DNA of 64,000 nt from Streptomyces sp. SCSIO 30461 (GTDB lineage: Bacteria > Actinomycetota > Actinomycetes > Streptomycetales > Streptomycetaceae), in the NCBI RefSeq assembly GCF_037023745.1, contig NZ_CP146101.1, forward strand, positions 4,828,001-4,892,000. Direction: 5' to 3'. The notes beneath the pieces were generated by a model that was given only the letters and a program-made list of their open reading frames with translations, was not told the origin of the DNA and made no database searches. The first letter of the stretch is position 1; each line of letters begins with the position of its first letter. Below are positions 1 to 64,000 of this stretch, piece after piece. Both the position numbers and the translations under genes were made by a program.

Positions 1-1032
1 GCGCACCCCGTTGGACGGCGAGGTCGTCTGCCGCTGGAAAGCGCTGAACCGGTCCCAGTCCTCCGGCGTGCCGTCGGGCAGGAACTGGGAGGCGAAGACC
101 CTAAGGAATCTGGGGTCCTGGTGGATCCATCCCACCCTGGCCACATCCAGGTCGAGGGCCGCCTCGGCGCCCTCGGTCTCGCTTCGGGCCCGGACCTGCC
201 GTCCCCGGGCGTAGGCCCCGGCGAGGATCAGCCGGCTGACCCGCTCCGGATGGCGCACGGCATAGGCCACCGCCACCGCACCGCCCTGCGACACCCCGAG
301 CAGAGGGAACCTGTCGAGCCCCACGGCCTCGACCACGGTCTCCAGATCGTCGACCCAGTCCTCGAACGTGAAGCGCGGAACCACCCAGTCGGACAGACCG
401 CACCCGCGCTCGTCGTAGCGGATCAGCCGGTGGTTGCGGGCGAGCCCTCTCAGCCAGTGCGACCACACCGGAGTCGTCCACTCCAGGTCGAGATGGGACA
501 TCCAGTTGGCCGCCTTGAGCAGGGGCGGGCCCGAGCCGACGGCGGCATAGGCGATGCGCGTTCCGTCACCGGCCCGGCAGAACCGGATGGTCTGACGATC
601 GGCGCCGAGCGGCCCACCGCCCGCCGCCGGCTGCACACCGGCGTCACCGCCGGGTCCGTCGGGTGGCACCCCCGCCCCGAGGACCGTCGCCGCAGCCACG
701 AACTGGTAACCCCGCCGGTGCACCGTGCGGATCGCCTGCTGTCGGCTGCCGGTGTCATCCACGGCCAACCGCGCGGTCCGCAGCGCCGTGGTGAGCGCGG
801 CCTCGCTGACGAAGCGGTCTCCCCACACCGCGTCGAGCAGCTCATTCTTCGGCACCACGCGGTCACGATGCTCGACCAGATGTCGCAGCAGGTCAAGGGC
901 CCGGGGCTCTACGTGCACCGGTTCGCCGGCCAGCCGGAGCTGATGCCGAGCCGTGTCCAGCTCGTACTCCCCAAAGCGATACGTGTCCCCCTCCACCTTT
1001 GCAGCGTACAACTCCCGTCTATCTGCGTACAC
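1..1032 (-). CDS. Winged-helix regulator fused to alpha/beta hydrolase (3' end outside window)
   Basis: An uninterrupted minus-strand frame of about 344 codons runs off the left edge. The first ~100 residues form an OmpR/CadC-type winged helix (reads FGEYELDTARHQLRL, then ALTTALRTARLAVDD and HRRGYQFVA). After a Gly/Pro-rich linker comes an alpha/beta hydrolase with YDERGCGLSDW, the nucleophile elbow GVSQGG (Ser) and HPERVSRLILAG. Proteins combining Trans_reg_C with Abhydrolase_1 are known in actinobacteria, usually without an assigned ligand; the hydrolase part may sense or cleave a small molecule. The start is uncertain: GTG at 1032 is the most upstream in frame, but a GTG about 36 nt downstream is also possible, and neither has a convincing ribosome site. 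The catalytic His lies beyond the window or cannot be placed. Confidence 0.85.
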   Translation of the reverse strand, partial: MYADRRELYAAKVEGDTYRFGEYELDTARHQLRLAGEPVHVEPRALDLLRHLVEHRDRVVPKNELLDAVWGDRFVSEAALTTALRTARLAVDDTGSRQQAIRTVHRRGYQFVAAATVLGAGVPPDGPGGDAGVQPAAGGGPLGADRQTIRFCRAGDGTRIAYAAVGSGPPLLKAANWMSHLDLEWTTPVWSHWLRGLARNHRLIRYDERGCGLSDWVVPRFTFEDWVDDLETVVEAVGLDRFPLLGVSQGGAVAVAYAVRHPERVSRLILAGAYARGRQVRARSETEGAEAALDLDVARVGWIHQDPRFLRVFASQFLPDGTPEDWDRFSAFQRQTTSPSNGVR

Positions 1033-1049
1033 ATGAACGAGTAGCAGGT

Positions 1050-1310
1050 ACGCCGCCATAGAGCTGGCCACGGACACATGGCCGACGTGGGCGGCGCACG
1101 TCAACATCGCGAACCGGCCCGCCGGCAGCCCAAGCATCGCGCTGTACCACCCGACGTCTCCGTACAAGTCACTGTGGGACGTGGGCGCGATGGCACTGCT
1201 GTTGCTGCTCGAACGGCGGCAACACCAACAGCCTCGACGCGGCGGCCTCTTCGCCGGCTACATGCTGGCCTATGCCGCCGGCCGTTCGACGACCTACACC
1301 ATCCGGCTCC
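1050..1310 (+). pseudogene. lgt: Remnant of prolipoprotein diacylglyceryl transferase
   Basis: One plus-strand frame reads TWAAHVNIANRPAG, then LYHPTSPYKSLWDVGAMAL, LLLLERRQ and RRGGLFAGYMLAYAAGRS. This matches the C-terminal third of Lgt, where the family normally has HPTxLYExLWD and LFAxYxxxYxxGR. The key segment is altered (SPYKS where FLYES is usual), there is no N-terminal two thirds, no start codon with a ribosome site and no intact tail. It is therefore a decayed fragment. Lgt normally attaches diacylglycerol to the lipobox Cys of prolipoproteins; this piece cannot. It sits between two unrelated minus-strand genes. Confidence 0.7.
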
Positions 1311-1396
1311 TGGACCGGAGCCCCCAGCAACTCGAACGCCGCATGGGCCACCGCGCCCGCGTGGTCAGTGCCCTGGCCGGCTTCCGGGTCGCCTCA

Positions 1397-2158
1397 CTAA
1401 TTCATCGACGGCCCCCAGCGGGACACTCCGGCATCATCGAGCAAGCGGTACATATCCGCGGCGGGGAGGGAGGGGTTGGCCGCCGCTGCGTAGCTTGTGT
1501 CGGGGTCGGCGAGCATCTGCCGGAGACGAGGCAGGGGGAGCCGGGGGTCCGCGGCTGCCTGTTCCCTGGTGTGCGGGTGTCGGCTGAGGGCGTCCAGGGC
1601 TTGCGGATCGAGGCCCGGGTCCAGAAAGGCCAGGCGTCGATAGACGGGATCGAGGGCTTGGGCGAAGCGGGCGGCGAGGTCGTGAGTGGGGAAGTTGGGG
1701 TGCCGGACGAGCAGGTCTACGGCGCGGTGGGAGCTGGTCAGGTAGAGATCGAGAAGGAGATCGGCGGGGGCGTCGGGGTGGTTCTCCGCCAGCAGGAGGC
1801 GTACGGCGAAGTCATTGTCGCGGGCGAGCTGACCGACGAGGTCGTTTGGAAGCGCAGGGCAAGCCGCTGCGCTGCGACGGAGCCACGGGTGTGCGGAGTT
1901 CGCGCAGCGACGCAGGAGATCGGTATCGTGTCGGCCTTCCTCGAGTACCCAGGCAAGTGGGGAGAGACGGTCTTCCGGGGAGACGCGGTAGTCGATGTGG
2001 AGGCGTTGTTCCTCGGTGAGTTCCGGGCGGACGCATACGAGGAGGCGGATGTTCGCGTCGGAGGAAGTGGCGAGCATCCGGACGAGCAGCTGCTTCGCCT
2101 CGCGGTTGTCCTCCTCAATCTGCCACCTCACGCCGGACCGCGAGATCATCTCCGGCAC
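1397..2158 (-). CDS. Leucine-rich-repeat-variant (LRV/HEAT-like) protein
   Basis: A 253-aa protein built from ~24-residue helical units, for example ANIRLLVCVRPELTEEQ, HPWLRRSAAACPALPNDL, DFAVRLLLAENHPDAPADL and HRAVDLLVRHPNFPTHDL. This pattern is characteristic of LRV-type solenoids common in Streptomyces and thought to be protein-protein scaffolds. There is no signal peptide or membrane segment. The start at 2158 overlaps the end of the upstream exporter gene by 44 nt; a GAGGAGG motif lies right at the exporter stop, so a slightly later start is possible. Co-directional with the exporter, probably one transcript. Function unknown. Confidence 0.75.
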   Translation of the reverse strand: MPEMISRSGVRWQIEEDNREAKQLLVRMLATSSDANIRLLVCVRPELTEEQRLHIDYRVSPEDRLSPLAWVLEEGRHDTDLLRRCANSAHPWLRRSAAACPALPNDLVGQLARDNDFAVRLLLAENHPDAPADLLLDLYLTSSHRAVDLLVRHPNFPTHDLAARFAQALDPVYRRLAFLDPGLDPQALDALSRHPHTREQAAADPRLPLPRLRQMLADPDTSYAAAANPSLPAADMYRLLDDAGVSRWGPSMN

Positions 2159-3014
2159 CGGAGTTGCCCGCGCGCTTGGGCCGGCCGAGGACGACTCCGG
2201 TCAGGACCAGAAACAGCCCGCACAGTTGCTGAACGGTCAGTACCTCTCCTGCGACCGCTGTGCCGAGCAGCACACCGGTAACGGGGTTGAGCAGCCCGAT
2301 CAGTCCGACTGTCCCCGCGGGCAGGTGCCGCAGCCCGGTGAACCAGGCCGCGAAGGCCAGCGCGGTGGCGATCAGGGCAACGTAGCCGAACGCGAGGAGC
2401 GTAGGCGTGGAGAGCGCGGGCGGAGAGCCCTCCACGGCTGCGGCGACCGGGAGGAGGAGCAGGCCTCCGGCGGTGAGTTGCCAGGCGGTCGAGGCGAGAA
2501 CATCAGCGCCGGCACCCCACCGTTTGGTCAGAATGTGGCCGAACGACGACACCAGCACGGCGGCGGCCGAGGCGAGGACTCCCGGCACGCTCACCCGTTC
2601 CACGCCGGTGAGCAGCATGAGGCAGACCCCGCCGAGTCCGATCGTGGCGCCGGCCAGGTGAGCGGTCCGAGGTCGCTCGGACACCAGGGGCCAGGCGATG
2701 AGCATCATTGTCAGTGGGGACACCGCCATGACGGTCGAGGCGACGCTCGTCGGGAGCGACTGGGAGGCGGCATAGACGAGGACGAAGAACACGCTCATGT
2801 TGAGCAGCCCGAGCACCGCGGACCGCCACCACCACCCGCCGCGGGGCCGCTGCCTGCGCAACGCCAGAAGGACCAGGCCTGCGGGCAGCGCCCGAAGGGC
2901 AGCCCCGTAGAGCGGGCGGTCAGCCGGCAGGAACTCGTGGGTGACGAAGTAGTTGGTCCCCCAGGCCGTCGGCGCGACTGCGGTCAGTGCCACCCACCGT
3001 ATATTAGCTTCCAT
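2115..3014 (-). CDS. EamA/DMT-family drug/metabolite transporter
   Basis: A 299-aa inner-membrane protein of the ten-helix DMT (RhaT/EamA) type with two repeated EamA halves. Recognisable segments are TAVAPTAWGTNYFVTHEFLP near the N-terminus, SLPTSVASTVMAVSPLTMML closing half one, and GTVGLIGLLNPVTGVLLG in half two. Likely exports a toxic or signalling compound. The chosen start (ATG, complement of 3012-3014) lies at the centre of a perfect palindrome. It is divergent from a MarR repressor only ~30 bp away, the classic arrangement of a MarR-controlled exporter. A longer reading from 3182 is rejected because it crosses the palindrome and the MarR gene. The substrate cannot be read from the sequence. 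Confidence 0.85.
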   Translation of the reverse strand: MEANIRWVALTAVAPTAWGTNYFVTHEFLPADRPLYGAALRALPAGLVLLALRRQRPRGGWWWRSAVLGLLNMSVFFVLVYAASQSLPTSVASTVMAVSPLTMMLIAWPLVSERPRTAHLAGATIGLGGVCLMLLTGVERVSVPGVLASAAAVLVSSFGHILTKRWGAGADVLASTAWQLTAGGLLLLPVAAAVEGSPPALSTPTLLAFGYVALIATALAFAAWFTGLRHLPAGTVGLIGLLNPVTGVLLGTAVAGEVLTVQQLCGLFLVLTGVVLGRPKRAGNSGAGDDLAVRREVAD

Positions 3015-3026
3015 GGAAGCTAATAT
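3001..3026. promoter_or_regulatory. Perfect 26-bp palindrome, probable MarR operator O1
   Basis: The half site is ATATTAGCTTCCA and the whole 26 bp equals its own reverse complement. The central CCATGG supplies the ATG of the exporter on the minus strand and an in-frame ATG for the MarR reading frame on the plus strand. Position between divergent exporter and MarR genes, symmetry and length fit a MarR dimer site. Binding would block both start regions. Confidence 0.75.
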
Positions 3027-3028
3027 AA

Positions 3029-3040
3029 CTTCCCGGGAAG
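3029..3040. promoter_or_regulatory. Second MarR-type operator O2
   Basis: CTTCCCGGGAAG is a perfect 12-bp palindrome repeating the core CTTCC-N2-GGAAG of O1 and flanked by similar AT-rich bases. The two centres are 21 bp apart, two helical turns, so two dimers could bind the same face of the DNA. Confidence 0.65.
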
Positions 3041-3045
3041 CTATT

Positions 3046-3579
3046 ATGAGGCGCATGGAGCAAGGTGAACCGCTGGACCGCGTGGCCCGTATCCAGGCTG
3101 ACTGGCGCCGCGAGCGACCCGACGTCGACGTCAGCCCGCAGGGAGTGATCGGCCGACTGCACCGCCTGGCCGACCGGCTCACCGAGGAACTCTGTCTCGT
3201 CTATGGCCGCTACGGTCTCGGTGAGGGAGAGTTCGACGTTCTGTGCGCCCTCCGCCGCGCCGGTGAGCCCTATGAGCGGGCGCCGGGCGAGCTCGCCGTG
3301 CACACCATTGTCACCACCGGTGCGATGACGAAGAGAATCGACCGCCTGGAGCGAGCCGGACTCGTCACCCGCCGCCATTCCGACGGCGACCAACGCGGTC
3401 GGATCGTCGCCCTCACCAGCCCCGGACGCGAACTGATCGACCGAGCTTTCACCGACCACATGCGTAACGAACGTTACCTGCTGGATCTGCTGACGCCTGC
3501 CGAGGCCAAGTCGCTTGAAACGCTGCTCACCAACTGGCTCTCCCGCTTGGATCATCCGCGTACACCCGGCGGCGAGTAA
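3046..3579 (+). CDS. MarR-family transcriptional regulator
   Basis: A 177-aa protein (from ATG 3046; ATG 3055 also possible). The winged helix reads LGEGEFDVLCALRRAG, then GELAVHTIVTTGAMTKRIDRL (recognition helix), then wing residues around RRHSDGDQRGRIVALTSPGREL, which are typical MarR signatures. The C-terminal helices for dimerisation follow. An upstream extension from ATG 3013 would begin inside operator O1. Divergent from the EamA exporter, so probably its repressor and autoregulated. The inducer is unknown. Confidence 0.85.
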   Translation: MRRMEQGEPLDRVARIQADWRRERPDVDVSPQGVIGRLHRLADRLTEELCLVYGRYGLGEGEFDVLCALRRAGEPYERAPGELAVHTIVTTGAMTKRIDRLERAGLVTRRHSDGDQRGRIVALTSPGRELIDRAFTDHMRNERYLLDLLTPAEAKSLETLLTNWLSRLDHPRTPGGE

Positions 3580-3989
3580 CCGTCCCCCTCGGGCCGCGAC
3601 CAGTGGCTTGAAGGCGTACGACTGGGACGGCGATCGCTTCCGGGAAGTACTCGCCCCACGGTCCATGTCGTCGATCCGCAGCACGACACCGTCGGCGGCG
3701 GCGTGCACGAAGACATCGGCCGGGGTTCGCAGTCGCCGGCCGATCGGGCCGGGCTCAGCCGCGTCGGGTGAGCAGAGGCCTGACTCCGCGATCGCATCGC
3801 TGACGATCGAGCCCGACGTCGCACAGCTCCGACAGTGCTTCACGCGGCAGGTTGGTGCGCGGGTAACGGGGCAAGGCAAGCACAACGTGGCCGGTGAAGA
3901 CCGGCTCCCGCTGCCCTCAAGCGCCGGTGTCCGTGCCGTTCGTACAGCTCCGCCTCACCCGGCGCGCACCACGGCTCGGTCAACTCCTG
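3580..3989. other. No convincing gene; possible decayed sequence
   Basis: About 410 bp between the MarR gene and the truncated LysR gene. Minus-strand pieces such as LALPRYPRTNLPREALSEL and ADVFVHAAADGVVLRIDDMD look protein-like but lie in different frames with stops and no start. It may hold debris from the event that truncated LysR. Confidence 0.4.
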
Positions 3990-4520
3990 TCAAATCGCCG
4001 AGATTGTGGCGAGAGACGCAGGTGAAGGCAGGATGGGACGGAGTCGCGCGGGCTGCGGGTCGTTGGGGGCGGCCATGCCGTCGATCAGGCCGAGGTCCAG
4101 GGTGCCGGTCGCGAGTTCGTGGGTGACGGCTTCGCGGCCAAGCACCCGCAGTGCCACCTCCAGGAGGGGCTGCGTCCGGCGGATGCCGGCGAGAGGGAGG
4201 GTGAGCCGTGACGTCATGGCCGGCGGTGAGACACCGAGGGTGATGCGGGTGGCTGGTGCCGCAGTCAGACGCGCGATGTCCGCGCGGGCGGCGTCCAGTC
4301 GCAGCAGCAGCGGCCCGGCGTGCTCCAGTGGCCGGATGCCTGCGACCGTCGGAGAGACCGGACGCCGTTGCAGCAGGAGTGTTCCGAGGTCGTTCTCGAG
4401 CGCGGCGATGTGCTGGGACACGGCCGACTGGGTGTAGCCGAGCTCACGAGCCGCCTCGGAGAAGGAACCGCAGCGCGCCACGGCCACGAAGGTGCGGAGG
4501 AGGTGCGGATCCATGTCCAT
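3990..4520 (-). pseudogene. C-terminally truncated LysR-family regulator
   Basis: The reading frame gives 176 aa, about 60% of the usual ~300. The N-terminal helix-turn-helix is intact (LLRTFVAVARCGSFSEAARE, then YTQSAVSQHIAALENDLG), followed by the linker helix and the first part of the effector domain (ITLGVSPPAMTSRLTLPLAG, LGLIDGMAAPNDP). The frame then runs into PILPSPASLATISAI and stops, losing the second effector subdomain. Divergent from the amidotransferase-like gene with 70 bp between, where its operator would be expected. It might still bind DNA but is unlikely to respond normally. Listed as a pseudogene, though expression is possible. Confidence 0.65.
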
Positions 4521-4590
4521 CAGTATTGCTTATCGAACCATGAATCTTAATCGTTGGTGCTGAACTCGATGACTGGGGCAGGATGTGCGC

Positions 4591-5334
4591 ATGCCTCAAC
4601 CCGGGAACTTCTGGACAGCCCGTCTCGCCCTGGTGGGCGACCGTTCGCCCGGCGTGCGAGCCCACGCCCGTATCCCTGAACTCCTCGACGCACTGGTCCA
4701 GCGCGACCAGCTCGCCCTGGACGCCTACTGGATTCCGACCCGGGAAGCGGAATCCGGTGGCTCCCTCGCCGGGTTCGATGCCGTCTGGCTGGTGCCGGGC
4801 AGCCCGTACGACAGCGAAGCCGGGGCGATCGCGGCCGTCCGCACCGCCCGTGAGGCGGGGATCCCGTTTCTGGGTACCTGCGGTGGTTTCCAGCACGCGG
4901 TCCTGGAGTTCGCGCGTGACGTTTGCGGGCTCGTCGGCCTTGAACATGCGGAGAACCAGCCGGAGGCCGAGGACTTGCTGATCGTTCCTCTGGCGTGCTC
5001 CCTGGTCGGTCACGAGGGAGCGGTCACGGTAGAGGCGGGATCACTGGCGGAGCGTGTCCTGGGAGCCGAGCGGACCCTGGAGCGGTACCACTGCTCGTAC
5101 GGACTCGGCACGCCCCATCTGGATGCGTTGCGCGCGCACGGTCTGCGCTTCAGCGGCGCCGATGACGCAGGTGACGTGCGTATCGCCGAACTGCCGGGCC
5201 ACCCGTTCTTCCTCGCGACCCTGTTCCAGCCCGAGCTCGCGGGCGACGGAACCCGGGTCCACCCGATCATCCGGGCGCTGGCGGCCGCGGCGGTCGAGCA
5301 CGCCGCCAAGAGCTCGGTGCCCACGCACACGTGA
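4591..5334 (+). CDS. Class I glutamine amidotransferase-like protein (CTP-synthase C-domain type)
   Basis: A 247-aa protein from ATG 4591 (a GTG at 4585 is in frame; the GGGGCAGGA ribosome site favours 4591). The fold is the GATase-I domain found at the C-terminus of CTP synthase: FDAVWLVPGSPYDS (oxyanion region) and FLGTCGGFQHAVLEFARD with the nucleophile Cys. At the usual catalytic His-Pro-Glu the sequence reads LFQPEL, so the His is replaced by Gln. Stand-alone proteins of this CTP-synthase-C-related kind are known, and the His loss suggests it is not a normal glutaminase. Divergent from the truncated LysR gene. Substrate unknown. Confidence 0.75.
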   Translation: MPQPGNFWTARLALVGDRSPGVRAHARIPELLDALVQRDQLALDAYWIPTREAESGGSLAGFDAVWLVPGSPYDSEAGAIAAVRTAREAGIPFLGTCGGFQHAVLEFARDVCGLVGLEHAENQPEAEDLLIVPLACSLVGHEGAVTVEAGSLAERVLGAERTLERYHCSYGLGTPHLDALRAHGLRFSGADDAGDVRIAELPGHPFFLATLFQPELAGDGTRVHPIIRALAAAAVEHAAKSSVPTHT

Positions 5335-5497
5335 GACGAGCGACTGCTCGGGGATGGCGTGGCGCCGGTTCCCGGGCGGGCCGAGTGCGAGAGAGGGCAC
5401 TGCGGAAACAACCCTTCGCCGCGCCACCAGGGATCAGTTCCCCCAAAGACCCGGAGTGATCCAGTTCCCACCAGCAAGCTGCGCTACTCGGAGTGCC

Positions 5498-6658
5498 ATG
5501 TCCATCCACACAACCCCACCCCGGGGCAACGAGGTCCTCTACCGGGGTGACGACCTCGAAGCCTTCCACCAGGCCACGAACCTCCACCTCGGCCCCAACC
5601 GCATGCGCACCGGCCCGGGACCGCGGTCGGCGGTACTGAGGAGGCTGCACCGGGGCGCCGTGTCCCTGCTCGATGTCACATGCAGTGCTGCCACGGAGGT
5701 CTGGCCCATAGACCTGCCCGTCTTCGGCCTACGCATGGCCACCGCAGGACGCATCAGCGCCGAAGTGAACGGCCACACCGTCCGGACTCCCGCCCATCTG
5801 GTCGGCCCGGAACAGTCCGTACGGTTCGACAACAGCGCCGGCAGCGCCATCCTGTTCGCGATCATCGACGCGTCCGCCGTTCAGCAGGCGCTGCGTCTGC
5901 GTCTTGGCGACGCCCCTCCCGTATCGGTGCGATTCGCCACCGAAGTGCACCATGGGGCAGAGCCCGTTCTCGCCATCTTGCGCGCGATGGCCCACGCCGC
6001 GGAAAGCGGCCTGCTCCACCGCTCTCCCCTGGCAGCCGGCAGCTTCGAGCAGACACTGGTCCACGCCTTGGTCGATACGCAGAAACACACCCTCACCCGC
6101 AAGCTCGCATCGCAGACCCGGCTGCTGCACCGGGCCACGCCCAGCGCACTGCGCCGGGCCGTGGCCTACTGCGAGGAGCACGCCCACGAGCCGATCTCGG
6201 TGGCCGACATCGCTCTGGCCGCTCGGGTGCCCCTTTCGACCCTCCAACGGCAATTCCGTACACAACTGCGGACGACGCCGTTGCAGCACCTGCGCCGCGT
6301 TCGACTGGATCACGCTCACCAGGACCTGCTTGCCATCGCCGGCGGCCACGCGGCCGGAGACGTCACACTGGTGGCCCTGCGCTGGGGATTCACCCACCTG
6401 GGCCGCTTTGCGGCGTTCTACAAGAGCGTCTACGGCCACACGCCCTCCCAGACGCTCAGAGGCGGACACCCCGACCGCGTTCGTCGTGATCGCTTAGTTG
6501 GCCGAGTCCTGGCCGGCGCCGGAAGTGCGGCAGGAACCGGCAGAGTACGCAGTGGCCAGCCGTGGTGGGGTCGGCAACCCGACAGCGGTTACGCGCTCGT
6601 CTCGTCCGGGTCTGCGTCTGCACGTTCCACCGCATCGGCAAGCAGAGCTATCTGCTGA
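5498..6658 (+). CDS. AraC-family regulator, AraC-binding-like N-domain
   Basis: A 386-aa protein. Residues ~1-190 form a cupin-like ligand domain of the AraC_binding_2 type (FGLRMATAGRISAEVNG, RTPAHLVGPEQSVRFDNSAG). The C-terminal AraC domain has both helix-turn-helices: ISVADIALAARVPLSTLQRQ, and VTLVALRWGFTHLGRFAAFY with YKSVYGHTPSQTLRG. The natural end would be near residue 330. The frame continues ~55 residues (Arg/Gly/Ser-rich) and overlaps the end of the next, convergent gene by 70 nt, so the stop may have been moved by a small indel. The start ATG 5498 gives the normal N-terminal length. The target is unknown; the upstream gap of 160 bp holds its promoter. Confidence 0.8.
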   Translation: MSIHTTPPRGNEVLYRGDDLEAFHQATNLHLGPNRMRTGPGPRSAVLRRLHRGAVSLLDVTCSAATEVWPIDLPVFGLRMATAGRISAEVNGHTVRTPAHLVGPEQSVRFDNSAGSAILFAIIDASAVQQALRLRLGDAPPVSVRFATEVHHGAEPVLAILRAMAHAAESGLLHRSPLAAGSFEQTLVHALVDTQKHTLTRKLASQTRLLHRATPSALRRAVAYCEEHAHEPISVADIALAARVPLSTLQRQFRTQLRTTPLQHLRRVRLDHAHQDLLAIAGGHAAGDVTLVALRWGFTHLGRFAAFYKSVYGHTPSQTLRGGHPDRVRRDRLVGRVLAGAGSAAGTGRVRSGQPWWGRQPDSGYALVSSGSASARSTASASRAIC

Positions 6659-7038
6659 TACGTGCAGCAGTCCGCCATCTCGGTGCCGAGCTCCGCATGG
6701 CACCGTTCGCATGCCAGATTCGGGCCGTCCAGTCCAGCCGGCCCGCAACAGCCCGAGCGTCGCCCCTTGCCGAGAACCGGTTCCAGACCTCGCGCGTCTC
6801 CGGGGCACAGGACGAACGCGGCAGGGACAACCCAGGACATATCGATGCCCAGCACCCCGTACTTACTCAAAGGGGTCTCCGGCTCGACCGCATACGTGCC
6901 CGGGGCCAGGCGAGGGGGGCATTCCTGCCCTTCGGGCATGCGGAAAGGCATCGGCGCGTCGTTCGGATCGGGCAGGGCGACCTCTCGCACAGCCCGACTC
7001 ACGTGAGATCGGCAATGACGGCAGCGGAACACAATCAC
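6589..7038 (-). CDS. Cys-rich conserved hypothetical protein (zinc-ribbon-like)
   Basis: A 149-aa protein starting at GTG 7038 behind a GAGGA ribosome site; the longer frame to 7248 has no better signal. It begins VIVFRCRHCRSHVSR with a CxxC pair, later has CPGD, then GRRSGCCGPAG and LACERCHAELGTEMADCCTY. The Cys pairs at both ends suggest one or two zinc-binding knuckles. The middle (PLSKYGVLGIDMSWVVPAAF) is unlike enzymes I recognise. The family looks like a Streptomyces-restricted unknown. Convergent with the AraC gene. Confidence 0.65.
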   Translation of the reverse strand: MIVFRCRHCRSHVSRAVREVALPDPNDAPMPFRMPEGQECPPRLAPGTYAVEPETPLSKYGVLGIDMSWVVPAAFVLCPGDARGLEPVLGKGRRSGCCGPAGLDGPNLACERCHAELGTEMADCCTYQQIALLADAVERADADPDETSA

Positions 7039-7276
7039 AGCATCATCCTCACATCCACAGATCCGGGTGAGTCCCACCTGACATCGGAAACCGCCCACCA
7101 GGCGGCAGCCAAGCTCTCGAAATGGAATCCTATCCAGGATCTGTGCCTCACGGAAGACTGAAATAACTTTCGCACGCAGAAGGAAGTGGCTGAATGGAAA
7201 ATTTGACGATACCAGGCAATGCCGAGGTTCATGATGGTCGCCTTTCAAAGAGCATCAGCGAGCACTCGCGAGGTCG

Positions 7277-7438
7277 TTGCTGCAAGTTCAGACTGTGCGG
7301 CAGGCGATCGTGTGGATTCTAGTAGTGGCGATATCGTACGCCTGTCTGGGAGGAGAAATTGCGGCGCTTATTTCAGGACTCCTTCATGGGGGGGTGGCGG
7401 TGGAGCTAGCGGAAGCAAGGCTCTCGCGTCAAGCGTAA
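7277..7438 (+). CDS. Possible 53-aa small membrane protein
   Basis: A frame opened by TTG 7277 (or GTG 7295) encodes one strong membrane helix, reading QAIVWILVVAISYACLGGE then AALISGLLHGG, before stopping at TAA 7436. It lies 77 nt upstream of the next gene in the same direction. The start codon is non-ATG and the ribosome site weak, so this is a weak call. The rest of 7039-7500 shows nothing else I can support. Confidence 0.3.
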   Translation: MLQVQTVRQAIVWILVVAISYACLGGEIAALISGLLHGGVAVELAEARLSRQA

Positions 7439-7514
7439 TAGCCGTAAACCTCTTGCCGTGGACTGCGGTAATCGCGTACCGTGCGCTATTTGCTCGGCTT
7501 CCCGGCAGGGGTCG

Positions 7515-7907
7515 ATGAAGCTCTCCCTCGCAAAGGTCGAATCGTCACACGCGCTCAGCGAAGGGCCTAATGTGACACTCCGGCTCGAAGTCGCTGTTGC
7601 GCCTGATGGCGATCACCCTGCCTTTCGCGCGGGCTGCAAGGCCATCGTTGACTTGCTGGACCTCGACACCTTTAAGAAGGGTCAAATAATTGTCGTGCGC
7701 TACGACCCCAAGCACCTCTGGCGGATTCGAGTTGCTTCTCGACCCTCGTTCGCCTGGGCGGAACGTGCAGCAGCTGCCCGGATTTCATCGGCGTCGACGG
7801 AGACGCTGCGTAAGCCGCCTCTTCCTCGCCAACGAGTTCTCGTCGCATCACTCGCTCTTGCGATGGGATCGGTTTTCGCGGCCTGGTACGCCCCTGGACT
7901 GCTCTGA
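7515..7907 (+). CDS. Hypothetical protein with DUF3592-like beta domain and C-terminal membrane helix
   Basis: A 130-aa protein from ATG 7515 with GGCAGGGG ahead of it. The N-terminal part (VTLRLEVAVAPDGDHPAFRA, then QIIVVRYDPKHLWRIRV) resembles the short beta-sandwich repeats seen in SHOCT/DUF3592-type membrane-associated proteins, where 'V-R-Y-D-P' is common. The C-terminus (RVLVASLALAMGSVFAAWYA) is one transmembrane helix. Role unknown. Confidence 0.55.
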   Translation: MKLSLAKVESSHALSEGPNVTLRLEVAVAPDGDHPAFRAGCKAIVDLLDLDTFKKGQIIVVRYDPKHLWRIRVASRPSFAWAERAAAARISSASTETLRKPPLPRQRVLVASLALAMGSVFAAWYAPGLL

Positions 7908-8137
7908 CCCCAGGCTGCGAGGCGACAACCAGAGCTCTGTGCCGGGCAGCCGACAGGGACCAAGGGGGCCTGCGCGGTCGGGGTCTGCCCGGCGAGAGCC
8001 CATGTGGCCTGCGACGTAGCCGGTCGGGCAGCCATCGTGGTAGTCGTGTTCCCCAGGTCGGCGGTGCCGCTTCGACCTGGCTGGCGAGTGTTGTTGGCCC
8101 TTGCCGGTGGTGGAGGGTGGGCGGAAGAGGGGGACGC

Positions 8138-10318
8138 GTGGGGCGTGGGGAGCGGGAGACGCTCGCGAAGGGAGCGCGACTGTATGAGGCGGCGCGGGCA
8201 GTGGCCGGCGACCATGACAGGGCGGTCGGGGCGGTACGGGAGGCTCTGAAGCCGATCCATGACGCCGAGGTGCGACGGGAGCTCGAGGCCATCCCCGTCG
8301 CCCGACTGCAGGAAGCCACCGAAGCGCGGCTGCGCCTGGGCATCGTGGAGAGGAGCGGACTGCGCACGGTAGGCCGTGTACTTCAGGCGGGGCCGTACCG
8401 GTTGCGGCAGATACCCGGTGTCGGGCAGGTCACGGTCGACCAGCTCCTCGCCGCCGCTCGAAGACTGGCCGACGCCGCGCACGAGAGCGTCGCCGTCCAC
8501 ATCGACGTGGACCGGCCGGAGCCGCGGACCACCGCCCTGGTCACAGCCCTGCACGTGCTGGTGGAGGCCGGCCCGGACGCCCGGCGCGCGGTCGACAGGG
8601 CCGCCGTCCTCTCGGCGCGACTGGGTCCGTTGCTGGCTGACGCTCAGCTGGTCGCCGGACGGTTCCGGACACTGCTCGCGGGCCAGGACAAGAGGGCCCG
8701 GGCGCTGGCGGCCGTCGCGGAGATCCGGTCGCTGCTGGACGAGGCGGATCAGGCCGGGGTGCCCGGGCTGTTCGCCCAGGCGTCGGTGGATCTGCTGCGG
8801 GGACCTTCGAGCGACGTCGCGGCCTGGGTCGACTTCGAACTCCGCTCCGCCGAGTACTACGGCCTGCTGGCGGGGATCTCCGGGCGGGTGACTGACTCGG
8901 CCGCCTCCGAGGGCTTCGTCCCGGACGAGATCGCCGAGCGGGTACGGACCCAGCGCCTCGACGACTCTCACCGGCGGGTCTCCCTGCGCGGCTACCAGGC
9001 GTTCGGTGCGCGCTTCGCCCTCGCTCAGCGCAAGGTGGTCCTCGGTGACGAGATGGGTCTCGGCAAGACCATCCAGGCGATAGCCGCGCTGACGCACCTG
9101 GCTGCCGAGGGGCAGAGCCACTTCATGGTCGTCTGCCCGGCGAGCGTGCTGGTGAACTGGACGCGGGAGATCGAAGCCCGCAGCACCTTGCGCGCCGCGC
9201 TTCTCCACGGCCCCGACCGGCACCTCGCGTTCGCCGACTGGAAGGGACGCGGCGGGGTCGCGGTGACCACCTTCGAAGCGCTGCGCGGGTTCCCTGCCCC
9301 GGGCGGCGGAGAAGTCGGGATGCTCGTGGTCGACGAGGCGCACTGTGTGAAGAACCCGAAGGCCCTGCGGTCCCAGGCGGTCGCCCAATGGGCGGAGCGC
9401 TGCGACCGTGCCCTCTTCATGACCGGTACCCCGATGGAGAACCGGGTCGCCGAGTTCCGCAACCTGGTCCGGATGCTCGACCCCGGCCTCGCCGAGTCCA
9501 TGGACGAGTGGGACGCATTGGCCACATCCGCTGCCTTCCGCAAGGCGGTCGCCCCGGTCTACCTGCGACGCAACCAGAAGGATGTGCTGAGGGAGCTCCC
9601 CAGCCTCCAGCAGACGGATGAGTGGGAGGAGTTGAGCGCCTCGGACGAGGACGCCTACTTCGAAGCCGTGCACGCCGGCAATTTCATGGCGATGCGCAGG
9701 GCCGCATACATGCGTCCCGAGAAGTCGGCCAAGCTGGGACGGCTCCAAGAGATCGTGCAGGAGGCCCGGGAGAACGGACAGAAGACGGTGGTCTTCTCCC
9801 ACTTCAAGGACGTGCTGGGCGTGGTGAAACAGGCGCTCGCCGACCAGCTCCCCGACGGCCCGGCGGTGTTCGGCCCGCTGACCGGAAGCGTCCCGGCTGG
9901 ACAGCGGCAGCGGCTCGTCGACGACTTCGCGGCAGCCTCGGGTCCCGCGGTGCTGCTGGCGCAGATCCAGGCGGCCGGTGTCGGTCTCAACATGCAGGCA
10001 GCCTCCGTCGTCATCATCTGCGAACCCCAGATCAAGCCGACCATCGAGCACCAGGCGGTGGCCCGTGCCCACCGCATGGGCCAGGTCAGGCCGGTACAGG
10101 TGCACCGCCTCCTCGCCACCGGCGGGGTGGACGAACGCGTGCGCGAGATGCTCGAGAGGAAGACGCGCCTGTTCGACGCGTATGTCCGCCGCAGCGCTGT
10201 GGCGGAGGCCACCCCGGACGCGGTCGACGCATCGGACGCCGAGATGGCGCGCCGGATCGTCGAGGAGGAACAGGCCCGCCTGGGCCTTACGGCCGGAGCG
10301 CCCCTGCGCCCTGAGTAG
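8138..10318 (+). CDS. SNF2/RapA-family DEAD-like helicase
   Basis: A 726-aa protein. GTG 8138 is preferred over GTG 8117 because AGAGGGGG lies just ahead. Residues ~1-270 are a helical N-terminal part with a helix-hairpin-helix (LRQIPGVGQVTVDQLLAAAR). The SNF2 ATPase follows: GYQAFGARFALAQRKVVLGD, Walker A DEMGLGKTIQ, Walker B DEAHCVKNPKA, motif III TGTPMEN, then the C-lobe with KTVVFSHFKDVLGVV, QIQAAGVGLNMQAA and QAVARAHRMGQVRPVQVHRL. All ATPase motifs look intact. SNF2 proteins translocate on double-stranded DNA to move or strip bound proteins. No methylase, nuclease or phospholipase partner is adjacent, so a defence role is not supported by context. Confidence 0.9.
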   Translation: MGRGERETLAKGARLYEAARAVAGDHDRAVGAVREALKPIHDAEVRRELEAIPVARLQEATEARLRLGIVERSGLRTVGRVLQAGPYRLRQIPGVGQVTVDQLLAAARRLADAAHESVAVHIDVDRPEPRTTALVTALHVLVEAGPDARRAVDRAAVLSARLGPLLADAQLVAGRFRTLLAGQDKRARALAAVAEIRSLLDEADQAGVPGLFAQASVDLLRGPSSDVAAWVDFELRSAEYYGLLAGISGRVTDSAASEGFVPDEIAERVRTQRLDDSHRRVSLRGYQAFGARFALAQRKVVLGDEMGLGKTIQAIAALTHLAAEGQSHFMVVCPASVLVNWTREIEARSTLRAALLHGPDRHLAFADWKGRGGVAVTTFEALRGFPAPGGGEVGMLVVDEAHCVKNPKALRSQAVAQWAERCDRALFMTGTPMENRVAEFRNLVRMLDPGLAESMDEWDALATSAAFRKAVAPVYLRRNQKDVLRELPSLQQTDEWEELSASDEDAYFEAVHAGNFMAMRRAAYMRPEKSAKLGRLQEIVQEARENGQKTVVFSHFKDVLGVVKQALADQLPDGPAVFGPLTGSVPAGQRQRLVDDFAAASGPAVLLAQIQAAGVGLNMQAASVVIICEPQIKPTIEHQAVARAHRMGQVRPVQVHRLLATGGVDERVREMLERKTRLFDAYVRRSAVAEATPDAVDASDAEMARRIVEEEQARLGLTAGAPLRPE

Positions 10319-10618
10319 CCGGACCGGATGGCCGCCGCCGTGTCGAACCGTCACGCCCCCTCCTCGCCACGACACCGGCGGCACCGCCGACCGCGGGAGA
10401 CCCGCGTGTTCACACGTGGGCGGAGTCAGGGCGTGTGTGCCGTCCACCGAGGCGTGTCGGGGGTCTGGTCGGCGATGGAGGAATCGACGTTGCTTTTGCG
10501 GATGGGAGGTTCTGGTGTGCTGCGCTGAACTCACCACAGGGGAAGTCCCCGGCGATGGTCCGCACCCGGATCGGTCCGGCGTCCCGCGGTGTGATAAGTC
10601 GCCGACGGGGTCCACCGG

Positions 10619-11308
10619 GTGGATGGCGTGGTGATTCGGGCCGACAGCGGCCGCACGTCCCGCAGGTCGGTACTGCGTACGCGCGTCCTGGGGACATGGA
10701 TGTTCCTGGCCGCGTGCTGTGCGTTGTCCGCTGCGTTTGTGGTGCTGGTCAGAACCGCCGGTGCGGTGGACGACCTCAGTCGCTACCGGAGTGCCACGGC
10801 CTGCGAGCAGGGTGCCGCGTGGGCCGATGGTGACTGTGTCCGCACCGCGCGGTACACGGTGACCGAGCGGCATGAGCGTAGGCGGGGGAAGGACATGGTG
10901 CGTTCTGTGCGTTTGGCCGGTGCCGACGGGACCGGCGGTCGGGCGGGGTTCGACAGCGCCGGGCCCGTCTTCCGTCATCTTCGGGTGGGCGACCAGGTGC
11001 TGGGGGAGTTCTGGCGCGGCGAGGTCGTGTCGGTGCGGCACGGGGCCGCCGTCCAGCGGACCGAGGCTTCTCCCGTGGATAAACCGCTGTTCCTCGCCGG
11101 GTTCGGGTTCGTGCTGGTCGGTACGGTGTGCTGGGCGGTAACGGCCGGGTGGTGCCGCCTCCGCCATCCCGTCCCCTGCGACACCCCGCACCGGACCGCG
11201 AAGATGGCGTGGATGGCCTCTGGGGGCGTGGGTCTCGCTACCACGGCTGCTCTGGTCTACCTCGACGTCCCAGGCGAGTGGATCTGGCTGCTACCGCCTT
11301 GGCGGTGA
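10619..11308 (+). CDS. Membrane protein of unknown function
   Basis: A 229-aa protein with an N-terminal helix (GTWMFLAACCALSAAFVVLV), an extracytoplasmic ~110-residue domain containing a Cys pair (SATACEQGAAWADGDCVRTA) and a beta-rich stretch (HLRVGDQVLGEFWRGEVVSV), then two more helices (LFLAGFGFVLVGTVCWAVTA and VGLATTAALVYLDV). The pattern resembles DUF3592-like proteins that carry a small beta domain between helices. The start (GTG 10619) is uncertain; GTG 10631 is in frame. The 300 bp before it hold no gene I can support. Confidence 0.6.
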   Translation: MDGVVIRADSGRTSRRSVLRTRVLGTWMFLAACCALSAAFVVLVRTAGAVDDLSRYRSATACEQGAAWADGDCVRTARYTVTERHERRRGKDMVRSVRLAGADGTGGRAGFDSAGPVFRHLRVGDQVLGEFWRGEVVSVRHGAAVQRTEASPVDKPLFLAGFGFVLVGTVCWAVTAGWCRLRHPVPCDTPHRTAKMAWMASGGVGLATTAALVYLDVPGEWIWLLPPWR

Positions 11309-11819
11309 CCACCGCACTGGCCGCGGCCGGACGGACCCGCGCATGCGGTCGACTGCGGCGGGTCGATGGCTCATGAGGATCGCGTCCGGCCAAGCGGTGC
11401 ACCAGCGATCCTTGCCGGGGCGGTCTCGGGGCTTGTCCCTCGCAGGGGAGCCGATGGCCATCTCCACCGCCCCTGCAGACTGACGTACCGTCAGGGAGAT
11501 GGGTGCCGCAGGCGGCCCGACCGTCGTACGCCAGGCCCCCCGGGCCGCGCACCGAGCCCGTCGTCGTGACCTTGTCCAGCCCGGGACGACGAGATCAGGA
11601 ACCGATCCCACCGTGGGGCCGGTGCCGACCCCGCCAGCGAGCCGGAAGGCGTGCCACGTACACGTCTCTACCGGCCGCCGTCTATCCACAAAGCGACAGT
11701 CGAGCGCACGTTCTCGGATAGCGCCTCGACCGGTCTGCTCCGTAGGTTCTCAAGAGGCCCACCCATCTCAAGGAGGTCGGGCCACCCGCCACCCGAACGA
11801 TCCGCAAGGTAGTGCGCAC
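11309..11819. other. Intergenic stretch with one palindrome (11480-11494)
   Basis: No credible gene in about 510 bp. CTGACGTACCGTCAG at 11480-11494 is an inverted repeat (6-bp arms, 3-bp spacer), the kind of site bound by TetR-type dimers; no TetR gene is present nearby. An AAGGAGG motif sits at 11770, about 45 bp before the next start. Confidence 0.4.
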
Positions 11820-12188
11820 GTGAACCGATCCTCACCCGGCATCCGTACCCTCGTTGCCGTCGCCTGCCTTCTGCCGGCGACGGCAGCCTGCAGCGCGCCC
11901 CCCGAGTGCGGGTCCGCCGCCGCGGCCTTCGCCCGCTACCAGGCCGAGGTCGCGGACGCCACCAGCCCCGGTGCTCTTGCCGCGGCGAGCCACGACTTGG
12001 GCAGCACACTCGGCCGCCTGGCTGACACCGCGGAGGATGAGACCAAGCCCGCCCTGCGGGAGATGTCGGCAGCCTGGCGCAGTGTTTCCATCGACGCCTC
12101 CGACCCGGTCGCCGCTTCCAGGGAGGTATCCCAACTCGCTCCCCTAGCGGAACGGGATGCCCGCCGCATCGCCCAGGTCTGCTCCTGA
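11820..12188 (+). CDS. Small predicted lipoprotein
   Basis: A 122-aa protein from GTG 11820. The N-terminus is a lipoprotein-like signal (TLVAVACLLPATAAC), with cleavage expected before the Cys at about residue 21, though the lipobox is weak (T-A-A-C). The mature part is a helical domain, EVADATSPGALAAASHDLGS and LREMSAAWRSVSI, with a second Cys near the end (RRIAQVCS). It precedes the giant RHS gene in the same direction by 240 bp. The function is not recognisable. Confidence 0.6.
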   Translation: MNRSSPGIRTLVAVACLLPATAACSAPPECGSAAAAFARYQAEVADATSPGALAAASHDLGSTLGRLADTAEDETKPALREMSAAWRSVSIDASDPVAASREVSQLAPLAERDARRIAQVCS

Positions 12189-12430
12189 CGCACCTCGCCT
12201 CTTCCCCCCGGACCCCTGCCCAACGGACGGGCGGGACGAGGCCGACACGGCCTCACGGACCCACGCACAGCCGATGAAGAGGCTTCCTTGCAGGCCAGGG
12301 GCATCGGAGCCCGCGCCCGCATCTGCTCCGTTCCCGACGGATCCTCTTCCCACCCCAGTCGGACCCTCGCGCACGTCCTGCGACCACCGTCGCATCCAAC
12401 TCGCGGTCATCGCCCTCTGAAAGGACGCAT

Positions 12431-15400
12431 ATGTCGTCTCACAGACCCGCGCCACCCCCTCAAGGGGGGAGCCCGGCATCGCACACCCCGCGCGCCGGGT
12501 CCCCTTCACCCGCGGCAAGGCGGGGAAGGCGACGAGGACGGATCACGGTCGCTCTGATCGCCTCCTTCGCCGCCCTGGTCACCTCGATCCAGCTGGCGCC
12601 TGCCACGAGTTGGGCCGCGGCCGGGGGAGACACCCCTCCTGCGCCGCCGAGGAACTTCGGCTACAAGACGAAGACCTTCCAGCCGGCCGATCCAGCCGGA
12701 TATCTTCCGGGCGAGTTGGAGGTCTCGCCCACGGGCGAGGCGACCTACACGGTGCCGCTCACCGTCCCGGACGGCCCTGGCAAGACGACTCCGACCCTGA
12801 AGCTGACGTACTCCAGCCGCAGCGGCAACGGCCTGCTCGGCAAGGGCTGGTCGATCAGCGGCCTGTCGAGCATCAACCGCTGCGGCAGGAAGTTCTCCAC
12901 CGAGGGCAAGCAGACCGGCGTCCACTTCCAGGACAAGGACGGCACCGACTGGGACGCCGACCGCTTCTGCCTGGACGGCCAGAAACTCATGGCCGTCAAC
13001 GGCGACTACGGGGCCTCCGGCACCGAGTACCGGACCGAGAAGGAGACCTTCACCAAGGTGGTCTCCCATGACAGCGACGACTCCGGACCCCGCTGGTTCC
13101 AGGTGTGGACCCGCGACGGACGGATCCGCGAATACCGGATGCAGACCGCCGCACGCATGTCCGCCGACAAGGACGCCTACCACACCGCCACAGCCACGAC
13201 CGTACGACCGGCATGGCTGCTGACCCGCGAGAGCGACCGCTCCGGCAACAGCATCGACTACACCTACACCTACGACAAAGCCCCCTTCGACAGCGTCGCC
13301 GACGACCTCAGCCTGCAACTCCTCCCCGACGAGATCCGCTACTCCACCCCCCAGGGGAACACCCGTCGGCGGTACGTGAAGTTCCAGTACGAAGATCGCC
13401 CGGACGACAAGGGCTTCGCCTGGCAATCCGGCGTACGCCAGCACCTGCACAAGCGCCTGGCAGCCGTCGAGATGCACGGACCCAATCCCGACACCACGCA
13501 ACTGCTGTGGAGCTACCGCCTCGACTACGAGACCGGCCAGTGGTCCAAGCACAGCCGCCTGTCCTCCGTCCAGAAGTGCGGCCACCGCGGCGGCTGCCTG
13601 TGGAAGAAGAAGTTCAGCTACAGCGACCAGGAGTCCGCCCCCTTCAAGGTGGAGAAGGTCGTGGACGAGTTCTTTCCCGACGGGACGGACGACCTCCCCT
13701 TCCAGCCCATGGTGAGACCCGTTGACATGTCAGGTGACGGTGCGGACGACCTGGCCTTCTCCGACGGCAGGGCGGCGTGGTTTGGGAAAGAAGAACTTAC
13801 CTTCAAGTGGGGAGAAAAGGCTGAAACCGGCTCGGTGAGCCCTGTGTCCAGCATGGCATGGCCTATGGTCTCCGGCTTCGGAAACGCAGCCGACGTTGAA
13901 TATGACATGGCGTCAAGCCGACCGGTGGACCTCAACGCTGACGGGCAGATCGAGTTTGTTGTCCGAAGGCGTGCGTCCGAGGATGAAATCAACGGGACCT
14001 TCGACCTCGTTCAGTGGGACATGCTGTTCCGCAAGCCGGCTTCCTCGGTTAAGGGTTTCGATAAGTTCAGCCTCCCGAAAGCCGATTCCGTCGACTTCGG
14101 GGACCTCAACGGTGATGGGCTCCCCGATATGATCTGGAGCAAGGCCGACGAGGACCATTCGCGGACGTGGAGATTCCAGATCAACGAGGGGACGAAATTC
14201 TCCAGTTCTCGAGTCCTTCCACTCCAGGGGAGCAATAAGCGCCTGTCCTTCGTGGACGTGGATGGGGACGGGCGGATCGACATCAACGACGGAACGCGGG
14301 TCGTCGGGCTGAGAGACGACGGATCGATCCGCAACGACCCCGCGGGCAAGCGATACCCGGTGCCCGCCACTCCGCTTCCCGACTCCACCCCTCTCGCGAC
14401 AGCCCCTGACACGCTCGTGTGGGGCGATGTCAACGGCGACGGCCTGCTGGACGCGGCGTCGGTTCACTGGACGGACGAAGATGGAGTAAGCGAGATACGC
14501 GTCCGCTACAGCACAGGTGCAGGTTTCGGGCCGGCTGTACGCCTTTCCGTGCTTCCCGAATTCCCGCAAGCCCGCTGGGGGCCAGAACGAGACATGGGGG
14601 TGCGCGTCGCGGACATGGACCGCGACGGCCGGGACGATTTCGTCATCTTCCACGGCAAGACCGAGTCCAATCCGTGGGGGGAGAACTATGCGGGCATCAC
14701 GATTCTGTACGCGACGGGCGCTCGCAAGCAGTTGACCGATGCTGCCACGTCCTTCCGCGGCTGGAGGCTTTCCCAGCTCGGGGATTTCGACGGCGACGGC
14801 TGGACCGATATCGTCACCTACGACGATGGCGGCCTGGACGTGCTCACCAACGGCGGCCAGGCGGTGGATCTGCTGACCGAGGTGTCCGACGAGCACAGCT
14901 CCTGGCCTCGGGAGAAGATCACCTACGCCACGGAGTGGTCCAGTCAGCCACGTGCCGTGAACGCGGCGCCCGGCGCCTACCCGACGGTGCCGTTGCGTCA
15001 ACGCGGGATGATGTTCGCGCGGAAGGTCGAGTCCCGCGCGCACTGGTTGCATCCGGCGAGCGCGGAGCTGGATGCGTCGAAGACGCGGGTCATGGAGTAC
15101 TCGTACGAGAACCCGATGCTGGATCTCCGCGGCCGCGGGTTCCTGGGATTCGGCAGTGTGCGTGTGTGGGATTCCCAGCGCCCTTCGGAGACGGTGACCG
15201 AGTACGACAACCTCACGCGTGTGAGTGGAAAGTACTACCCGTTCGCCCAGGTGCCGCGCACGGTCACCACGGCCACGCCGATCCTGGACGGTGATCGGAA
15301 GATAAAGAATCCGGGTGAGGCGAACGCCCGCGTGACCCGGACCACCTTCACGTACGCCGTCAACAACTCGGGCGGCAAGACCTACTGGACGCACCCGGCC

Positions 15401-18400
15401 GACAGCGCGCTGGACGGAGAATCCGGCAGCAAGAAGTACAACAAGAAGGTCGAGGAGTGGGAGCAGCCGGTCACGATCGACTGGAACCTGGACGATGAAC
15501 GCAGTCCCGCTCCCCGCACCCACATCTACGACGTGAGTTGGCTGCCGGCTGCCCACGACTTTGCCCGGGTGACCTACTACGCGAGCGACACCGACGGGTG
15601 GGGGAACGTCCGCAAGAGCCAGCGCAGGACCGAGAACGCCGAGGCCTCCAAGCGCGGGGTGACCGAGGAGATGGCCACCGACTACGAAACCCGGGTCGGC
15701 GACTGGCTGCTGGGTCTGCCCACGAAGACCGCTACCACCCGGATCGAGGCCGACGACACCCCGGACAAGCCCCATCGCACCACCCGTACCGTCGAGCACG
15801 ACTACGACGACGCGGGCCGGCCGACCACGACGTGGGTGGAGAGGGGCAACCCCGACCCCGGGGTCCGCCGCACCACCACCACCACCTATGGCGACCAGGG
15901 CGAAGTGCGGCACGTCAAGGACGAGTCCCCCGGCGCTCCGGCCCGGTCGACGCACCACGAGTACGCGCCGCTTCTGGGCCCGGATGAGAAGATCTACCCG
16001 TCCCAGGTGTGGTCCTCGCACGACAAGGCCGAGTACCGGCCCAGCACCTGGACCATCACCCATCCCGGCTTCGGCGTGCCGTTGGCGGAGATGGACGCCA
16101 ACGGCGTGGAGACCTCGACCCACTACGACGACCTGGGACGTGTCGTCCGCAGCCGGCCCGCCGGACAGACGCCCGTGGCCACCTCGTACGCCGCCCACTC
16201 CGACAGCTACCAGGGTGTCAGCGGTGTGGAGACCACGACCGAGCGCGGACAGGAGAAGAGCCGGATCGTCACCGACGCGCTGGGCCGCACGGTCGCCACC
16301 CTGAACCAGGGCTTCGACGGCGCCCTGCTGCAAACGGACACCCTCTACGACAGGCTCGGCCGCGTCGAGCTGGTCTCGAGGCCCCACCCGGCGAACCAGT
16401 CCCCGTCGAAGTGGACCAAGAACGTCCGCGACTCCCTGGACCGGCTGCTGACCACCACGGGCCCGGACGGGAGAACCGTCCGCAACACCCACACCTTCTT
16501 CGAGACACGCACCTTCGACGCGGAGAACAACGAACGCCGCATCACCACGGACCTGGACGGGCGCACCGTCTCCAGCGTGAACATCAAGGGCCACGACGGC
16601 AAGGACGTGCCCACGGCCTACCAGTACGAGCCGTTCGACGTCCAGGAGAAGGTCACCGCACCCGGCAACCGGGTCACCGTCAGAGAGTTCGACACCCTGG
16701 GCCGGGCCACCCGCGTCACCGAACCCAACACCGGAACCACCGGCGTCGCCTACAACGGCTTCGGCGACCCCACCCGCCAGTCCCGCTCCGAGGACGGCGG
16801 CATCGGACGCACCTACACCTACGACGACCTGGGCCGTAAGACCGCCGTGGTCGACTACGCCAACCACGGCGCGGACACCGCTGCCACCACCACCTGGGAA
16901 TGGGACAGCAGCCCGCACGGCATCGGCAAGCTCGCCAGCACCACCAGCCCCGATGACGTCACCACCGCCTACCGATACGACTCCTACAGCCGGGTGGCCG
17001 GAACCGACTACACCGACCCGGCCGGGACTGTCTACAGCGTCGACCAGACCTACACCCCCGACACCGGCAAGACGGCGACCCTCGTCTACCCCGCGGCCGA
17101 GGACGGCCGACGACTCACGATCAAGAACACCTACAACCCCTACGGGCATCTGACGTCGATCGCCGACGCCACACCGGGCGGAACGCCCGTCCCAGTCCTC
17201 AGAAACCTGTGGACGGTCAAGTCCCGTACCGACGACCTGGCTTTGGAACACGGCACCCTCGGCCAACAGGACACCTTCGGCGACGAGGCCGACGTCGAAC
17301 GCGCCTACGAACCCGGCAGCGGCCGCCTCAAGAGCATCACCGTCACCCGCGGTGAAGACACCCCGGTCATGGACCTGCACTACACCTACTACGGCAACGG
17401 ACTCACCAAGACCCGCGTCGACGACCGCAACCACCGCAAGGAGAGCTTCACCTACGACCCCATGGCCCGGCTCACCGACTGGACCCTGGCCACCCACACC
17501 GACGACGCCACCTCTGCCGACGTCGGCGGCCGCACCGTCCGCTACGGCTACACCATCGGCGGCGACCTCACCCAGGTCTCCATCAATGGCGACATCGTCG
17601 AGGCCAACAGCTACACCGACCCCTCCCACCCCGACGCCGTCACCGGCTACGCCGGCCCCACCCGAGTCGGCGCCTACACCTACGACGCTCTCGGCCGCCA
17701 GAAGACGGGCGCCGGACGGACCTGGAGCTACCGCTCCCTGAACCTCCTGCCCTCCACCATCACCGCCGGCGACACCAAGTGGAGGTTCACCTACGACGCC
17801 GACGGAAGCCGCTTCTCCAAGTCCGACGGCACCCACACCACCACCTACATCGGCGGCATCTACGAAAAGCGTCAGAAGGGCGACAAGGCAAGCCACATCT
17901 ACCACGTCAGCGGGCCCGACGGACCCGTCGCCGAGATCGCCTACGCCGCGGGGAGCAAGCCGCAGGTCACCTACACCCAGCCCGACGCCCTCGGCAGCAC
18001 CTCCGCCGTCATCGCCCCGGGCGGGCAAGTGAGCACCACCTTCTACGAGCCCTTCGGGCACACCACCGAAGCGGACGGCGCACCCACCACCGGCCCGACC
18101 GGCGGTGTCAGGCGCGGATTCACCGGGCACGAGCACGACTCCGACCTCGGCCTGATCAACATGAAGGGCCGCCTCTACGACCCCGCCACCCGCAGGTTCA
18201 CCACCCCCGACCCCGTCAACGGCAACCCGCTGTTCGGCCAGCGGTGGAACCCCTACAGCTACGTCAACAACAACCCCCTCAACAGCACCGACCCCACCGG
18301 CTACGACCCCAGCCTCGGGGAGAGCGGCAACGGGCCGGGCTTCGAAATCCCGGACATCGAGATCCCGGAAATTGAGACTCCAGATGTGTCGGCATCCACG

Positions 18401-19153
18401 CCACCCCTCGCCCAGTGCTACGCCTGCATCGGGAATCTCGCAGTCGCGGCCCCGGAGGAGCCCACGCAGTCAACGGAAGATTCCTTCACTTCGGCGGCTG
18501 GCGAGGGAAGTACCGCGGAATTCGTCCTCGCACCGATCACCTTCCAGATCGAGTGGCGGTCATCCATAGATCTTCTGGGGGGTATGACGTTGTCTCTCTC
18601 GCCGCTGGCCCCCCCGAACATTTTTGGCTCAGCGGCCAGTGACGAAGTCCCGCCTGCTATGGAAAGTCCAGGAGGTGGCCGCATACAGGACAAGAGCAGC
18701 CCCGACCCGGCGGACCTGGTCAAGTATCCCGGGACGGGCGTCTACCTTCACAAGCTTGTGGCAGAGCAGTGGCAGAAGCTGGTGGCATCCGCACGAGCGG
18801 ATGGAATTCCGGCTCCCTACCTCGTGCCGGGTGACGGCTACCGCCCGCGAGACTCGGGCATCCAAGAGGCCAAGTGGGCGGAGGCGCTGAAGAAGTATGG
18901 CGACGAGGCCACGGCAAGACTGTGGGTGGCGAAGCCGGGGGGAAGTGCGCACCACTCTGGCAGGGCACTCGATTTCAACAACGGATACCCAACCGATTCC
19001 GAGTACCTCCCTCAGCACAAGACGACCGCCGCATACCAGTGGATGCTGCGAAATGCGGAAAGGTTTGGCTTCTATGAATACAAGGCAATTCCAGGAACTC
19101 CAGCTAAAGGTGAACCATGGCACTGGGAATACAACCCGCCGATGAAGAAGTGA
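12431..19153 (+). CDS. Giant RHS/YD-repeat secreted protein with C-terminal M15 (VanY-like) peptidase domain
   Basis: A 2240-aa protein from ATG 12431 (GAAAGGA ahead). An Arg-rich start and long hydrophobic helix (ITVALIASFAALVTSIQLAP) form a signal peptide. Residues ~85-200 match the SpvB-type N-domain of Tc toxins (GLLGKGWSISGLSSINRCGR). FG-GAP calcium-type motifs follow, e.g. VDMSGDGADDLAF, GDLNGDGLPDMIW and GDFDGDGWTDIVT. YD/RHS repeats occupy ~950-1850, and the RHS core ends near ~1960 (RLYDPATRRFTTPDP, NPYSYVNNNPLNSTDPTGYD). The variable tail ends in a D-Ala-D-Ala carboxypeptidase domain: SAHHSGRALDF at ~2172-2182 fits SxHxxGxAxD, and EPWHWEY at ~2227-2233 supplies the Glu and third ligand. 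In polymorphic toxins the RHS shell encloses such a C-terminal effector; this one should cut peptidoglycan stems or crosslinks (inference). No cognate immunity gene follows. Confidence 0.9.
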   Translation: MSSHRPAPPPQGGSPASHTPRAGSPSPAARRGRRRGRITVALIASFAALVTSIQLAPATSWAAAGGDTPPAPPRNFGYKTKTFQPADPAGYLPGELEVSPTGEATYTVPLTVPDGPGKTTPTLKLTYSSRSGNGLLGKGWSISGLSSINRCGRKFSTEGKQTGVHFQDKDGTDWDADRFCLDGQKLMAVNGDYGASGTEYRTEKETFTKVVSHDSDDSGPRWFQVWTRDGRIREYRMQTAARMSADKDAYHTATATTVRPAWLLTRESDRSGNSIDYTYTYDKAPFDSVADDLSLQLLPDEIRYSTPQGNTRRRYVKFQYEDRPDDKGFAWQSGVRQHLHKRLAAVEMHGPNPDTTQLLWSYRLDYETGQWSKHSRLSSVQKCGHRGGCLWKKKFSYSDQESAPFKVEKVVDEFFPDGTDDLPFQPMVRPVDMSGDGADDLAFSDGRAAWFGKEELTFKWGEKAETGSVSPVSSMAWPMVSGFGNAADVEYDMASSRPVDLNADGQIEFVVRRRASEDEINGTFDLVQWDMLFRKPASSVKGFDKFSLPKADSVDFGDLNGDGLPDMIWSKADEDHSRTWRFQINEGTKFSSSRVLPLQGSNKRLSFVDVDGDGRIDINDGTRVVGLRDDGSIRNDPAGKRYPVPATPLPDSTPLATAPDTLVWGDVNGDGLLDAASVHWTDEDGVSEIRVRYSTGAGFGPAVRLSVLPEFPQARWGPERDMGVRVADMDRDGRDDFVIFHGKTESNPWGENYAGITILYATGARKQLTDAATSFRGWRLSQLGDFDGDGWTDIVTYDDGGLDVLTNGGQAVDLLTEVSDEHSSWPREKITYATEWSSQPRAVNAAPGAYPTVPLRQRGMMFARKVESRAHWLHPASAELDASKTRVMEYSYENPMLDLRGRGFLGFGSVRVWDSQRPSETVTEYDNLTRVSGKYYPFAQVPRTVTTATPILDGDRKIKNPGEANARVTRTTFTYAVNNSGGKTYWTHPADSALDGESGSKKYNKKVEEWEQPVTIDWNLDDERSPAPRTHIYDVSWLPAAHDFARVTYYASDTDGWGNVRKSQRRTENAEASKRGVTEEMATDYETRVGDWLLGLPTKTATTRIEADDTPDKPHRTTRTVEHDYDDAGRPTTTWVERGNPDPGVRRTTTTTYGDQGEVRHVKDESPGAPARSTHHEYAPLLGPDEKIYPSQVWSSHDKAEYRPSTWTITHPGFGVPLAEMDANGVETSTHYDDLGRVVRSRPAGQTPVATSYAAHSDSYQGVSGVETTTERGQEKSRIVTDALGRTVATLNQGFDGALLQTDTLYDRLGRVELVSRPHPANQSPSKWTKNVRDSLDRLLTTTGPDGRTVRNTHTFFETRTFDAENNERRITTDLDGRTVSSVNIKGHDGKDVPTAYQYEPFDVQEKVTAPGNRVTVREFDTLGRATRVTEPNTGTTGVAYNGFGDPTRQSRSEDGGIGRTYTYDDLGRKTAVVDYANHGADTAATTTWEWDSSPHGIGKLASTTSPDDVTTAYRYDSYSRVAGTDYTDPAGTVYSVDQTYTPDTGKTATLVYPAAEDGRRLTIKNTYNPYGHLTSIADATPGGTPVPVLRNLWTVKSRTDDLALEHGTLGQQDTFGDEADVERAYEPGSGRLKSITVTRGEDTPVMDLHYTYYGNGLTKTRVDDRNHRKESFTYDPMARLTDWTLATHTDDATSADVGGRTVRYGYTIGGDLTQVSINGDIVEANSYTDPSHPDAVTGYAGPTRVGAYTYDALGRQKTGAGRTWSYRSLNLLPSTITAGDTKWRFTYDADGSRFSKSDGTHTTTYIGGIYEKRQKGDKASHIYHVSGPDGPVAEIAYAAGSKPQVTYTQPDALGSTSAVIAPGGQVSTTFYEPFGHTTEADGAPTTGPTGGVRRGFTGHEHDSDLGLINMKGRLYDPATRRFTTPDPVNGNPLFGQRWNPYSYVNNNPLNSTDPTGYDPSLGESGNGPGFEIPDIEIPEIETPDVSASTPPLAQCYACIGNLAVAAPEEPTQSTEDSFTSAAGEGSTAEFVLAPITFQIEWRSSIDLLGGMTLSLSPLAPPNIFGSAASDEVPPAMESPGGGRIQDKSSPDPADLVKYPGTGVYLHKLVAEQWQKLVASARADGIPAPYLVPGDGYRPRDSGIQEAKWAEALKKYGDEATARLWVAKPGGSAHHSGRALDFNNGYPTDSEYLPQHKTTAAYQWMLRNAERFGFYEYKAIPGTPAKGEPWHWEYNPPMKK

Positions 19154-19250
19154 GATAGGGCTGCGACGGGCGTTGTCAGGTTGAGCGGGAGCCCTCTCCG
19201 GTGTGATGATCATCTGTCTGGTCGGATCGCTGGAGGGGTGCCTCGTGTAC

Positions 19251-19349
19251 ATGTCGGCGTATCGGGGCTTCCGCTTCTCGCCGGAGGTCATCTCCCACTG
19301 CCCGTGGCTCTACCACCGGTTCAGCTTGAACCTGCGCCACTACGAATAG
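19251..19349 (+). pseudogene. IS6-family transposase N-terminal remnant
   Basis: A 32-codon frame reads MSAYRGFRFSPEVISH, then WLYHRFSLNLRHYE and stops. This is the conserved N-terminus of IS6-family transposases (family form RGFRFPPEVI, WLYHRFSLSFRDVEELL) cut after the first helix by a stop. No terminal inverted repeat was found. Confidence 0.7.
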
Positions 19350-19480
19350 CTGCCGGGGCAGCTGGAGCGGCTTGCCGAGGTGCCCGACGCATCTTCCGGG
19401 CGGAGCGGCGCCACCGCTTGGCCGCCGTGCTCGCCCTGGCCGCCTGTGCCGTGTTGAGGCGGCCCCCGACCGTGTACGCC
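19350..19480 (+). pseudogene. ISAs1-like transposase N-terminal scrap
   Basis: Two overlapping frames read LERLAEVPD and then RAERRHRLAAVLALAACAVL, resembling the DDE_Tnp_1-associated N-domain of ISAs1/H-repeat transposases (family form 'VPDPR...GRRHPLAAVLAIAACAVLAGA'). The frame is shifted and ends at once. From here to ~19800 nothing else can be recognised. Confidence 0.5.
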
Positions 19481-19808
19481 AAGGGAGCCGCACCGGCCGT
19501 ACCAAGGAACGGAAGTCGTTTTCGAGCCAGCGCCATGTTGCATGGGGCGATGAAGGTGGCAGATTCGTCGCGGACACTGACCTCAACCTCCAGGTCCTCC
19601 TGGCCAGTTCCGCACCGCGAGGCTAACCACACTTGAGTACGCACGGACGTCGCGGCCCCGTTGAATGCCCCGTGACACTCCTGCAGGAAGGCGCGATCGG
19701 CAACGTGTAAGAGATATCCACATCCAGAGACCTGGGAAAGCAACCCGTGAATGGCATGCGTAGATGAACTCAATACTTTCTACCGCACCCGATGTGCCGA
19801 GGCGCTGA

Positions 19809-20105
19809 TCGAGGCGGCGCGCGGGTCCAAAACCCCGGAAAGCCCCTGTCTTCGTCGACTCCTCCGGCCGTCGCGCCAGGCGGCTGCGCCGCGCCGGGAT
19901 GCTGATCGGCGTTCTCTGCCTCGGCTACGTCGCCGTGCTCGGCATGGTGTTCGTGTGGTGGAGCGACTCCTTGACGGCCATGCCCAACCCGCAGCCCTCA
20001 AGCGTCCCGGCCAAGAGCGTGCCCACGGGCACCCCGCCATCGGGCGCTCCTGCCGCACCCCCGTGCTCTTCCGAAACTGCTGCAACGGCAGGAAGCGCGA
20101 GATGA
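19809..20105 (+). pseudogene. matA: MatA-like membrane protein, N-terminus missing
   Basis: The frame after TGA 19806-19808 reads KAPVFVDSSGRRARRLRRAG, then a membrane helix MLIGVLCLGYVAVLGMVFVW and a Pro/Ser-rich outer segment, ending at TGA 20103 four bases before the next start. Streptomyces genomes carry such a small membrane protein directly upstream of a deacetylase/glycosyltransferase gene; that pair is matAB, needed for the PNAG-like polymer that clumps mycelium. No start codon exists upstream of ATG 19899, so the N-terminal cytoplasmic part appears lost or is read by a weak start. The symbol is assigned by context. Confidence 0.5.
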
Positions 20106-20109
20106 CATC

Positions 20110-22289
20110 ATGACGACGAGCACTCCCCATTCGCCGTCCCGGCATGCCAGGCACGCCAAGCCCCGCCGGATCGAACGCGTCGGCCGGCAGGCTGTCCCCA
20201 AGCCGCGGGTCGTCCTTGCCCTGCTCTTGCTGCTGGCGCTGACCTGCATGATGCTGCTCGACGGCTATCTGCGCTCCGAGGTCGGAAGCGACGACCGGGT
20301 GCGCAGCGACGCGAACTACAACGACGTACCCAGAGAGGTCCTGTCGGGCGGCCCCCCGTCCTCACCTTCCGCGGAGGCAAGGCCCGGACCCGTACCGTTC
20401 CGGACAAGACGATCGTCCTCACCTTCGACGATGGCCCCGACCCCGAGTGGAGCGAGAAGGCCATCGCGGTCCTGGAGGAGCACGACGTTCCCGCCGCCTT
20501 CTTCGTCGTGGGCTCCATGGTGTCCCGCTATCCGGCTGTGGTGAAGCAGATGGTCGAGCGGGGCCACGAGATCGGTATCCACACCTTCACCCACGTCGAC
20601 CCCTCGTACCAGAGCGACGGCCGTATCCAGCGCGAACTCAACCAGACCCAGCTGGCGCTGGCCGGAGCCGCGGGGATCAACACCACGCTTTTCCGCGCCC
20701 CTTACATTTCCGAGATCGATGCGATCGACAACCACAGCTGGCCCGTCTACCAGAAGATCGGCGCCGACGGCTATACCTCGGTCTTCACCGACACCGACAG
20801 CGAGGACTGGCAGGAGCCCGGTGTGAAGAAGATCATCGAGAGTGCCATGCCGGAGGACGGCAAGGGTGCCACGGTCCTCTTCCACGACGCGGGCGGCGAC
20901 CGCCGGCAGACCATCGACGCGCTCGGTACGTACATCAGGCAGATGAAGGAGAGGGGCTACACCTTCACCACCGTCAGCGGTGCCATGGGCGAGGCTTCCG
21001 CCCACCGGCCCGTGTCCGGCACCAGCCAGTGGCAGGGCAAGGCGTTCCTCGGCGCGGTGGCCGTCGCCGAGATCGTGGTGCCAGGGTTGTCCGTCGGCCT
21101 CGCCGTCATCGGGTTCGCCGTCATCGGCCGGTTCCTGATGATGCTCGTACTCGCTCGTCGCCACTACAGGATCCGCAACCCGCGGGACAGGGGGCGGCGC
21201 TATTCGTGGGGGTCGGAGATCACCCGTCCGGTGAGTGTCATCGTGCCCGTATACAACGAGAAGGAGTGCATCGCCAGCACCCTCGAGTCGCTGGCGCGGT
21301 CCACCCATCCGATCGAGATCGTCGTCGTCGACGACGACGGTTCGACGGACGGCACCTACGAGATCGCCGCCGCCGCGGCCGCGAGCCTGGGCATGTCGAA
21401 CATCCGGGGCATCCGGCAGGAGAACGCGGGCAAGCCGGCCGCCATCAACAATGGTGTACGCAAAGCCAGTCACGACATCATCGTGATGATGGACGGCGAC
21501 TCCGTCTTCGAGCCGGACACCGTCAAACACCTGGTGCAGCCCTTCGCCGACGAGGAGATCGGCGCTGTCGCGGGCAACACCAAGGTCGGCAACCGCAGCA
21601 AAATGATCGGGGCCTGGCAGCACATCGAGTACGTCATGGGCTTCAACCTCGACCGCCGGATGTACGACCTGCTGAACTGCATGCCGACCATCCCCGGCGC
21701 CGTCGGCGCCTTCCGCCGGGACGCCGTGCTCGCCGTCGGAGGCATGAGCGAGGACACCCTCGCCGAAGACACCGACATCACCATCGCGATGCACCGGCAG
21801 GGCTGGCGCGTCGTCTACCAGGAACATGCCCGCGCCTGGACCGAGGCCCCGGGCTCGGTCCAGCAGCTGTGGCGGCAGCGCTACCGCTGGTCGTACGGGA
21901 CGATGCAGGCACTGTGGAAGCACCGCAAGTCGCTCACGGACACGGGAGCTTCGGGCCGCTTCGGACGGATCGGCATGCCGCTGGTTGTCCTCTTCCAGAT
22001 CGTCACGCCGCTCATCGACGTGTTCACCATCTACGCCATGACCTTCATCGACTTCAAGGCCGCGCTGCTGGCCTGGCTCGCCGTACTCGGCCTCCAACTG
22101 GCTTGCGCTGGGTACGCCTTCAGGATCGACAAGGAGCAGTACCGCCATCTACTGGTGATGCCGCTCCAGCAGATCGCCTACCGGCAGCTGATGTACCTGG
22201 TCCTCATCCACTCCTGCGTCACCGCCATGACCGGCGGCCGGCTGCGCTGGCAGAAGCTCAAGCGTGCGGGCGATGTCGCACCCCGGTGA
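20110..22289 (+). pseudogene. matB: MatB-like polysaccharide deacetylase/glycosyltransferase with frameshift
   Basis: The gene reads in one frame from ATG 20110 to a run of six C (20352-20357), then continues in another frame to 22289; removing one C restores ~726 codons. Order: N-terminal membrane anchor (VVLALLLLLALTCMMLLDGY), NodB-type deacetylase motifs LTFDDGPDPEW, GHEIGIHTFTH, FRAPYISE and LFHDAGGD, a membrane helix (GLSVGLAVIGFAVIGRFLMM), a GT2 domain (VSVIVPVYNEKE, VVDDDGSTDGT, MMDGDS, EDTDITIAMHRQGW, QRYRW) and three terminal helices. All catalytic motifs survive, so the damage is recent or a sequencing error. In Streptomyces, MatB makes the adhesive poly-N-acetylglucosamine-like glycan. 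Unless corrected, the first frame ends at ~144 aa and the GT part lacks the anchor. Confidence 0.8.
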
Positions 22290-22462
22290 GGAAGGCGCCC
22301 TGAGGGACTCCTCTGTTCTCGCTCAGTCTGCCTCGGCTACGCGATGGGCGAGCGCCACGATGCCGATCTCTTCCGGTCTCGCTGTACATGGCTGCTGCCC
22401 CCGCGGCGGCGACGTCAGGTTCGTGGTCTTTCACAGGGGGTCGGAGGGTGGTTCCGACTGAT

Positions 22463-22497
22463 CGTCGCACCACCTCGTGGTCGGAGGTGGTGCGACG
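22463..22497. terminator. Strong hairpin after matB
   Basis: Perfect 14-bp arms CGTCGCACCACCTC / GAGGTGGTGCGACG around a 7-base loop, about 170 bp downstream of the matB stop. There is no T-run, as usual for actinobacterial terminators. Confidence 0.6.
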
Positions 22498-22806
22498 GGT
22501 GTCGGCCCGCAGCGATGCAGGGCTCGCGAGTGCAGGGGGACAAATGCCGTCGCCGGGCCGGCCAACGGTCGCGTGGCGGGAGGACCGGGTCCGGTTCCGG
22601 GCGATCGCCCTGGGACTCCGATCGGAGGAAGCGGCGGCCGAGGCCCGGTTGGGAGATCGCCACGTGGATCACCGGCTTCCGCAACACCCGCTCGACCACA
22701 CATCGTGTGCGGGTACCGCAGCCTGATCGACTACGGACACGTCCACCGGGCCAACGCCGCCCTATGCTGGCCGCTTGCAAGTTCTCCACATATCGAGGGG
22801 ATTGAA
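22498..22806. other. Intergenic, nothing recognised
   Basis: About 300 bp. A fragment reading WEIATWITGFRNTRSTTHRV appears in one frame but has no start, stop context or family resemblance. The promoter of the next two-gene unit should lie near the end. Confidence 0.4.
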
Positions 22807-23001
22807 ATGCTGATACCCAGGCCCCGATCCACAGGAAATGGGTCAGAACCGCTGATCGTGTCCGCCACCGGAGAGCTTGAGGAGTTCGTTCGCGGTTGCG
22901 CCCCGTTCACGCACTCGAAGAGGGATGCGGCCAGGTCCCAGTGGCTGTCGCGGAACGCACGGCGTGTCACTGGTAAGCCCTCTCCGGGATACCTGCCATG
23001 A
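22807..23001 (+). CDS. 64-aa protein, first gene of a two-gene unit
   Basis: ATG 22807 follows CGAGGGGATTGAA, a good ribosome site. The product is polar, EPLIVSATGELEEFVRGCAP and RSQWLSRNARRVTGKPS, with no membrane segment. Its stop overlaps the next start (ATGA at 22998-23001), indicating translational coupling. Not recognised. Confidence 0.45.
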   Translation: MLIPRPRSTGNGSEPLIVSATGELEEFVRGCAPFTHSKRDAARSQWLSRNARRVTGKPSPGYLP

Positions 23002-23708
23002 CGCCGCGCTGTGGCCGCCTGACCAACCAGGGCACGCCCTGCCGACTCCCCCAGGTGGGTGGCCAGGCCTGCCGGTATCACGTGACGCAGAGCGAACTCG
23101 AAGCCTATGCCGAAGTTGAACGCGACAAGGCCGCCAGGGAGGAGCGGAGAGATCGGCGGCAGGGACGCGCGACGCTTATCGGACTTGCCTGCCTGGCAAT
23201 CCTTATGATGGTTGGCATACCCTCGTGTATCAACTGGTCGGAACGACAGGAACGCCAGCGGGAAGCGGCGTGCGAGGCCCAGCGGGATCGGGCGCTGGAA
23301 CTTGACCGAAAGGCGGGTGCTGTGCGGATTCCCATGGTTCATCCCCACGACGCGCCGATTCTCAATCTGCAACTGCGGGGTACTCACATAAATCTCGGAG
23401 ACCTGGACTTGCTGTCCGAGAAGGCGACGGAGCACGAGATTGCCGCTGCCTACAAGCTAAGGCGCCAGATCGCAGGCCAAGCGGCAAGAGTCGTGCTGGA
23501 ACACCAGAGCTGTATGAAGGTACCGGGCCTCGTGGAGGCGGCTGAGCGCATCGAGAAGTCGCCTCTGGAGGTTGCTCGGGTGCAGATGCCTTCACCGGCT
23601 CGATGCGCAGATGGATCTCTGGCGAAGTCAATAGAGCACTGGGAAGCGTGCCACGACTACGGGTCCGTACATCCCGGCCTTCCTGTGGCGACCTTGCACT
23701 TTGACTGA
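22998..23708 (+). CDS. Zinc-knuckle (DUF5763-like) single-pass membrane protein
   Basis: A 236-aa protein. The N-terminus CGRLTNQGTPCRLPQVGG then ACRYH fits the small Cys3His knuckle 'C-x-x-x-T-x-x-G-x-x-C...C-x-x-H' seen in DUF5763-type proteins. A charged helix (RDKAAREERRDRRQGR) follows, then a transmembrane helix (ATLIGLACLAILMMVGIPSC) and a mostly helical outer domain with several Cys (CEAQRDRALELDR, LEHQSCMKVPGLVEAAERI, HWEACHDYG). The knuckle end would be cytoplasmic. Coupled to the 64-aa gene. The function is unknown; a defence or phage-related role would be guesswork. Confidence 0.55.
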   Translation: MTPRCGRLTNQGTPCRLPQVGGQACRYHVTQSELEAYAEVERDKAAREERRDRRQGRATLIGLACLAILMMVGIPSCINWSERQERQREAACEAQRDRALELDRKAGAVRIPMVHPHDAPILNLQLRGTHINLGDLDLLSEKATEHEIAAAYKLRRQIAGQAARVVLEHQSCMKVPGLVEAAERIEKSPLEVARVQMPSPARCADGSLAKSIEHWEACHDYGSVHPGLPVATLHFD

Positions 23709-24194
23709 GCCCAGCACCTGTATGAGAGCTTCAGCCTCGATTCTTCCGAGGAGTGACGGCTTCGCCGTGTGCGGCTGGCTGCCCGGTATGTCCCATGCCG
23801 TATCGGGACTGGCTGTCGCGTGACGCTGCGGGGCGTCGGGTTCCACGGGCCCCGGGGGGCTGCGGTCCTCTCCTCTCCGGTGTCGTCGGGGTGGTGGCCG
23901 GTCGTCAGGTACGGGCCGGGAGTTCGGTGGCGTGCTTCCAGGCGGCGGTGAACGCTGCCGTCCAGGGCTCAATGCCCGGAAGTTAAGCGGAAACGCCGCA
24001 GGTCAAATCGGCGCCAGTGGTCGTGGTCATGGCGTCGTGATGGTTCGGAGCGTAGGCCAACGTCGCTACGAGGCAAGGCTCTTGGGTGGAGCTGGAACGG
24101 GACCCCCGGTGGAAGGATGGAGAACGACCAAGTAATCCTGCTTCGGGGGTCCCGTTGCCCGGCAAGTGTGCCATCTCGGTGTTCACGCGCACCA
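23709..24194. repeat. Gene-free stretch with 13-bp inverted repeat
   Basis: No credible gene. At 24096-24108 AACGGGACCCCCG and at 24144-24156 its exact reverse complement enclose 35 bp. It lies just beyond the truncated 3' side of the IS1380 transposase and may be a relic of an IS end or a terminator. Confidence 0.45.
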
Positions 24195-25373
24195 TCACGA
24201 CTGCCCGCGGCCTGTACGCGCCCGGTCATCGACCTCGGCGTGATCGCGGTACAGGGCGTCGACGAACCACACCTGGCCGGAGCCGGGTACCCCGGAAAGT
24301 CCCTGGTGGGAGGGGATGTTCGTGGCGACGATCCGGTAGCGCCAGCCGGTGCGTTTCTCGAAGGCGGTCAGCTTCTTCGCATCCCGGCGCGAGGGCTTGA
24401 CCCGGCGCACGATCAACCGCATCCCCTCGGGCCAGCCGGTCAGGTCACGGACCCAGGTCAGCTCAGCGACCTGGTAGGACAGCCATTCGCCGTCGGGGCC
24501 CTTGATCTCGTGCAGTTGGCCGTCTTGCCGCAGCGCCGCCGTCCACACCTTCTCCGGCAGCCGGGTGATGGCCTTCTCGTCGGCGTCGTTGATGGCCCAG
24601 CCGGTCACCCAGCGCACCCGGCGCCGGCTGGTGGTCAGGCTCTGGAGGTGGCCGAGGACGTCGTGGCTGAAGGCCGCGCCGTCGATCCGTATCAGCAGCT
24701 TCGACCACAGCGGCAGCGGGAGCTGCCCAAACGCCGAGGCCAGGACACTCTTGTGGTCGTCGACATCGTTCGGCGGCGCGTTGCCGGGTCGCAGCAGCAT
24801 GGCGACACACTCGCGGGTGTTGGCCACCCACGCTCCCAGCGGCATGTGGCCGAAGCTGCCCTTGAAGGTGCCGGCCGCACCCTCCTTCTTGCTGCTACAG
24901 GTCACGATGGTGGCGTCGAGGTCGAGGACGTACCAGCCGGTGAGTTCTCTGCCGCACACCGCGATCCAAGGGAAGCCGCCGGGGCGCAGGGCGAGCACGG
25001 TCCACACCATGCGCCGGACCACGGCGCGCACGCGCTCGATCCGCGCCGCCACCGGACCGTCGATCGCCTCCAGAGTGCGGCGCAGGGTGCTGTCCGAGAC
25101 CGGCCGCGGGAACAGGCTCTTCCAGTGGTGCTGTAGTTGCTCGGCTTCCAGGATGTTCGTCGCGCCGAGCACGATCGCGCAGGCCAGCTGGACCAGCGCC
25201 ATGCCCCGGTCACGCCAGCCAGGCCCGGTGCCCTTCGGCAGCGCCGCGCTGAGCACGGTGGCCAGGCCGACGCGGTCGGCGACCTTCCGCAGCAGCACCA
25301 CGCCCGCGTGGCCGGTCAGGTTCTTGCCATCGGCCCGCACGGCAAGCCGGTGATCCCATTCGGTAGCCTGCAC
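24195..25373 (-). pseudogene. IS1380-family transposase, C-terminus lost
   Basis: The frame gives 392 aa starting at ATG 25373: VRADGKNLTGHAGVVLLRKV, LVQLACAIVLGATNILEAEQ, the first catalytic Asp in WYVLDLDATIVTCSSKKEGA, LLIRIDGAAFSHDVLGHL, and the YRIVATNIP then VDALYRDHAEVDDR block holding the Glu. IS1380 transposases are usually ~440-470 aa; here the last ~60-70 residues after HAEVDDR are replaced by RTGRGQS and a stop, so activity is doubtful. GGGTGCCTC at 25379-25387 and GAGGCACCC at 25434-25442 are inverted partners just outside the gene, where the element end is expected. Confidence 0.8.
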
Positions 25374-25484
25374 CTCTTGGGTGCCTCTTCTCTGCGACGG
25401 TTTTTGATCTCAGCAATCAGATCACCGCAGGTGGGAGGCACCCTTCTTCTGTCGGGGCATCAAGCCACGGCCGTAGCTGAATAC

Positions 25485-25978
25485 ATGAGGTCATGGCTCA
25501 CCGAACCGCTCTGGGACCAGTTCGCAGCCCTGCTTCCCGAGCGGCCGGAGTACCGCCCGGACCATCCACTTGGCTGCCACCGGCGGCGCGTCAGCGACCG
25601 GATCGTCTTCGACAAGATGCTGCAACTGCTGCGCTTCGGCTGTTCCTACGAGGCGATCGCCGACACGACCTGCTCGGCCACCACGATCCGCAGCCGCCGC
25701 GACGAGTGGATACGACTCGGCGTCTTCACCCGGCTCAAGCAGATCGCGCTGGCCTCCTACGACCGGATCGTCGGCCTCGTCCTGGAACAGATCGCCGTCG
25801 ACGGCTCCATCACCAAGGCTCCCGGAGGCGGCGAGGCGGCCGGACGCTCACCGGTCGACCGCGGCAAACAGGGCCTCGAACGCTCCGGCATGACGGACGG
25901 ATGCGGCATTCCGCTGGGCCGCGTCCTGGCCGGCGCCAACCGCCACGACTCCCCGCTGCTGATGGTGTCCCGCCGAGT
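25485..25978 (+). pseudogene. IS5-family transposase N-terminal half, cut by IS256
   Basis: From ATG 25485 the frame reads MRSWLTEPLWDQFAALLPER, VFDKMLQLLRFGCSYEAIAD, LEQIAVDGSITKAPGGGEAA (catalytic Asp) and VLAGANRHDSPLLMV. It then abruptly leaves the family at ~25975, where the IS256 end GTGTAGC(A/G)GCGATCT begins. The C-terminal half is absent on the far side, so this is a deletion product rather than a simple insertion. Confidence 0.75.
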
Positions 25979-26069
25979 GGTGTAGCAGCGATCTCCGCAT
26001 AGCCCCTGGTCATGAGGCGGCCATCGCGCAACTCTCCGAGTAGCGAAGCTCGTTGAGAGAGGTGACACG

Positions 26070-27056
26070 ATGGCCTTGTCCCAGCATGACTTACTCCGGC
26101 TGATGGAGTCACTGCGTACGGCGGACGGAATCGAGTTGATCAGGGTCCTGGCCCAGCGGATCCTGCAGGAACTCATCGAGGCCGAGGCCACCGCCCACAT
26201 CGGCGCGGAGCCCGGCGAGCACGCCGACACCCGTACGACCTGGCGCAACGGTCACCGCGACAAAGTACTGACCACGCAGGCCGGGGACCTGGACCTGGCG
26301 ATCCCCAAGGTCCGCACCGGCACCTTCTTCCCCAGCCTGCTCGAACGCCGCCGCCGCATCGACCAGGCCCTCTACGCCGTCATCGTCGAGGCATACGTCC
26401 ACGGAGTGTCCACCCGCAGCGTCGACGACCTGGTCAGGGCCCTGGGTGCTGACAGCGGCATCTCCAAAAGCGAGGTGTCCCGGCTCTGCGCCGGGCTGGA
26501 CGCCGAACTCACCGCCTTCCGCACCCGGCCGCTGGATCACACCCGTTTCCCCTACATCTACCTGGACGCGACGTACTGCAAGGCCCGCGTGAACCATCAG
26601 ATCGTGTCCCAGGCCGTAGTCATCGCCACCGGCATCACCGAGGACGGCGGACGCGAAGTGCTGGGCCTGATGGTCGGCGACAGCGAGACCGAGGCGTTCT
26701 GGAGCGAGTTCCTGCGCTCCCTGCGCGAGCGCGGTCTGTCCGGGGTCCGCCTGGTCATCGCCGACCACCACAGCGGTCTGGTCAAGGCCGTGCGCAAGGT
26801 CATGCTCGGCGCCGGCTACCAAAGATGCCGCGTTCACTTCCCGCGCAACGTCTTCGCGATGATCCCGAAGGACTCCGCGGAAATGGTGGCCGCGACCATC
26901 CGCACGACCTTCGCCCAGCCCGACGCCGCAGCCGTCCGGGCCCAGCTCGACACCGTCGCCGACATGCTCGGCCGCTACCTCCCCGAAGGCAGCATGGACA
27001 AGATCTACCCCAACAACGACCAGATCGGTCCGGCTACACCACCACAGTGGACATGA
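26070..27056 (+). pseudogene. IS256-family transposase copy 1, C-terminus lost
   Basis: Frame of 328 aa from ATG 26070 (GAGAGAGGTGACACG ahead). It has TWRNGHRDKVLTTQAGDLDL, PKVRTGTFFPSLLERRRRID, the first Asp in YIYLDATYCKARVNHQ, the second in LVIADHHSGLVKAV, and RCRVHFPRNVFAMIPKDSAE. IS256 transposases are ~400-420 aa. The final segment with the catalytic Glu (family WxxxxSTNPLERLNKE) is missing and the frame ends RYLPEGSMDKIYPNNDQIG. So it cannot transpose by itself. The element's left end is at ~25979. Confidence 0.85.
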
Positions 27057-28165
27057 CCGTCTGATCCCCGCACCGGCCATCCAAACCGGGGGCGCCGTCG
27101 CCGCTGCGACAGCCGCACACCGCGCAGGGCTGACAGCCCTGGCAGGCCGGGCTCACAAAACGGCAGCCGGTGCCGGGCAGGCACCGCTCTCAACCCACAG
27201 CGGCCGCAAACCAACGCCCCAGTCCGCAGCCGCACAGCGCACGGATGCCCATGCCCTGCCCCGAGGACGCTTCGGTCACCGGGAAGCCGGACGACGAGCC
27301 GGCGCCGTCGGAACCTCCGGAGCTGCCTCGCTCCCCTGCCGGCCGACCCCGTCGGAATGTATGCCGCGAACTGCCCGGCCCAGTGATGCCGCGATCCAGC
27401 ATCACGGCCGCCGCCGTCGAGGATGTACACCTTGGCAAGGAGATCACTGACAAAGCCACCAGGCAGTTCTAGTGAGGCCATGTAGCTCAACAGCGTGCGC
27501 GCCGCCTCACCTTGTTGCCTCGTCAGTAGGTAAGGCAGTGGCTGAGGGCTCTTGGCCGGGACAGTGCTGACGTTGCCTGGAGCTGGATGCGGTCTTCGGC
27601 GCAACCTTCCCAACGCGCGCCGAAGACCGCTGGTCGCTGCGCGTACCCTGTCTGGAGCGACAGCGCGCCACCCGTTTCACTCGAGCAGCGCAGCATCAAG
27701 AGCCCCCGCAGCAACCTCCAGGGCCCGCGTCACCACCGTCCCCACACGACGGTTCGGAACACTGACGAGGGTTGGCGTACTCCTGACCGTGGTTCCGGGG
27801 ACGAGGTAACGGGTGCTCTGCCGCCTCATAGCTGGTCGAGAGACCGGCCCCGGCTGCCATGGCCTTCTGGGCACCGGAGGCGGGGCTACCTGGGGCGCTG
27901 ATGCGGCCCAGGGCGTCCCACTCCTCGGGGGTGTCGGAACATCGATCTTGATGTCCTCCACGGGACCGAAGGTGCCGTCGGCGCGCTTGTCGAAGAACGT
28001 GCCGCGGCCCGCCCCCAGGGTTTCATGTGCTGACGTGTCAGCACCGAACTGCCGCGATTCCTGGCTGCCAAGCCCCTCCAGCTCCCGCACCGAACCCGTG
28101 CTGCTCCGGGAACACGGCCACGGGAGGAAGATCCGGGGGCGCTCCTGGCTGAGGTCTCCCGGCCG
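27057..28165. other. Long stretch without a confident gene
   Basis: About 1.1 kb between IS256 and the ATPase. Minus-strand 27677-28090 (137 codons; reads GTFFDKRADGTFGPVEDIKI) is the best candidate for a remnant but matches no family I know. Minus-strand 27060-27480 contains a Cys-rich piece, CRFVSPACQGCQPCAVCGC, broken by stops. Probably eroded accessory DNA. Confidence 0.4.
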
Positions 28166-29749
28166 TCAGGCGCGCAGCAGGGTGACGATGCGCCCGGAGG
28201 GCGTGGTCTGCTGCGAGAAGGCGGTGCGCTCGTGGACCGGGGCTGCCTGCGGGCGGGTGTCGAAGACGACGAGGGTGCCCGTGGACAGCTCCATGCGGTC
28301 CAGGTAGTCGTCCAGCTGTGTCAGCCCCTCGGCGAGGGGGTCTGTGCGGCCCTGGCGCCACACCTTCAGCTCCAGCGCCTCGCGCTGCACCGCCCGCGAA
28401 CCGTCGGCAGCGGTGTGCGGCTGGCGAATCAGCAGGTCCACGCGCCGCCGGCCGACCCCGTACTCCCGGTCGATGAAACCCGCCCCGTTCACGATCCGGT
28501 GCAGGTAGGCCATCATCACCAGCTGTGCTGCGGCCTCCGGGTAGGTCGAGGCGGTGGCCAGGATCTCGCCGTTCTCCCGCCAGAACTCGGCGAAGGAGCA
28601 CAGCAGCTTGTCCATGTCGATCCGGCCGTCCGGTAGCCGGAAGCTGCTCGGGGCGGCGACAACCTGGCCCTCCGTGTTGTTTCCCAGGACCCGGACAATG
28701 ACCTCCTGGTAGATCGGATTGGCCACCCGCACCGGCGCGTCGGGAGCGACCAGCCCCAGGTCGCGCACGTACGCCAGATCGTCGTCGTACGTGTCCGTCG
28801 GCAGGAGCAGCTCGCCCGCGATCAGCGGCTGGATCACCCGCCGCACCCGGTCCTCGCCCAACCTGGCGGCCAGCGAGTCCAGATGCGTCGCACGCGCCAG
28901 GATCAGCCGCTCCTTCGCCTCCTCCATGTGCTCGGCCGTGATCGGCGTGTCCGACGGCACCCCCATCTCCTCGACGACCTCCCGGGCCAGCGCGTTGACC
29001 AGCCACGGCTGTCCCTGGGTAAAGCTGAAGGCACGCTCCAGCGCATCCACCGTGAAATCCTGGCCTGTCTGCGTGGTGTGCTGCCCGTACAGCTCGGCGA
29101 CCTCGGCCTCGGTGAAGTCGCCCAACCGCAGCGACGCCACCTTGATGTTGAACGGACTCGACGTACCAAGGCGCCCCGGATCCCCGCCCGAGGCCGCCTT
29201 GTAGTCACGCACATCCCGCAGCCCGCACAGCACCACCGCATGCGGGAAGCCGCCACGGCTGACAGTGAAGCCATCGCGCAACTGGCGCAGCACACTGCGC
29301 AGGCTCTCCCCCCGCAGCGCGTCGATCTCGTCGAAGAACAGCACCAGCGGACGCGGACAGCTCCGCACCCACTCAGCCAGCCCCCGCGTGAGCCGGGACC
29401 CGGGCACCGCGTCGGGCCAGGAGGCGGGGGGCGCGAGTTCATCAGGAAGCCCAGCGGACTCCGCGGACCGCCGAATCGCCTCCAGCACCAGCAGCTCGGC
29501 CTGGCCGTAGTCCTCCCCAGCCACCTCCGCGCTCTCGCACGAGAAGTGCAGCGCCGCGTACCGGCCCGAGGCCGTCAGTTCCCGGGCCATCGCCGCCAGC
29601 ACCGTCGTCTTCCCGGTCTGCCGTGGCGCGTGCACCACGAAGTACTGGCCCTGCTCGATGTACCCGCGGGCCCTGGGCAGCCGCTCCTGGGCCGGCACCA
29701 TGTAGTGACGCGTGGGGTCGCACGGCCCGGCCGTATTGAAGTAGCGCAT
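28166..29749 (-). CDS. AAA-ATPase with C-terminal PD-(D/E)XK nuclease-like domain
   Basis: A 527-aa protein from ATG 29749 (MRYFNTAGPCDPTRHYMVP; a longer frame has no ribosome site). Walker A is APRQTGKTT, Walker B is PLVLFFDEIDAL, and the sensor region reads HAVVLCGLRDVRDYK. A winged-helix-like region (AFSFTQGQPWLVNALAREVV) follows the STAND/AAA-like core. The C-terminal ~130 residues read YGVGRRRVDLLIRQP then EALELKVWRQGR and LTQLDDYLDRM, i.e. the D...E-x-K arrangement of PD-(D/E)XK nucleases often appended to such ATPases. It stands alone among IS debris. Related proteins are poorly characterised; a role in DNA defence or mobile elements is inference. It looks intact. Confidence 0.75.
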   Translation of the reverse strand: MRYFNTAGPCDPTRHYMVPAQERLPRARGYIEQGQYFVVHAPRQTGKTTVLAAMARELTASGRYAALHFSCESAEVAGEDYGQAELLVLEAIRRSAESAGLPDELAPPASWPDAVPGSRLTRGLAEWVRSCPRPLVLFFDEIDALRGESLRSVLRQLRDGFTVSRGGFPHAVVLCGLRDVRDYKAASGGDPGRLGTSSPFNIKVASLRLGDFTEAEVAELYGQHTTQTGQDFTVDALERAFSFTQGQPWLVNALAREVVEEMGVPSDTPITAEHMEEAKERLILARATHLDSLAARLGEDRVRRVIQPLIAGELLLPTDTYDDDLAYVRDLGLVAPDAPVRVANPIYQEVIVRVLGNNTEGQVVAAPSSFRLPDGRIDMDKLLCSFAEFWRENGEILATASTYPEAAAQLVMMAYLHRIVNGAGFIDREYGVGRRRVDLLIRQPHTAADGSRAVQREALELKVWRQGRTDPLAEGLTQLDDYLDRMELSTGTLVVFDTRPQAAPVHERTAFSQQTTPSGRIVTLLRA

Positions 29750-30141
29750 ACCTCGCACGCTAGCCGACGGCACCGACAACCTGAGGCGACCGTGCACCCG
29801 ACCACCGGCTACACCGCCCTGTACGGGCACGAGTGCCAGAGCAGCGGTGCCCCGGTGCGGGGATCACCCGGCGGGCAGACGCAGAAACGCGGCCAGCGCC
29901 CGCTGGGGTGCAGTGACCGCTGGAGCGCCTCCGGCGACCGCCAGGGCATGCAGGTCACCGCGGCACAGCTCTTCACGTGCCGATCAGCTCATCCGGGGCA
30001 CCGCTGTCGCCCCAGTCGGCCTCATGCATCCTGCTCTTGCCGAAAATCTCATCCGGGCTGGTGAGCGACCGAGGCGCGCACTACGGCCAGTGCCTTGTTG
30101 GACAGTTTGGCCGCGGGTCAGGGGCCGGTTCCCCGCGACCA
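29750..30141. other. Intergenic, nothing recognised
   Basis: About 390 bp upstream of the ATPase gene and before the integrase remnant; open plus-strand frames here lack homology, ribosome sites and coherent domains. Confidence 0.4.
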
Positions 30142-30405
30142 CGAACGCCGGAAAGCGGCTGTACCTGCTTCGCCACAGCGGCAAGGAATGGCTGGATGAA
30201 GATCGACACAGTCGCATCGCCATGGAGACCCGCATGGGCCGCGACGTAGCCGGCGTGGAAGGTCTCTACTCGCACGTTGCCCTGGCCATGGAGCAGGAGA
30301 TTGCCGATTCGCTGCAAACCAGGTGGCTGCGCTTCGCGGCCGGCGAGAGAGAGCACTGGAAGGCGCCATCTCCCACCGCCCTCCCATTCGATCTTGAAAA
30401 GTGGT
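30142..30405 (+). pseudogene. Tyrosine integrase C-terminal remnant (copy 1)
   Basis: Reads KRLYLLRHSGKEWLDEDRHS, then METRMGRDVAGVEGLYSHVA and DSLQTRWLRFA. This is the end of an actinobacterial phage/ICE integrase: LRH(T/S), the usual LGH here changed to MGR, and the nucleophile Tyr in GLYSHV. There is no upstream catalytic part. A more decayed copy of this same block exists at 44.05-44.21 kb. Confidence 0.65.
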
Positions 30406-30581
30406 GGAAAACAGCAGGTCAAAACCGCTCAGGACACATCGACATAGTTACGTTCATGAAGTTCATCACAACCCGGAGCTTCATGCCGTTCGCGTGGTAC
30501 CGGATTGTCCTGGGAATTGCACTGTTTGCGCTGGTGGGAGCAGGTGTGCTGAGTCCCCACGCGGGCGAATCCACAGGCTGA
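30406..30581 (+). pseudogene. uppP: Undecaprenyl-diphosphatase (UppP) C-terminal remnant (copy 1)
   Basis: In the same frame as the integrase tail: IDIVTFMKFITTRSFMPFAW, then YRIVLGIALFALVGAGVLS and stop. The terminal helix 'F...RS(F)xPFxxYRIxLGxxxL' is diagnostic for UppP/BacA, which recycles the C55 carrier. Only the last ~50 residues remain, so it is non-functional. It was fused to the integrase tail before duplication, as the second copy has the same order. Confidence 0.7.
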
Positions 30582-30697
30582 GCCCCGGCCACACATGTAG
30601 CACCAGCCAGCACTTCCTAGCGCCTGATTGCAGCACCACGCCATGATCATCTCCCACTCGGGCTCGCTGCACGGCGCCGTCCGGCTCTCCGCGCCTC

Positions 30698-30880
30698 ATG
30701 GGCCCCATCGCAGTCATGCACGCGGACGCCGGAGCGGACTGCGAGTCCCCCACGGCCGTGCCGGACGGCTCGATCCAGGCAGTCCGCCAGGCCCTCGACA
30801 CCGCCGGACACCGCGACGTCGGCGTGAACCCCAACCTGGCCATTCACACGTCGCCGTACGGGCCGTTCAAGACGCGGTGT
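30698..30880 (+). pseudogene. hemB: Porphobilinogen synthase (HemB) fragment
   Basis: Reads HADAGADCESPTAVPDGSI, then QAVRQALDTAGHRDVGVNPN and SPYGPFKTR. HemB has 'A-x-A-G-A-D-x-V-A-P-S-x-M-x-D-G-x-V-x-x-I-R-x-x-L-D-x-x-G' followed by 'YGPFR'. Only ~60 residues survive, cut at 30880 by the IS256 copy. HemB makes porphobilinogen; this is a relic. Confidence 0.55.
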
Positions 30881-30884
30881 CGAG

Positions 30885-31545
30885 CCGGGCCGGACGGCTG
30901 CGGCGTCGGGCTGGGCGAAGAGCGTGCGGATGGTCGCGGCCACCATCTCCGCCGAGCCCTTCGGGATCATCGCGAAGACGCTGCGCAGGAAGTGCACGCG
31001 GCATCTTTGGTGGCCGGCGCCGAGCATGACCTTGCGCACGGCCTTGACCAGGCCCAAGTGGTGGTCGGCGATGACCAGGCGGACCCCGGACAGACCGCGC
31101 TCGCGCAGGGAGCGCAGGAACTCGCTCCAGAACGCCTCGGTCTCGCTGTCGCCGACCATCAGGCCCAGCACTTCGCGCCCGCCGTCCTCGGTGATGCCGG
31201 TGGCGATGACCACGGGCCGGGTCCAGGTCCCCGGCCTGCGGGGTCGGCACTCTGTCGCGGTGACCGCTGCGCCAGGTCGTACGGCTCTCGGCATGCTCGC
31301 CGGGCTCGGCGCCGATGTGAGCGGTGGGCTCGGCCTCGATGAGTTCCTGCAGGATCCGCCGGGCCGGGACCCTGATCGACTCGATTCCGTCCGCCGTACG
31401 CAGTGACTCCATCAGCCGGAGTAAGTCATGCCGGGACAAGGCCATCGCGCGACCTCTCTCAACGAGTTTTCCTACTCGGAGAGTTGCGCGATGGCCGCCT
31501 CATGACCAGCGGCTATGCCGAGATCGCCGCTACACTAATTGCAGA
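30885..31545 (-). pseudogene. IS256-family element copy 2, internally deleted
   Basis: Minus-strand N-terminus from ATG 31445 (MALSRHDLLRLMESLRTADG, IGAEPGEHAESRTTWRSGHR) jumps at ~31215-31225, with a frame change, to VVIATGITEDGGREVLGLMV and LRERGLSGVRLVIADHHLGL. It ends at FAQPDAAAVR next to the hemB fragment. The deletion removes the first catalytic Asp and the 3' part is also missing. Close to copy 1 (25.98-27.05 kb) in DNA sequence, in opposite orientation. The end GTGTAGC-GCGATCT lies at ~31535. Confidence 0.8.
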
Positions 31546-31556
31546 GATTTGCAATT
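31537..31556. promoter_or_regulatory. 20-bp palindrome P1 upstream of ArsR-SulP module A
   Basis: AATTGCAGA-GA-TTTGCAATT, arms matching 7 of 9. AT-rich against a high-GC background and about 90 bp upstream of the ArsR start. Same design as three other sites (33979, 35386, 37719). It directly abuts the end of IS256 copy 2. Confidence 0.65.
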
Positions 31557-31648
31557 TGCTACATTCTCATATTATTGAGTTCCCAGGTCGCGTGTGATGA
31601 TGCGGCCCGTGCTGGGGGTGCGGGGCGACGGGAAGGGTCGGAGGCGGG

Positions 31649-31978
31649 ATGTCAGTTCCGCTGCGGCAGGCGAAGATCCACTTCTTTCGAATGCTGCCGC
31701 GCGTGGTGTGCAGAGGTGTGCTGGTGCTGTTGGAGGAGGATTCGGTGCGGGATCTGCTGGGGGCGATCGAGGTGGAGTCGTCGGTGCTGTCGCAGTGGCT
31801 GGCGGTGCTGCGGCGGTGGGTGGTCAGGTCCGCCGGGGACGGCTCGGGGGTGGTGTGCGAGCTGCCCGGGGGTGCTGTGCGGCAATCGCTGCCCGGGGCC
31901 CGGCGGGTCCTGACAGAGGTGCGTGCCGAGCGGGCGGAGTTGCTCGGTGTTGTGCGGGGGAGCGGGGTCGTGTCGTGA
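31649..31978 (+). CDS. ArsR-like winged-helix protein, divergent (module A)
   Basis: A 109-aa protein from ATG 31649 behind GGAGGCGGG. It is clearly a relative of the 113-aa ArsR at 35490 (shared MSVPL-QAK--FFRML, RDLL-AIEVE---LSQ-LAVLRR), but positions conserved there are changed: GHPVRIRVLELL became PRVVCRGVLVLL and the wing STVVYAL became SGVVCELP. No metal-binding ELCVCDL motif. It may have lost DNA binding or changed specificity. Its GTGA stop overlaps the SulP start, so the two are co-translated. Confidence 0.65.
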   Translation: MSVPLRQAKIHFFRMLPRVVCRGVLVLLEEDSVRDLLGAIEVESSVLSQWLAVLRRWVVRSAGDGSGVVCELPGGAVRQSLPGARRVLTEVRAERAELLGVVRGSGVVS

Positions 31979-33714
31979 GCCAGGTCCTGCTGCGGGTTCG
32001 GGCTGTGCTGCCGACCCGGGCTGACTACCAGGTGATGGCGCGGGATCCGCGCCGGGATCTGCTGGCGGGGTTGACGGTGGCGATTGTCGCCTTGCCGCTG
32101 GCGCTCGGGTTCGGTGTCTCGTCGGGGCTGGGGGCGGAGGCGGGGCTGGCGACCGCGGTGGTGGCGGGCGCGCTGGCGGCGCTGCTGGGCGGTTCGAACC
32201 TTCAGGTGTCGGGGCCGACTGGGGCGATGACCGTCGTGCTGGTCCCGATCGTTGCCGAGTACGGTCCGGGCGGGGTGCTTACGGTCGGGCTGATGGCTGG
32301 CGTGCTGCTGATCGGCTTGGCGCTGGTGAAGGCCGGCCGGTACATGGCGTATGTGCCGGCCCCGGTGGTGGAGGGGTTCACCCTCGGCATTGCGTGCGTG
32401 ATCGGTCTGCAGCAGTTCCCGAATGCGCTGGGAGTGGACAAGCCGGAGGGCGAGAAGGTCCTGGCGGTGGCGTGGCGGTCAGTGGTGGCGTTCACTGAGG
32501 CGCCGAACTGGATGGCGCTTGGCCTCTCTGTCGGGGTGGCGGTGGTGATGCTGGTCGGGGCGCGGTGGCGGCCGACGGTCCCGTTCTCGATCGTCGCGGT
32601 GATCGCGGCGACGATCGTGGTGGAGGTTTTCCACCTTCAGGAGGTGGCGCCGATCGGTGCGCTGCCGTCGGGTCTGCCCGCGCCGTCGCTTGGCTTCCTC
32701 GACGTCTCTGCGCTGGGGTCGCTGCTGGGCCCGGCGGTGGCGGTGGCCGCTTTGGCCGCGCTGGAGTCGCTGCTGTCGGCGACTGTCGCGGACGGCATGA
32801 CGGTCGGCCAGAGGCATGATCCGGACCGGGAGCTGTTCGGGCAGGGGGTGGCGAACCTTGCCGCCCCGCTGTTCGGCGGGGTGCCGGCGACCGCGGCGAT
32901 AGCGAGGACGGCGGTCAACGTACGTACCGGTGCCTCTTCCCGGCTCGCAGCCTTGACCCACGCGGTGATCCTTGGCGTGATCGTGTTCGCCGCCGCCCCG
33001 CTGGTGTCGCGGATCCCACTGGCTGCATTGGCCGGGGTGCTGCTGGCGACCGCAGTCCGGATGGTGGAGGTCGGGTCGCTGAGAGCCATGGCCCGGGCGA
33101 CCCGGTCCGACGCGGCCGTCTTGGTGCTGACGGCCGCCGCGACGCTGGCCCTGGACCTGGTCTACGCGGTGATGATCGGCCTGGTGGTGGCCGGGGCGCT
33201 GGCGCTACGCGCGGTCGGACTCCAAGCCCGTCTCGATCAGGTCGACTTCCGCCCGGATCTGCCCGGGGAACACAGCGACGAGGAACACGCCCTGCTCACC
33301 GAACACATCGTCGCCTACCGCATCGATGGCCCGGTCTTCTTCGCCGGCGCGCACCGGTTCCTGCTGGAGCTATCAGAGGTTGCCGACGTGCGAGTGGTGA
33401 TCCTGCGCATGTCGCGGGTCACCACGATGGACGCCACCGGCGCCTTGGTCCTGAAGGACGTGGTGGAGAAGCTGCACCGGCGGGGGGTCACCGTGCTGGC
33501 CTCCGGGATCCGGCCCGGCCAGCGCCAGGTCCTTGCTTCGGTCGGGGCCCTGGAACTGCTGCAGCCGGACGGTCAGGAATATGCAACCACCCCGGAGGCG
33601 ATCACCGCGGCGCGGAAACGCCTCGAACAGGCCGGACTCGTCCCGCACCGCCGCCACGTGCACCTGCACCGGGCTCGGAAGGGGCTCCGAGGGCCCTTCC
33701 CGCCGAGCGGATGA
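31975..33714 (+). CDS. SulP-family anion permease with STAS domain (module A)
   Basis: A 579-aa protein from GTG 31975. N-terminal helices with DLLAGLTVAIVALPLALGFG and the family signature VSGPTGAMTVVLVPIV; then VVEGFTLGIACVIGLQQFPN, a core with AALESLLSATVADGMTVGQR and ELFGQGVANLAAPLFGGVPA-TAAIART, about 10-14 helices in all. A C-terminal STAS domain (~residues 440-560: DGPVFFAGAHRFLLELSEV, VVILRMSRVTTMDATGALVL) is complete. SulP proteins take up sulfate, bicarbonate or similar anions; the substrate is not readable here, and no carbonic anhydrase or sulfur enzyme is adjacent. Coupled to the ArsR-like gene. Confidence 0.88.
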   Translation: MSQVLLRVRAVLPTRADYQVMARDPRRDLLAGLTVAIVALPLALGFGVSSGLGAEAGLATAVVAGALAALLGGSNLQVSGPTGAMTVVLVPIVAEYGPGGVLTVGLMAGVLLIGLALVKAGRYMAYVPAPVVEGFTLGIACVIGLQQFPNALGVDKPEGEKVLAVAWRSVVAFTEAPNWMALGLSVGVAVVMLVGARWRPTVPFSIVAVIAATIVVEVFHLQEVAPIGALPSGLPAPSLGFLDVSALGSLLGPAVAVAALAALESLLSATVADGMTVGQRHDPDRELFGQGVANLAAPLFGGVPATAAIARTAVNVRTGASSRLAALTHAVILGVIVFAAAPLVSRIPLAALAGVLLATAVRMVEVGSLRAMARATRSDAAVLVLTAAATLALDLVYAVMIGLVVAGALALRAVGLQARLDQVDFRPDLPGEHSDEEHALLTEHIVAYRIDGPVFFAGAHRFLLELSEVADVRVVILRMSRVTTMDATGALVLKDVVEKLHRRGVTVLASGIRPGQRQVLASVGALELLQPDGQEYATTPEAITAARKRLEQAGLVPHRRHVHLHRARKGLRGPFPPSG

Positions 33715-33846
33715 TGCTGGAGATCCCCCACGAGTCCTGCCAACTCCTCGATGACGCTGCCGGCAGCCGCGTCGTTTCCTTCACCCTCAGAGCCCTGAAT
33801 GCACGGCGATCAGACCCGGCCATTTGCGCCCCGGGCGCCAGCCCTG

Positions 33847-33942
33847 CGACCCCAAAACCGGGTCCCTGCGGGACACGCCGGTGCGGCGGCCGTGATGGCC
33901 GCCGCACGCGGTGTCATCCGCTCGGACCCGGTTTTGGGGTCG
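33847..33942. repeat. 96-bp nested hairpin between convergent genes
   Basis: Outer arms of 19 bp (CGACCCCAAAACCGGGTCC and its exact complement at 33924-33942) enclose GACACGCC/GCGGTGTC and an inner perfect 11-bp stem GTGCGGCGGCC / GGCCGCCGCAC with loop GTGAT. It lies between convergent SulP and roadblock genes, so it could serve as a two-way terminator. The length and the outer A/T-bearing arms are also like a small non-autonomous element. Confidence 0.6.
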
Positions 33943-33978
33943 TGTACATGAGCAACTGCCCTGATTCGTCATGTGACT

Positions 33979-33998
33979 AATTGAAGAAATCTTCAATT
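33979..33998. promoter_or_regulatory. 20-bp palindrome P2 (orphan)
   Basis: AATTGAAGA-AA-TCTTCAATT, perfect 9-bp arms with the 2-bp spacer of P1/P3/P4 but A in place of C at arm position 6. No gene starts beside it: SulP ends on the left and the roadblock gene ends at 34035 on the right. Probably the operator of a lost gene. Confidence 0.6.
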
Positions 33999-34034
33999 AT
34001 CGGGCATGCTGCGTCCCGGGATACGGGTCAGGCG

Positions 34035-34409
34035 CTACAGCTCCAGGTGAGCTTCGATGCGGCTGAGCTGGTGCCGGGCCATGGCCAGGTTGGACTTCGC
34101 CTTGTCCAGGACAAGGTAGAGGAACAGCCCGTCGCCGCTGCGGCCTTTGAGCAGCCGGATGAGGTGGTACTGACTGCTGAGCGTGATCAGCACGTCGACG
34201 ATCTCGTCGTCGAGGCCGAGGAGTTCCATGGTGCGGGCCTTGGCGCGGATCACATCGGTGTTACCCGCAGCAGCCACCGTCAGGTCGAGATCCTTGCTAC
34301 CGCCGATCGTGCCCAGTGCCATCCCGCTGGTGTAGTCGACGAGGGCGGCCCCCAGGCTGCCCTCGATCGATGTCACGGTCTCCTTGAGAGAGACTTCTAT
34401 GTTGGCCAT
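34035..34409 (-). CDS. Roadblock/LC7-like protein
   Basis: A 124-aa protein from ATG 34409 (MANIEVSLKETVTSIEGSLG); a longer frame adds a non-conserved start. The fold signature is DYTSGMALGTIGGSKDLDLT, then ILITLSSQYHLIRLL-type strands (VLITLSSQYHLIRLLKG, GLFLYLVLDKAKSNLAMARH), typical of MglB/roadblock dimers that act on small GTPases. No GTPase gene is adjacent. A second roadblock pair lies at 41.0-41.8 kb. Role: probable regulatory scaffold, unproven. Confidence 0.7.
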   Translation of the reverse strand: MANIEVSLKETVTSIEGSLGAALVDYTSGMALGTIGGSKDLDLTVAAAGNTDVIRAKARTMELLGLDDEIVDVLITLSSQYHLIRLLKGRSGDGLFLYLVLDKAKSNLAMARHQLSRIEAHLEL

Positions 34410-34740
34410 AGCCTGCGTCCTCACTCTTCGCCAGGGCACCTGCGCTCTGCACGTGCCCGCCGATTGGGTGACGGTGAAGTTACGCATCGTGTGCGAGGCG
34501 GGTGGGAGAATCCCGGTAGCAGGTGAGGGCTCATGCGGATCGCGCTACAGTACGCGCCCGCGGGCGCCCGAGTCTCGGTGACCCCTGCCTGAGCGTGGCG
34601 GATGCGCCCCGAGGCTGCCACCTGGGGGAGGCGGTGACCAGCGCACGGGCGGGTGGCTCCGGCAGGACGGAAGACGGTGTTGCCGGAGACGGAGCGCGAG
34701 ACCCGTCTGCACCCGTCGCTCGCGAAGATCGAACAAGCAC

Positions 34741-35290
34741 TTGACGGTGTGCAACACGCGAAGCCCGCATCATCGCTCTGCTCGGCGGACGTTCGAGGAA
34801 CCAGCTCTCCAGGACACGCAGGCTTCTGGAGCGGAGACGGCAGACAGCGGACATGTCGACACGCTGCTGTCTCAAGCATGGTCCGACGCTGGTGCACGGG
34901 CTTGCGGCGTCTACGTCGTCTCGCAGGACGGGCAGTCACTCGGGCTGATGCTGGTCACAGGGGTACCCTGCATGTTGCCGTGCCATGGGCACGCATCCCC
35001 ATCAGCGCACCCTTGCCGGCCACCGACGCCGTGCGGCAGCAGCGGCGGGCATGGGACGGCCCTCAGGGAGATCTGACGCTCCGATACCCGCGGGTGGAGC
35101 TCGCGCTACTGCCCTACGAGTTCGCACTCGCTGCCGCGCCGATCTCCGCCACCGCCCGGACCTGGGGCGCCCTGTGGCTGCCGGCCGGGATCCCGCTCGA
35201 TCAAGCCCTCGGCAGGTACAAGGCAGGCGATTCTTGCCACCTCGGACTGCATGGCGGTGCGTTTCGGAACGCAGCCGCCCGTGGCGTCCC
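34741..35290 (+). pseudogene. Frameshifted GAF-domain (SpoIIE-phosphatase type) fragment
   Basis: One frame reads DTLLSQAWSDAGARACGVYV then VSQDGQSLGLMLVTGVP. At ~34970 the sense moves to another frame: VAVPWARIPISAPLPATDAV, RRAWDGPQGDLTLRYPRVEL, LPYEFALAAAPISATARTWG and ALWLPAGIPLDQ. Together these make one GAF domain of the type found in Streptomyces SpoIIE-like phosphatases (family 'APWARVPLAAPIPVADAVRE...RYP...LPYPFALAAAPI'). The phosphatase part is absent and the start is not identifiable. Confidence 0.6.
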
Positions 35291-35385
35291 GTTGCTCCCG
35301 GTTTCGGAGCCCCGGTGCGTGTAGCGGAACCTCTCGACCTCGCCTGGATGCAGGACGAACGAGCGGCCGCACACCCAGGACGGAC

Positions 35386-35405
35386 GATTGCGGAATTCTG
35401 CAATT
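35386..35405. promoter_or_regulatory. 20-bp palindrome P3 upstream of ArsR-SulP module B
   Basis: GATTGCGGA-AT-TCTGCAATT; 7 of 9 arm positions match, centred 94 bp before the ArsR start. Same spacing relation to its gene as P1 in module A. Confidence 0.65.
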
Positions 35406-35489
35406 CCATACATCATGGAGGTGTCTGCGGGTGCCAGCCGGATGGGACGCCTGGCCATCTGAGGCGAATGAGGAGAAAGGGGCCTCACG

Positions 35490-35831
35490 GTGTCGGTTCC
35501 GCTCTATCAGGCCAAGGCCGAGTTCTTCCGCATGCTCGGTCATCCGGTGCGTATCCGAGTGCTGGAACTGCTGCAGGACGGGCCGATGCCGGTGCGGGAT
35601 CTGCTGGCGGCGATCGAAGTGGAGCCGCCGGCACTGTCGCAGCAGCTGGCCGTGCTGCGACGCTCGGGGATCGTCACTTCGGCCAGGGAGGGCTCAACGG
35701 TGGTCTACGCGCTGGCGGGCGGCGATGTGGCGGATCTGCTGCGGGCAGCACGGCGGATCCTCACCGTAATGCTGGCCGGTCAGAACAAACTGCTGACGGA
35801 GCTGCAGGAATCCGAGGTCGCCGCGCGGTGA
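35490..35831 (+). CDS. ArsR-family transcriptional regulator (module B)
   Basis: A 113-aa protein from ATG 35490. Complete winged helix: FFRMLGHPVRIRVLELLQDG, MPVRDLLAAIEVEPPALSQQ, LAVLRRSGIVTSAREGSTVV (recognition helix and wing) and a C-terminal dimer helix (ADLLRAARRILTVMLAGQNK). It has no Cys at all, so it is neither a classical metal sensor nor a persulfide switch; the signal must be something else. Candidate binder of the AATTGCAGA palindromes. GTGA overlap with the truncated SulP gene that follows. Confidence 0.82.
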   Translation: MSVPLYQAKAEFFRMLGHPVRIRVLELLQDGPMPVRDLLAAIEVEPPALSQQLAVLRRSGIVTSAREGSTVVYALAGGDVADLLRAARRILTVMLAGQNKLLTELQESEVAAR

Positions 35832-36223
35832 ACAGGCTGACACCCCTGCCCTGGGACCCGGTGCCCGGCCTGCTACCCGCGCGCGGTCTCGCAAGCACGC
35901 AACCGATTCCACCCCGCGATCCGCAGGCCGGGCTGGTGCTTGTGGCGCTGCCCTTCGCGCTCGACTTCAGGCAGTCGCCCGGGTTCGGAGCTGAAGCGGG
36001 CGGGGCAACTGCAGTCCTGGCCGGTGCGCTCGCGGAGCCGTTCGGCAGTTCGGATCTCCAAGCGGCGGGCCCGGTCGGGGCGATGACCGCGGCCCTCGCC
36101 CCGACCGTCCCCAAGTACGGCCCGGGCGGCGCAACGCCTCTCGGCCAACCGCGCCGTGTGAATCCGGGGAGCCAGCTGAGCCGGGTACGGACCGGTTTCC
36201 AAATGGTGAACGGGAACCCGTGA
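35828..36223 (+). pseudogene. Truncated SulP permease (module B)
   Basis: From GTG 35828 the frame gives ~131 aa: LVLVALPFALDFRQSPGFGA, TAVLAGALAEPFGSSDLQAA and GPVGAMTAALAPTVPKYGPG line up with module A (VAIVALPLALGFGVSSGLGA, LGGSNLQVSGPTGAMTVVLV). It then breaks at GGATPLGQPRRVNPG. Only the first 2-3 helices remain, with damaged motifs (e.g. ALDFRQS), and no STAS domain. Its start is still coupled to the intact ArsR. Confidence 0.75.
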
Positions 36224-36224
36224 G

Positions 36225-36647
36225 ATGTTCTCTGCGATCAGCGATCTGCCCTACCGCCACGTGCTGACGATGCCCGCTGTCGGCTCCGCAGTGCGGACAG
36301 CGCGCGAGACCACCGAACAACTACTGATGGAGTGGGGCATCAGCCGCCACCACCACGCCGTAGCGCCGGCGCTGCTCATCCTTGCCGAGCTGGTCACCAA
36401 CAGCGTGCGGCACGCCGCCGCCCTCTCACCCAACATCACAGTGATCTACGCCGGGGCCCCGGACACATTCGCGTTCGCAGTCCACGACCGCCACCCCTAC
36501 CAGCCAGCCTTGCTGCACGCCCATCCCACCCACCACGGCGGCCTGGCCACCGTCGTCGAGCTCACCCTCGGCCTCGGCGGCACCACCGTAGTCCGCGCAG
36601 ACGCCGACGGCCACGGCAAAGGAATCTGGATCACCCTCCCCTTGTAG
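36225..36647 (+). CDS. RsbW-like ATP-binding protein (HATPase_c_2)
   Basis: A 140-aa protein from ATG 36225. GHKL motifs: N-box ILAELVTNSVRHAA, G1 region AFAVHDRHPYQPALL, G2 HHGGLATVVELTLGL and a terminal strand GKGIWITLPL. Such stand-alone domains are abundant in Streptomyces and act as anti-sigma kinases or partners of anti-sigma antagonists. It begins 2 bp after the truncated SulP stop, so it is probably on the same transcript. The D-x-G-x-G motif is modified (HDRHP), so ATP binding needs proof. Confidence 0.75.
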   Translation: MFSAISDLPYRHVLTMPAVGSAVRTARETTEQLLMEWGISRHHHAVAPALLILAELVTNSVRHAAALSPNITVIYAGAPDTFAFAVHDRHPYQPALLHAHPTHHGGLATVVELTLGLGGTTVVRADADGHGKGIWITLPL

Positions 36648-36838
36648 GGCGAAGAGACGCATGACCATCACATGGCGCGTCAGAGAATCTTCAAGGGGCG
36701 TGTCGACCACGGCCTCCGCCAGCACGGGGTCAAGCCGGGATGAGCCCGCCACCCCCATTGCCGCGCCCCACGATCCGGCTTCCGCAGCGAGCAGCATCAC
36801 CGTGTCCGACACCACGGGGCGACCGCCTGCGCGGCGGG

Positions 36839-36976
36839 CTACTTCTGGGCGTGCTGGCCCACGTAGAACAGCAGCCACACAAAGCCGGCGAACACGTGCG
36901 TGCCGAAGATACAGAAGAACGCGCGCAGCGCGACGCCCTTCCCCTTCCACTCCTCGTCGCGACTCGCGCTACTCAC
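36839..36976 (-). CDS. 45-aa single-pass membrane protein (DUF6126-like)
   Basis: GTG 36976 overlaps the stop of the preceding small gene (GTGA). The product reads SASRDEEWKGKGVALRAFFC then FGTHVFAGFVWLLFYVGQHA and ends. This charged start and aromatic helix with FGTHVFA are typical of the DUF6126 micro-proteins of Streptomyces, function unknown. Confidence 0.65.
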   Translation of the reverse strand: MSSASRDEEWKGKGVALRAFFCIFGTHVFAGFVWLLFYVGQHAQK

Positions 36977-37143
36977 AATGGCTCCCTTCCTGCAGCCGGC
37001 CGGCCTGAGCACGGGGGACACGGCCGGACGTAGACCCGCACCCCATCCCGGTCGGCCTGCGCGACAGTCTCCGAGACGCGCCCAGCCGCCACCAGCGTCC
37101 GGGCCAGCGCACCGGGCACAGAGGCGTACCCGATCTCGTACAT
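36973..37143 (-). CDS. 56-aa hypothetical protein
   Basis: ATG 37143 follows GAAGAAGGAGTC, a strong ribosome site. Reads MYEIGYASVPGALARTLVAA, then GRVSETVAQADRDGVRVYVR and PCPPCSGRP with a CPPC pair. No family known to me. It overlaps the DUF6126-like gene and is probably part of a minus-strand unit beginning near 37.7 kb. Confidence 0.5.
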   Translation of the reverse strand: MYEIGYASVPGALARTLVAAGRVSETVAQADRDGVRVYVRPCPPCSGRPAAGREPL

Positions 37144-37289
37144 GACTCCTTCTTCCCGCGGGACGCAGACCTCTTGGCCACCCGGACAGCGACGTTCTTG
37201 TCCGGCCGGCCCCGGCGGCCCCGAACCGCCCGCTCCGCACGGGCGCGTGCCCGGCTGCCGAATCCGGATCCGGCATAGCGGGCGGCGAC

Positions 37290-37500
37290 CTAGGGCCGGG
37301 GTACGGCTGCCAGCACACTGCCGGCCCGCACCACAGTGAAAATGACGGCCGGGGACTGCTCGGCGTGCCGTACCACCTTGCTCACCGGCTCGCTGATCAT
37401 CAGAAACACCGCAGCTCCACTCCGTACGCTCGCACACCTCGGCCAGCACCAGCGGGCACCGTTCCACAGCGAAACTCCAACCGTGGTGTCGCACACCAGG
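37290..37500 (-). pseudogene. RsbW-like ATPase remnant
   Basis: Minus-strand frame with ISEPVSKVVRHAEQSPAVIF and TVVRAGSVLAAV; the N-box form 'SEP/LVxNVVRHA' is recognisable but here reads SKVVRHA, and the frame stops soon after. Adjacent sequence in other frames shows no G-boxes. A decayed relative of the gene at 36225. Confidence 0.4.
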
Positions 37501-37513
37501 CTTACGGAGCGGC

Positions 37514-37684
37514 TCACCCGGCGGCGTCCACATCTACGCCATGTTCGCGGGCCATACGCAGCGCATCATCAAGCTCGTCAGCCGCCTCAGCCTCCCCCAC
37601 GACATCACCGGCCTCCTGGGCAGCCGCCGCTCGAGCCCGCGCCGCCCACACACGCTCCCTCACCGCTTCCGCGAACCGGGACAC
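37514..37684 (-). CDS. 56-aa Ala/Glu-rich helical micro-protein
   Basis: GTG 37684 follows a GGGGGT stretch. Reads VSRFAEAVRERVWAARARAA, then AQEAGDVVGEAEAADELDDA and LRMAREHGVDV, one long amphipathic helix pair with an acidic middle. It starts 35 bp downstream of palindrome P4 and is first in the minus-strand micro-gene run to 36839. Similar short helical proteins occur in Streptomyces but I know no function. Confidence 0.5.
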   Translation of the reverse strand: MSRFAEAVRERVWAARARAAAAQEAGDVVGEAEAADELDDALRMAREHGVDVDAAG

Positions 37685-37718
37685 ACCGCCACCCCCACAC
37701 GCTCACATGAACCTTATG

Positions 37719-37738
37719 AATTGCAGAACTCTGCAATT
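37719..37738. promoter_or_regulatory. 20-bp palindrome P4 upstream of micro-gene run
   Basis: AATTGCAGA-AC-TCTGCAATT, perfect 9-bp arms. The best-conserved member of the P1-P4 set; located between the minus-strand 56-aa gene and the IS5 remnant. Confidence 0.7.
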
Positions 37739-37990
37739 CTAGCCCCGGAGGGCACACGCTTCTGCAACAGCAAGCCGGCCACTGGAGGGTCAGTACACCC
37801 GGTGCACCGGCCTGCCGAGAGGGATCCTCCTGAATCCAGGGGTTGATCGCCAGACGGATCCGATCTGGCGGGTACCGGATCGGCGCCGAAAGCCGCGGGG
37901 GAACATCAGTACAGCCGTTGAGTTGACGCCGAGAATGATCACGGACGGCTCAGACCGTGTCCTAAGTGGTGAGGCGTCGCTGACCTCGGT

Positions 37991-38338
37991 ATGGGGCGGG
38001 GTACGTGGAGTTGGATTGTTCCGGGCGGACTGCGGGAGACCGCGAAGCCGCTGGTCCCTGCGTCGAAGGTGCGGCCGAAGGGCGGCGGGACACCGGATGA
38101 GACACTGTTCGCCGCGATCGTCCATGTGCTGGTCAGCGGTTGTGCCTGGCGGTCTCTGCCGCCGTGCTTCGACATCTCGAAGTCCACCGCCCATCGTCGG
38201 TTCATGATCCGGTCGAGGGCCGGCGTCTGGGGACGGTTACACGAAGCGGCCCTCGACCGGATCGACGAGTGCGGTCTACTGGACCTGTCCCGCACGGTTC
38301 TCGACTCGGCCCACGTGCGGGCCGAAAAGTGCACCTAA
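37991..38338 (+). pseudogene. IS5-family transposase N-terminal remnant
   Basis: Reads MGRGTWSWIVPGGLRETAKP, VSGCAWRSLPPCFDISKSTA, HRRFMIRSRAGVWGRLHEAA and LSRTVLDSAHVRAEK (first catalytic Asp), then stops at the border with the IS110 remnant. The C-terminal two thirds are missing. A different IS5 subgroup from the 25.5-kb fragment. Confidence 0.8.
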
Positions 38339-38353
38339 GGCCTTCGTCAAGCC

Positions 38354-38538
38354 GCGATAGGGGTCGGTGGCTCGTGGAAAGTGCCGTCGCGGAGCGTGGC
38401 GAAGAGCACGTCGATGCGTCTGCGGGCGAGAGCGATCAGCGCTGCGACGTGGTGTTTCCCCTCGCGGCGTTTCCTGTCGTAGTGGGTCCGTTCCCCTGGC
38501 TGCGAGAGCGAGGCGAACGCAGCCAGGTAGACGGCGCG
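38354..38538 (-). pseudogene. IS110-family transposase, C-terminal part
   Basis: Minus strand reads VYLAAFASLSQPGERTHYDR, KRREGKHHVAALIALARRRI and DVLFATLRDGTFHEPPTPIA before the stop: the conserved end of IS110 transposases. The gene continues on the other side of the IS1182 insertion. Confidence 0.7.
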
Positions 38539-40404
38539 CTAGGTGACTGGTGTTAATCGTGTGAGCTCGCGCTGGGTCTTCGTCCTGTGTCAGGCTGCGG
38601 GGTGTTGGTCGCTGGGTGTGGGGAGAGGTTGAGCGATGGCAGTGGGCCGGACTCCGATGCAGCCGGGGTTGCTCTCCTCCACAGTGGGTTTCTGCGAGGG
38701 TCGGCTGGCGCCGAACTCGATCTACGCGGTGCTGCACCGCGAGTGCCGGGCGTTGTTCCCCGATGAGATGTTCGCCGATCTGTTCGCCGAGGACGGCCGC
38801 AGGTCGGTGCCGCCGATGATCGTGGCGGTCGTGATGGTCCTGCAGCGTCTGGAGGGTTTGTCCGATCGCGAGGCGGTCGAGCGGTTCGCGTTCGATGTGC
38901 GCTGGAAGTACGCCGCCGGCGGGCTGGACTTCGACCATCCGGGGTTCGTGCACACCGTGCTGGTCGACATGCGGGCGAGGCTTGCCGCTTCCGCCCGGCC
39001 GAACCGGATCTTCGAGCGGACGGTAGAGGTTGCTGCACAGGCCGGACTGGTCGGCCGCAGGAGGGTGCTGGACTCGGCACCGATCTATGACGCGGTGGCC
39101 ACGCAGGACACCATCACGCTGATCCGTTCGGCCATCCGCGGCCTGCTGCGGGCGGCCGATCACGTGCTGCGGGCCGAGCTGCGGGCGGTGATCTCCAGCG
39201 GGGACGCCTACACCAGCACGGACAAGCCGGTCATCGACTGGACGGACGCGGCCGAGCGGGAAGCCCTCATCGATTCGCGGGCCCGTGACGGGTTCGCGCT
39301 GCTGACCGTGCTGGACGGCCGGGCCGTGCCCGGGGATGTGGGCCAGGCCGCGCGGTTGCTGGCCACCGTGCTGGGCCAGGACCTGGAGCAGGACGGGGGC
39401 GTCTTCAAGATCGCCCGCAAGGTGGCCGCGGACCGGGTCATCTCCACGGTTGATCCCGAGGCCCGGCACGGCCACAAGACCGTCCGCCGGTCCTTCGACG
39501 GTTACAAGGGTCATGTGGCCGAGGAACCCGACAGCGAGGTCATCACCGCGACCGAGGTCACGGCGGGCAACGCCGGCGATGCCGAGCCCGCCGCCGACCT
39601 GCTCGCCGACGTTCTCCAACCACCTGCCGCCGAGCAGGCAGACCAGGCGCGGGCCGAAGTCTACGGCGACGCCGCTTACGGGACCGGGCCGCTGCTGGCC
39701 GAGCTGGACGACGCGGGCGCCCGGGTGATGGTCAAGGTGCAGGCGGCCAACGCGCCCGGTGGGCGGTTCTCCAAGGACGCCTTCACCATCGATCTGGAGG
39801 CAGGGCAGGTCACCTGCCCGAACCAGATGACCGCCGCGATCCGCCCGAAGTCTGATGGCGGTGGGGCGGCCTGCTTCAAGACCGCCTGCGCCGCCTGCCC
39901 CCTTGCGGCGCAGTGCACTACCGCCAGGAACGGACGCGTCATCACCATCGGCCCTCACGAAGAACACCTGGCCCGGGGCCGGGCTCGCAGTGCGGACCCC
40001 GTCTGGCTGGCCGCCTACCGGGCCACCCGCCCCAAGGTCGAACGCAAGATCGCCCACCTGATGCGGCGGCGACACGGCGGACGCCGCGCCCGGGTGCGGG
40101 GCCGGGCCAAGATCGCCGCCGACTTCTCCTTGCTGGCCGCCGCCGTCAACGTCGCGCGGCTCGGCGTGCTCGGAATCATGTCCACAGGCAGTGACAAGTG
40201 GGCGGTCGCCGCCGGCTGACCGTCCCGAGGGCGCCCTGGACCATGCAAACGACCCGCACGCGGCCGTGCCAAGCCCTCAACAGCCCCCACGACGGCCACG
40301 AACCGCCCACACGCCGCCCGACCACCAGCCAGCAACCACGACCCTGACACCCCCAACGGCGACACCGCACGCCCAGGACGACCCGCTTAACACCAGTCAC
40401 CTAG
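38539..40404 (+). mobile_element. Complete IS1182-family insertion sequence
   Basis: Ends are 18-bp perfect inverted repeats, CTAGGTGACTGGTGTTAA (38539-38556) and its complement (40387-40404). The outer CTAG may be a 4-bp target duplication, leaving 14-bp repeats. One intact transposase inside. It splits an IS110 remnant, so it is among the youngest insertions in the window. Confidence 0.85.
38636..40219 (+). CDS. IS1182-family transposase
   Basis: A 527-aa protein from ATG 38636, uninterrupted. N-terminal part FCEGRLAPNSIYAVLHRECR and VMVLQRLEGLSDREAVERFA, DDE core with LDSAPIYDAVATQDTITLIR, a second Asp/Gly segment AEVYGDAAYGTGPLLAELDD, a Cys-rich zinc-like patch (ACFKTACAACPLAAQCT) and the final block ATRPKVERKIAHLMRRRHGG, RGRAKIAADFSLLAAAVNVA. 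Full length for the family and expected to be active. Confidence 0.9.
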   Translation: MAVGRTPMQPGLLSSTVGFCEGRLAPNSIYAVLHRECRALFPDEMFADLFAEDGRRSVPPMIVAVVMVLQRLEGLSDREAVERFAFDVRWKYAAGGLDFDHPGFVHTVLVDMRARLAASARPNRIFERTVEVAAQAGLVGRRRVLDSAPIYDAVATQDTITLIRSAIRGLLRAADHVLRAELRAVISSGDAYTSTDKPVIDWTDAAEREALIDSRARDGFALLTVLDGRAVPGDVGQAARLLATVLGQDLEQDGGVFKIARKVAADRVISTVDPEARHGHKTVRRSFDGYKGHVAEEPDSEVITATEVTAGNAGDAEPAADLLADVLQPPAAEQADQARAEVYGDAAYGTGPLLAELDDAGARVMVKVQAANAPGGRFSKDAFTIDLEAGQVTCPNQMTAAIRPKSDGGGAACFKTACAACPLAAQCTTARNGRVITIGPHEEHLARGRARSADPVWLAAYRATRPKVERKIAHLMRRRHGGRRARVRGRAKIAADFSLLAAAVNVARLGVLGIMSTGSDKWAVAAG

Positions 40405-40570
40405 AGCTGCTTGTTACCTCGCCGAGCGGGGTGTTCGCCGCGGATGGAGGGGCCGGAGGCGCGTGTGACCGGAGCCAGTCCGGCGTAGGCAGCCAGGCGC
40501 TCGGCGGAGGCGAAAGCGCTGCCGACGTCCAGACCCAGATAGACGTCGATGCCACCTTGACCACCCACGG
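40405..40570 (-). pseudogene. IS110-family transposase, N-terminal/central part with deletion
   Basis: Minus strand: IDVYLGLDVG (N-terminal DEDD region) is joined directly to SAERLAAYAGLAPVTRASGP and RGEHPARRGNKQL, which belong near the C-terminus. So most of the transposase had been deleted before IS1182 landed just after NKQL. The reading resumes at 38538. Confidence 0.65.
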
Positions 40571-40945
40571 GCCCGCTCCCGTGCGCGCGTTCTTCCCGGC
40601 CTCACCTGCGGCATCAGCGTGCCGGCATCCGCGTTACGAAGAGACTGCCTCTCCCATCCGGGATCGGCGCTCGTGCCCCTAATCAGCGGTCTGCATCAGC
40701 GGTCTGCCAATGCCTTCGGTCCCGGTGACACCACTTTTTCGATCCTGATCGACAAGGGGGCTCAGTCACGCCGGGTCCGAAGGCCGGGAGCCCCGTTGCA
40801 GGGCCGTCAAGAAGGCAACTGGGAGTGGGTAACACCGGCCCCGCGGTACGCGCGGGGCCGACACCGAGTAGAAGTAGGGGCGCAGGCCGGTGATCCGGCC
40901 GGTGTCCAACCGCCCTGGCGAGTCGCGGCAAGTAGTCGGGGGTGA
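40571..40945. other. Intergenic with hairpin 40836-40860 and short direct repeat
   Basis: No gene. ATCAGCGGTCTGC occurs twice in tandem from about 40682. CGGCCCCGCG-GTACG-CGCGGGGCCG is a perfect 10-bp stem at 40836-40860, likely an additional terminator. Confidence 0.5.
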
Positions 40946-40970
40946 CGGTCCGGGGGCCAGCCCCGGACCG
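40946..40970 (-). terminator. Terminator of the roadblock operon
   Basis: CGGTCCGGGG-GCCAG-CCCCGGACCG, perfect 10-bp stem with 5-base loop, starting 9 bp after the last minus-strand gene of the operon. Confidence 0.7.
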
Positions 40971-40978
40971 CCTACGGC

Positions 40979-41407
40979 TCAGATTCCTCCGTACTCCTTT
41001 ATCACGCGCCTGGCCTGGGCGAAGAGCATGCCCACGTTCACCGATTTACGGCATACCGCCACCGCAACGACGTCCTGACTGTCGTTCATCCGGATAAACA
41101 AGTGGGTTAGATTCTCACTGTTCACCAGGATTTCCTGGAAGTAGTGATGATCATTTTGGACTCCCCGCCGTTCCTTGAACACGTCTTCAATCATCAGTAC
41201 CGTGCGTCCCTGGAACAGGTCCAGAGTCGCTCCCGCGAGCAGATCCAGGACCTCGTTGGGATGGGTGTCGACGGTCTCGTAGGACAGGAGCATGCCTGTC
41301 GCCATGTCGACGACACCAGCCGCGACACAGTCGGGTGTCTCGGCTCTCAGGGCCTTCACCAGCGCCATGATCTGGTCCGAGAATCCCGTGATGCGTTTGG
41401 TGGCCAT
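40979..41407 (-). CDS. Roadblock-like protein, last gene of operon
   Basis: A 142-aa protein, MATKRITGFSDQIMALVKAL, then AAGVVDMATGMLLSYETVDT, VLDLLAGATLDLFQGRTVLM and a strand pair THLFIRMNDSQDVVAVAVCR-KSVNVGMLFAQARRVIKE. Alternating helix/strand pattern of the roadblock/LC7 (MglB) fold. It starts 4 bp after the stop of the next gene upstream, so it is co-translated with that roadblock protein and may form a heterodimer. Confidence 0.7.
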   Translation of the reverse strand: MATKRITGFSDQIMALVKALRAETPDCVAAGVVDMATGMLLSYETVDTHPNEVLDLLAGATLDLFQGRTVLMIEDVFKERRGVQNDHHYFQEILVNSENLTHLFIRMNDSQDVVAVAVCRKSVNVGMLFAQARRVIKEYGGI

Positions 41408-41411
41408 GTAG

Positions 41412-41786
41412 TCAGTTCCCTTCGGAGAGGATGGCTCCGATGCGCTTCAGCATCGGCTGGGATTCCAGGTGCAGATGCTCGACGGCGAGTCCTTCGTCGC
41501 CGACGATCACCATGAGGGCCGTGTCCCCCACCGCGTACACCGCGGCGCAACCCTTGCTTCCGCAAGTCACCGTGCGCCGCAGGGGTCCGCGGCCAGTGGC
41601 CGCCGCCGTGCGCTGGGCGATGCCCATGCTGGCCGCGGCGAGTGCGGCGAGGCCGTTCGGTTCGATATCGGCGTCTGTGTCGGCCGCGATGAGCATTCCG
41701 TCCACCGCGGCGATGACCGTATCGGTGATTCCCGGAATCTGGTCGCGAAGCCCCTTCATTTCATTCGCCAGCGCCTCGTGATCCAT
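41412..41786 (-). CDS. Roadblock/LC7 domain protein
   Basis: A 124-aa protein (MDHEALANEMKGLRDQIPGI). Motifs: VIAAVDGMLIAADTDADIEP, GLAALAAASMGIAQRTAAAT and ALMVIVGDEGLAVEHLHLES, a classical roadblock domain related to those of Streptomyces conservons and MglB. A GAGGAGGTATATGA ribosome site precedes ATG 41786. No GTPase or DUF742 protein is encoded nearby, unlike in conservons. Confidence 0.8.
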   Translation of the reverse strand: MDHEALANEMKGLRDQIPGITDTVIAAVDGMLIAADTDADIEPNGLAALAAASMGIAQRTAAATGRGPLRRTVTCGSKGCAAVYAVGDTALMVIVGDEGLAVEHLHLESQPMLKRIGAILSEGN

Positions 41787-41825
41787 TCATATACCTCCTC
41801 GCACATGGGGTGTGATTCCCGGTCT

Positions 41826-42764
41826 TCAGGGGTCGACGACCCTCAAGTCCGTTTGTCGGGCTCGACTCCTGAAGCGGAAGAGCCCTTTCCAGCTCTCTGC
41901 AGATTTCTCCGTGCCGAGAGCCTTCGATCTGAACCCGCTGGCTCCAGGAACGCGGCGAGGAAGGGCCGTTCCGCCGCGCCCGGTGTCCCCAGCGGCGACT
42001 TCATGGCGTGGCGCCGGGGCGCGCTCCGCCCATACCTTGGGCACGCCGACCGCGGCCGCACCACGCGCTCGCTCCAGCAGCCCCTCACCGAGCAGGCGTG
42101 ATACCTCGACGGTCACGCCGTAGACGCCGCGGCCGAGCGCGAAGGCGATGTCCCGTGGGGTGCGTCGGCCGTCGGCAAGGAAGAGAATTTCCTGCCTGTG
42201 TGGTGTCAGTTCCTTCGCCGCGCCGTTGACGCCCGGCCCTGCAATGACCCGCTCGCGGTCGGGCAGGACTGCATGGGGCAGCGCGGCCAGACCGGCGAGT
42301 TTCCGGGCAGCGCTGTCCAGCAGCCGCAGCGGGTCCTCGCCAGGCGCGAGGGGGCCCTCCGGGCCGCTGCCGTGGGCTGCGACGCAGTCGGTCACGTCTC
42401 CCGCGAGCACGGCAAATGCCGCGTCCTGCAGGGCCATCGCGATGACGACCTGAAGCTCGGCCACGCCGATGCGCCCACGGGTGACGAGCCCGGCATCCAG
42501 GTTCTCCGGAGGGGTCCGCGCGGGAAACAGCTCGGCCAAGTCCGCCTCGCTCAACCGGCCGGAGCGCAACAGGAGTGCCTCGACCCCGGGGGCGCCAGAG
42601 CTCTCGACAGCGACCACGCTTCCCTGACGTAGATAGAACACCCCGCCAGGTCTGCCACGCACCTGAAGAGCCGTGGTGGTTTTGTCGGCCCTGCACTGGG
42701 CCAGCGCAACAGAGAGCGCACCGTGTCCGGCCTGGTGAAGGCATACGTGAATGTCCGACACCAC
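41826..42764 (-). CDS. DUF4388 (PATAN)-type regulator with roadblock partners
   Basis: A 312-aa protein from GTG 42764 (AAAGGGG ahead). N-terminal DUF4388-like domain: GALSVALAQCRADKTTTALQ, GRPGGVFYLRQGSVVAVESS, GAPGVEALLLRSGRLSEADL. This 'GxxxLRxGxVVxA' and 'AExL' pattern is used in gliding/response systems together with roadblock proteins. A C-terminal winged-helix-like part (ILFLADGRRTPRDIAFALGR, VTVEVSRLLGEGLLERA) ends in a disordered tail. First gene of the operon with the two roadblock genes. Likely a signalling or motility-derived control module; effector unknown. Confidence 0.7.
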   Translation of the reverse strand: MVSDIHVCLHQAGHGALSVALAQCRADKTTTALQVRGRPGGVFYLRQGSVVAVESSGAPGVEALLLRSGRLSEADLAELFPARTPPENLDAGLVTRGRIGVAELQVVIAMALQDAAFAVLAGDVTDCVAAHGSGPEGPLAPGEDPLRLLDSAARKLAGLAALPHAVLPDRERVIAGPGVNGAAKELTPHRQEILFLADGRRTPRDIAFALGRGVYGVTVEVSRLLGEGLLERARGAAAVGVPKVWAERAPAPRHEVAAGDTGRGGTALPRRVPGASGFRSKALGTEKSAESWKGLFRFRSRARQTDLRVVDP

Positions 42765-43120
42765 ACCCCTTTGACCGGTAGCCGCTCGTGCGTATCACGC
42801 GTGGAATTCGCACGGGTGCCTGACAGATGACACCAACGGGTTATGTGTATCAGCCGTGAAGTCGGTTCTTACGTCAGCGATAAGATGTGACAGAAGCCGT
42901 AAACTTCCGCTGATCACAGATCGGTTCGCTAACTTAATTCGATCGAATACTTGCGGTTCTCGTCGAAGGGAGATGGCCCGTGAAGACCCCCGCACAGGCG
43001 CTGCGACGTTTACCGATGCAGGTCGGCAACCACAAGGCGAGTGAGTTTGTTGGCGCCCCCTCCGCACCCGCGCCTGGAAGGTCGTCTCGAAACCCGGCCA
43101 CCACGCCAAGGGCGTGTAGA
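42765..43120. promoter_or_regulatory. Promoter region of the DUF4388-roadblock operon
   Basis: AT-richer upstream region; TTCGATCGAA at about 42938-42947 is a perfect 10-bp palindrome. On the plus strand a GAAGGGAG-preceded GTG at 42980 (reads MKTPAQALRRLPMQVGNHKA) could be the start of a gene truncated by IS debris; not called as a CDS. Confidence 0.4.
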
Positions 43121-43480
43121 TCACTGACCCGTTCTCTTGATCTTGCTCTCGGGGTCGCTGCTTTGGGCGAGGACTCGGGCGTGGAGGGGTGTGAGGGCGG
43201 CGGGTGGGGTGGTCGCTGGTGGGATGGCGATGCCGTGCGCTTCGAGCAGTTTCCTGATCTTCAGGAGGTTGCGGTGCATGGCGGTGCGGCTGCTGCCGAA
43301 GAGTACGGCGAGGGGTTCCGCGGCCAGGGCGAGGTGCGGGTGGAGCACGGTGGCCAGGACCTGGTCGGGGAAAGCAGACCGGGGCGGACGGCCGCGCCGG
43401 TCGTCCCCGTCCGGAGCCAGAGTCCCTGTGAGGTCGTTCAGTTGCTGCGGGCGGGGACATGCCGGTCAGCGCGGGGGCGC
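43121..43480 (-). pseudogene. HTH fragment of a transposase-family protein
   Basis: Minus strand reads GRPPRSAFPDQVLATVLHPH, LALAAEPLAVLFGSSRTAMH and RNLLKIRKLLEAHGIAIPPA, an HTH segment resembling accessory/transposase proteins that accompany ISAzo13-like elements. No start, fused to IS debris on its 5' side. Confidence 0.45.
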
Positions 43481-43539
43481 TCAGCAGGGCCTGGTCGCAC
43501 TCCGACGCCGGTGTTTGTGAGGTCCGGGAGACCGGGATG

Positions 43540-43900
43540 GCGAGGTTGGGCCGAGAGTGCAGGACGTAGTTCCAGTAGCCGTGGAAGCCGTGGCGGGGCA
43601 GTGGCAAGGTCGCCGGCTGCGCGTCACTGACCTGTACTCCGGTCGGGTAGGTGCTGGTGTCGAGTTCCCCTGCTCCCACAGCAGATCGGCGACGGTGTCC
43701 GCGCCGACTCGGCGTCCGGCCCGGGTCAGTTCCCTCGCGAGTGCGCGGGTCGACTTCACCGTCCATCGCAGCGGCGACATCGGATCACCCCGCACATCAG
43801 GTTCGACCAGCGCCGGCAGAGCCGGCCGCAGCCCCGGATCCACATCGGCGACCCGTTTGCGGCCCCCGCCCGAGGCGCCGCCTGTGCTCGTCCCTGCGCC
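43540..43900 (-). pseudogene. ISAzo13-family transposase with internal deletion
   Basis: Minus strand: DPGLRPALPALVEPDVRGDP, MSPLRWTVKSTRALARELTR and GADTVADLLWEQGNS, then after a frame change STYPTGVQVSDAQPATLPLP, RHGFHGYWNYVLHSRP, the family's C-terminal 'YPTGIRxS...HxWHxxWNYxL'. The centre with the catalytic residues is deleted. Confidence 0.7.
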
Positions 43901-43929
43901 ACAACATACTCCCAGGTCAGGGGGGTGCT

Positions 43930-44040
43930 GCGACGATCAACTGAATCCGCCCAGTACAGCGTGGCCGCCTTCGCCGAGGTATGCCGCCGCCACAGCATCC
44001 GGCATGGTACGGGCCGGGTCGGCTCGAGCTACGACTGTGA
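43930..44040 (+). pseudogene. IS3-family OrfB fragment
   Basis: Reads STESAQYSVAAFAEVCRRHS then IRHGTGRVGSSYD, the 'GSQYTSxAFxxxCRRHGIRxSMGRVGSSYDNA' part of IS3-type transposases. About 33 residues only. Confidence 0.6.
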
Positions 44041-44377
44041 GCGCACGGGGTCGCCGGCGTGGAAGGTCTCCACTCGCACGTTCCCCCTGACCGTGGAGCA
44101 GGGGATTGCCGATTCGCTGCAAACCAGGTGGCTGAGCTTCGGGCCAGCGAGGGAGAGCACTGGAAAGTGCCATCTCCCACTGCTCTCCCGTTCGATCTTG
44201 GGGAGTGGTGAAAACAGCAGGTCAAAGCTGCTCAGGACCTCGATGCTTGAACTGGTTCATCATCATGGCCAGGAGCTTCACGCCCTTCATGATCTACCGG
44301 ATCATCCTCGCATCGTGATCTTCACTCTGGTGGGTGCGGACGCCCTCAGCCCGCACGCGGGCGAGTCCGCGGGCTGA
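44041..44377 (+). pseudogene. Integrase tail plus UppP tail, copy 2 (more decayed)
   Basis: Same order as 30.14-30.58 kb. Integrase part: VAGVEGLHSHVP (catalytic Tyr now His), then a frame change to VEQGIADSLQTRWLSF. UppP part: MARSFTPFMIYRIILAS then stop, and in another frame IFTLVGADALSPHAGESAG. DNA similarity to copy 1 is high across ~340 bp, including the shared gene-end sequence. Confidence 0.65.
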
Positions 44378-44401
44378 GGCCCCGGCCCGCCATGTGTCCC
44401 G

Positions 44402-44443
44402 CCGTGTGACGACACCCCGGCGCGGCGGGATGTCGTCACACGG
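44402..44443. promoter_or_regulatory. 13-bp perfect inverted repeat upstream of the KimA-like gene
   Basis: CCGTGTGACGACA (44402-44414) and its exact complement (44431-44443) with a 16-base loop, 22 bp before the GTG start. It may be the old terminator of the uppP copy or an attenuator/operator of the permease. Confidence 0.5.
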
Positions 44444-44464
44444 GGGGCCGCATACGCTCGCGCC

Positions 44465-46480
44465 GTGTTCAACCTGACGGCGGTTTTGAAGCGGCTGGTC
44501 ATCGGGCGGGCGCTGCGCAGCGATGAGCTGGGCGAGACGTTGCTCCCCAAGCGGCTGGCGCTCCCGATCTTCGCCTCGGACCCGTTGTCATCGGTCGCGT
44601 ACGCCACGCAGGAGATCCTGCTGGTGCTCACCGTCGGCGGACTCGCCTATCTGCACTTCACTCCGTGGATCGCGGCCGCGGTCGTGCTGCTGATGGCCGT
44701 CGTGGTGCTGTCGTACCGGCAGGTGGTGCACGCCTATCCGAGTGGTGGCGGGTCGTACGCGGTGGCCACGACCAATCTCGGTGAATCGGCGGGTCTGGTC
44801 GTCGCCGCCGCCCTGATGGTCGACTATGTGATGACCGTGGCCGTGTCGGTCGCCTCCGGAGTCGACAACATCATCTCGGCGATCCCCTCCCTGGCCGACC
44901 ACCGGGTGGCAATGGCCCTCGCCTTCGTCGCCCTGCTCACGGCGGTCAACCTGCGCGGGGTACGGGAGTCGGGTCGCGCCTTCGCCGCGCCGACGTATCT
45001 GTTCATCGCCGGTGTGCTGATCATGTGCGGCACCGGGCTCGTCCGCTACCTCCTGGGGGATGCCCCGGTCGCCGAGACGGCCCAGTACGGCATCAAGCCC
45101 GAACCGGGTGAGGCTGATCTCCTGGGGCTGGCCCTGGTGATGCTGGTGCTGCGCGCGTTCTCCAGCGGCTGCACCGCGCTGACCGGAGTCGAGGCGATCT
45201 CCAACGGCGTACCGGCCTTCCGCAAGCCGAAGGCACGGAACGCGGCGACCACGCTGGCGGCGATGGGACTGATCGCCATCGCCATGTTCGCCGGGGTCAC
45301 CACCCTCGCCATCGTCGCCAAGGTGCACATCGCGGCAGACAGCTGCGACCTCATCGGCCTGCCCGACTGCGCGAACTACACCCAGCGCACGGTCATCGCC
45401 CAGCTGGCCGCCGCGGTCTTCGCCGGCGACCACAGCTTCGGCTTCTACTACGTGCAGGCGGTCACCGCTCTGGTGCTGATCCTCGCCGCCAACACGGCCT
45501 TCAACGGCTTTCCGCTGCTCGCCTCGATCCTCGCTCAGCACCGTTATCTGCCCAGGCAGTTGCACAACCGGGGAGACCGGCTGGCGTTCTCCAACGGCAT
45601 CCTCGCCCTCGCCCTCGTCGCGGGCGCGCTGCTGTGGGCCTACAAGGCGAACGTCACCAGCCTGATCCACCTCTACATCCTGGGTGTGTTCACCTCCTTC
45701 ACACTGTCCCAGACCGGCATGGTCCGGCACTGGAACCGGGAGCTGCGCACCGAGCGGGACCCGGGGCTGCGCAGGCGTCATCAGACGGCCCGGATCATCA
45801 ACGCCACCGGCGCGGCCATCACCTGTCTGGTGCTGGTGATCGTGCTGCTCACCAAGTTCACCCAGGGCGCCTGGCTGGCAGTGGTCGCCGCCGTCGTGCT
45901 CTGGGTGACGATGCGGGCCATCCGTCGGCACTACGACTCCACGGCCGCCGAACTGGCGGTGACGGAGCCCAAGGGTGCGCTGGCGCCGCCCTCCCGGGTC
46001 TTCGCCATCGTGCTGGTGTCGACCCTGCACAAGCCCACGCTGCGGGCACTCGCCTACGCCCGGGCCTTCCGGCCCGACCGGTTGGAGGCCCTGACGGTGG
46101 CCGTGGACCGCGACTCCACCGCCGAGTTGCAGCGCCAGTGGGAGGAGTTCGGCATCGACGTGCCGCTCAAGGTGGTCGACTCCCCCTACCGGGAGATCAC
46201 CAGCGCGGTGATGGTGTACGTCCGTTCCATCGTCCGGGAGAGTCCTCGGGACGTGATCGCCGTCTTCATCCCCGAGTACGTGGTCGGGCACTGGTGGGAG
46301 AACATCCTGCACAACCATTCGGCGCTGTGGCTGAAGAGCAGGCTGCTGTTCACCCCCGGGGTCACGGTGACCAGCGTGCCCTGGCAGCTCAGCTCCTCCG
46401 CCGCGGCCGACCACCCCGCGGCCCGTGCTCCTGGGGCGGTTCGGCGCGGGGAGCCGACCGGCCGGTTCAAGCGCCGCTGA
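44465..46480 (+). CDS. APC-superfamily permease, KimA/YdaO-like
   Basis: A 671-aa protein from GTG 44465. N-terminus LKRLVIGRALRSDELGETLL, KRLALPIFASDPLSSVAYAT matches the KimA-type signature (KxLxIGRPLxS-ELxEE..LALxxxxSDALSSVAY). About 12 helices follow (PWIAAAVVLLMAVVVLSYRQ, LGLALVMLVLRAFSSGCTAL, GVEAISNGVPAFRKPKARNA). A ~150-residue cytoplasmic domain related to universal-stress folds follows (FAIVLVSTLHKPTLRALAYA, DRLEALTVAVDRDSTAELQR). KimA proteins import K+ with protons and can be inhibited by c-di-AMP; whether this one does so is inference. No ydaO riboswitch motif was seen upstream. Confidence 0.8.
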   Translation: MFNLTAVLKRLVIGRALRSDELGETLLPKRLALPIFASDPLSSVAYATQEILLVLTVGGLAYLHFTPWIAAAVVLLMAVVVLSYRQVVHAYPSGGGSYAVATTNLGESAGLVVAAALMVDYVMTVAVSVASGVDNIISAIPSLADHRVAMALAFVALLTAVNLRGVRESGRAFAAPTYLFIAGVLIMCGTGLVRYLLGDAPVAETAQYGIKPEPGEADLLGLALVMLVLRAFSSGCTALTGVEAISNGVPAFRKPKARNAATTLAAMGLIAIAMFAGVTTLAIVAKVHIAADSCDLIGLPDCANYTQRTVIAQLAAAVFAGDHSFGFYYVQAVTALVLILAANTAFNGFPLLASILAQHRYLPRQLHNRGDRLAFSNGILALALVAGALLWAYKANVTSLIHLYILGVFTSFTLSQTGMVRHWNRELRTERDPGLRRRHQTARIINATGAAITCLVLVIVLLTKFTQGAWLAVVAAVVLWVTMRAIRRHYDSTAAELAVTEPKGALAPPSRVFAIVLVSTLHKPTLRALAYARAFRPDRLEALTVAVDRDSTAELQRQWEEFGIDVPLKVVDSPYREITSAVMVYVRSIVRESPRDVIAVFIPEYVVGHWWENILHNHSALWLKSRLLFTPGVTVTSVPWQLSSSAAADHPAARAPGAVRRGEPTGRFKRR

Positions 46481-46528
46481 CGGTGCGGGCCTCTTGGCGC
46501 GGCGACCGCGCTGTCCGACACTTGGTCG

Positions 46529-46990
46529 ATGACGCAGCGCGTGGATCTCGCGACGGTGATGGACCGGTTGGCGATCAACGACGTGGTCACCGGGTACGCG
46601 ATGGCGGTGGACGACGCGGACTGGGCGGGCTACCGGGCCCTGTTCACCGCGGACGGCCGCGCCGACTACCGCGGCGCCGGTGGCATCGAGGGTCCCGCGA
46701 CGGAAGTCGCCGGGTGGCTGGAGGAGACGCTGAGGCTCTTTCCGGTGCGGCAGCATCTGATCGTCAACCGACGGGTGCTGATCCAGGACCTCGGCGGCTA
46801 TCCGGGTGACGGGGCGGAAGTGCGGGCCGACTACGTCAATCCGATGCGGCTGGAGTCGGGCGACGGCTTCGTGTCCGGTGGCCGGTACACCTTCGGCCTG
46901 GCGCGTACGGACGGTGGCTGGCGGCTGCGTTCGGTCACCGTCCAGGAGAAGTGGCGGCATGCCTCGTTCCCCTCTGCGGTCGCCGAGTGA
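46529..46990 (+). CDS. SnoaL/NTF2-like protein
   Basis: A 153-aa protein from ATG 46529. Cone-shaped NTF2 fold pattern: MDRLAINDVVTGYAMAVDDA, DWAGYRALFTADGRADYRGA, HLIVNRRVLIQ and GGRYTFGLARTDGGWRLRSV-TVQEKWR. The SnoaL_4 group includes dehydratases, hydroxylases and proteins with no known activity. Co-directional, 48 bp after the permease. Confidence 0.8.
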   Translation: MTQRVDLATVMDRLAINDVVTGYAMAVDDADWAGYRALFTADGRADYRGAGGIEGPATEVAGWLEETLRLFPVRQHLIVNRRVLIQDLGGYPGDGAEVRADYVNPMRLESGDGFVSGGRYTFGLARTDGGWRLRSVTVQEKWRHASFPSAVAE

Positions 46991-47129
46991 GTGCGGCACG
47001 GCCGAATCCCCGCGCCTCGCCGCCTCCCGCGCTCGACCCGCCCCGGGCTCAGTCCCGGTACCGCCGGATGCCCCCGGGCCGGCCGCTGACTCACACTGGA
47101 GGCACACACTGCTCTCGGGGAGGCGCGGC

Positions 47130-48770
47130 ATGCGGATTCCGGTAGGCCGGCGGGAGCGGCTGACGAGGCTGCTGTCGTCGCACTGGTGGCGTGCTGCGGC
47201 CGCGCTCGCGGCGGGTGCGCTGCCCGTCTTGGCGTTCCCGGCCCCCGGGCTGTGGTGGTTCGCCTATGTCTCTCTCGTCCCGTGGCTGCTCCTGGTCCGC
47301 ACGGCCCCGACGGCGCGCCGTGCGCTGCTCGACGGATGGCTCGGCGGGACCGGCTTCATGCTGGCCGTCCACCACTGGCTGCTGCCGAATCTGCATGTGT
47401 TCCTCGTCCTGGTGGCGGCGCTGCTCGGGCTGTTGTGGGCGCCGTGGGGTTGGCTGGTGCGGCTGATGCTCGGCGGGCACCCGTCCGCCGCACGGGCGGC
47501 GGCGTCCCTCGCCGTGCTGCCATCGGGCTGGCTCATGGTGGAACTGGTCAGGTCCTGGGAGGGGTTGGGCGGCCCCTGGGGACTGCTCGGGGCGAGCCAG
47601 TGGCAGGTGCCGTTCGCCCTGCGGTTGGCCTCCGTCGGTGGGGTGTGGCTGGTGAGCCTGCTTGTGGTGGCGGTGAACACGGCGGTAGCGGCGCTGGTGG
47701 CCGTTCGCCCCGCGCGCGTCCCCTCCGCGGTGGGGTTGGGCGCGTGCGCCGTCGCGGTGGGGGCGGTCTGGATCTGGTCGCCGGGGCCGGGGCCGTCCGG
47801 CGGGGAGTTCCGTGTCGCGGTGGTCCAGCCGGGGGTGGTCCCCGGGCCCGAACGGCGCTTCGCCCGGAGCGAGCAGCTCACCAGGGAGTTGTCAGGCCGG
47901 GACGTCGATCTTGTGGTGTGGGGCGAGAGCAGCGTCGGCATGGACCTGAGCGCACGGCCCGATCTGTCGGCGCGGCTGGCGGCGCTGTCCCGCACGGTGG
48001 ATGCCGGGATTCTCGTCAATGTCGACGCACGTCGCCCTGCGGGGGCGCGGACCACCCCGGTGGGCGAGGACCGGGGCGGCATCTTCAAGAGCAGCGTGCT
48101 GGTGGGTCCCGCGGGCCCGACCGGCGACCGCTACGACAAGATGCGGCTGGTGCCCTTCGGTGAGTACGTGCCTGCCCGCGGCCTGCTGGGCTGGGCCACC
48201 TCGGTGGGCCGGGCGGCGGGCGAGGACCGCATGCGCGGCGACCGCCAGGTGGTGATGGCGGTGCCGGACGGGCAGCCCGGCACCGCGGTCCGCGTGGGGC
48301 CGCTCGTGTGCTTCGAGTCTGCGTTCCCCGATATGAGCAGGCGGCTGGCCGGGGACGGCGCCGAGGTGCTCATCGCCCAGTCGGCGACATCGACGTTCCA
48401 GGAGAGCTGGGCACCTGCGCAGCATGCCTCGCTCGCGGCACTGCGGGCCGCGGAGACCGGGCGGCCGATGGTGCACGCCACCCTCACCGGCGTCAGCGCC
48501 GTATACGGGCCCGACGGCGGGCAGGTGGGCGAACGGCTGGGCACGGACGACAGCGCCGCTGCCGTGTACGGCGTTCCGCTGGTCCACGGCACGACACCGT
48601 ACGTGCGCTTCGGGGACTGGGCCGTGTACGGAGCGCTGGCGGTCCTCGGGGCACTCTGTCTGACCGGGGTGGCCCGCCGGGTGGTGCCGGTGCTCAGGAG
48701 GCCTGCTCCAGGGCCTCCCGTACGACCCGCTCGCACAGCTCATGGGTCAGCAGCGCGTCCTCGGCGCTGA
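47130..48770 (+). CDS. lnt: Apolipoprotein N-acyltransferase
   Basis: A 546-aa membrane protein from ATG 47130 (GGGGAGGCGCGGC ahead). N-terminal six-helix part (PVLAFPAPGLWWFAYVSLVP, GGTGFMLAVHHWLLPNLHVF, WGLLGASQWQVPFALRLASV). A periplasmic-facing nitrilase-like domain carries the triad: Glu in DLVVWGESSVGMDL, Lys in DKMRLVPFGEYVPARG and Cys in GPLVCFESAFPDMSRRL. Transfers a third acyl chain to the N-terminus of lipoproteins. The C-terminal tail overlaps the end of the convergent oxidoreductase gene by 77 nt. Streptomyces often carry more than one Lnt paralogue. Confidence 0.92.
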   Translation: MRIPVGRRERLTRLLSSHWWRAAAALAAGALPVLAFPAPGLWWFAYVSLVPWLLLVRTAPTARRALLDGWLGGTGFMLAVHHWLLPNLHVFLVLVAALLGLLWAPWGWLVRLMLGGHPSAARAAASLAVLPSGWLMVELVRSWEGLGGPWGLLGASQWQVPFALRLASVGGVWLVSLLVVAVNTAVAALVAVRPARVPSAVGLGACAVAVGAVWIWSPGPGPSGGEFRVAVVQPGVVPGPERRFARSEQLTRELSGRDVDLVVWGESSVGMDLSARPDLSARLAALSRTVDAGILVNVDARRPAGARTTPVGEDRGGIFKSSVLVGPAGPTGDRYDKMRLVPFGEYVPARGLLGWATSVGRAAGEDRMRGDRQVVMAVPDGQPGTAVRVGPLVCFESAFPDMSRRLAGDGAEVLIAQSATSTFQESWAPAQHASLAALRAAETGRPMVHATLTGVSAVYGPDGGQVGERLGTDDSAAAVYGVPLVHGTTPYVRFGDWAVYGALAVLGALCLTGVARRVVPVLRRPAPGPPVRPARTAHGSAARPRR

Positions 48771-49599
48771 GGAACCTCCCTGAACGCACGGCGTCGAGGA
48801 AGGCGGACACCGACTGCTCGATTCCGCGCTGGCGTGCGACGGGCACCCAGTCTCCGCGCCGGCGCACCGTCGGCTGGCCCTTGTGGTCGATGACGTCCGC
48901 CAGGTTGAGGATCTCCCGCTTGGTGTCCTGTCCCGCCACTTCGAGGATCTCCTCGCTGGAGCCGCCCCGCCGGTTCATCATGCCGATCGCGGTGAAGCCG
49001 TCCCCGGAGAGCTCCAGCACGACATGGTGCATGAGTCCGCCCCTGACCCTGGCCCGAACGCCGATGTGCTCGACGGGTCCCGTCAGCAGGAACCGCAGGG
49101 TGTCGGCGACATGGATGAAGTCGTCCAGGACCAGGGTGCGCGGGTCCTCGGGGAGCCCGACGCGGTTCTTGCGCATCAGGACGAGTTCCCGGGGGTGGTC
49201 CAGGCACTGGACGTACGCGGGCGCGAATCGGCGATTGAAGCCCACGGCGAGCGAGGTACCGGTCCCTTCCGACAGTTCCACCAGCCGGGCGGCGTCGTCG
49301 AGCCGATAGGCGAGTGGTTTGTCGACATACGTCGGCACACCTGCCTCCAACAGGCGTGTCACGATCTCGGGGTGCACGGGAGTGGGAGCGTGCACGAAGG
49401 CTGCGTCGAGATGCTGCGCGACGAGTGAGTCCAGGCTGGTGTGGCAGCGGGGCGCGGGGATGTGGTGGGCGGCCGCGATCCGATCGAGCGTGGCGGCCGT
49501 CCTGGTGTGCAGATGGAGTTCGACATCCGCCCGGGTGGTCAGCACAGGAAGGTAGGCCTTACGCGCGATGTCCCCGAGCCCGATGCAGCCGACCTTCAC
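48694..49599 (-). CDS. Gfo/Idh/MocA-family NAD(P) oxidoreductase
   Basis: A 301-aa protein from GTG 49599 (GGGAGACCAC ahead). Rossmann start VKVGCIGLGDIARKAYLPVL, LDAAFVHAPTPVHPEIVTRL and the conserved Lys-Pro in VPTYVDKPLAYRLDDAARLV, then GFNRRFAPAYVQ. The C-terminal beta sheet (GLMHHVVLELSGDGFTAIGM) is complete. Family members oxidise sugar or inositol hydroxyls; the substrate is not evident and no sugar-pathway genes are adjacent. Convergent with lnt. Confidence 0.88.
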   Translation of the reverse strand: MKVGCIGLGDIARKAYLPVLTTRADVELHLHTRTAATLDRIAAAHHIPAPRCHTSLDSLVAQHLDAAFVHAPTPVHPEIVTRLLEAGVPTYVDKPLAYRLDDAARLVELSEGTGTSLAVGFNRRFAPAYVQCLDHPRELVLMRKNRVGLPEDPRTLVLDDFIHVADTLRFLLTGPVEHIGVRARVRGGLMHHVVLELSGDGFTAIGMMNRRGGSSEEILEVAGQDTKREILNLADVIDHKGQPTVRRRGDWVPVARQRGIEQSVSAFLDAVRSGRFLSAEDALLTHELCERVVREALEQAS

Positions 49600-49639
49600 C
49601 GTGGTCTCCCTCGTCTGTGGCGGCGGCACACGACCTGCC

Positions 49640-49945
49640 CGGCTTCGGGTCGGCGCGCGCGCCCGTGTACCGGGGTGCCTCCCCCGCAGGATACGGCCGC
49701 GCGGGGGGCTGCCGGTCGGCGATGCCGTCGAAGGCGCGCAGCACGAGTCCCGGCCCGAAGCGTGGGACCGCGCTGATGAGGGCGTCGCGAACGACGACCC
49801 CGACGGCGCCGTCGTGCAGCGCCATCCGGCCGGTCCTGGTGGCCAGGCGCACGATGCCCATGGTGCGCGGAAGCCGGTCGCGGGTGTACGCACCCAGGCA
49901 GTCGGCCACACCAGGGCCGGACCCGAACGGCACGCCCTGTCGGTG
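49640..49945 (-). pseudogene. FAD-dependent monooxygenase C-terminal remnant
   Basis: Minus strand reads RLPRTMGIVRLATRTGRMAL, then RDALISAVPRFGPGLVLRAF and DGIADRQPPARPY, the C-terminal helices of PHBH-type monooxygenases ('AYExxRxPRxxxVVRxSRxxGR ... FDxIADWxPP'). No FAD-binding domain or start precedes it. It lies just upstream of the oxidoreductase and shares its frame direction only. Confidence 0.55.
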
Positions 49946-50160
49946 GTTGCCTGGTGCGAGGGACTGATGTTCTCCTGCGCGGTCGGCTCCTGCCACTCGT
50001 CCGTACCGAGCCGGGAGGAGCTTGGAAAGGGTTTCGGGGAGTTGCTGAGCGGAATGCTGGGCAGCTGGGCGAGCCCGGAGCGAGGGCGGCACGGATACCG
50101 ACCAGGAAAGGGCTGGACCGGGCTGGAAATGCCTTGCAATCGAACGTGCCCTGATCAACG

Positions 50161-50682
50161 ATGCCTCTCATGGCCAGCTCCGAACGCACCGAACCGTCCA
50201 TCACCGCCGGCGAGCGCGACATGCTCGAAGGGTGGCTCGACTTCCATCGTGAGACCCTCGCCCTGAAATGCGTCGGGCTCGACGACAAGCAGCTACGGGA
50301 GCCCTCTGTCCCGCCGTCGGATCTCAACCTGCTGGGGCTCGTACGCCATATGGCCGAGGTCGAGCGCCACTGGTTCCGCCGGATCCTGGTGGGCGAGGAC
50401 GTATCTCCGCTCTTCTACACCGAAGAGGACCCGGACGGCGACCACCATGTGACCACCGATGACACCTGGGAGCAGGCACACGGCGCGTGGCAGAACGAGA
50501 TCAGCCGCGCCCGCGAGCACACCGCCCCTCGGTCCCTGGACGACCTGTCGGCCGGCACCAGCAAGTCCGGCGAGCAGTTCAATCTGCGCTGGATCTATGT
50601 CCATATGATCGAGGAGTACGCCCGTCACAACGGGCACGCCGACCTGCTGCGCGAGCGGATCGACGGAGCGACGGGGGACTGA
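50161..50682 (+). CDS. DinB-family (DUF664) protein
   Basis: A 173-aa protein from ATG 50161; ATG 50170 is equally possible. Four-helix bundle with the metal-ligand pattern: LVRHMAEVERHWFRR, then DLSAGTSKSGEQFNLRWIYV-HMIEEYARHNGHADLLRERI. The His residues in RHMAEVERHW and YARHNGH match the DinB/YfiT-like triad. Family members include mycothiol- or bacillithiol-dependent transferases; the exact reaction is not known here. Confidence 0.85.
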   Translation: MPLMASSERTEPSITAGERDMLEGWLDFHRETLALKCVGLDDKQLREPSVPPSDLNLLGLVRHMAEVERHWFRRILVGEDVSPLFYTEEDPDGDHHVTTDDTWEQAHGAWQNEISRAREHTAPRSLDDLSAGTSKSGEQFNLRWIYVHMIEEYARHNGHADLLRERIDGATGD

Positions 50683-50698
50683 GTCGGCGACTGCGCCC

Positions 50699-51142
50699 TC
50701 AATCCCCCGCCAGCAGGCCCTCCAGCCGAGTGATCGCGGCACGGACCCCCTGACCGTATGGGTCGTCCGACAGCACGGCTGAGGCGACCCTGGCCCGGTC
50801 GAGATGGGCCCTGGCCGCGTCAAGGCGCTGGAGCTTCAGATAGTCGGCGGCCAGGTTGAGGTGCAGGGCCGGATGGAACGCCGCCTCGCAGGCCAGCCCC
50901 CGCGCCGCTGACAGCGCCCGCAGGTCCCAGGCGAGTTCGTCGCCCGGATCGTCCTGGGTGTCCGCCATGTAGTGCGCGAGGGTGCAGCGGTGCAGCGCGG
51001 GCCCGCACTCCCCGATCTGCTGCCACAGCTCCCCGAAGCGATTGCGCGCCTCCTCGCGGTCTCCGGCATGGAGCAGCATGACCGTCTGCCCGATCCTGGT
51101 CATGACGGCGTCATCCGGCGTCTCACCCTGCTGCTCGCTCAC
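50699..51142 (-). CDS. TPR-like helical protein
   Basis: A 147-aa protein from GTG 51142. Helical pairs such as DREEARNRFGELWQQIGECG, ALHRCTLAHYMADTQDDPGD, HPALHLNLAADYLKLQRLDA-ARAHLDRAR form about three tetratricopeptide units. A longer frame to 51304 overlaps the ung gene and is not needed. Function unknown; convergent with the DinB gene and directly downstream of ung. Confidence 0.7.
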   Translation of the reverse strand: MSEQQGETPDDAVMTRIGQTVMLLHAGDREEARNRFGELWQQIGECGPALHRCTLAHYMADTQDDPGDELAWDLRALSAARGLACEAAFHPALHLNLAADYLKLQRLDAARAHLDRARVASAVLSDDPYGQGVRAAITRLEGLLAGD

Positions 51143-51266
51143 TGGGGCCTCCAACGCCTTGACACGGGTGATCCCGACGCTACCCGCAATACCCGGCGCA
51201 GGCTCGGAGCGGACTCCGAGCCTGCCCGTCGACAGGACGGCGGCGCGCCTGCCGTCGTCGGCCGCC

Positions 51267-51950
51267 TCAGCCCAGGTCGGGGATCCGCCAGTCGATCGCT
51301 TCATGCCCCTGCGCCGCCACCGCCTCGTTTATCAGGGTGAAGGGCTGGGAGCCGAAGAACTTCTTCGCGGACAGCGGAGAGGGGTGCGCGCCCTTCACCA
51401 CCACATGGCGCTCCTGGTCGATCAGCGGCAGCTTCTTCTGGGCGTAGTTCCCCCAGAGCACGAACACCGCCGGGTCGGGCCGCGAGGCGACTGCGCTGAT
51501 CACGGCGTCCGTGAACTTCTCCCAGCCCTTGCCCTTGTGGGAGTTGGCCTCACCGGACCGCACCGTCAGGACCGCGTTCAGCAGGAGCACGCCCTGCTGC
51601 GCCCAGGACATCAGATAGCCGTTGTCCGGAACGGGGTGCCCGAGCTCTTCCTTCATCTCCTTGTAGATGTTCCTGAGCGAGGGCGGGGTCCTGACGCCCG
51701 GACGGACCGAGAAGCACAGGCCGTGCCCCTGGCCCTCACCGTGGTACGGATCCTGGCCGAGGATCAGCACCTTGACCCGGTCGAAGGGCGTGGCGTCCAG
51801 CGCCGCGAAGACCTCTTCGCGCGGCGGATACACCGGCCCCTTGGCGCGCTCGTCCTCGACGAAGTCCATGAGCTCCTTGAAGTAGGGCTTCTGGAGCTCC
51901 TCGCCGAGGACGCCGCGCCAGGACTCGGGCAGCATGTCGGTGTCGGTCAC
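51267..51950 (-). CDS. ung: Uracil-DNA glycosylase, family 1
   Basis: A 227-aa protein from ATG 51950. Signature motifs: water-activating loop VLILGQDPYHGEGQGHGLCF (catalytic Asp), Leu-intercalation loop GAHPSPLSAKKFFGSQPF, and VLLLNAVLTVRSGEANSHKG. Normal length. Removes uracil from DNA in base-excision repair. All active-site residues are present. Streptomyces commonly have two ung copies. Confidence 0.96.
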   Translation of the reverse strand: MTDTDMLPESWRGVLGEELQKPYFKELMDFVEDERAKGPVYPPREEVFAALDATPFDRVKVLILGQDPYHGEGQGHGLCFSVRPGVRTPPSLRNIYKEMKEELGHPVPDNGYLMSWAQQGVLLLNAVLTVRSGEANSHKGKGWEKFTDAVISAVASRPDPAVFVLWGNYAQKKLPLIDQERHVVVKGAHPSPLSAKKFFGSQPFTLINEAVAAQGHEAIDWRIPDLG

Positions 51951-52051
51951 GTCAACAACCTCCGGTGAGCGTTCTGTTCTCGTCCACAGAACCTACCGTC
52001 GGCCACTGACAATCGGGCCCGGTGCCGGGGAACCGGACCCGACAGGGACCG

Positions 52052-53635
52052 CTACCAGCTGGTCTTCCGCTCCAGCGTCCACACCTGCATGATCGTCTGC
52101 GGGTCGAGTGCCTGCTCACAGCCCGCGATCTCGCTGCTGGCGGCGATGTGCAGCTTGCCCTGCCACAGCGGAAGCAGCCGGACGTCCTGCACCAAGACCT
52201 GCTGGGCCGTCTCGAACTGGTTGGACACCGACACCGATCCGCGGTCGCTCTCCTTGCGGGACAGCGTGAGCTGTTCGGCGATCTCCGGGCTGTCGTAGGG
52301 AGTGCCGAGCGCGTTCTCCTTGCCGACGAACGGCGCGATGAAGTTGTCCGGGTCCGGGAAGTCGGGGAACCAGCCTCGGCCGAACACCGGGTACTGACCG
52401 TTCTTGTAGCCTTCCTGGAACTCCTTCCAGGGCTTGCTCTGCAAGGTGATCTCGAACAGGCCGGACTCTTCGAGCTGCTTCTTGATCTCCGCGAACTCGA
52501 GAGCCGTGGAGGAGCCGTAGCGATCCGTGGTGAACCAGAACGTCAGCCTGACCGGTGTCTCGATCCCGGCCTTGTCGAGGATCCGTCGTGCCTCGGCGAC
52601 GTTCGGATCACCGAAGGTGTCGAAGAAGCTGGTGGTGTGGCCTGCGATGCCCTTCGGGACCATGGAGTACAGCGGCTCAGCGGTGCCGTTGTAGACCTTG
52701 GCCACCAGCGCCTCGCGGTCGATGAGCTGGGCGACCGCCTTGCGTACCGGCAGCTTCGCCGAGGCCGGATCCTTGGGATTGAAGACCAGGTAGCGGATGT
52801 CGGCACCGACGGTCTCGACGACCTGGATCCCGTCGTTCTCCGGCTTCTTCTCCTGGAGGGAGGTGACCTCCTCCGCGGTCAGACCGCGGTTGGTGACATC
52901 GATCTCCTGCTTCTTGAGAGCGTTCACCAGCACTTCCGAATCCTGGAAGTAGCGAATGGTGACCGCCTCGTTCTTGCGGTCGGCGAAGCCGCGGTAGCTC
53001 GCGTTCTTCTTCAGCTCGGCCCGGTCGCCCTCAGCGTAGGAGTCCAGGGTGTAAGGACCCGAGCCGGTGAGTTTGCCGTCCTCACGCAGCGCACCCGCCG
53101 GATATTCCGCCGGGTCGACGAGCGACATCGCGGGGGTGGCGAGGATGAACGGGAAAGTGGCATCGGACTTGGAAAGCCGGAAGGTGATGTTCCGGTCGCC
53201 TTCCGTCTGGACCGAGCTCAGCGATCCGAGCAGTCCGGCAGGACCGCCCTTGACGTTGATCTTCTTGATCCGGTCGATGGAGTACTTGACCGCAGCGGCG
53301 TCCAGTTTGTGACCGTTGGAGAAGGTGAGGCCTTCGCGGAGCGTGCACGTGTATGTCGTACTGGTGTCATCCGTGAACTGGCAGCTCTCCGCGGCGTCGG
53401 GCTGCGGGCTGGTGCTTCCGGTGGGGAAGCTCAGCAGTGTCTGGAACACGTTCCGGTACAGCTCCCAGGAGCCGTCCCACGCGGCGGCGGGATCGAGCGT
53501 GCTGGGCTCACTCGTGGTGCCGACGACCACCGGCTTCGCCCCATCGGCGTCATCGTCGGAGAAGAGACCGCATCCCGCTACCAGGGATATGGACGCAATG
53601 GCCGCGGCGGCCCGCAGCATCGTCCGGTTGAACAC
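52052..53635 (-). CDS. ABC transporter substrate-binding lipoprotein (SBP family 5)
   Basis: A 527-aa protein. GTG 53635 is chosen because GAGGAG lies 9 nt upstream. Lipoprotein signal MLRAAAAIASISLVAGCGLF with lipobox LVAGC. The mature domain is of the DppA/OppA type: VVGTTSEPSTLDPAAAWDGS, LREGLTFSNGHKLDAAAVKY, NVKGGPAGLLGSLSSVQTEG and LTGSGPYTLDSYAEGDRAEL, then VGADIRYLVFNPKDPASAKL and FPDFPDPDNFIAPFVGKENA. Binds peptides or similar ligands outside the cell. No permease or ATPase genes follow, so it is an orphan binding protein. Confidence 0.92.
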   Translation of the reverse strand: MFNRTMLRAAAAIASISLVAGCGLFSDDDADGAKPVVVGTTSEPSTLDPAAAWDGSWELYRNVFQTLLSFPTGSTSPQPDAAESCQFTDDTSTTYTCTLREGLTFSNGHKLDAAAVKYSIDRIKKINVKGGPAGLLGSLSSVQTEGDRNITFRLSKSDATFPFILATPAMSLVDPAEYPAGALREDGKLTGSGPYTLDSYAEGDRAELKKNASYRGFADRKNEAVTIRYFQDSEVLVNALKKQEIDVTNRGLTAEEVTSLQEKKPENDGIQVVETVGADIRYLVFNPKDPASAKLPVRKAVAQLIDREALVAKVYNGTAEPLYSMVPKGIAGHTTSFFDTFGDPNVAEARRILDKAGIETPVRLTFWFTTDRYGSSTALEFAEIKKQLEESGLFEITLQSKPWKEFQEGYKNGQYPVFGRGWFPDFPDPDNFIAPFVGKENALGTPYDSPEIAEQLTLSRKESDRGSVSVSNQFETAQQVLVQDVRLLPLWQGKLHIAASSEIAGCEQALDPQTIMQVWTLERKTSW

Positions 53636-53680
53636 GTGCACACGCTCCTCGTTCAGCCATGGGTCGGCGAACCATACCGC

Positions 53681-53720
53681 AGTGCCCCGCCGGATCAACG
53701 GAGTGGTCCGGCGGGGCACT
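53681..53720 (-). terminator. Terminator between SDR and binding-protein genes
   Basis: Perfect 14-bp arms AGTGCCCCGCCGGA / TCCGGCGGGGCACT around a 12-base loop, about 35 bp after the SDR stop and 45 bp before the binding-protein start. Confidence 0.7.
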
Positions 53721-53755
53721 TATGGCAATCCATGTCCATTCAGACATAAAACGAC

Positions 53756-54523
53756 TCAATGGACTCCGGCATTGAGGAAGATACCGCCGTCCACCACGAG
53801 TGTCTGCCCCGTGATCCAATCCGACTGATCCGAGGTGAGAAAGGCCGCGGCGCCACCGATGTCACGGGGAACGCCCAGCCTGCCCATGGGATAAGCGGCT
53901 GCCGCTTCCGCCTCCCGGCCCTCGTACAACGCTTCCGCAAACTTTGTCTTGACCACGGCGGGGGCGATCGCATTGACTCGGACCGTCGGCGCGAATTCAT
54001 GCGCCAGCTGAAGAGTCAGGTTGATCATCGCCGCCTTGCTCATCCCGTACGCCCCGACGAACGGCGAAGCAGAGACTCCGGCGACCGAGGCGATGTTCAC
54101 GATCGCGCCGCCGTGCTCCTTCTGCCACACCCGCCAGGTCTGCTGGGCGAAACCCAGCGCGGAGATCACATTGGTCTCGTACACCTTGCGGGCCACCGCG
54201 AGATCGAGCTCGGCCATCGGCCCGAAGACAGGGTTGGTGCCGGCGTTGTTGACGAGGAAGTCCACCCGCCCGAAGGCGTCCATGACCCGCTCGACGGCGA
54301 CGGCCTGGTGCTCCTCGTCGTGGGCCTTGCCCGCGACGGCGATCACCCGCTCGACACCGAGCCTCTCGACGGCCTCCTTGAGTGAGTCCTCGTTGCGGCC
54401 GGTGATGCACACCTGGTCACCGCGGGCGACCAGCGCCTCGGCGACCCCGTAGCCGATCCCCCGGCTGCCGCCCGTGACCAGTGCGGCCTTTCCGGAGAGC
54501 GGCGGAAGTACCTGAGTCGTCAT
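53756..54523 (-). CDS. Short-chain dehydrogenase/reductase
   Basis: A 255-aa classical SDR. Cofactor motif ALVTGGSRGIGYGVAEALVA (TGxxxGIG), FLVNNAGTN (NNAG), catalytic Ser in VNIASVAGVSASPFVGAYGM-SKAA with YxxxK (YGMSK), and the end VPRDIGGAAAFLTSDQSDWI-TGQTLVVDGG. FabG-like; likely NADP(H). It follows the other SDR with 13 bp between, so the two are co-transcribed. Substrate unknown. Confidence 0.92.
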   Translation of the reverse strand: MTTQVLPPLSGKAALVTGGSRGIGYGVAEALVARGDQVCITGRNEDSLKEAVERLGVERVIAVAGKAHDEEHQAVAVERVMDAFGRVDFLVNNAGTNPVFGPMAELDLAVARKVYETNVISALGFAQQTWRVWQKEHGGAIVNIASVAGVSASPFVGAYGMSKAAMINLTLQLAHEFAPTVRVNAIAPAVVKTKFAEALYEGREAEAAAAYPMGRLGVPRDIGGAAAFLTSDQSDWITGQTLVVDGGIFLNAGVH

Positions 54524-54536
54524 CGCTGCCTCCAGG

Positions 54537-55298
54537 TCAGTTGAGCGGGCCGCCGGCCACGTACATGACCTGGCCGGAGATGAATCCCGCGTCGTCGCCG
54601 GTGAAGAAGGCGATGGCGTTGGCGACGTCCTCCGGCCGGCCGACCCGCTGTACCGGGATCTGGGTGGCGGCGGCGGCCTGGAACTCCTCGAAGCCCATGC
54701 CGACGCGGGCGGCGGTCTGCGCCGTCATCTCGGTGACGATGAAGCCGGGGGCCACCGCGTTGGCGGTCACACCGAACTTGCCGAGCTCCTTGGCCAGGGT
54801 CTTGGTGAGGCCCTGGAGGCCCGCCTTGACCGCGGAGTAGTTGGCCTGGCCGCGGTTGCCCAGCGCGGAGCTGGAGGACAGCGAGACGATCCGACCGAAA
54901 CCGGCGTCCACCATGTGCTTCTGGCAGGCCTTGGCCATCAGGAACGCGCCCTTCAGGTGCACGTTCATCACGATGTCCCAGTCCGACTCACTCATCTTGA
55001 AGAGCAGGTTGTCCCGCAGCACCCCGGCGTTGTTGACGAGGATGGTGGGCGCGCCGAGTTCGGCGGCCACCCTGGCCACCGCCGCCTCGACCTGGGCGGA
55101 GTCCGAGACGTCGCAGCCCACGGCGACCGCCTTGCCGCCGGCCGCGGTGATCTTCTCGACGGTGTCCTTGCAGGCCGCCTCGTCGAGGTCGAGTACGGCG
55201 ACGGCACGGCCTTCGGCCGCCAGGCGTACGGCGGTGGCGGCGCCAATGCCGCGCGCCGCTCCCGTCACGATGGCAACGCGCTGCTCGGTGCTGGACAT
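54537..55298 (-). CDS. FabG-like 3-oxoacyl-reductase-type SDR
   Basis: A 253-aa protein from ATG 55298 (GGAGAGCCAACC ahead; a longer frame to 55361 is less likely). Motifs: AIVTGAARGIGAATAVRLAA, ILVNNAGVLRDNLLFKM, VSLSSSSALGNRGQANYSAV-KAG (Ser, YxxxK) and RVGRPEDVANAIAFFTGDDA-GFISGQV. High similarity to FabG; it may reduce 3-oxoacyl-CoA/ACP. GAGCGACCGCTTAG, a partial inverted repeat near 55376, lies about 70 bp upstream and could be a TetR-type site. Confidence 0.92.
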   Translation of the reverse strand: MSSTEQRVAIVTGAARGIGAATAVRLAAEGRAVAVLDLDEAACKDTVEKITAAGGKAVAVGCDVSDSAQVEAAVARVAAELGAPTILVNNAGVLRDNLLFKMSESDWDIVMNVHLKGAFLMAKACQKHMVDAGFGRIVSLSSSSALGNRGQANYSAVKAGLQGLTKTLAKELGKFGVTANAVAPGFIVTEMTAQTAARVGMGFEEFQAAAATQIPVQRVGRPEDVANAIAFFTGDDAGFISGQVMYVAGGPLN

Positions 55299-55484
55299 GG
55301 TTGGCTCTCCTCGCCCTTGGATCCCGCAAAACGATGAACGATGCACACGGCCGCCCGGCACGCCCCGGAAGGAATGAGCGACCGCTTAGTACCTTCAGCT
55401 GGACGAGACGCTAGAAGCCCTGACACCCGGTGTCAACGCACCCCCCGCATTCCGGCTCCGGGTTCACCTCCACCGCGCGGGCGT

Positions 55485-55877
55485 TCAGCGCACCAGCACA
55501 TCGAGCAACCGCTCGACCTCGGCTTCCGGGTCGGCGGTCAGACCCGTGTGCACGGGCCCCGGCTGGACCACCGTGGAACGCGGCGCGATCAACCAGCGGA
55601 AACGCCGTCCGGCATCGTCACGGGCCGCCTGCCCCGCATCCTCGCCGCCCCGGCACACACCTTCGACGGCCTGGAGCGCGGCCCGGACACCGGTGACGTC
55701 CGCCCGCGGGTCGAGCGCTCTCAGCTTCACCTCGTCCAGATGGGTACGCGCCGACACGAAGGACCTGGCACGGCAGTACACCACCACCCCCGCGTTGAAG
55801 TACTCTCCCCGCTCGACCCGGGGCACGACACGCAGCAGCGCGTACTCGAACACGTCCCGCTCTCCAGCGCCGTTCAC
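55485..55877 (-). CDS. DUF3037 protein
   Basis: A 130-aa protein from GTG 55877, overlapping the HipA-like stop (GTGA). Reads VFEYALLRVVPRVERGEYFN-AGVVVYCRARSFV, then TGVRAALQAVEGVCRGGEDA and FRWLIAPRSTVVQPGPVHTG: the DUF3037 signature (YxLLRxVPRxERGEFxNVGVVLxC). Always found coupled to the HipA-like gene in related genomes; role unknown. Confidence 0.85.
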   Translation of the reverse strand: MNGAGERDVFEYALLRVVPRVERGEYFNAGVVVYCRARSFVSARTHLDEVKLRALDPRADVTGVRAALQAVEGVCRGGEDAGQAARDDAGRRFRWLIAPRSTVVQPGPVHTGLTADPEAEVERLLDVLVR

Positions 55878-56737
55878 CGCCCGCCGCCTTTCACTCCGTC
55901 GCTGTCCTTCCTGGTGGGGTGCGGCCAGGGTTTCACCTGCTCGGTCAGCCAGCCGGGCGCCTGCGACGGCCGTGACGCGGACGGCGCGCCCAGGGTGATC
56001 CGCTCATGGATGGTGGTGGCGCGCGAGAGCAGCGCCTCGACATAGGCGCGCCGTACGGCGTCGGCGGAGTCGAATCCCGGCTCGTCGACCAGCCATTCAT
56101 CCGGCACGTCCGCGGCGACCCGGGTCAGCAGTTCTTCGGTGACCCGTGGCGCCAGGTCGGCCGCGGCAGCGGCGACATCGGGGCGGAAGGGAGCGAGAGC
56201 ATGGTCCGACGCGTCGTAGGGCTTGGCCGTCGAGGCACCGACTCCCGGCCAGTTGTGGTGCCAGATCATGGTGGCGCCGTGATCGATCAGCCACAGGTCG
56301 CTGTGCCAGACCAGCATGTTGGGATTCCGCCAGGACCGGTCGACATTGTTGATCAGCGCGTCGAACCAGACCACCCGGCCCGCTTCCGCGGCGTCCACCT
56401 CGTACGCCAGCGGGTCGAAGCCCAGCGACCCGGGCAGGAAGTCCATCCCCAGGTTGAGACCACCGCTCGCCTTGAGCAGCTCCTGCACCTCCTGGTCGGG
56501 CTCGGAAAGACCGATGACCGGATCGAGCTGGATCCCCACCAGCTCCGGGACCCGCAACCCCAGACTGCGGCCCAGCTGCCCGCAGACGACCTCGGCGACG
56601 AGCGTCTTGCGACCCTGCCCGGCTCCGGTGAACTTCATGACGTACGTGCCGAGATCGTCGGCCTCGACGATCCCCGGGAGCGAGCCGCCCTCACGCAAGG
56701 GCGTGACATAGCGGGTCGCTACGACCTCTTCCAACAC
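55874..56737 (-). CDS. HipA-like kinase-fold protein
   Basis: A 287-aa protein. Segments ATRYVTPLREGGSLPGIVEA, YVMKFTGAGQGRKTLVAEVV (P-loop-like, with ATP-binding Lys), VWFDALINNVDRSWRNPNML (catalytic Asp-Asn pattern) and LWLIDHGATMIWHHNW (metal Asp) fit the compact HipA family. Not next to a HipB-type antitoxin, so toxin-antitoxin function is doubtful; the DUF3037 partner is typical. The integrase gene begins its 3' end only 76 bp upstream, so the promoter region may have been changed by integration. Confidence 0.82.
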   Translation of the reverse strand: MLEEVVATRYVTPLREGGSLPGIVEADDLGTYVMKFTGAGQGRKTLVAEVVCGQLGRSLGLRVPELVGIQLDPVIGLSEPDQEVQELLKASGGLNLGMDFLPGSLGFDPLAYEVDAAEAGRVVWFDALINNVDRSWRNPNMLVWHSDLWLIDHGATMIWHHNWPGVGASTAKPYDASDHALAPFRPDVAAAAADLAPRVTEELLTRVAADVPDEWLVDEPGFDSADAVRRAYVEALLSRATTIHERITLGAPSASRPSQAPGWLTEQVKPWPHPTRKDSDGVKGGGR

Positions 56738-56813
56738 TTTCCCAGGCCACCCATCTCTTCAGCCTTGCAATCCAAGTACGACTTCTCCGGGGCGAAGAGG
56801 CGGGAATCACCGG

Positions 56814-58081
56814 TCAACGGCGCTGGGGAGAATCTGGGGAGTTTCGGCCGGCGGGCCGGTCTCCCCACTCCCCAAGCAGACCGTCGATGGTGCCGCGCCC
56901 CTTGCTGCCGGCTTCCGGCATGAAGTGAGCATAGTAACCGAGGGTGATCGCCGGCGAGGAGTGTCCGAGCCACCGAGCCAGGGTCACGACGGACTCTCCG
57001 GCTTCCACCATGATCGAGGCGTAGGTGTGCCGAAGCACGTGGAAACCGTCCTTCGGGGCCGCCGCCCACTGCCAGGCTTTCGCCCCTCGGCGCGTGGCGG
57101 GATGACGCCGGCCTTGGCCAGGGCCGGCTTCCAGGTGTAGGTGTTCCATGTGTTCACCGCGACGGCGTTGCCGAAGCGCGTGGTGAGCAGCAGGGAGAAC
57201 TTCTCCCTCTCCCCCTCCGGCTTCCCCCACGGCAGCTCCACCTCTACCGGCGGGAACGCTTCGATGTGACGCTTCAGTTCCTCGGCCACCGACGGAGGCA
57301 GATCCACCGTTCGGATCTTCTTCCCCTTCGGCAGGGCGAAGTACAGCCTTCCGTGAATCGCCTGCACTTGGCGCCGAACGTGAAGCATGCCGCGTTCATA
57401 GTCGATGTCCTCCGGACTCAGCCCGAACACCTCGCCCTGGCGGAGTCCGCACCCCAGGCCGACTACGACGGCGATCCTGTTCCGCTCGCTGATGGCATCG
57501 CGGACTCGCAGTACCGTACCCATCGGCCACGCGTCGCGCCGCTCCCGTGGCGACTTGGGCCACCGCACAGATTTCGCGTGCGTCGGGTTGCGCGCGAGGC
57601 GCTTGTCGTCGACGGCAGCTTCCAGAATGGAGGAAGGCTCGGACAGGATGCCGCGCTGATAGTCGACTGACGAGACTGTCGACTCCAACTTGGTTATGAA
57701 CGCCCGCAGATCCGTTGCGGCGATGCTCCTGAGCGGAAGCTGGCCCAGGTGCGGGACGATATGGAGACGTGTTCTCCGCTCCTGACTGTCCGGGGTCTTC
57801 GGAGCACCTCCACGCCCTGGCGCCCAGTGCGTCTCGATGTACTCGGCCAGCGTGATGGACCCGTCGCGCGGGTCTACGAACTCGCCTCGCTCCTCATCCG
57901 TGGCTGCCCGGCGTAGCCACGCCTTGGCGTCCTCCAGCACATCAAAGGATCGGTCTCGCACCCCAGGTATGCCGGCGACCTTGTACCGCTTGCCCTTACC
58001 GTGGCGAGCAGTCTTCTCCCTTCTCCCGGTGACCGGATCCTTCTTCTTTTTGAGCCAACGATCCTCGATATAGCCGGCCAA
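56814..58081 (-). pseudogene. int: Tyrosine integrase with a frameshift
   Basis: The first frame from ATG 58081 (MAGYIEDRWLKKKKDP) has the N-terminal AP2-like and SAM-like domains (RSFDVLEDAKAWLRRAATDE, ITLAEYIETHWAPGRGG) and the catalytic Arg region (IAVVVGLGCGLRQGEVFGLS). At 57077-57100, in a GC run, the sense moves to a second frame: AKAWQWAAAPKDGFHVLRHT, YASIMVEAGESVVTLARWLG, HSSPAITLGYYAHFMPEAGS with R-H-x-x-R, LGHSS and Tyr. Joined length ~420 aa, normal for ICE/phage integrases. A single-base change restores it. No excisionase or replication gene follows, so only the end of an element is left. Confidence 0.85.
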
Positions 58082-58530
58082 ACGGTTGTCCTTTCAAGAA
58101 GATGCGAACGGCGCGCGACCCCAAGGAGCACTTCCTGCCCTGGATCGGCCAGCACCTGCTCGGCAGGCCCTCCGACGAGCCCCTGGAGCCGAAGCAGCCG
58201 CAACTGCTGCCTTTATAGCCACCCCGTCCTGACGCCGCTTCCCAGGCGGCGAGCCCGTTGCCCTCCCGCTCGGCCTCCTCGTGGAGGGTCCGCTCTGCCC
58301 ACGTGCCCACATCCATGTCGCGAAGGACCGACTCCACAACCACGCCCCACCCTCGGTGTGGCGCCACTCACACCTCGCCGGAGGCACCCTCGTTGAGCCT
58401 TAGTCTCTAAGCAGCTTAGTATTCCCGAAGTCTTCGCACAGCCGGTCGCCCATCCGGGGCGGCGACGGAGACGCCGCCGTGGCCGCTGTACGCCCAGTCC
58501 GTCGGCGGTCGAGGAAGAAGGAGCTCCGCC
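58082..58530. other. Gap upstream of NlpC gene, possible element border
   Basis: A 38-codon plus frame at 58102-58218 (MRTARDPKEHFLPWIGQHLL) looks like a gene end but has no known family. CTTAG-TCT-CTAAG at 58399-58411, followed by another CTTAG, lies in the promoter region of the NlpC/P60 gene. No tRNA or clear att repeat was found by eye. Confidence 0.4.
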
Positions 58531-59571
58531 GTGGCCTCCCATCGCCGCCCGAAGCAGTCCAGTCCGCGCTACACGGGCGTCCTGACCGCCACCGCCGCGG
58601 CGGCCGTGGCCCTGTCCACGCAGGCGGCCTCTGCCGACCCCCTGCCCGACCCGAACAAGAAGGGCGTCAAGGCACAGGTCGACCGCCTCTACGAACAGGC
58701 GACCCAGGCCACCGAGAAGTACAACGGGGCCAAGGAGAAGGCCGACGCGCTCAAGAAGGAGGTGGCGGGCCTCCAGGACGCGGCGGCGCGCAAGCAGGGC
58801 GAGCTGAACGAACTCCGTGACCGAATCGGCACGGTGGCCGCCGGCCAGTACCGTTCGGGCGGCCTCGACCCGGCCCTCCAGCTGTTCCTCTCCGAGGACC
58901 CCGACACGTACCTGGAGAAGGCGTCCGCCCTGGACCGGGCCGGCGAGCGGCAGGCCGCCGTACTACAGCAGTTCCAATCCCAGCAGCGGGCGCTCCAGCA
59001 GCAGCGCAGGGAAGCCTCCGAGAAACTGCGCGACCTCGACTCCGTACAGAAAGAACTGGGCAACCGGAAGACGGAGATCCAGGGCAAGCTGCGCGAGGCC
59101 CAGCGCCTCCTCAACACCCTCTCGGCGAAGGAGCGCGCCCGGATCGCGGAAGAGGAGGACCGGGCCAACCGCGCGAGCGCGCGCGTCGAGCTCGGCAACG
59201 AAGCCAGTGCCTCCGAGCGCGCCGCCGCCGCGTTCGCCGCCGCCAAGAGCCGGGTCGGCATGCCGTACGTCTGGGGCGCGAGCGGCCCGGCCTCGTTCGA
59301 CTGCTCCGGCCTTACCTCCTGGGCGTACCGCCAGGCCGGCGTGACGATACCGCGCACCTCCCAAGCCCAGGCCAGTGCCGGAACGCGCATCAACTCCCTG
59401 AGCGCCCTGAAGCCCGGCGACCTGATCATCATGCGCAGCGATCTCAGCCACGTCGGCTTCTACGCCGGCAACGGCCAGATCCTCCACGCCCCCAAGCCCG
59501 GCGCACAGGTCCGCTACGAGTCCATCGCCCGCAGCGGCATGCCCTTCATGTGGGGCGTACGCATCGGCTGA
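58531..59571 (+). CDS. NlpC/P60 peptidoglycan endopeptidase with coiled-coil N-domain
   Basis: A 346-aa secreted protein from GTG 58531 (GAAGGAGCTCCGCC ahead). Signal peptide ending near ASADPLPD. Residues ~50-220 are long coiled coils (VDRLYEQATQATEKYNGAKE, LQQFQSQQRALQQQRREASE). The C-terminal NlpC/P60 domain has the catalytic Cys in SFDCSGLTSWAYRQAG, His in MRSDLSHVGFYAGNGQILHA and the third polar residue HAPKPG. RipA/CwlO-like D,L-endopeptidases of this layout cut D-Glu-diaminopimelate bonds during growth. Complete and probably active; the coil likely autoinhibits it or docks it to FtsEX-type partners. Confidence 0.93.
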   Translation: MASHRRPKQSSPRYTGVLTATAAAAVALSTQAASADPLPDPNKKGVKAQVDRLYEQATQATEKYNGAKEKADALKKEVAGLQDAAARKQGELNELRDRIGTVAAGQYRSGGLDPALQLFLSEDPDTYLEKASALDRAGERQAAVLQQFQSQQRALQQQRREASEKLRDLDSVQKELGNRKTEIQGKLREAQRLLNTLSAKERARIAEEEDRANRASARVELGNEASASERAAAAFAAAKSRVGMPYVWGASGPASFDCSGLTSWAYRQAGVTIPRTSQAQASAGTRINSLSALKPGDLIIMRSDLSHVGFYAGNGQILHAPKPGAQVRYESIARSGMPFMWGVRIG

Positions 59572-59581
59572 CGCACACAGC

Positions 59582-59616
59582 AGAGGGGGCGCGGGTCCGA
59601 GACCGGCGCCCCCTCT
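59582..59616. terminator. Bidirectional terminator
   Basis: Perfect 11-bp arms AGAGGGGGCGC / GCGCCCCCTCT with 13-base loop, between the convergent NlpC/P60 gene and the cbtA pseudogene. Confidence 0.75.
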
Positions 59617-59630
59617 CACGTGGGCAGGCG

Positions 59631-60390
59631 TCAGGACGAGGGCGCGACCGCCGCCCCCGGCTCCACGGCCCCGGTCCGCGCGCCGGACTCGCGCGGCTGC
59701 AGCAGCCGCTCGGCCAGGACGCCGAAGACGAGGCCGAATCCGGCCCACAGCGTGGCCTGGATCGCGAGCGCCGAGATCCTGAACTGCCAGACGACGGCGG
59801 CCGGGAAGTCCTTCGGCATCTCGTTGACGGCGGGCAGGAAGGCGTACGCGAGTCCGACGGCGAGCACGAAGAACGCCCCTGCCACGACCGACGCGTTCCA
59901 GTTGCCCAGACGGGGCGCGAGCCGCTTGCCGAGGATCACGGCGGAGACGGCGAGCAGCACGCTGAGCACCACCATGAGCAGGTAAAGGGTGGTGCGCTGG
60001 CTGATCGTGGCCGGGTCGCTGACCGCCGGCGGGTTGGCCGGGTACTTGAGGAACGGCACGACATAGAAGGCGAGCAGGCCGCCGAGGGTCAGCAGCGCCG
60101 CCGTCGCGCGGGGCCCGAAAGCGCCGATCCGGCCCAGGGCGAATCAGTACGCGAGTGCCGCGATTCCGCCGATGCCGACGGCGTAGACGAGGACGCCGGT
60201 CGCGAGGCCGGTGGTGGACTGGGCCGCACGGCTGACCAGCTCCGCGCCCTCCTCCTGGCTGTGCGCCGCCTCGTAGGCGATGCCGGCCTCGGTCGGTGGC
60301 TCGCCGAGGAAGTAGGCGACGACGAGGGCGAGTAGGCCGGCCACGAGACCGGCGCCGAGCCGCGCCGCTCAGGAGATGAGCGGCTGCCGC
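59631..60390 (-). pseudogene. cbtA: Cobalt transporter CbtA with two in-frame stops
   Basis: Translated across stops it reads RLGAGLVAGLLALVVAYFLG, EPPTEAGIAYEAAHSQEEGA, ATGVLVYAVGIGGIAALAY, then TGA (60144-60146), then FALGRIGAFGPRATAALLTL, VPFLKYPANPPAVSDPATIS, LGKRLAPRLGNWNASVVAGA and LAYAFLPAVNEMPKDFPAAV. This is the five-helix CbtA family with its LKYPANPP motif. Another TGA (60369-60371) lies at the N-terminus. Reading frame and conserved residues are otherwise preserved, so inactivation is recent. CbtA works with CbtB in B12-linked cobalt uptake; no cbtB is present. Confidence 0.8.
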
Positions 60391-60394
60391 CGGG

Positions 60395-60440
60395 CACACA
60401 GTGGCGCGACCGTGCCGGATTCCCACCGGCTTCCGCTTGC
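60395..60440 (-). ncRNA. Cobalamin riboswitch core (partial)
   Basis: On the minus strand GGAAGCCGGTGGGAATCCGG is followed by CACGGTCGCGCCACTGTG, the B12-box region (AAnCCGGTGnnAATCCGGC, then GCCACTG) of AdoCbl riboswitches. It sits just before the cbtA reading frame, a known location for these elements. The 5' half could not be matched with confidence, so it may be truncated. Confidence 0.65.
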
Positions 60441-60496
60441 CGTCGATTGACTTGTCCAGGTCAAGGTATCGAATGCCGCACCAACCCACCACCATG

Positions 60497-60515
60497 CTTC
60501 TAAACGACTTAGAAG
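60497..60515. promoter_or_regulatory. Inverted repeat CTTCTAA-ACGAC-TTAGAAG
   Basis: 7-bp perfect arms, AT-rich, upstream of the riboswitch/cbtA unit on the minus strand and ~50 bp beyond the 3' end of the FemX-like gene. Possible repressor site. Confidence 0.45.
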
Positions 60516-60564
60516 TATCGATTAGGGTTCACCCATGACCGATCGACTCACCCCCGGGGTGGCC

Positions 60565-61743
60565 TCAGCGGCGCGACAGGTACGCCTGCATGGCTCGGTG
60601 CAGGGTCCTGTTCACCGCGCCCTGCAGGGGCAGTTCCCACTCGCCGAGGGTCTCGACCACCTCGCCCCCGGTGCCGAGCTTCCAGCGCATCAGCCCGAAG
60701 GACCGCTCGGCGGGATCGAGGATGTCCGGCACGCCCCGCATGTCGTAGACGGCGGCGCCCAGGGAGAGGGCGTCGCGGATCAGTCGCCACTGCAGGGCGT
60801 TGCTCGGCCTGACCTCGCGGCGGTGGTCTGCGGAGGCCCCGGTCTGGTACCAGGCGCGCCGACCCGCCGCGATCATGGTGTGGGCGGCGAGCACCTCGCC
60901 GTCGTGGCGCGCGAGGTAGAGCCGCATGCGGCCGGTCTCCTCCGCGTTGAGCTCCCGATACTGCCGCTGGAAGTACGGGAGCGACCGTCCGAGGCGGAAG
61001 CCGTCACGCCGCTCGGTGGCCTGGAGCAGGTCGTGGAACGTGGGAAGGTCCTCGCCGGTGCCAAGGTAGGTCTCCACCCCGGCCTTCGTCGCCTTCTTGA
61101 TGTTGCGCCGCCACTCCTGGTTGAAGCCGGACCACAGGTCGTCCGTGCTCCGGCCGGCCAGGGGAAGCTCGAACAGGTAGCGGGGCTGGGCGTCGCCTGC
61201 ACCACCCTCGTCCCCGCAGCGCCGCCAGCCGGCCGCCCGCAGCCGGTCCGTGACGGCGGCCCCGACCGGCTCGACCACGTCCGGCAGCACGTCGCCGACC
61301 CGGCGCCCCTGGCCGACGGCCGCCTTGAGCGTCGCGGCCCTCCAGCGGCGGTACGCCAGCGGCGGCCCCATGCGTACGGCGAAGGCGCCGGCCGCCCGCA
61401 GGTGGTCAAGGAGCAGCTGGAGGACGTCCATCAGCGCCGGGTCCGCCCAGTCGAGCACCGGCCCCTCGGGGATGTAGGCGAAGTACCGCCGGGTGCCCGG
61501 CAGCTGCCGATACAGCACCTGGACGGCACCGCGCAAGCCGCCCGTGCCGTCGAGCCAGCCGAGGCTCTCGGCCCGCCATCCGTCCTTGACTGCACTCCAG
61601 GACGGCAGCTGAAGGAAGCTGACCTGGTCGCCCTCCGCACGTCCCGAGAGGGAGTCGAGGTGGGCCAGGTGCTGCTCAGCGGTCGTGGGCACGATCTGAA
61701 GGGCACCGGCACGGTGGGTCATCTGCACCTCGGCGACAGCCAT
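60565..61743 (-). CDS. FemX-like lipid II aminoacyltransferase
   Basis: A 392-aa protein from ATG 61743; ATG 61722 is also possible. Two GNAT-like domains of the FemABX family: SFLQLPSWSAVKDGWRAESL, RYFAYIPEGPVLDWADPALM, then the RRNIKKATKAGVETYL segment (NIKKA...GV) and LAAHTMIAAGRRAWYQTGAS, LQWRLIRDALSLGAAVYDMR. Family enzymes add the first residue of the interpeptide bridge from an aminoacyl-tRNA; in Streptomyces FemX adds Gly. Divergent from murJ, with which it shares a 146-bp intergenic region. Confidence 0.85.
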   Translation of the reverse strand: MAVAEVQMTHRAGALQIVPTTAEQHLAHLDSLSGRAEGDQVSFLQLPSWSAVKDGWRAESLGWLDGTGGLRGAVQVLYRQLPGTRRYFAYIPEGPVLDWADPALMDVLQLLLDHLRAAGAFAVRMGPPLAYRRWRAATLKAAVGQGRRVGDVLPDVVEPVGAAVTDRLRAAGWRRCGDEGGAGDAQPRYLFELPLAGRSTDDLWSGFNQEWRRNIKKATKAGVETYLGTGEDLPTFHDLLQATERRDGFRLGRSLPYFQRQYRELNAEETGRMRLYLARHDGEVLAAHTMIAAGRRAWYQTGASADHRREVRPSNALQWRLIRDALSLGAAVYDMRGVPDILDPAERSFGLMRWKLGTGGEVVETLGEWELPLQGAVNRTLHRAMQAYLSRR

Positions 61744-61889
61744 GTCGAAGGTCTCCTCGTTCTGGTCCTTGCGCCCCCTGCGGGAGGGCGGCGGGAGATG
61801 CCCGCCTGTCTCATGCACGCCCGGCGGCGCCGGAATGTGGCAGACGATTTCGCCGGGATCCGCGGAACCGGCTCGCAGGCAGGTGCGGC

Positions 61890-63587
61890 GTGACGCGGAC
61901 AAGGCCGGCGGGAGCCGGTGTCGATGCCCGAAAGGCGGACGCGGGCAGCGGGCGGGGCAGGGCGTCGATGATGCTCGGCTCGCTCGTCTCCCGGACCACG
62001 GGTTTCGTACGGAGCGCGGTGGTCGTCGCAGCACTGGGGACGGCCCTGCTCGCAGACGCCTACAACGTCGCCAACACCGTGCCGAACATCGTCTACATCC
62101 TGCTCATGGGCGGGGCCCTCAACTCGGTCTTCGTACCCGAGCTGGTGCGTGCCGCGAAGGAACACGAGGACGGCGGGGTCGCGTACACCGACCGGCTCAT
62201 CACCCTCTGCCTGGTCGCGCTCACCGCGATCACCACGGTGGCCGTGCTCGCGTCGCCCTGGATCGTCACGGCGTACACGGACTACAGCGGCGCCCAGCGC
62301 GATCTCACGGTGGCCCTGGCCCGCTACTGCCTGCCGCAGATCCTCTTCTACGGCGCCTTCACCGTGCTCGGTCAGGTACTCAACGCCCGGGGCCGGCTCG
62401 GCGCGATGATGTGGACGCCGGTCCTCAACAACGTCGTCGTGATCGCCGTCTTCGGGATCTACCTGGTGGTGGCCGCGACGGCGACCGGAGCCGGCGCGGT
62501 CACCGAGGGACAGCTGCTCCTGCTCGGGATCGGCAGCACGGCGGGGATCGCGATGCAAGCGCTCGCCCTGCTGCCCGCCCTGCGGTCGGCGGGATTCCGG
62601 TGGCGCCCGCGGTTCGACTGGCGCCAGGCGGGACTCGGCCGGCCGGTGCGGGCCGCGGTGTGGACGCTGCTGCTCGTGCTCGTGAACCAGGTCGCGTACT
62701 GGGTGGTGACCCGGCTCACGACGACGGCCGGGCTGCGGGCGGACGCAGAGGGCATCGCGGCGGGTGTCGGGTACACGGCGTACAGCAGCGCGTACCAGCT
62801 GTGGGTCGTCCCGCAGGGCATCATCACGGTCTCCCTGGTGACGGCCCTGCTGCCGGTCATAAGCCGCGCGGCGGTCGACGGCGACCCCGGCCGGATCGGC
62901 GCGGAGCTCACCCGCTGCCTGAAGACCACGGCGGTGGCGATCGTCCCCGCCGGCATTGTCTTCCTGCTCCTCGCACCTCGCCTGACAGGCGTGGCCTACC
63001 AGTACGGACAGGTCACCGAGGCCGACGCGCAGGCGATCGGCTGGGTCCTCGCCGCTTTCGCTCCCGGCCTCGCGGCGTTCTCCGCGCAGTACGTACTCGC
63101 CCGTGGCTTCTACGCACTGGGTGACACCCGTACGCCGTTCTTCCTCACCCTCGTGATCGCCGGTCTCAACACGGGCCTGTCGCTGGCCGCGTACGCACTG
63201 CTGCCGGCGCGCTGGGCCGTGGTCGGGATCGCCGGGGCGTACGCCGTCGCGTGCACGATCGGACTCGCGTGTACGGCAACGGTGCTACGGCGTCGTCTGG
63301 GGCGGGGCTTCGAGGGCACGCTCGGTACGCACGTACGGCTCGCGGTCGCGTGCCTGCCGGGTGCCGGGGCGGCGCTCGCCGTCGACCGGCTGAGCGTCAG
63401 TGTGCTGGGCGGCGGGCCGCTCGTCGACGGCGGTGCGCTGCTGGCGGGTGCGGCGTGCATCGGTCTGTCCGTGCTGCTGCTCGCCCGCCCTCTCGGCGTG
63501 CGCGAGGTGGACGCCCTGCTCGCACCGCTGCGCCGGCGGCTGGGAGTGCTCGGCCGACGCCGAGGGGAACGAGGAGCGGGCGGCTGA
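61890..63587 (+). CDS. murJ: Lipid II flippase MurJ
   Basis: A 565-aa membrane protein from GTG 61890. MurJ/MviN signature: SLVSRTTGFVRSAVVVAALG, DAYNVANTVPNIVYILLMGG-ALNSVFVPELV, then QILFYGAFTVLGQVLNARGR, TPVLNNVVVIAVFGIYL, YSSAYQLWVVPQGIITVSLV, and FAPGLAAFSAQYVLARGFYA-LGDTRTPF. About 14 helices. Flips lipid II for wall synthesis. The oriC-linked Streptomyces murJ is usually followed by a kinase-like gene; here an ECF sigma gene follows by ATG/TGA overlap, so this may be a paralogue. It lacks the C-terminal pseudokinase/FhaA-binding tail. Confidence 0.92.
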   Translation: MTRTRPAGAGVDARKADAGSGRGRASMMLGSLVSRTTGFVRSAVVVAALGTALLADAYNVANTVPNIVYILLMGGALNSVFVPELVRAAKEHEDGGVAYTDRLITLCLVALTAITTVAVLASPWIVTAYTDYSGAQRDLTVALARYCLPQILFYGAFTVLGQVLNARGRLGAMMWTPVLNNVVVIAVFGIYLVVAATATGAGAVTEGQLLLLGIGSTAGIAMQALALLPALRSAGFRWRPRFDWRQAGLGRPVRAAVWTLLLVLVNQVAYWVVTRLTTTAGLRADAEGIAAGVGYTAYSSAYQLWVVPQGIITVSLVTALLPVISRAAVDGDPGRIGAELTRCLKTTAVAIVPAGIVFLLLAPRLTGVAYQYGQVTEADAQAIGWVLAAFAPGLAAFSAQYVLARGFYALGDTRTPFFLTLVIAGLNTGLSLAAYALLPARWAVVGIAGAYAVACTIGLACTATVLRRRLGRGFEGTLGTHVRLAVACLPGAGAALAVDRLSVSVLGGGPLVDGGALLAGAACIGLSVLLLARPLGVREVDALLAPLRRRLGVLGRRRGERGAGG

Positions 63588-64000
63588 TGAGCGCTCCCTT
63601 GCACGACTCCACCGAGCGGGACTTCGAGAGGTTCTACGCGGACAGCGTGCGGCGCATGGTCGTGGTCGTGTACGCGGTCACCGGTGACATCGCCGAGGCG
63701 GAGGACGCCGTGCAGGAGGCATACGCGCGAGCCTGGCCGCGCTGGAAAGAGCTGGCCGAGCAAGGAGATCCCACCCCCTGGGTGCGGACGGTCGCCCTGC
63801 GGCTGGCGGTGAGTTCGTGGCGACGGGCCCGCAACCGCGTGAAGGCTCACTTCCGACACGGCCCGCCCGCGGACGTTCCCGGTCTCGACCCGGACCACGT
63901 GGCCCTGGTCGCGGCGCTCCGGCGCCTCTCCCCCGAGCAGCGACGCGCGGTCGTCCTTCATCATCTCGTCGACCTGCCCGTGGACGAGGTGGCCCGGCAG
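63587..64000 (+). CDS. ECF sigma factor (3' end outside window)
   Basis: ATG 63587 overlaps the murJ stop (TGATG) behind GAACGAGGAGCG. The first 138 residues are visible: region 2 FERFYADSVRRMVVVVYAVT-GDIAEAEDAVQEAYARAW, then VRTVALRLAVSSWRRARNRV and region 4 start RRLSPEQRRAVVLHHLVDLP-VDEVARQ. Typical small ECF sigma factor. Co-transcribed with murJ, it may couple envelope state to expression; no anti-sigma gene can be seen as the window ends. Confidence 0.88.
   Translation, partial: MSAPLHDSTERDFERFYADSVRRMVVVVYAVTGDIAEAEDAVQEAYARAWPRWKELAEQGDPTPWVRTVALRLAVSSWRRARNRVKAHFRHGPPADVPGLDPDHVALVAALRRLSPEQRRAVVLHHLVDLPVDEVARQ

Follow-up and report, generated by a model that had tools for sequence, protein, structure and literature searches.

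The nearest solved relative of the regulator described here is Rv0081 of Mycobacterium tuberculosis (PDB 6jmi), reported to be dimeric and auto-repressing and to bind its own promoter at an inverted repeat (PMC6177252); it is also portrayed as a hypoxia hub, and no metal site has been defined in it (PMC6177252, PMC4757040). Rv2034 from the same bacterium is an ArsR-type auto-repressor dimer reported to recognise a palindrome of 20 bp within its own promoter, with a half-site, given as CCGTAAGT with a 4-bp spacer, that is unrelated to the TTG(C/A) half-sites discussed below (PMC3338718). The ArsR fold is also common to the persulfide sensors BigR and SqrR, and a pyridoxamine-oxidase-family gene is among the predicted targets of OsdR (PMC5069765). 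Among the matches listed in a search of open-licence full-text literature (titles and abstract starts), no description of the present operator or of a Streptomyces ArsR-SulP regulon was found.

The window, i.e., the whole stretch of 64,000 nucleotides analysed from Streptomyces sp. SCSIO 30461, contains four related palindromes (P1–P4) which, on the basis of sequence comparison, are very probably operators of an Rv0081-related dimeric repressor of the ArsR/SmtB type, here ArsR-B and possibly also its paralogue ArsR-C. The sites and genes of the locus are as follows.

31537..31556, + strand: P1, putative operator before ArsR-A/SulP
31649..31978, + strand: ArsR-A, 109 aa, probably decayed, recognition helix LSQWL instead of LSQQL
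31975..33714, + strand: SulP anion transporter with STAS domain (SulP-A), 579 aa, intact
33979..33998, strand not given: P2, putative operator 36 bp beyond the stop of the roadblock-like gene
34035..34409, − strand: roadblock/LC7-like gene, named by eye
35386..35405, + strand: P3, putative operator before ArsR-B
35490..35831, + strand: ArsR-B, an intact 113-aa protein lacking cysteine, proposed to bind P1–P4
35852..36145, + strand: second SulP, a remnant comprising roughly the first 100 residues and sharing 57% identity with L069
36225..36647, + strand: HATPase-like gene of module B, PF13581 at 27.1 bits, just below the cut-off of 27.4
36839..36976, − strand: DUF6126 small membrane protein of 45 aa whose start overlaps the stop of f17
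36973..37143, − strand: f17, 56 aa, sharing 42% identity with the small f17 gene in L023
37514..37684, − strand: small helical protein (SHP) of 56 aa, with a GTG start codon 34 bp from P4
37719..37738, − strand: P4, putative operator of the leftward small-gene operon

Transposase-like ORFs surround the locus. ArsR-B is an ArsR-type winged HTH protein (PF01022, 46 bits, cut-off 22; NF033788, 80.6 bits, cut-off 55) that shares 45% identity with Rv0081, matched at an E value of 1.9e-24, the next match in the comparison (24 PDB sequences) reaching 1.6e-12. ArsR-A is 53% identical to ArsR-B, has no Pfam match at 1e-3 and scores 16.2 bits with NF033788 (cut-off 55). SulP-A, which matches a relative at 85% identity over 573 aa, carries both domains above cut-off (PF00916, 243.4 bits; PF01740, 52.6 bits), which places it in the SulP family; it scores 261.2 bits with the BicA bicarbonate transporter equivalog, under the cut-off of 880 bits, and its closest solved chain is 6ki1, which we take to be BicA. 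The window thus pairs a probably decayed ArsR with an intact SulP, and an intact ArsR with a truncated SulP. The module-B HATPase-like gene is 77% identical to the HATPase gene in L047, SHP shares 67% identity with the gene directly following the L018 site, and the DUF6126 protein, whose family was assigned on a relative, is 77% identical over 43 aa to its counterpart in L027. The roadblock-like gene has no match in Pfam and NCBIfam, and is 78% identical to a gene preceding a site and an ArsR gene in L017.

All four palindromes of the original prediction were found at their places and are the sole sites of this kind in the genome. They differ from AATTGMAGANNTCTKCAATT by one (P1), no (P2 and P4) and two (P3) mismatches, both half-sites of P1 and P3 being kept with at most one mismatch, and the shuffle expectation for such matches is a mean of 0.00 (100 shuffles). 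At up to three mismatches P1–P4 are the only matches in the 8,047,498-bp genome, all within 6.2 kb, and a reversed control pattern gave 0 matches in the same genome at the same tolerance. The looser pattern WTTGMN8KCAAW occurs at seven places (P1–P4 and three sites with unrelated centres), its reversed control at three. The near-equal distance of P1 and P3 from the ArsR start codons was also borne out (92 and 84 bp from the site ends). The predicted consensus, AATTG(C/A)AGA-N2-TCT(G/T)CAATT, describes sites that are present but is too narrow, the general form across relatives being AATTG(C/A)-N8-(G/T)CAATT. Two further claims had to be revised. P2, supposed to have no gene, lies just past the roadblock-like stop, and this context recurs in L059, L097, L017 and the second ArsR locus of the genome; the roadblock-associated site is followed by an ArsR gene in L017 and in the second ArsR locus, and by none at P2, L059 and L097. 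P4, supposed to precede rightward micro-genes, faces the leftward 56-aa gene SHP; a rightward target was rejected since SHP, f17 and DUF6126 all lie to the left, and no conserved family matches were found right of P4 up to 38400.

The strict pattern was found in 12 of 294 other genomes of the genus, one site apiece, 11 of which adjoin an ArsR orthologue while the twelfth stands before a small helical gene; the sites are hence not strewn at random without a link to ArsR/SulP genes, and the idea of an ArsR-type regulon gains support. With a looser exact pattern, 60 genomes yielded 28 sites, 19 of them within 300 bp of an ArsR match, six in the same cluster and three unlinked (coordinates were compared by hand, and the gene cluster was read in five of the six same-cluster cases). 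A site occurs in 23 of the 34 genomes with ArsR vs. two of the 26 without (p = 3e-6), leaving 11 of the 34 ArsR-bearing genomes without an exact site.

The linkage holds in loci fetched from relatives, where a site lies upstream of 97/100 ArsR genes more than 70% identical to ArsR-B (the 100 regions include 99 distinct ones); in the 80 loci fetched by the ArsR protein alone, the palindrome precedes 85 of 88 such genes. Three of 100 ArsR1 genes fall under the site threshold (L033 13922, L098, and L102), the last two bearing the weaker form ATGTGAAGA. Only 30/52 ArsR2 genes are preceded by a site, as are, by the scan used, six of 15 more distant relatives, nine being without. In four other families all 18 orthologues scanned in fetched loci bear the palindrome, 17 with at most two half-site mismatches. 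As background, the window outside the locus gave 0/2685 stretches at two mismatches and 17/2685 at three, and random 440-bp stretches from the 80 loci, true sites included, gave 179, 186, and 201 of 4000 at one, two and three mismatches. The best palindrome has 9–10 pairs in 49/80 ArsR1 upstream regions vs. 20/400 random stretches.

The half-site spacing is unique: 76 exact sites have a spacing of 10, 75 of them near ArsR, and other spacings from 4 to 16 gave none or one, which rejects random AT-rich palindromes. Six of seven control half-site pairs at spacing 10 had no exact and 0–1 near matches; the seventh, TTGAA-N10-TTCAA, had three exact matches and 40 at up to one mismatch, nearly all representing an ArsR2 coding stretch. 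The sites keep a fixed position upstream of orthologous genes across many species, and mobile-element repeats were rejected for this reason. In 99 loci and the window, 149 of 156 sites precede ArsR1 (86), ArsR2 (31), SHP (19), PhnA (9), DUF6126 (2), SulP (1), or STAS (1) genes, the ArsR share being inflated because most loci were picked for holding ArsR. Internal genes rarely have a site within 200 bp upstream (SulP 0/86, PPOX 0/67, NuoB 0/19, HATPase 1/93), and one exact site (L024 10330) stands before an unrelated 403-aa gene.

A dimer of ArsR would bind A(A)TTG(C/A)-N8-(G/T)CAA(T)T with one TTG half-site for each subunit. The left half-site (TTGCnn) of the ArsR-SulP promoters appears to take the place of the -35 hexamer, with a conserved GATGCT-like putative -10 element 17 bp downstream; in 81 C-type sites operator positions 27 (A) and 31 (T) are invariant (1.00 each), and a clear -10 element was seen in C-type sites only. 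Owing to this position of the left half-site, binding should block RNA polymerase and lead to auto-repression, so that intact ArsR most likely covers the -35 region and keeps the promoters repressed. The predicted transcription units are ArsR-A/SulP at P1, ArsR-B/SulP remnant/HATPase at P3 and, leftward, SHP/f17/DUF6126 at P4, P2 being a putative operator-promoter that lies behind the roadblock-like gene and lacks an ArsR partner. With ArsR-A probably decayed and only a truncated SulP in module B, ArsR-B probably acts in trans, controlling the intact SulP through P1. For a widespread ArsR group, the locus supplies an operator and a set of genes ready for experiments; with four operators in a small space it is a simple setting to find the signal of the clade, and HATPase and STAS provide a testable partner for SulP control.

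The proposed binder, ArsR-B, has a second intact paralogue in the genome, ArsR-C, 3 Mb away (genome position 7,876,082–7,876,411), which is possibly a binder as well. A division in which P2-type sites are bound mainly by ArsR-C instead of ArsR-B, and ArsR-B is limited to C-type sites, may be considered but is not favoured: ArsR-C scores 213.6 bits against the profile of ArsR-B orthologues and its gene follows both a roadblock-like gene and the site TGAAAA..TCTTCA, which matches the context of P2, yet this site is just 6/10 paired and no residue cleanly splits A- from C-type binders. At helix residue 48, 14/16 A-type binders have Ser or Asn; Ser also occurs in 22/77 C-type binders and thus is not a code, and prediction of operator type from the recognition helix was rejected. 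It is highly improbable that the palindromes serve another regulator of the cluster, e.g., a global stress regulator, with the ArsR proteins as mere neighbours. Sites upstream of the ArsR gene in five families, the near absence of sites from ArsR-free genomes (2/26) and the lack of an exact OsdR-type box (600 bp upstream of + strand ArsR genes, and window) argue against it, even though operators also precede SHP, PhnA and DUF6126 genes and L110, L111, and L112 keep the site before SulP with ArsR missing or a remnant.

Some ArsR-fold proteins, such as HlyU, are activators or anti-repressors. They would give precedent for an ArsR-B that activates its targets, as would the proposal that Rv0081 activates Rv3334 (PMC6177252); this seems unlikely given the putative -35 element and spacer under the operator in the 81 C-type promoters and the own-promoter repression via an inverted repeat reported for Rv0081 (PMC6177252). 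There is a similarly small chance that P1–P4 are decaying relics without present function, a reading suggested by the surrounding transposase-like ORFs and broken ArsR/SulP copies: both ArsR-A and the second SulP show degradation, and the ArsR gene is missing at P2, but P2 and P4 are perfect, P1 and P3 have well-kept half-sites, and ArsR-B, SulP-A and HATPase are open frames resembling relatives.

Unlike BigR and SqrR, ArsR-B orthologues are devoid of cysteine (100/100 aligned), which argues against cysteine-based thiol sensing by ArsR-B, and this candidate signal was rejected; the weak match of ArsR-B to the BigR equivalog (49.6 bits) lies far under the cut-off of 155 bits. A pyridoxamine-oxidase-family gene often follows SulP in relatives, a likeness to the predicted OsdR target at the family level; the OsdR box, however, is GC-rich, unlike the ArsR-linked palindrome. 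Across 1.15 Mb there are 10 exact GGGNCCN4GGNCCC-like boxes; the 600 bp ahead of + strand ArsR genes contain none, nor does the window, and membership in an OsdR/DevR regulon was therefore rejected for lack of an exact box upstream of the ArsR genes scanned; the main text of the OsdR paper contains no mention of ArsR or Rv0081 (PMC5069765). Rv0081 has more than 700 reported ChIP sites (PMC6177252), compared with four sites in the present genome. The neighbours of ArsR-B also differ from those of Rv0081, being SulP, HATPase and SHP and not NuoB, for which no match was found in window positions 29800–38400; among relatives the hyc/Nuo-like linkage belongs to the ArsR2 paralogue, and NuoB occurs in 18/80 loci.

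In a class sample, a profile of ArsR-B orthologues matched 82/246 genomes and 35/103 genera (E up to 1e-25), Rv0081-like paralogues being among the matches. A wider and rather doubtful reading is that of an ancient actinobacterial regulon in which an ArsR clade lacking cysteine was kept, together with the operator TTG(A/C)-N8-(T/G)CAA, in at least five families while the cargo changed; in Streptomyces SulP would be joined by a STAS protein and a SpoIIAB-like HATPase, the HATPase kinase switching the STAS domain of the transporter, and carbonic anhydrase and Nuo/hyc-like genes would be further members in an inorganic-carbon or low-oxygen response. The octamers reported for Rv0081 (PMC4757040) proved too short for an operator comparison. 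Among four genes of family f4 that are 71–93% identical to Rv0081, three have a related upstream palindrome by scan and the fourth by eye, and the right arm of the palindromes in these Rv0081 relatives is T-rich (TTTTCAA).

The four palindromes P1–P4 (window 31537, 33979, 35386 and 37719), predicted ArsR operators, were found where the original prediction had placed them, against a mean of 0.00 expected over 100 shuffles. They span 6.2 kb and are the sole genome-wide matches at up to 3 mismatches; a wider pattern yields three extra, unrelated sites and its reversed control an equal number.

Of 295 genomes in the genus (own genome counted), 13 contain the strict pattern. Eleven of the 12 strict sites elsewhere lie near an ArsR gene 73–91% identical to ArsR-B (the 113-aa ArsR at window 35490), 87 to 267 bp upstream of its start, and the twelfth is upstream of the gene for a small helical protein (SHP), which in other species stands between site and ArsR. 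In the reverse test, the ArsR alignment was the sole query for fetching loci; of the 578 stretches confirmed, the best 80 were used, all of them close relatives. A first scan at up to 4 mismatches detected the site in 79 of the 80, starting 69–287 bases ahead of the ArsR match in 78; in L091 the best ArsR match is a second copy, and L061 has no site at this threshold. By half-site and pairing, a site accompanies ArsR1 (genes >70% identical to ArsR-B) in 85 of 88 cases in protein-fetched loci and in 97 of 100 overall, a set that also takes in loci retrieved through the site and in which 99 of 100 regions are distinct. Across 1.07 Mb there are 76 exact pairs of AATTG/CAATT half-sites with spacing 10, 75 of them near ArsR, and 0 or 1 at each other spacing from 4 to 16.

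Sixty genomes, drawn from 294 others already listed, were scanned for exact AATTGMN8KCAATT, which gave 28 sites in 25 genomes (reversed control, 1). Coordinates compared by hand place 19 sites <300 bp from an ArsR1 or ArsR2 (paralogue class) gene and six more inside the gene cluster of an ArsR match, at 0.4 to 5.3 kb from it (G007, G008, G012, G014, G015, G025), which supports the proposed site-ArsR association. Five of these clusters were read (G008 excepted): the operator precedes SulP with ArsR1 missing or remnant in three, a STAS gene in one and PhnA in one. The other three sites (G020, G027, G030) are unlinked to ArsR and their centres are poorly paired. Of the 34 genomes having the ArsR, 23 carry sites, vs. 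2 of the 26 without it (p = 3e-6). Retention of operator and SulP with ArsR1 missing or remnant, as for ArsR-A here, is seen in these other genomes of the genus at L110 (5261–7190), L111 (6993–7187) and L112 (6367–6550). Outside the usual gene set, L024 carries an exact AATTG-N10-CAATT (10330–10349) 53 bp before a 403-aa gene resembling, by eye, an aminotransferase.

Beyond the genus, 246 genomes were searched, 82 had a match and the 30 best loci were examined, among them 18 orthologues from four other families. All 18 have an upstream site, with up to 2 half-site mismatches in 17; random window stretches outside the locus gave 0/2685 at 2 mismatches and 17/2685 at 3. As these sites are mostly of the TTGAAGA-NN-TCTTCAA type, the A-type form (TTGA, as in P2) is probably older and the C-type (TTGC half-sites; P1, P3, P4) probably typical of Streptomyces ArsR-SulP promoters. 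A set of 15 relatives at greater distance yielded a palindrome of this kind in 6 and none in 9 under the scan used; of the four in this set that are 71–93% identical to Rv0081, three have it.

Over 81 C-type sites, the stretch downstream of the operator is conserved as TA(G/C)ATGCTG; every site has A at position 27 and T at position 31. TTGCnn at operator positions 3–8 would serve as -35 and positions 26–31 as -10, with a 17 bp spacer, and a bound ArsR dimer would sit over both the -35 and the spacer and thereby repress. The same -10 element was not seen at A-type and ArsR2 sites. Cysteine is present in 0/100 orthologues of the ArsR-B clade, which makes a thiol switch an unlikely signal; metal sensing may occur through residues other than Cys. 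A published study describes Rv0081 as a dimer with auto-repression via an inverted repeat and no defined metal site (PMC6177252), behavior that fits the proposed mechanism. ArsR auto-repressors with palindromic operators are well known as a kind; this operator, its spread and its SulP-linked gene set were not found in the open-licence literature, among the matches listed, and would together represent one further such system.

Gene families per 80 loci include SulP (70), HATPase (61), PPOX (pyridoxamine-oxidase family, 47), ArsR2 (44), STAS (37, assigned on a match below the family cut-off) and NuoB (18). The commonest runs starting from ArsR1 are ArsR1-SulP alone (12) and ArsR1-SulP-PPOX-HATPase-STAS (11). 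Of 52 ArsR2 genes, 30 carry a predicted operator of their own, in many instances AATTGCTAATNTTAGCAATT. SHP heads a third unit (upstream site in 19/23), where it is followed by ArsR or f17 plus DUF6126; SHP recurs as first gene downstream of the operator. Carbonic anhydrase genes (named by eye) end <80 bp from such a site in 7/7 cases and roadblock-like genes in 4/7. Seven of 156 sites lack an assigned gene, three of which, including P2, lie just past a roadblock-like gene. SHP members comprise 56–87 aa (window 37514–37684, L018, L019, L050, L105), and the one tested had no Pfam or NCBIfam match. Downstream of SulP, many relatives carry HATPase and STAS genes (window HATPase 36225–36647; L114 3051–4290), possibly as a partner switch on the SulP STAS domain.

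The ArsR-bearing units of this genome are as follows.
P1 unit: decayed ArsR-A (31649) and intact SulP
P3 unit: intact ArsR-B, SulP remnant of ~100 residues, open HATPase gene
Genome 7876058–7876996 (locus L109 6059–6997), minus strand: ArsR-C, second intact ArsR paralogue, behind a roadblock-like gene

Since the working parts are split between two damaged copies, the P1 and P3 units, control in trans via matching operators would be the simplest reading of these sequences. The small genes now assigned to P4 (SHP, f17, DUF6126) stand to its left, and P2, previously considered geneless, instead lies 36 bp beyond a roadblock-like gene. At the equivalent point both L017 and this genome's second locus carry an ArsR, and a weak site, ATGTGAAAATTTCTTCAAGT, lies between the roadblock-like gene and ArsR-C. 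Left of P2, a long inverted repeat (33847–33942; 19 bp, CGACCCCAAAACCGGGTCC and complement) encloses a GC-rich hairpin, both recognized by eye, and may act as a terminator or encode a small RNA transcribed from a P2 promoter. Two ORFs, 26070–27056 (+) and 30867–31445 (-), have similar starts by eye (MALS.HDLLRLMESLRTADGIE) and resemble IS256-type transposases; the latter is truncated and starts ~90 bp from P1.
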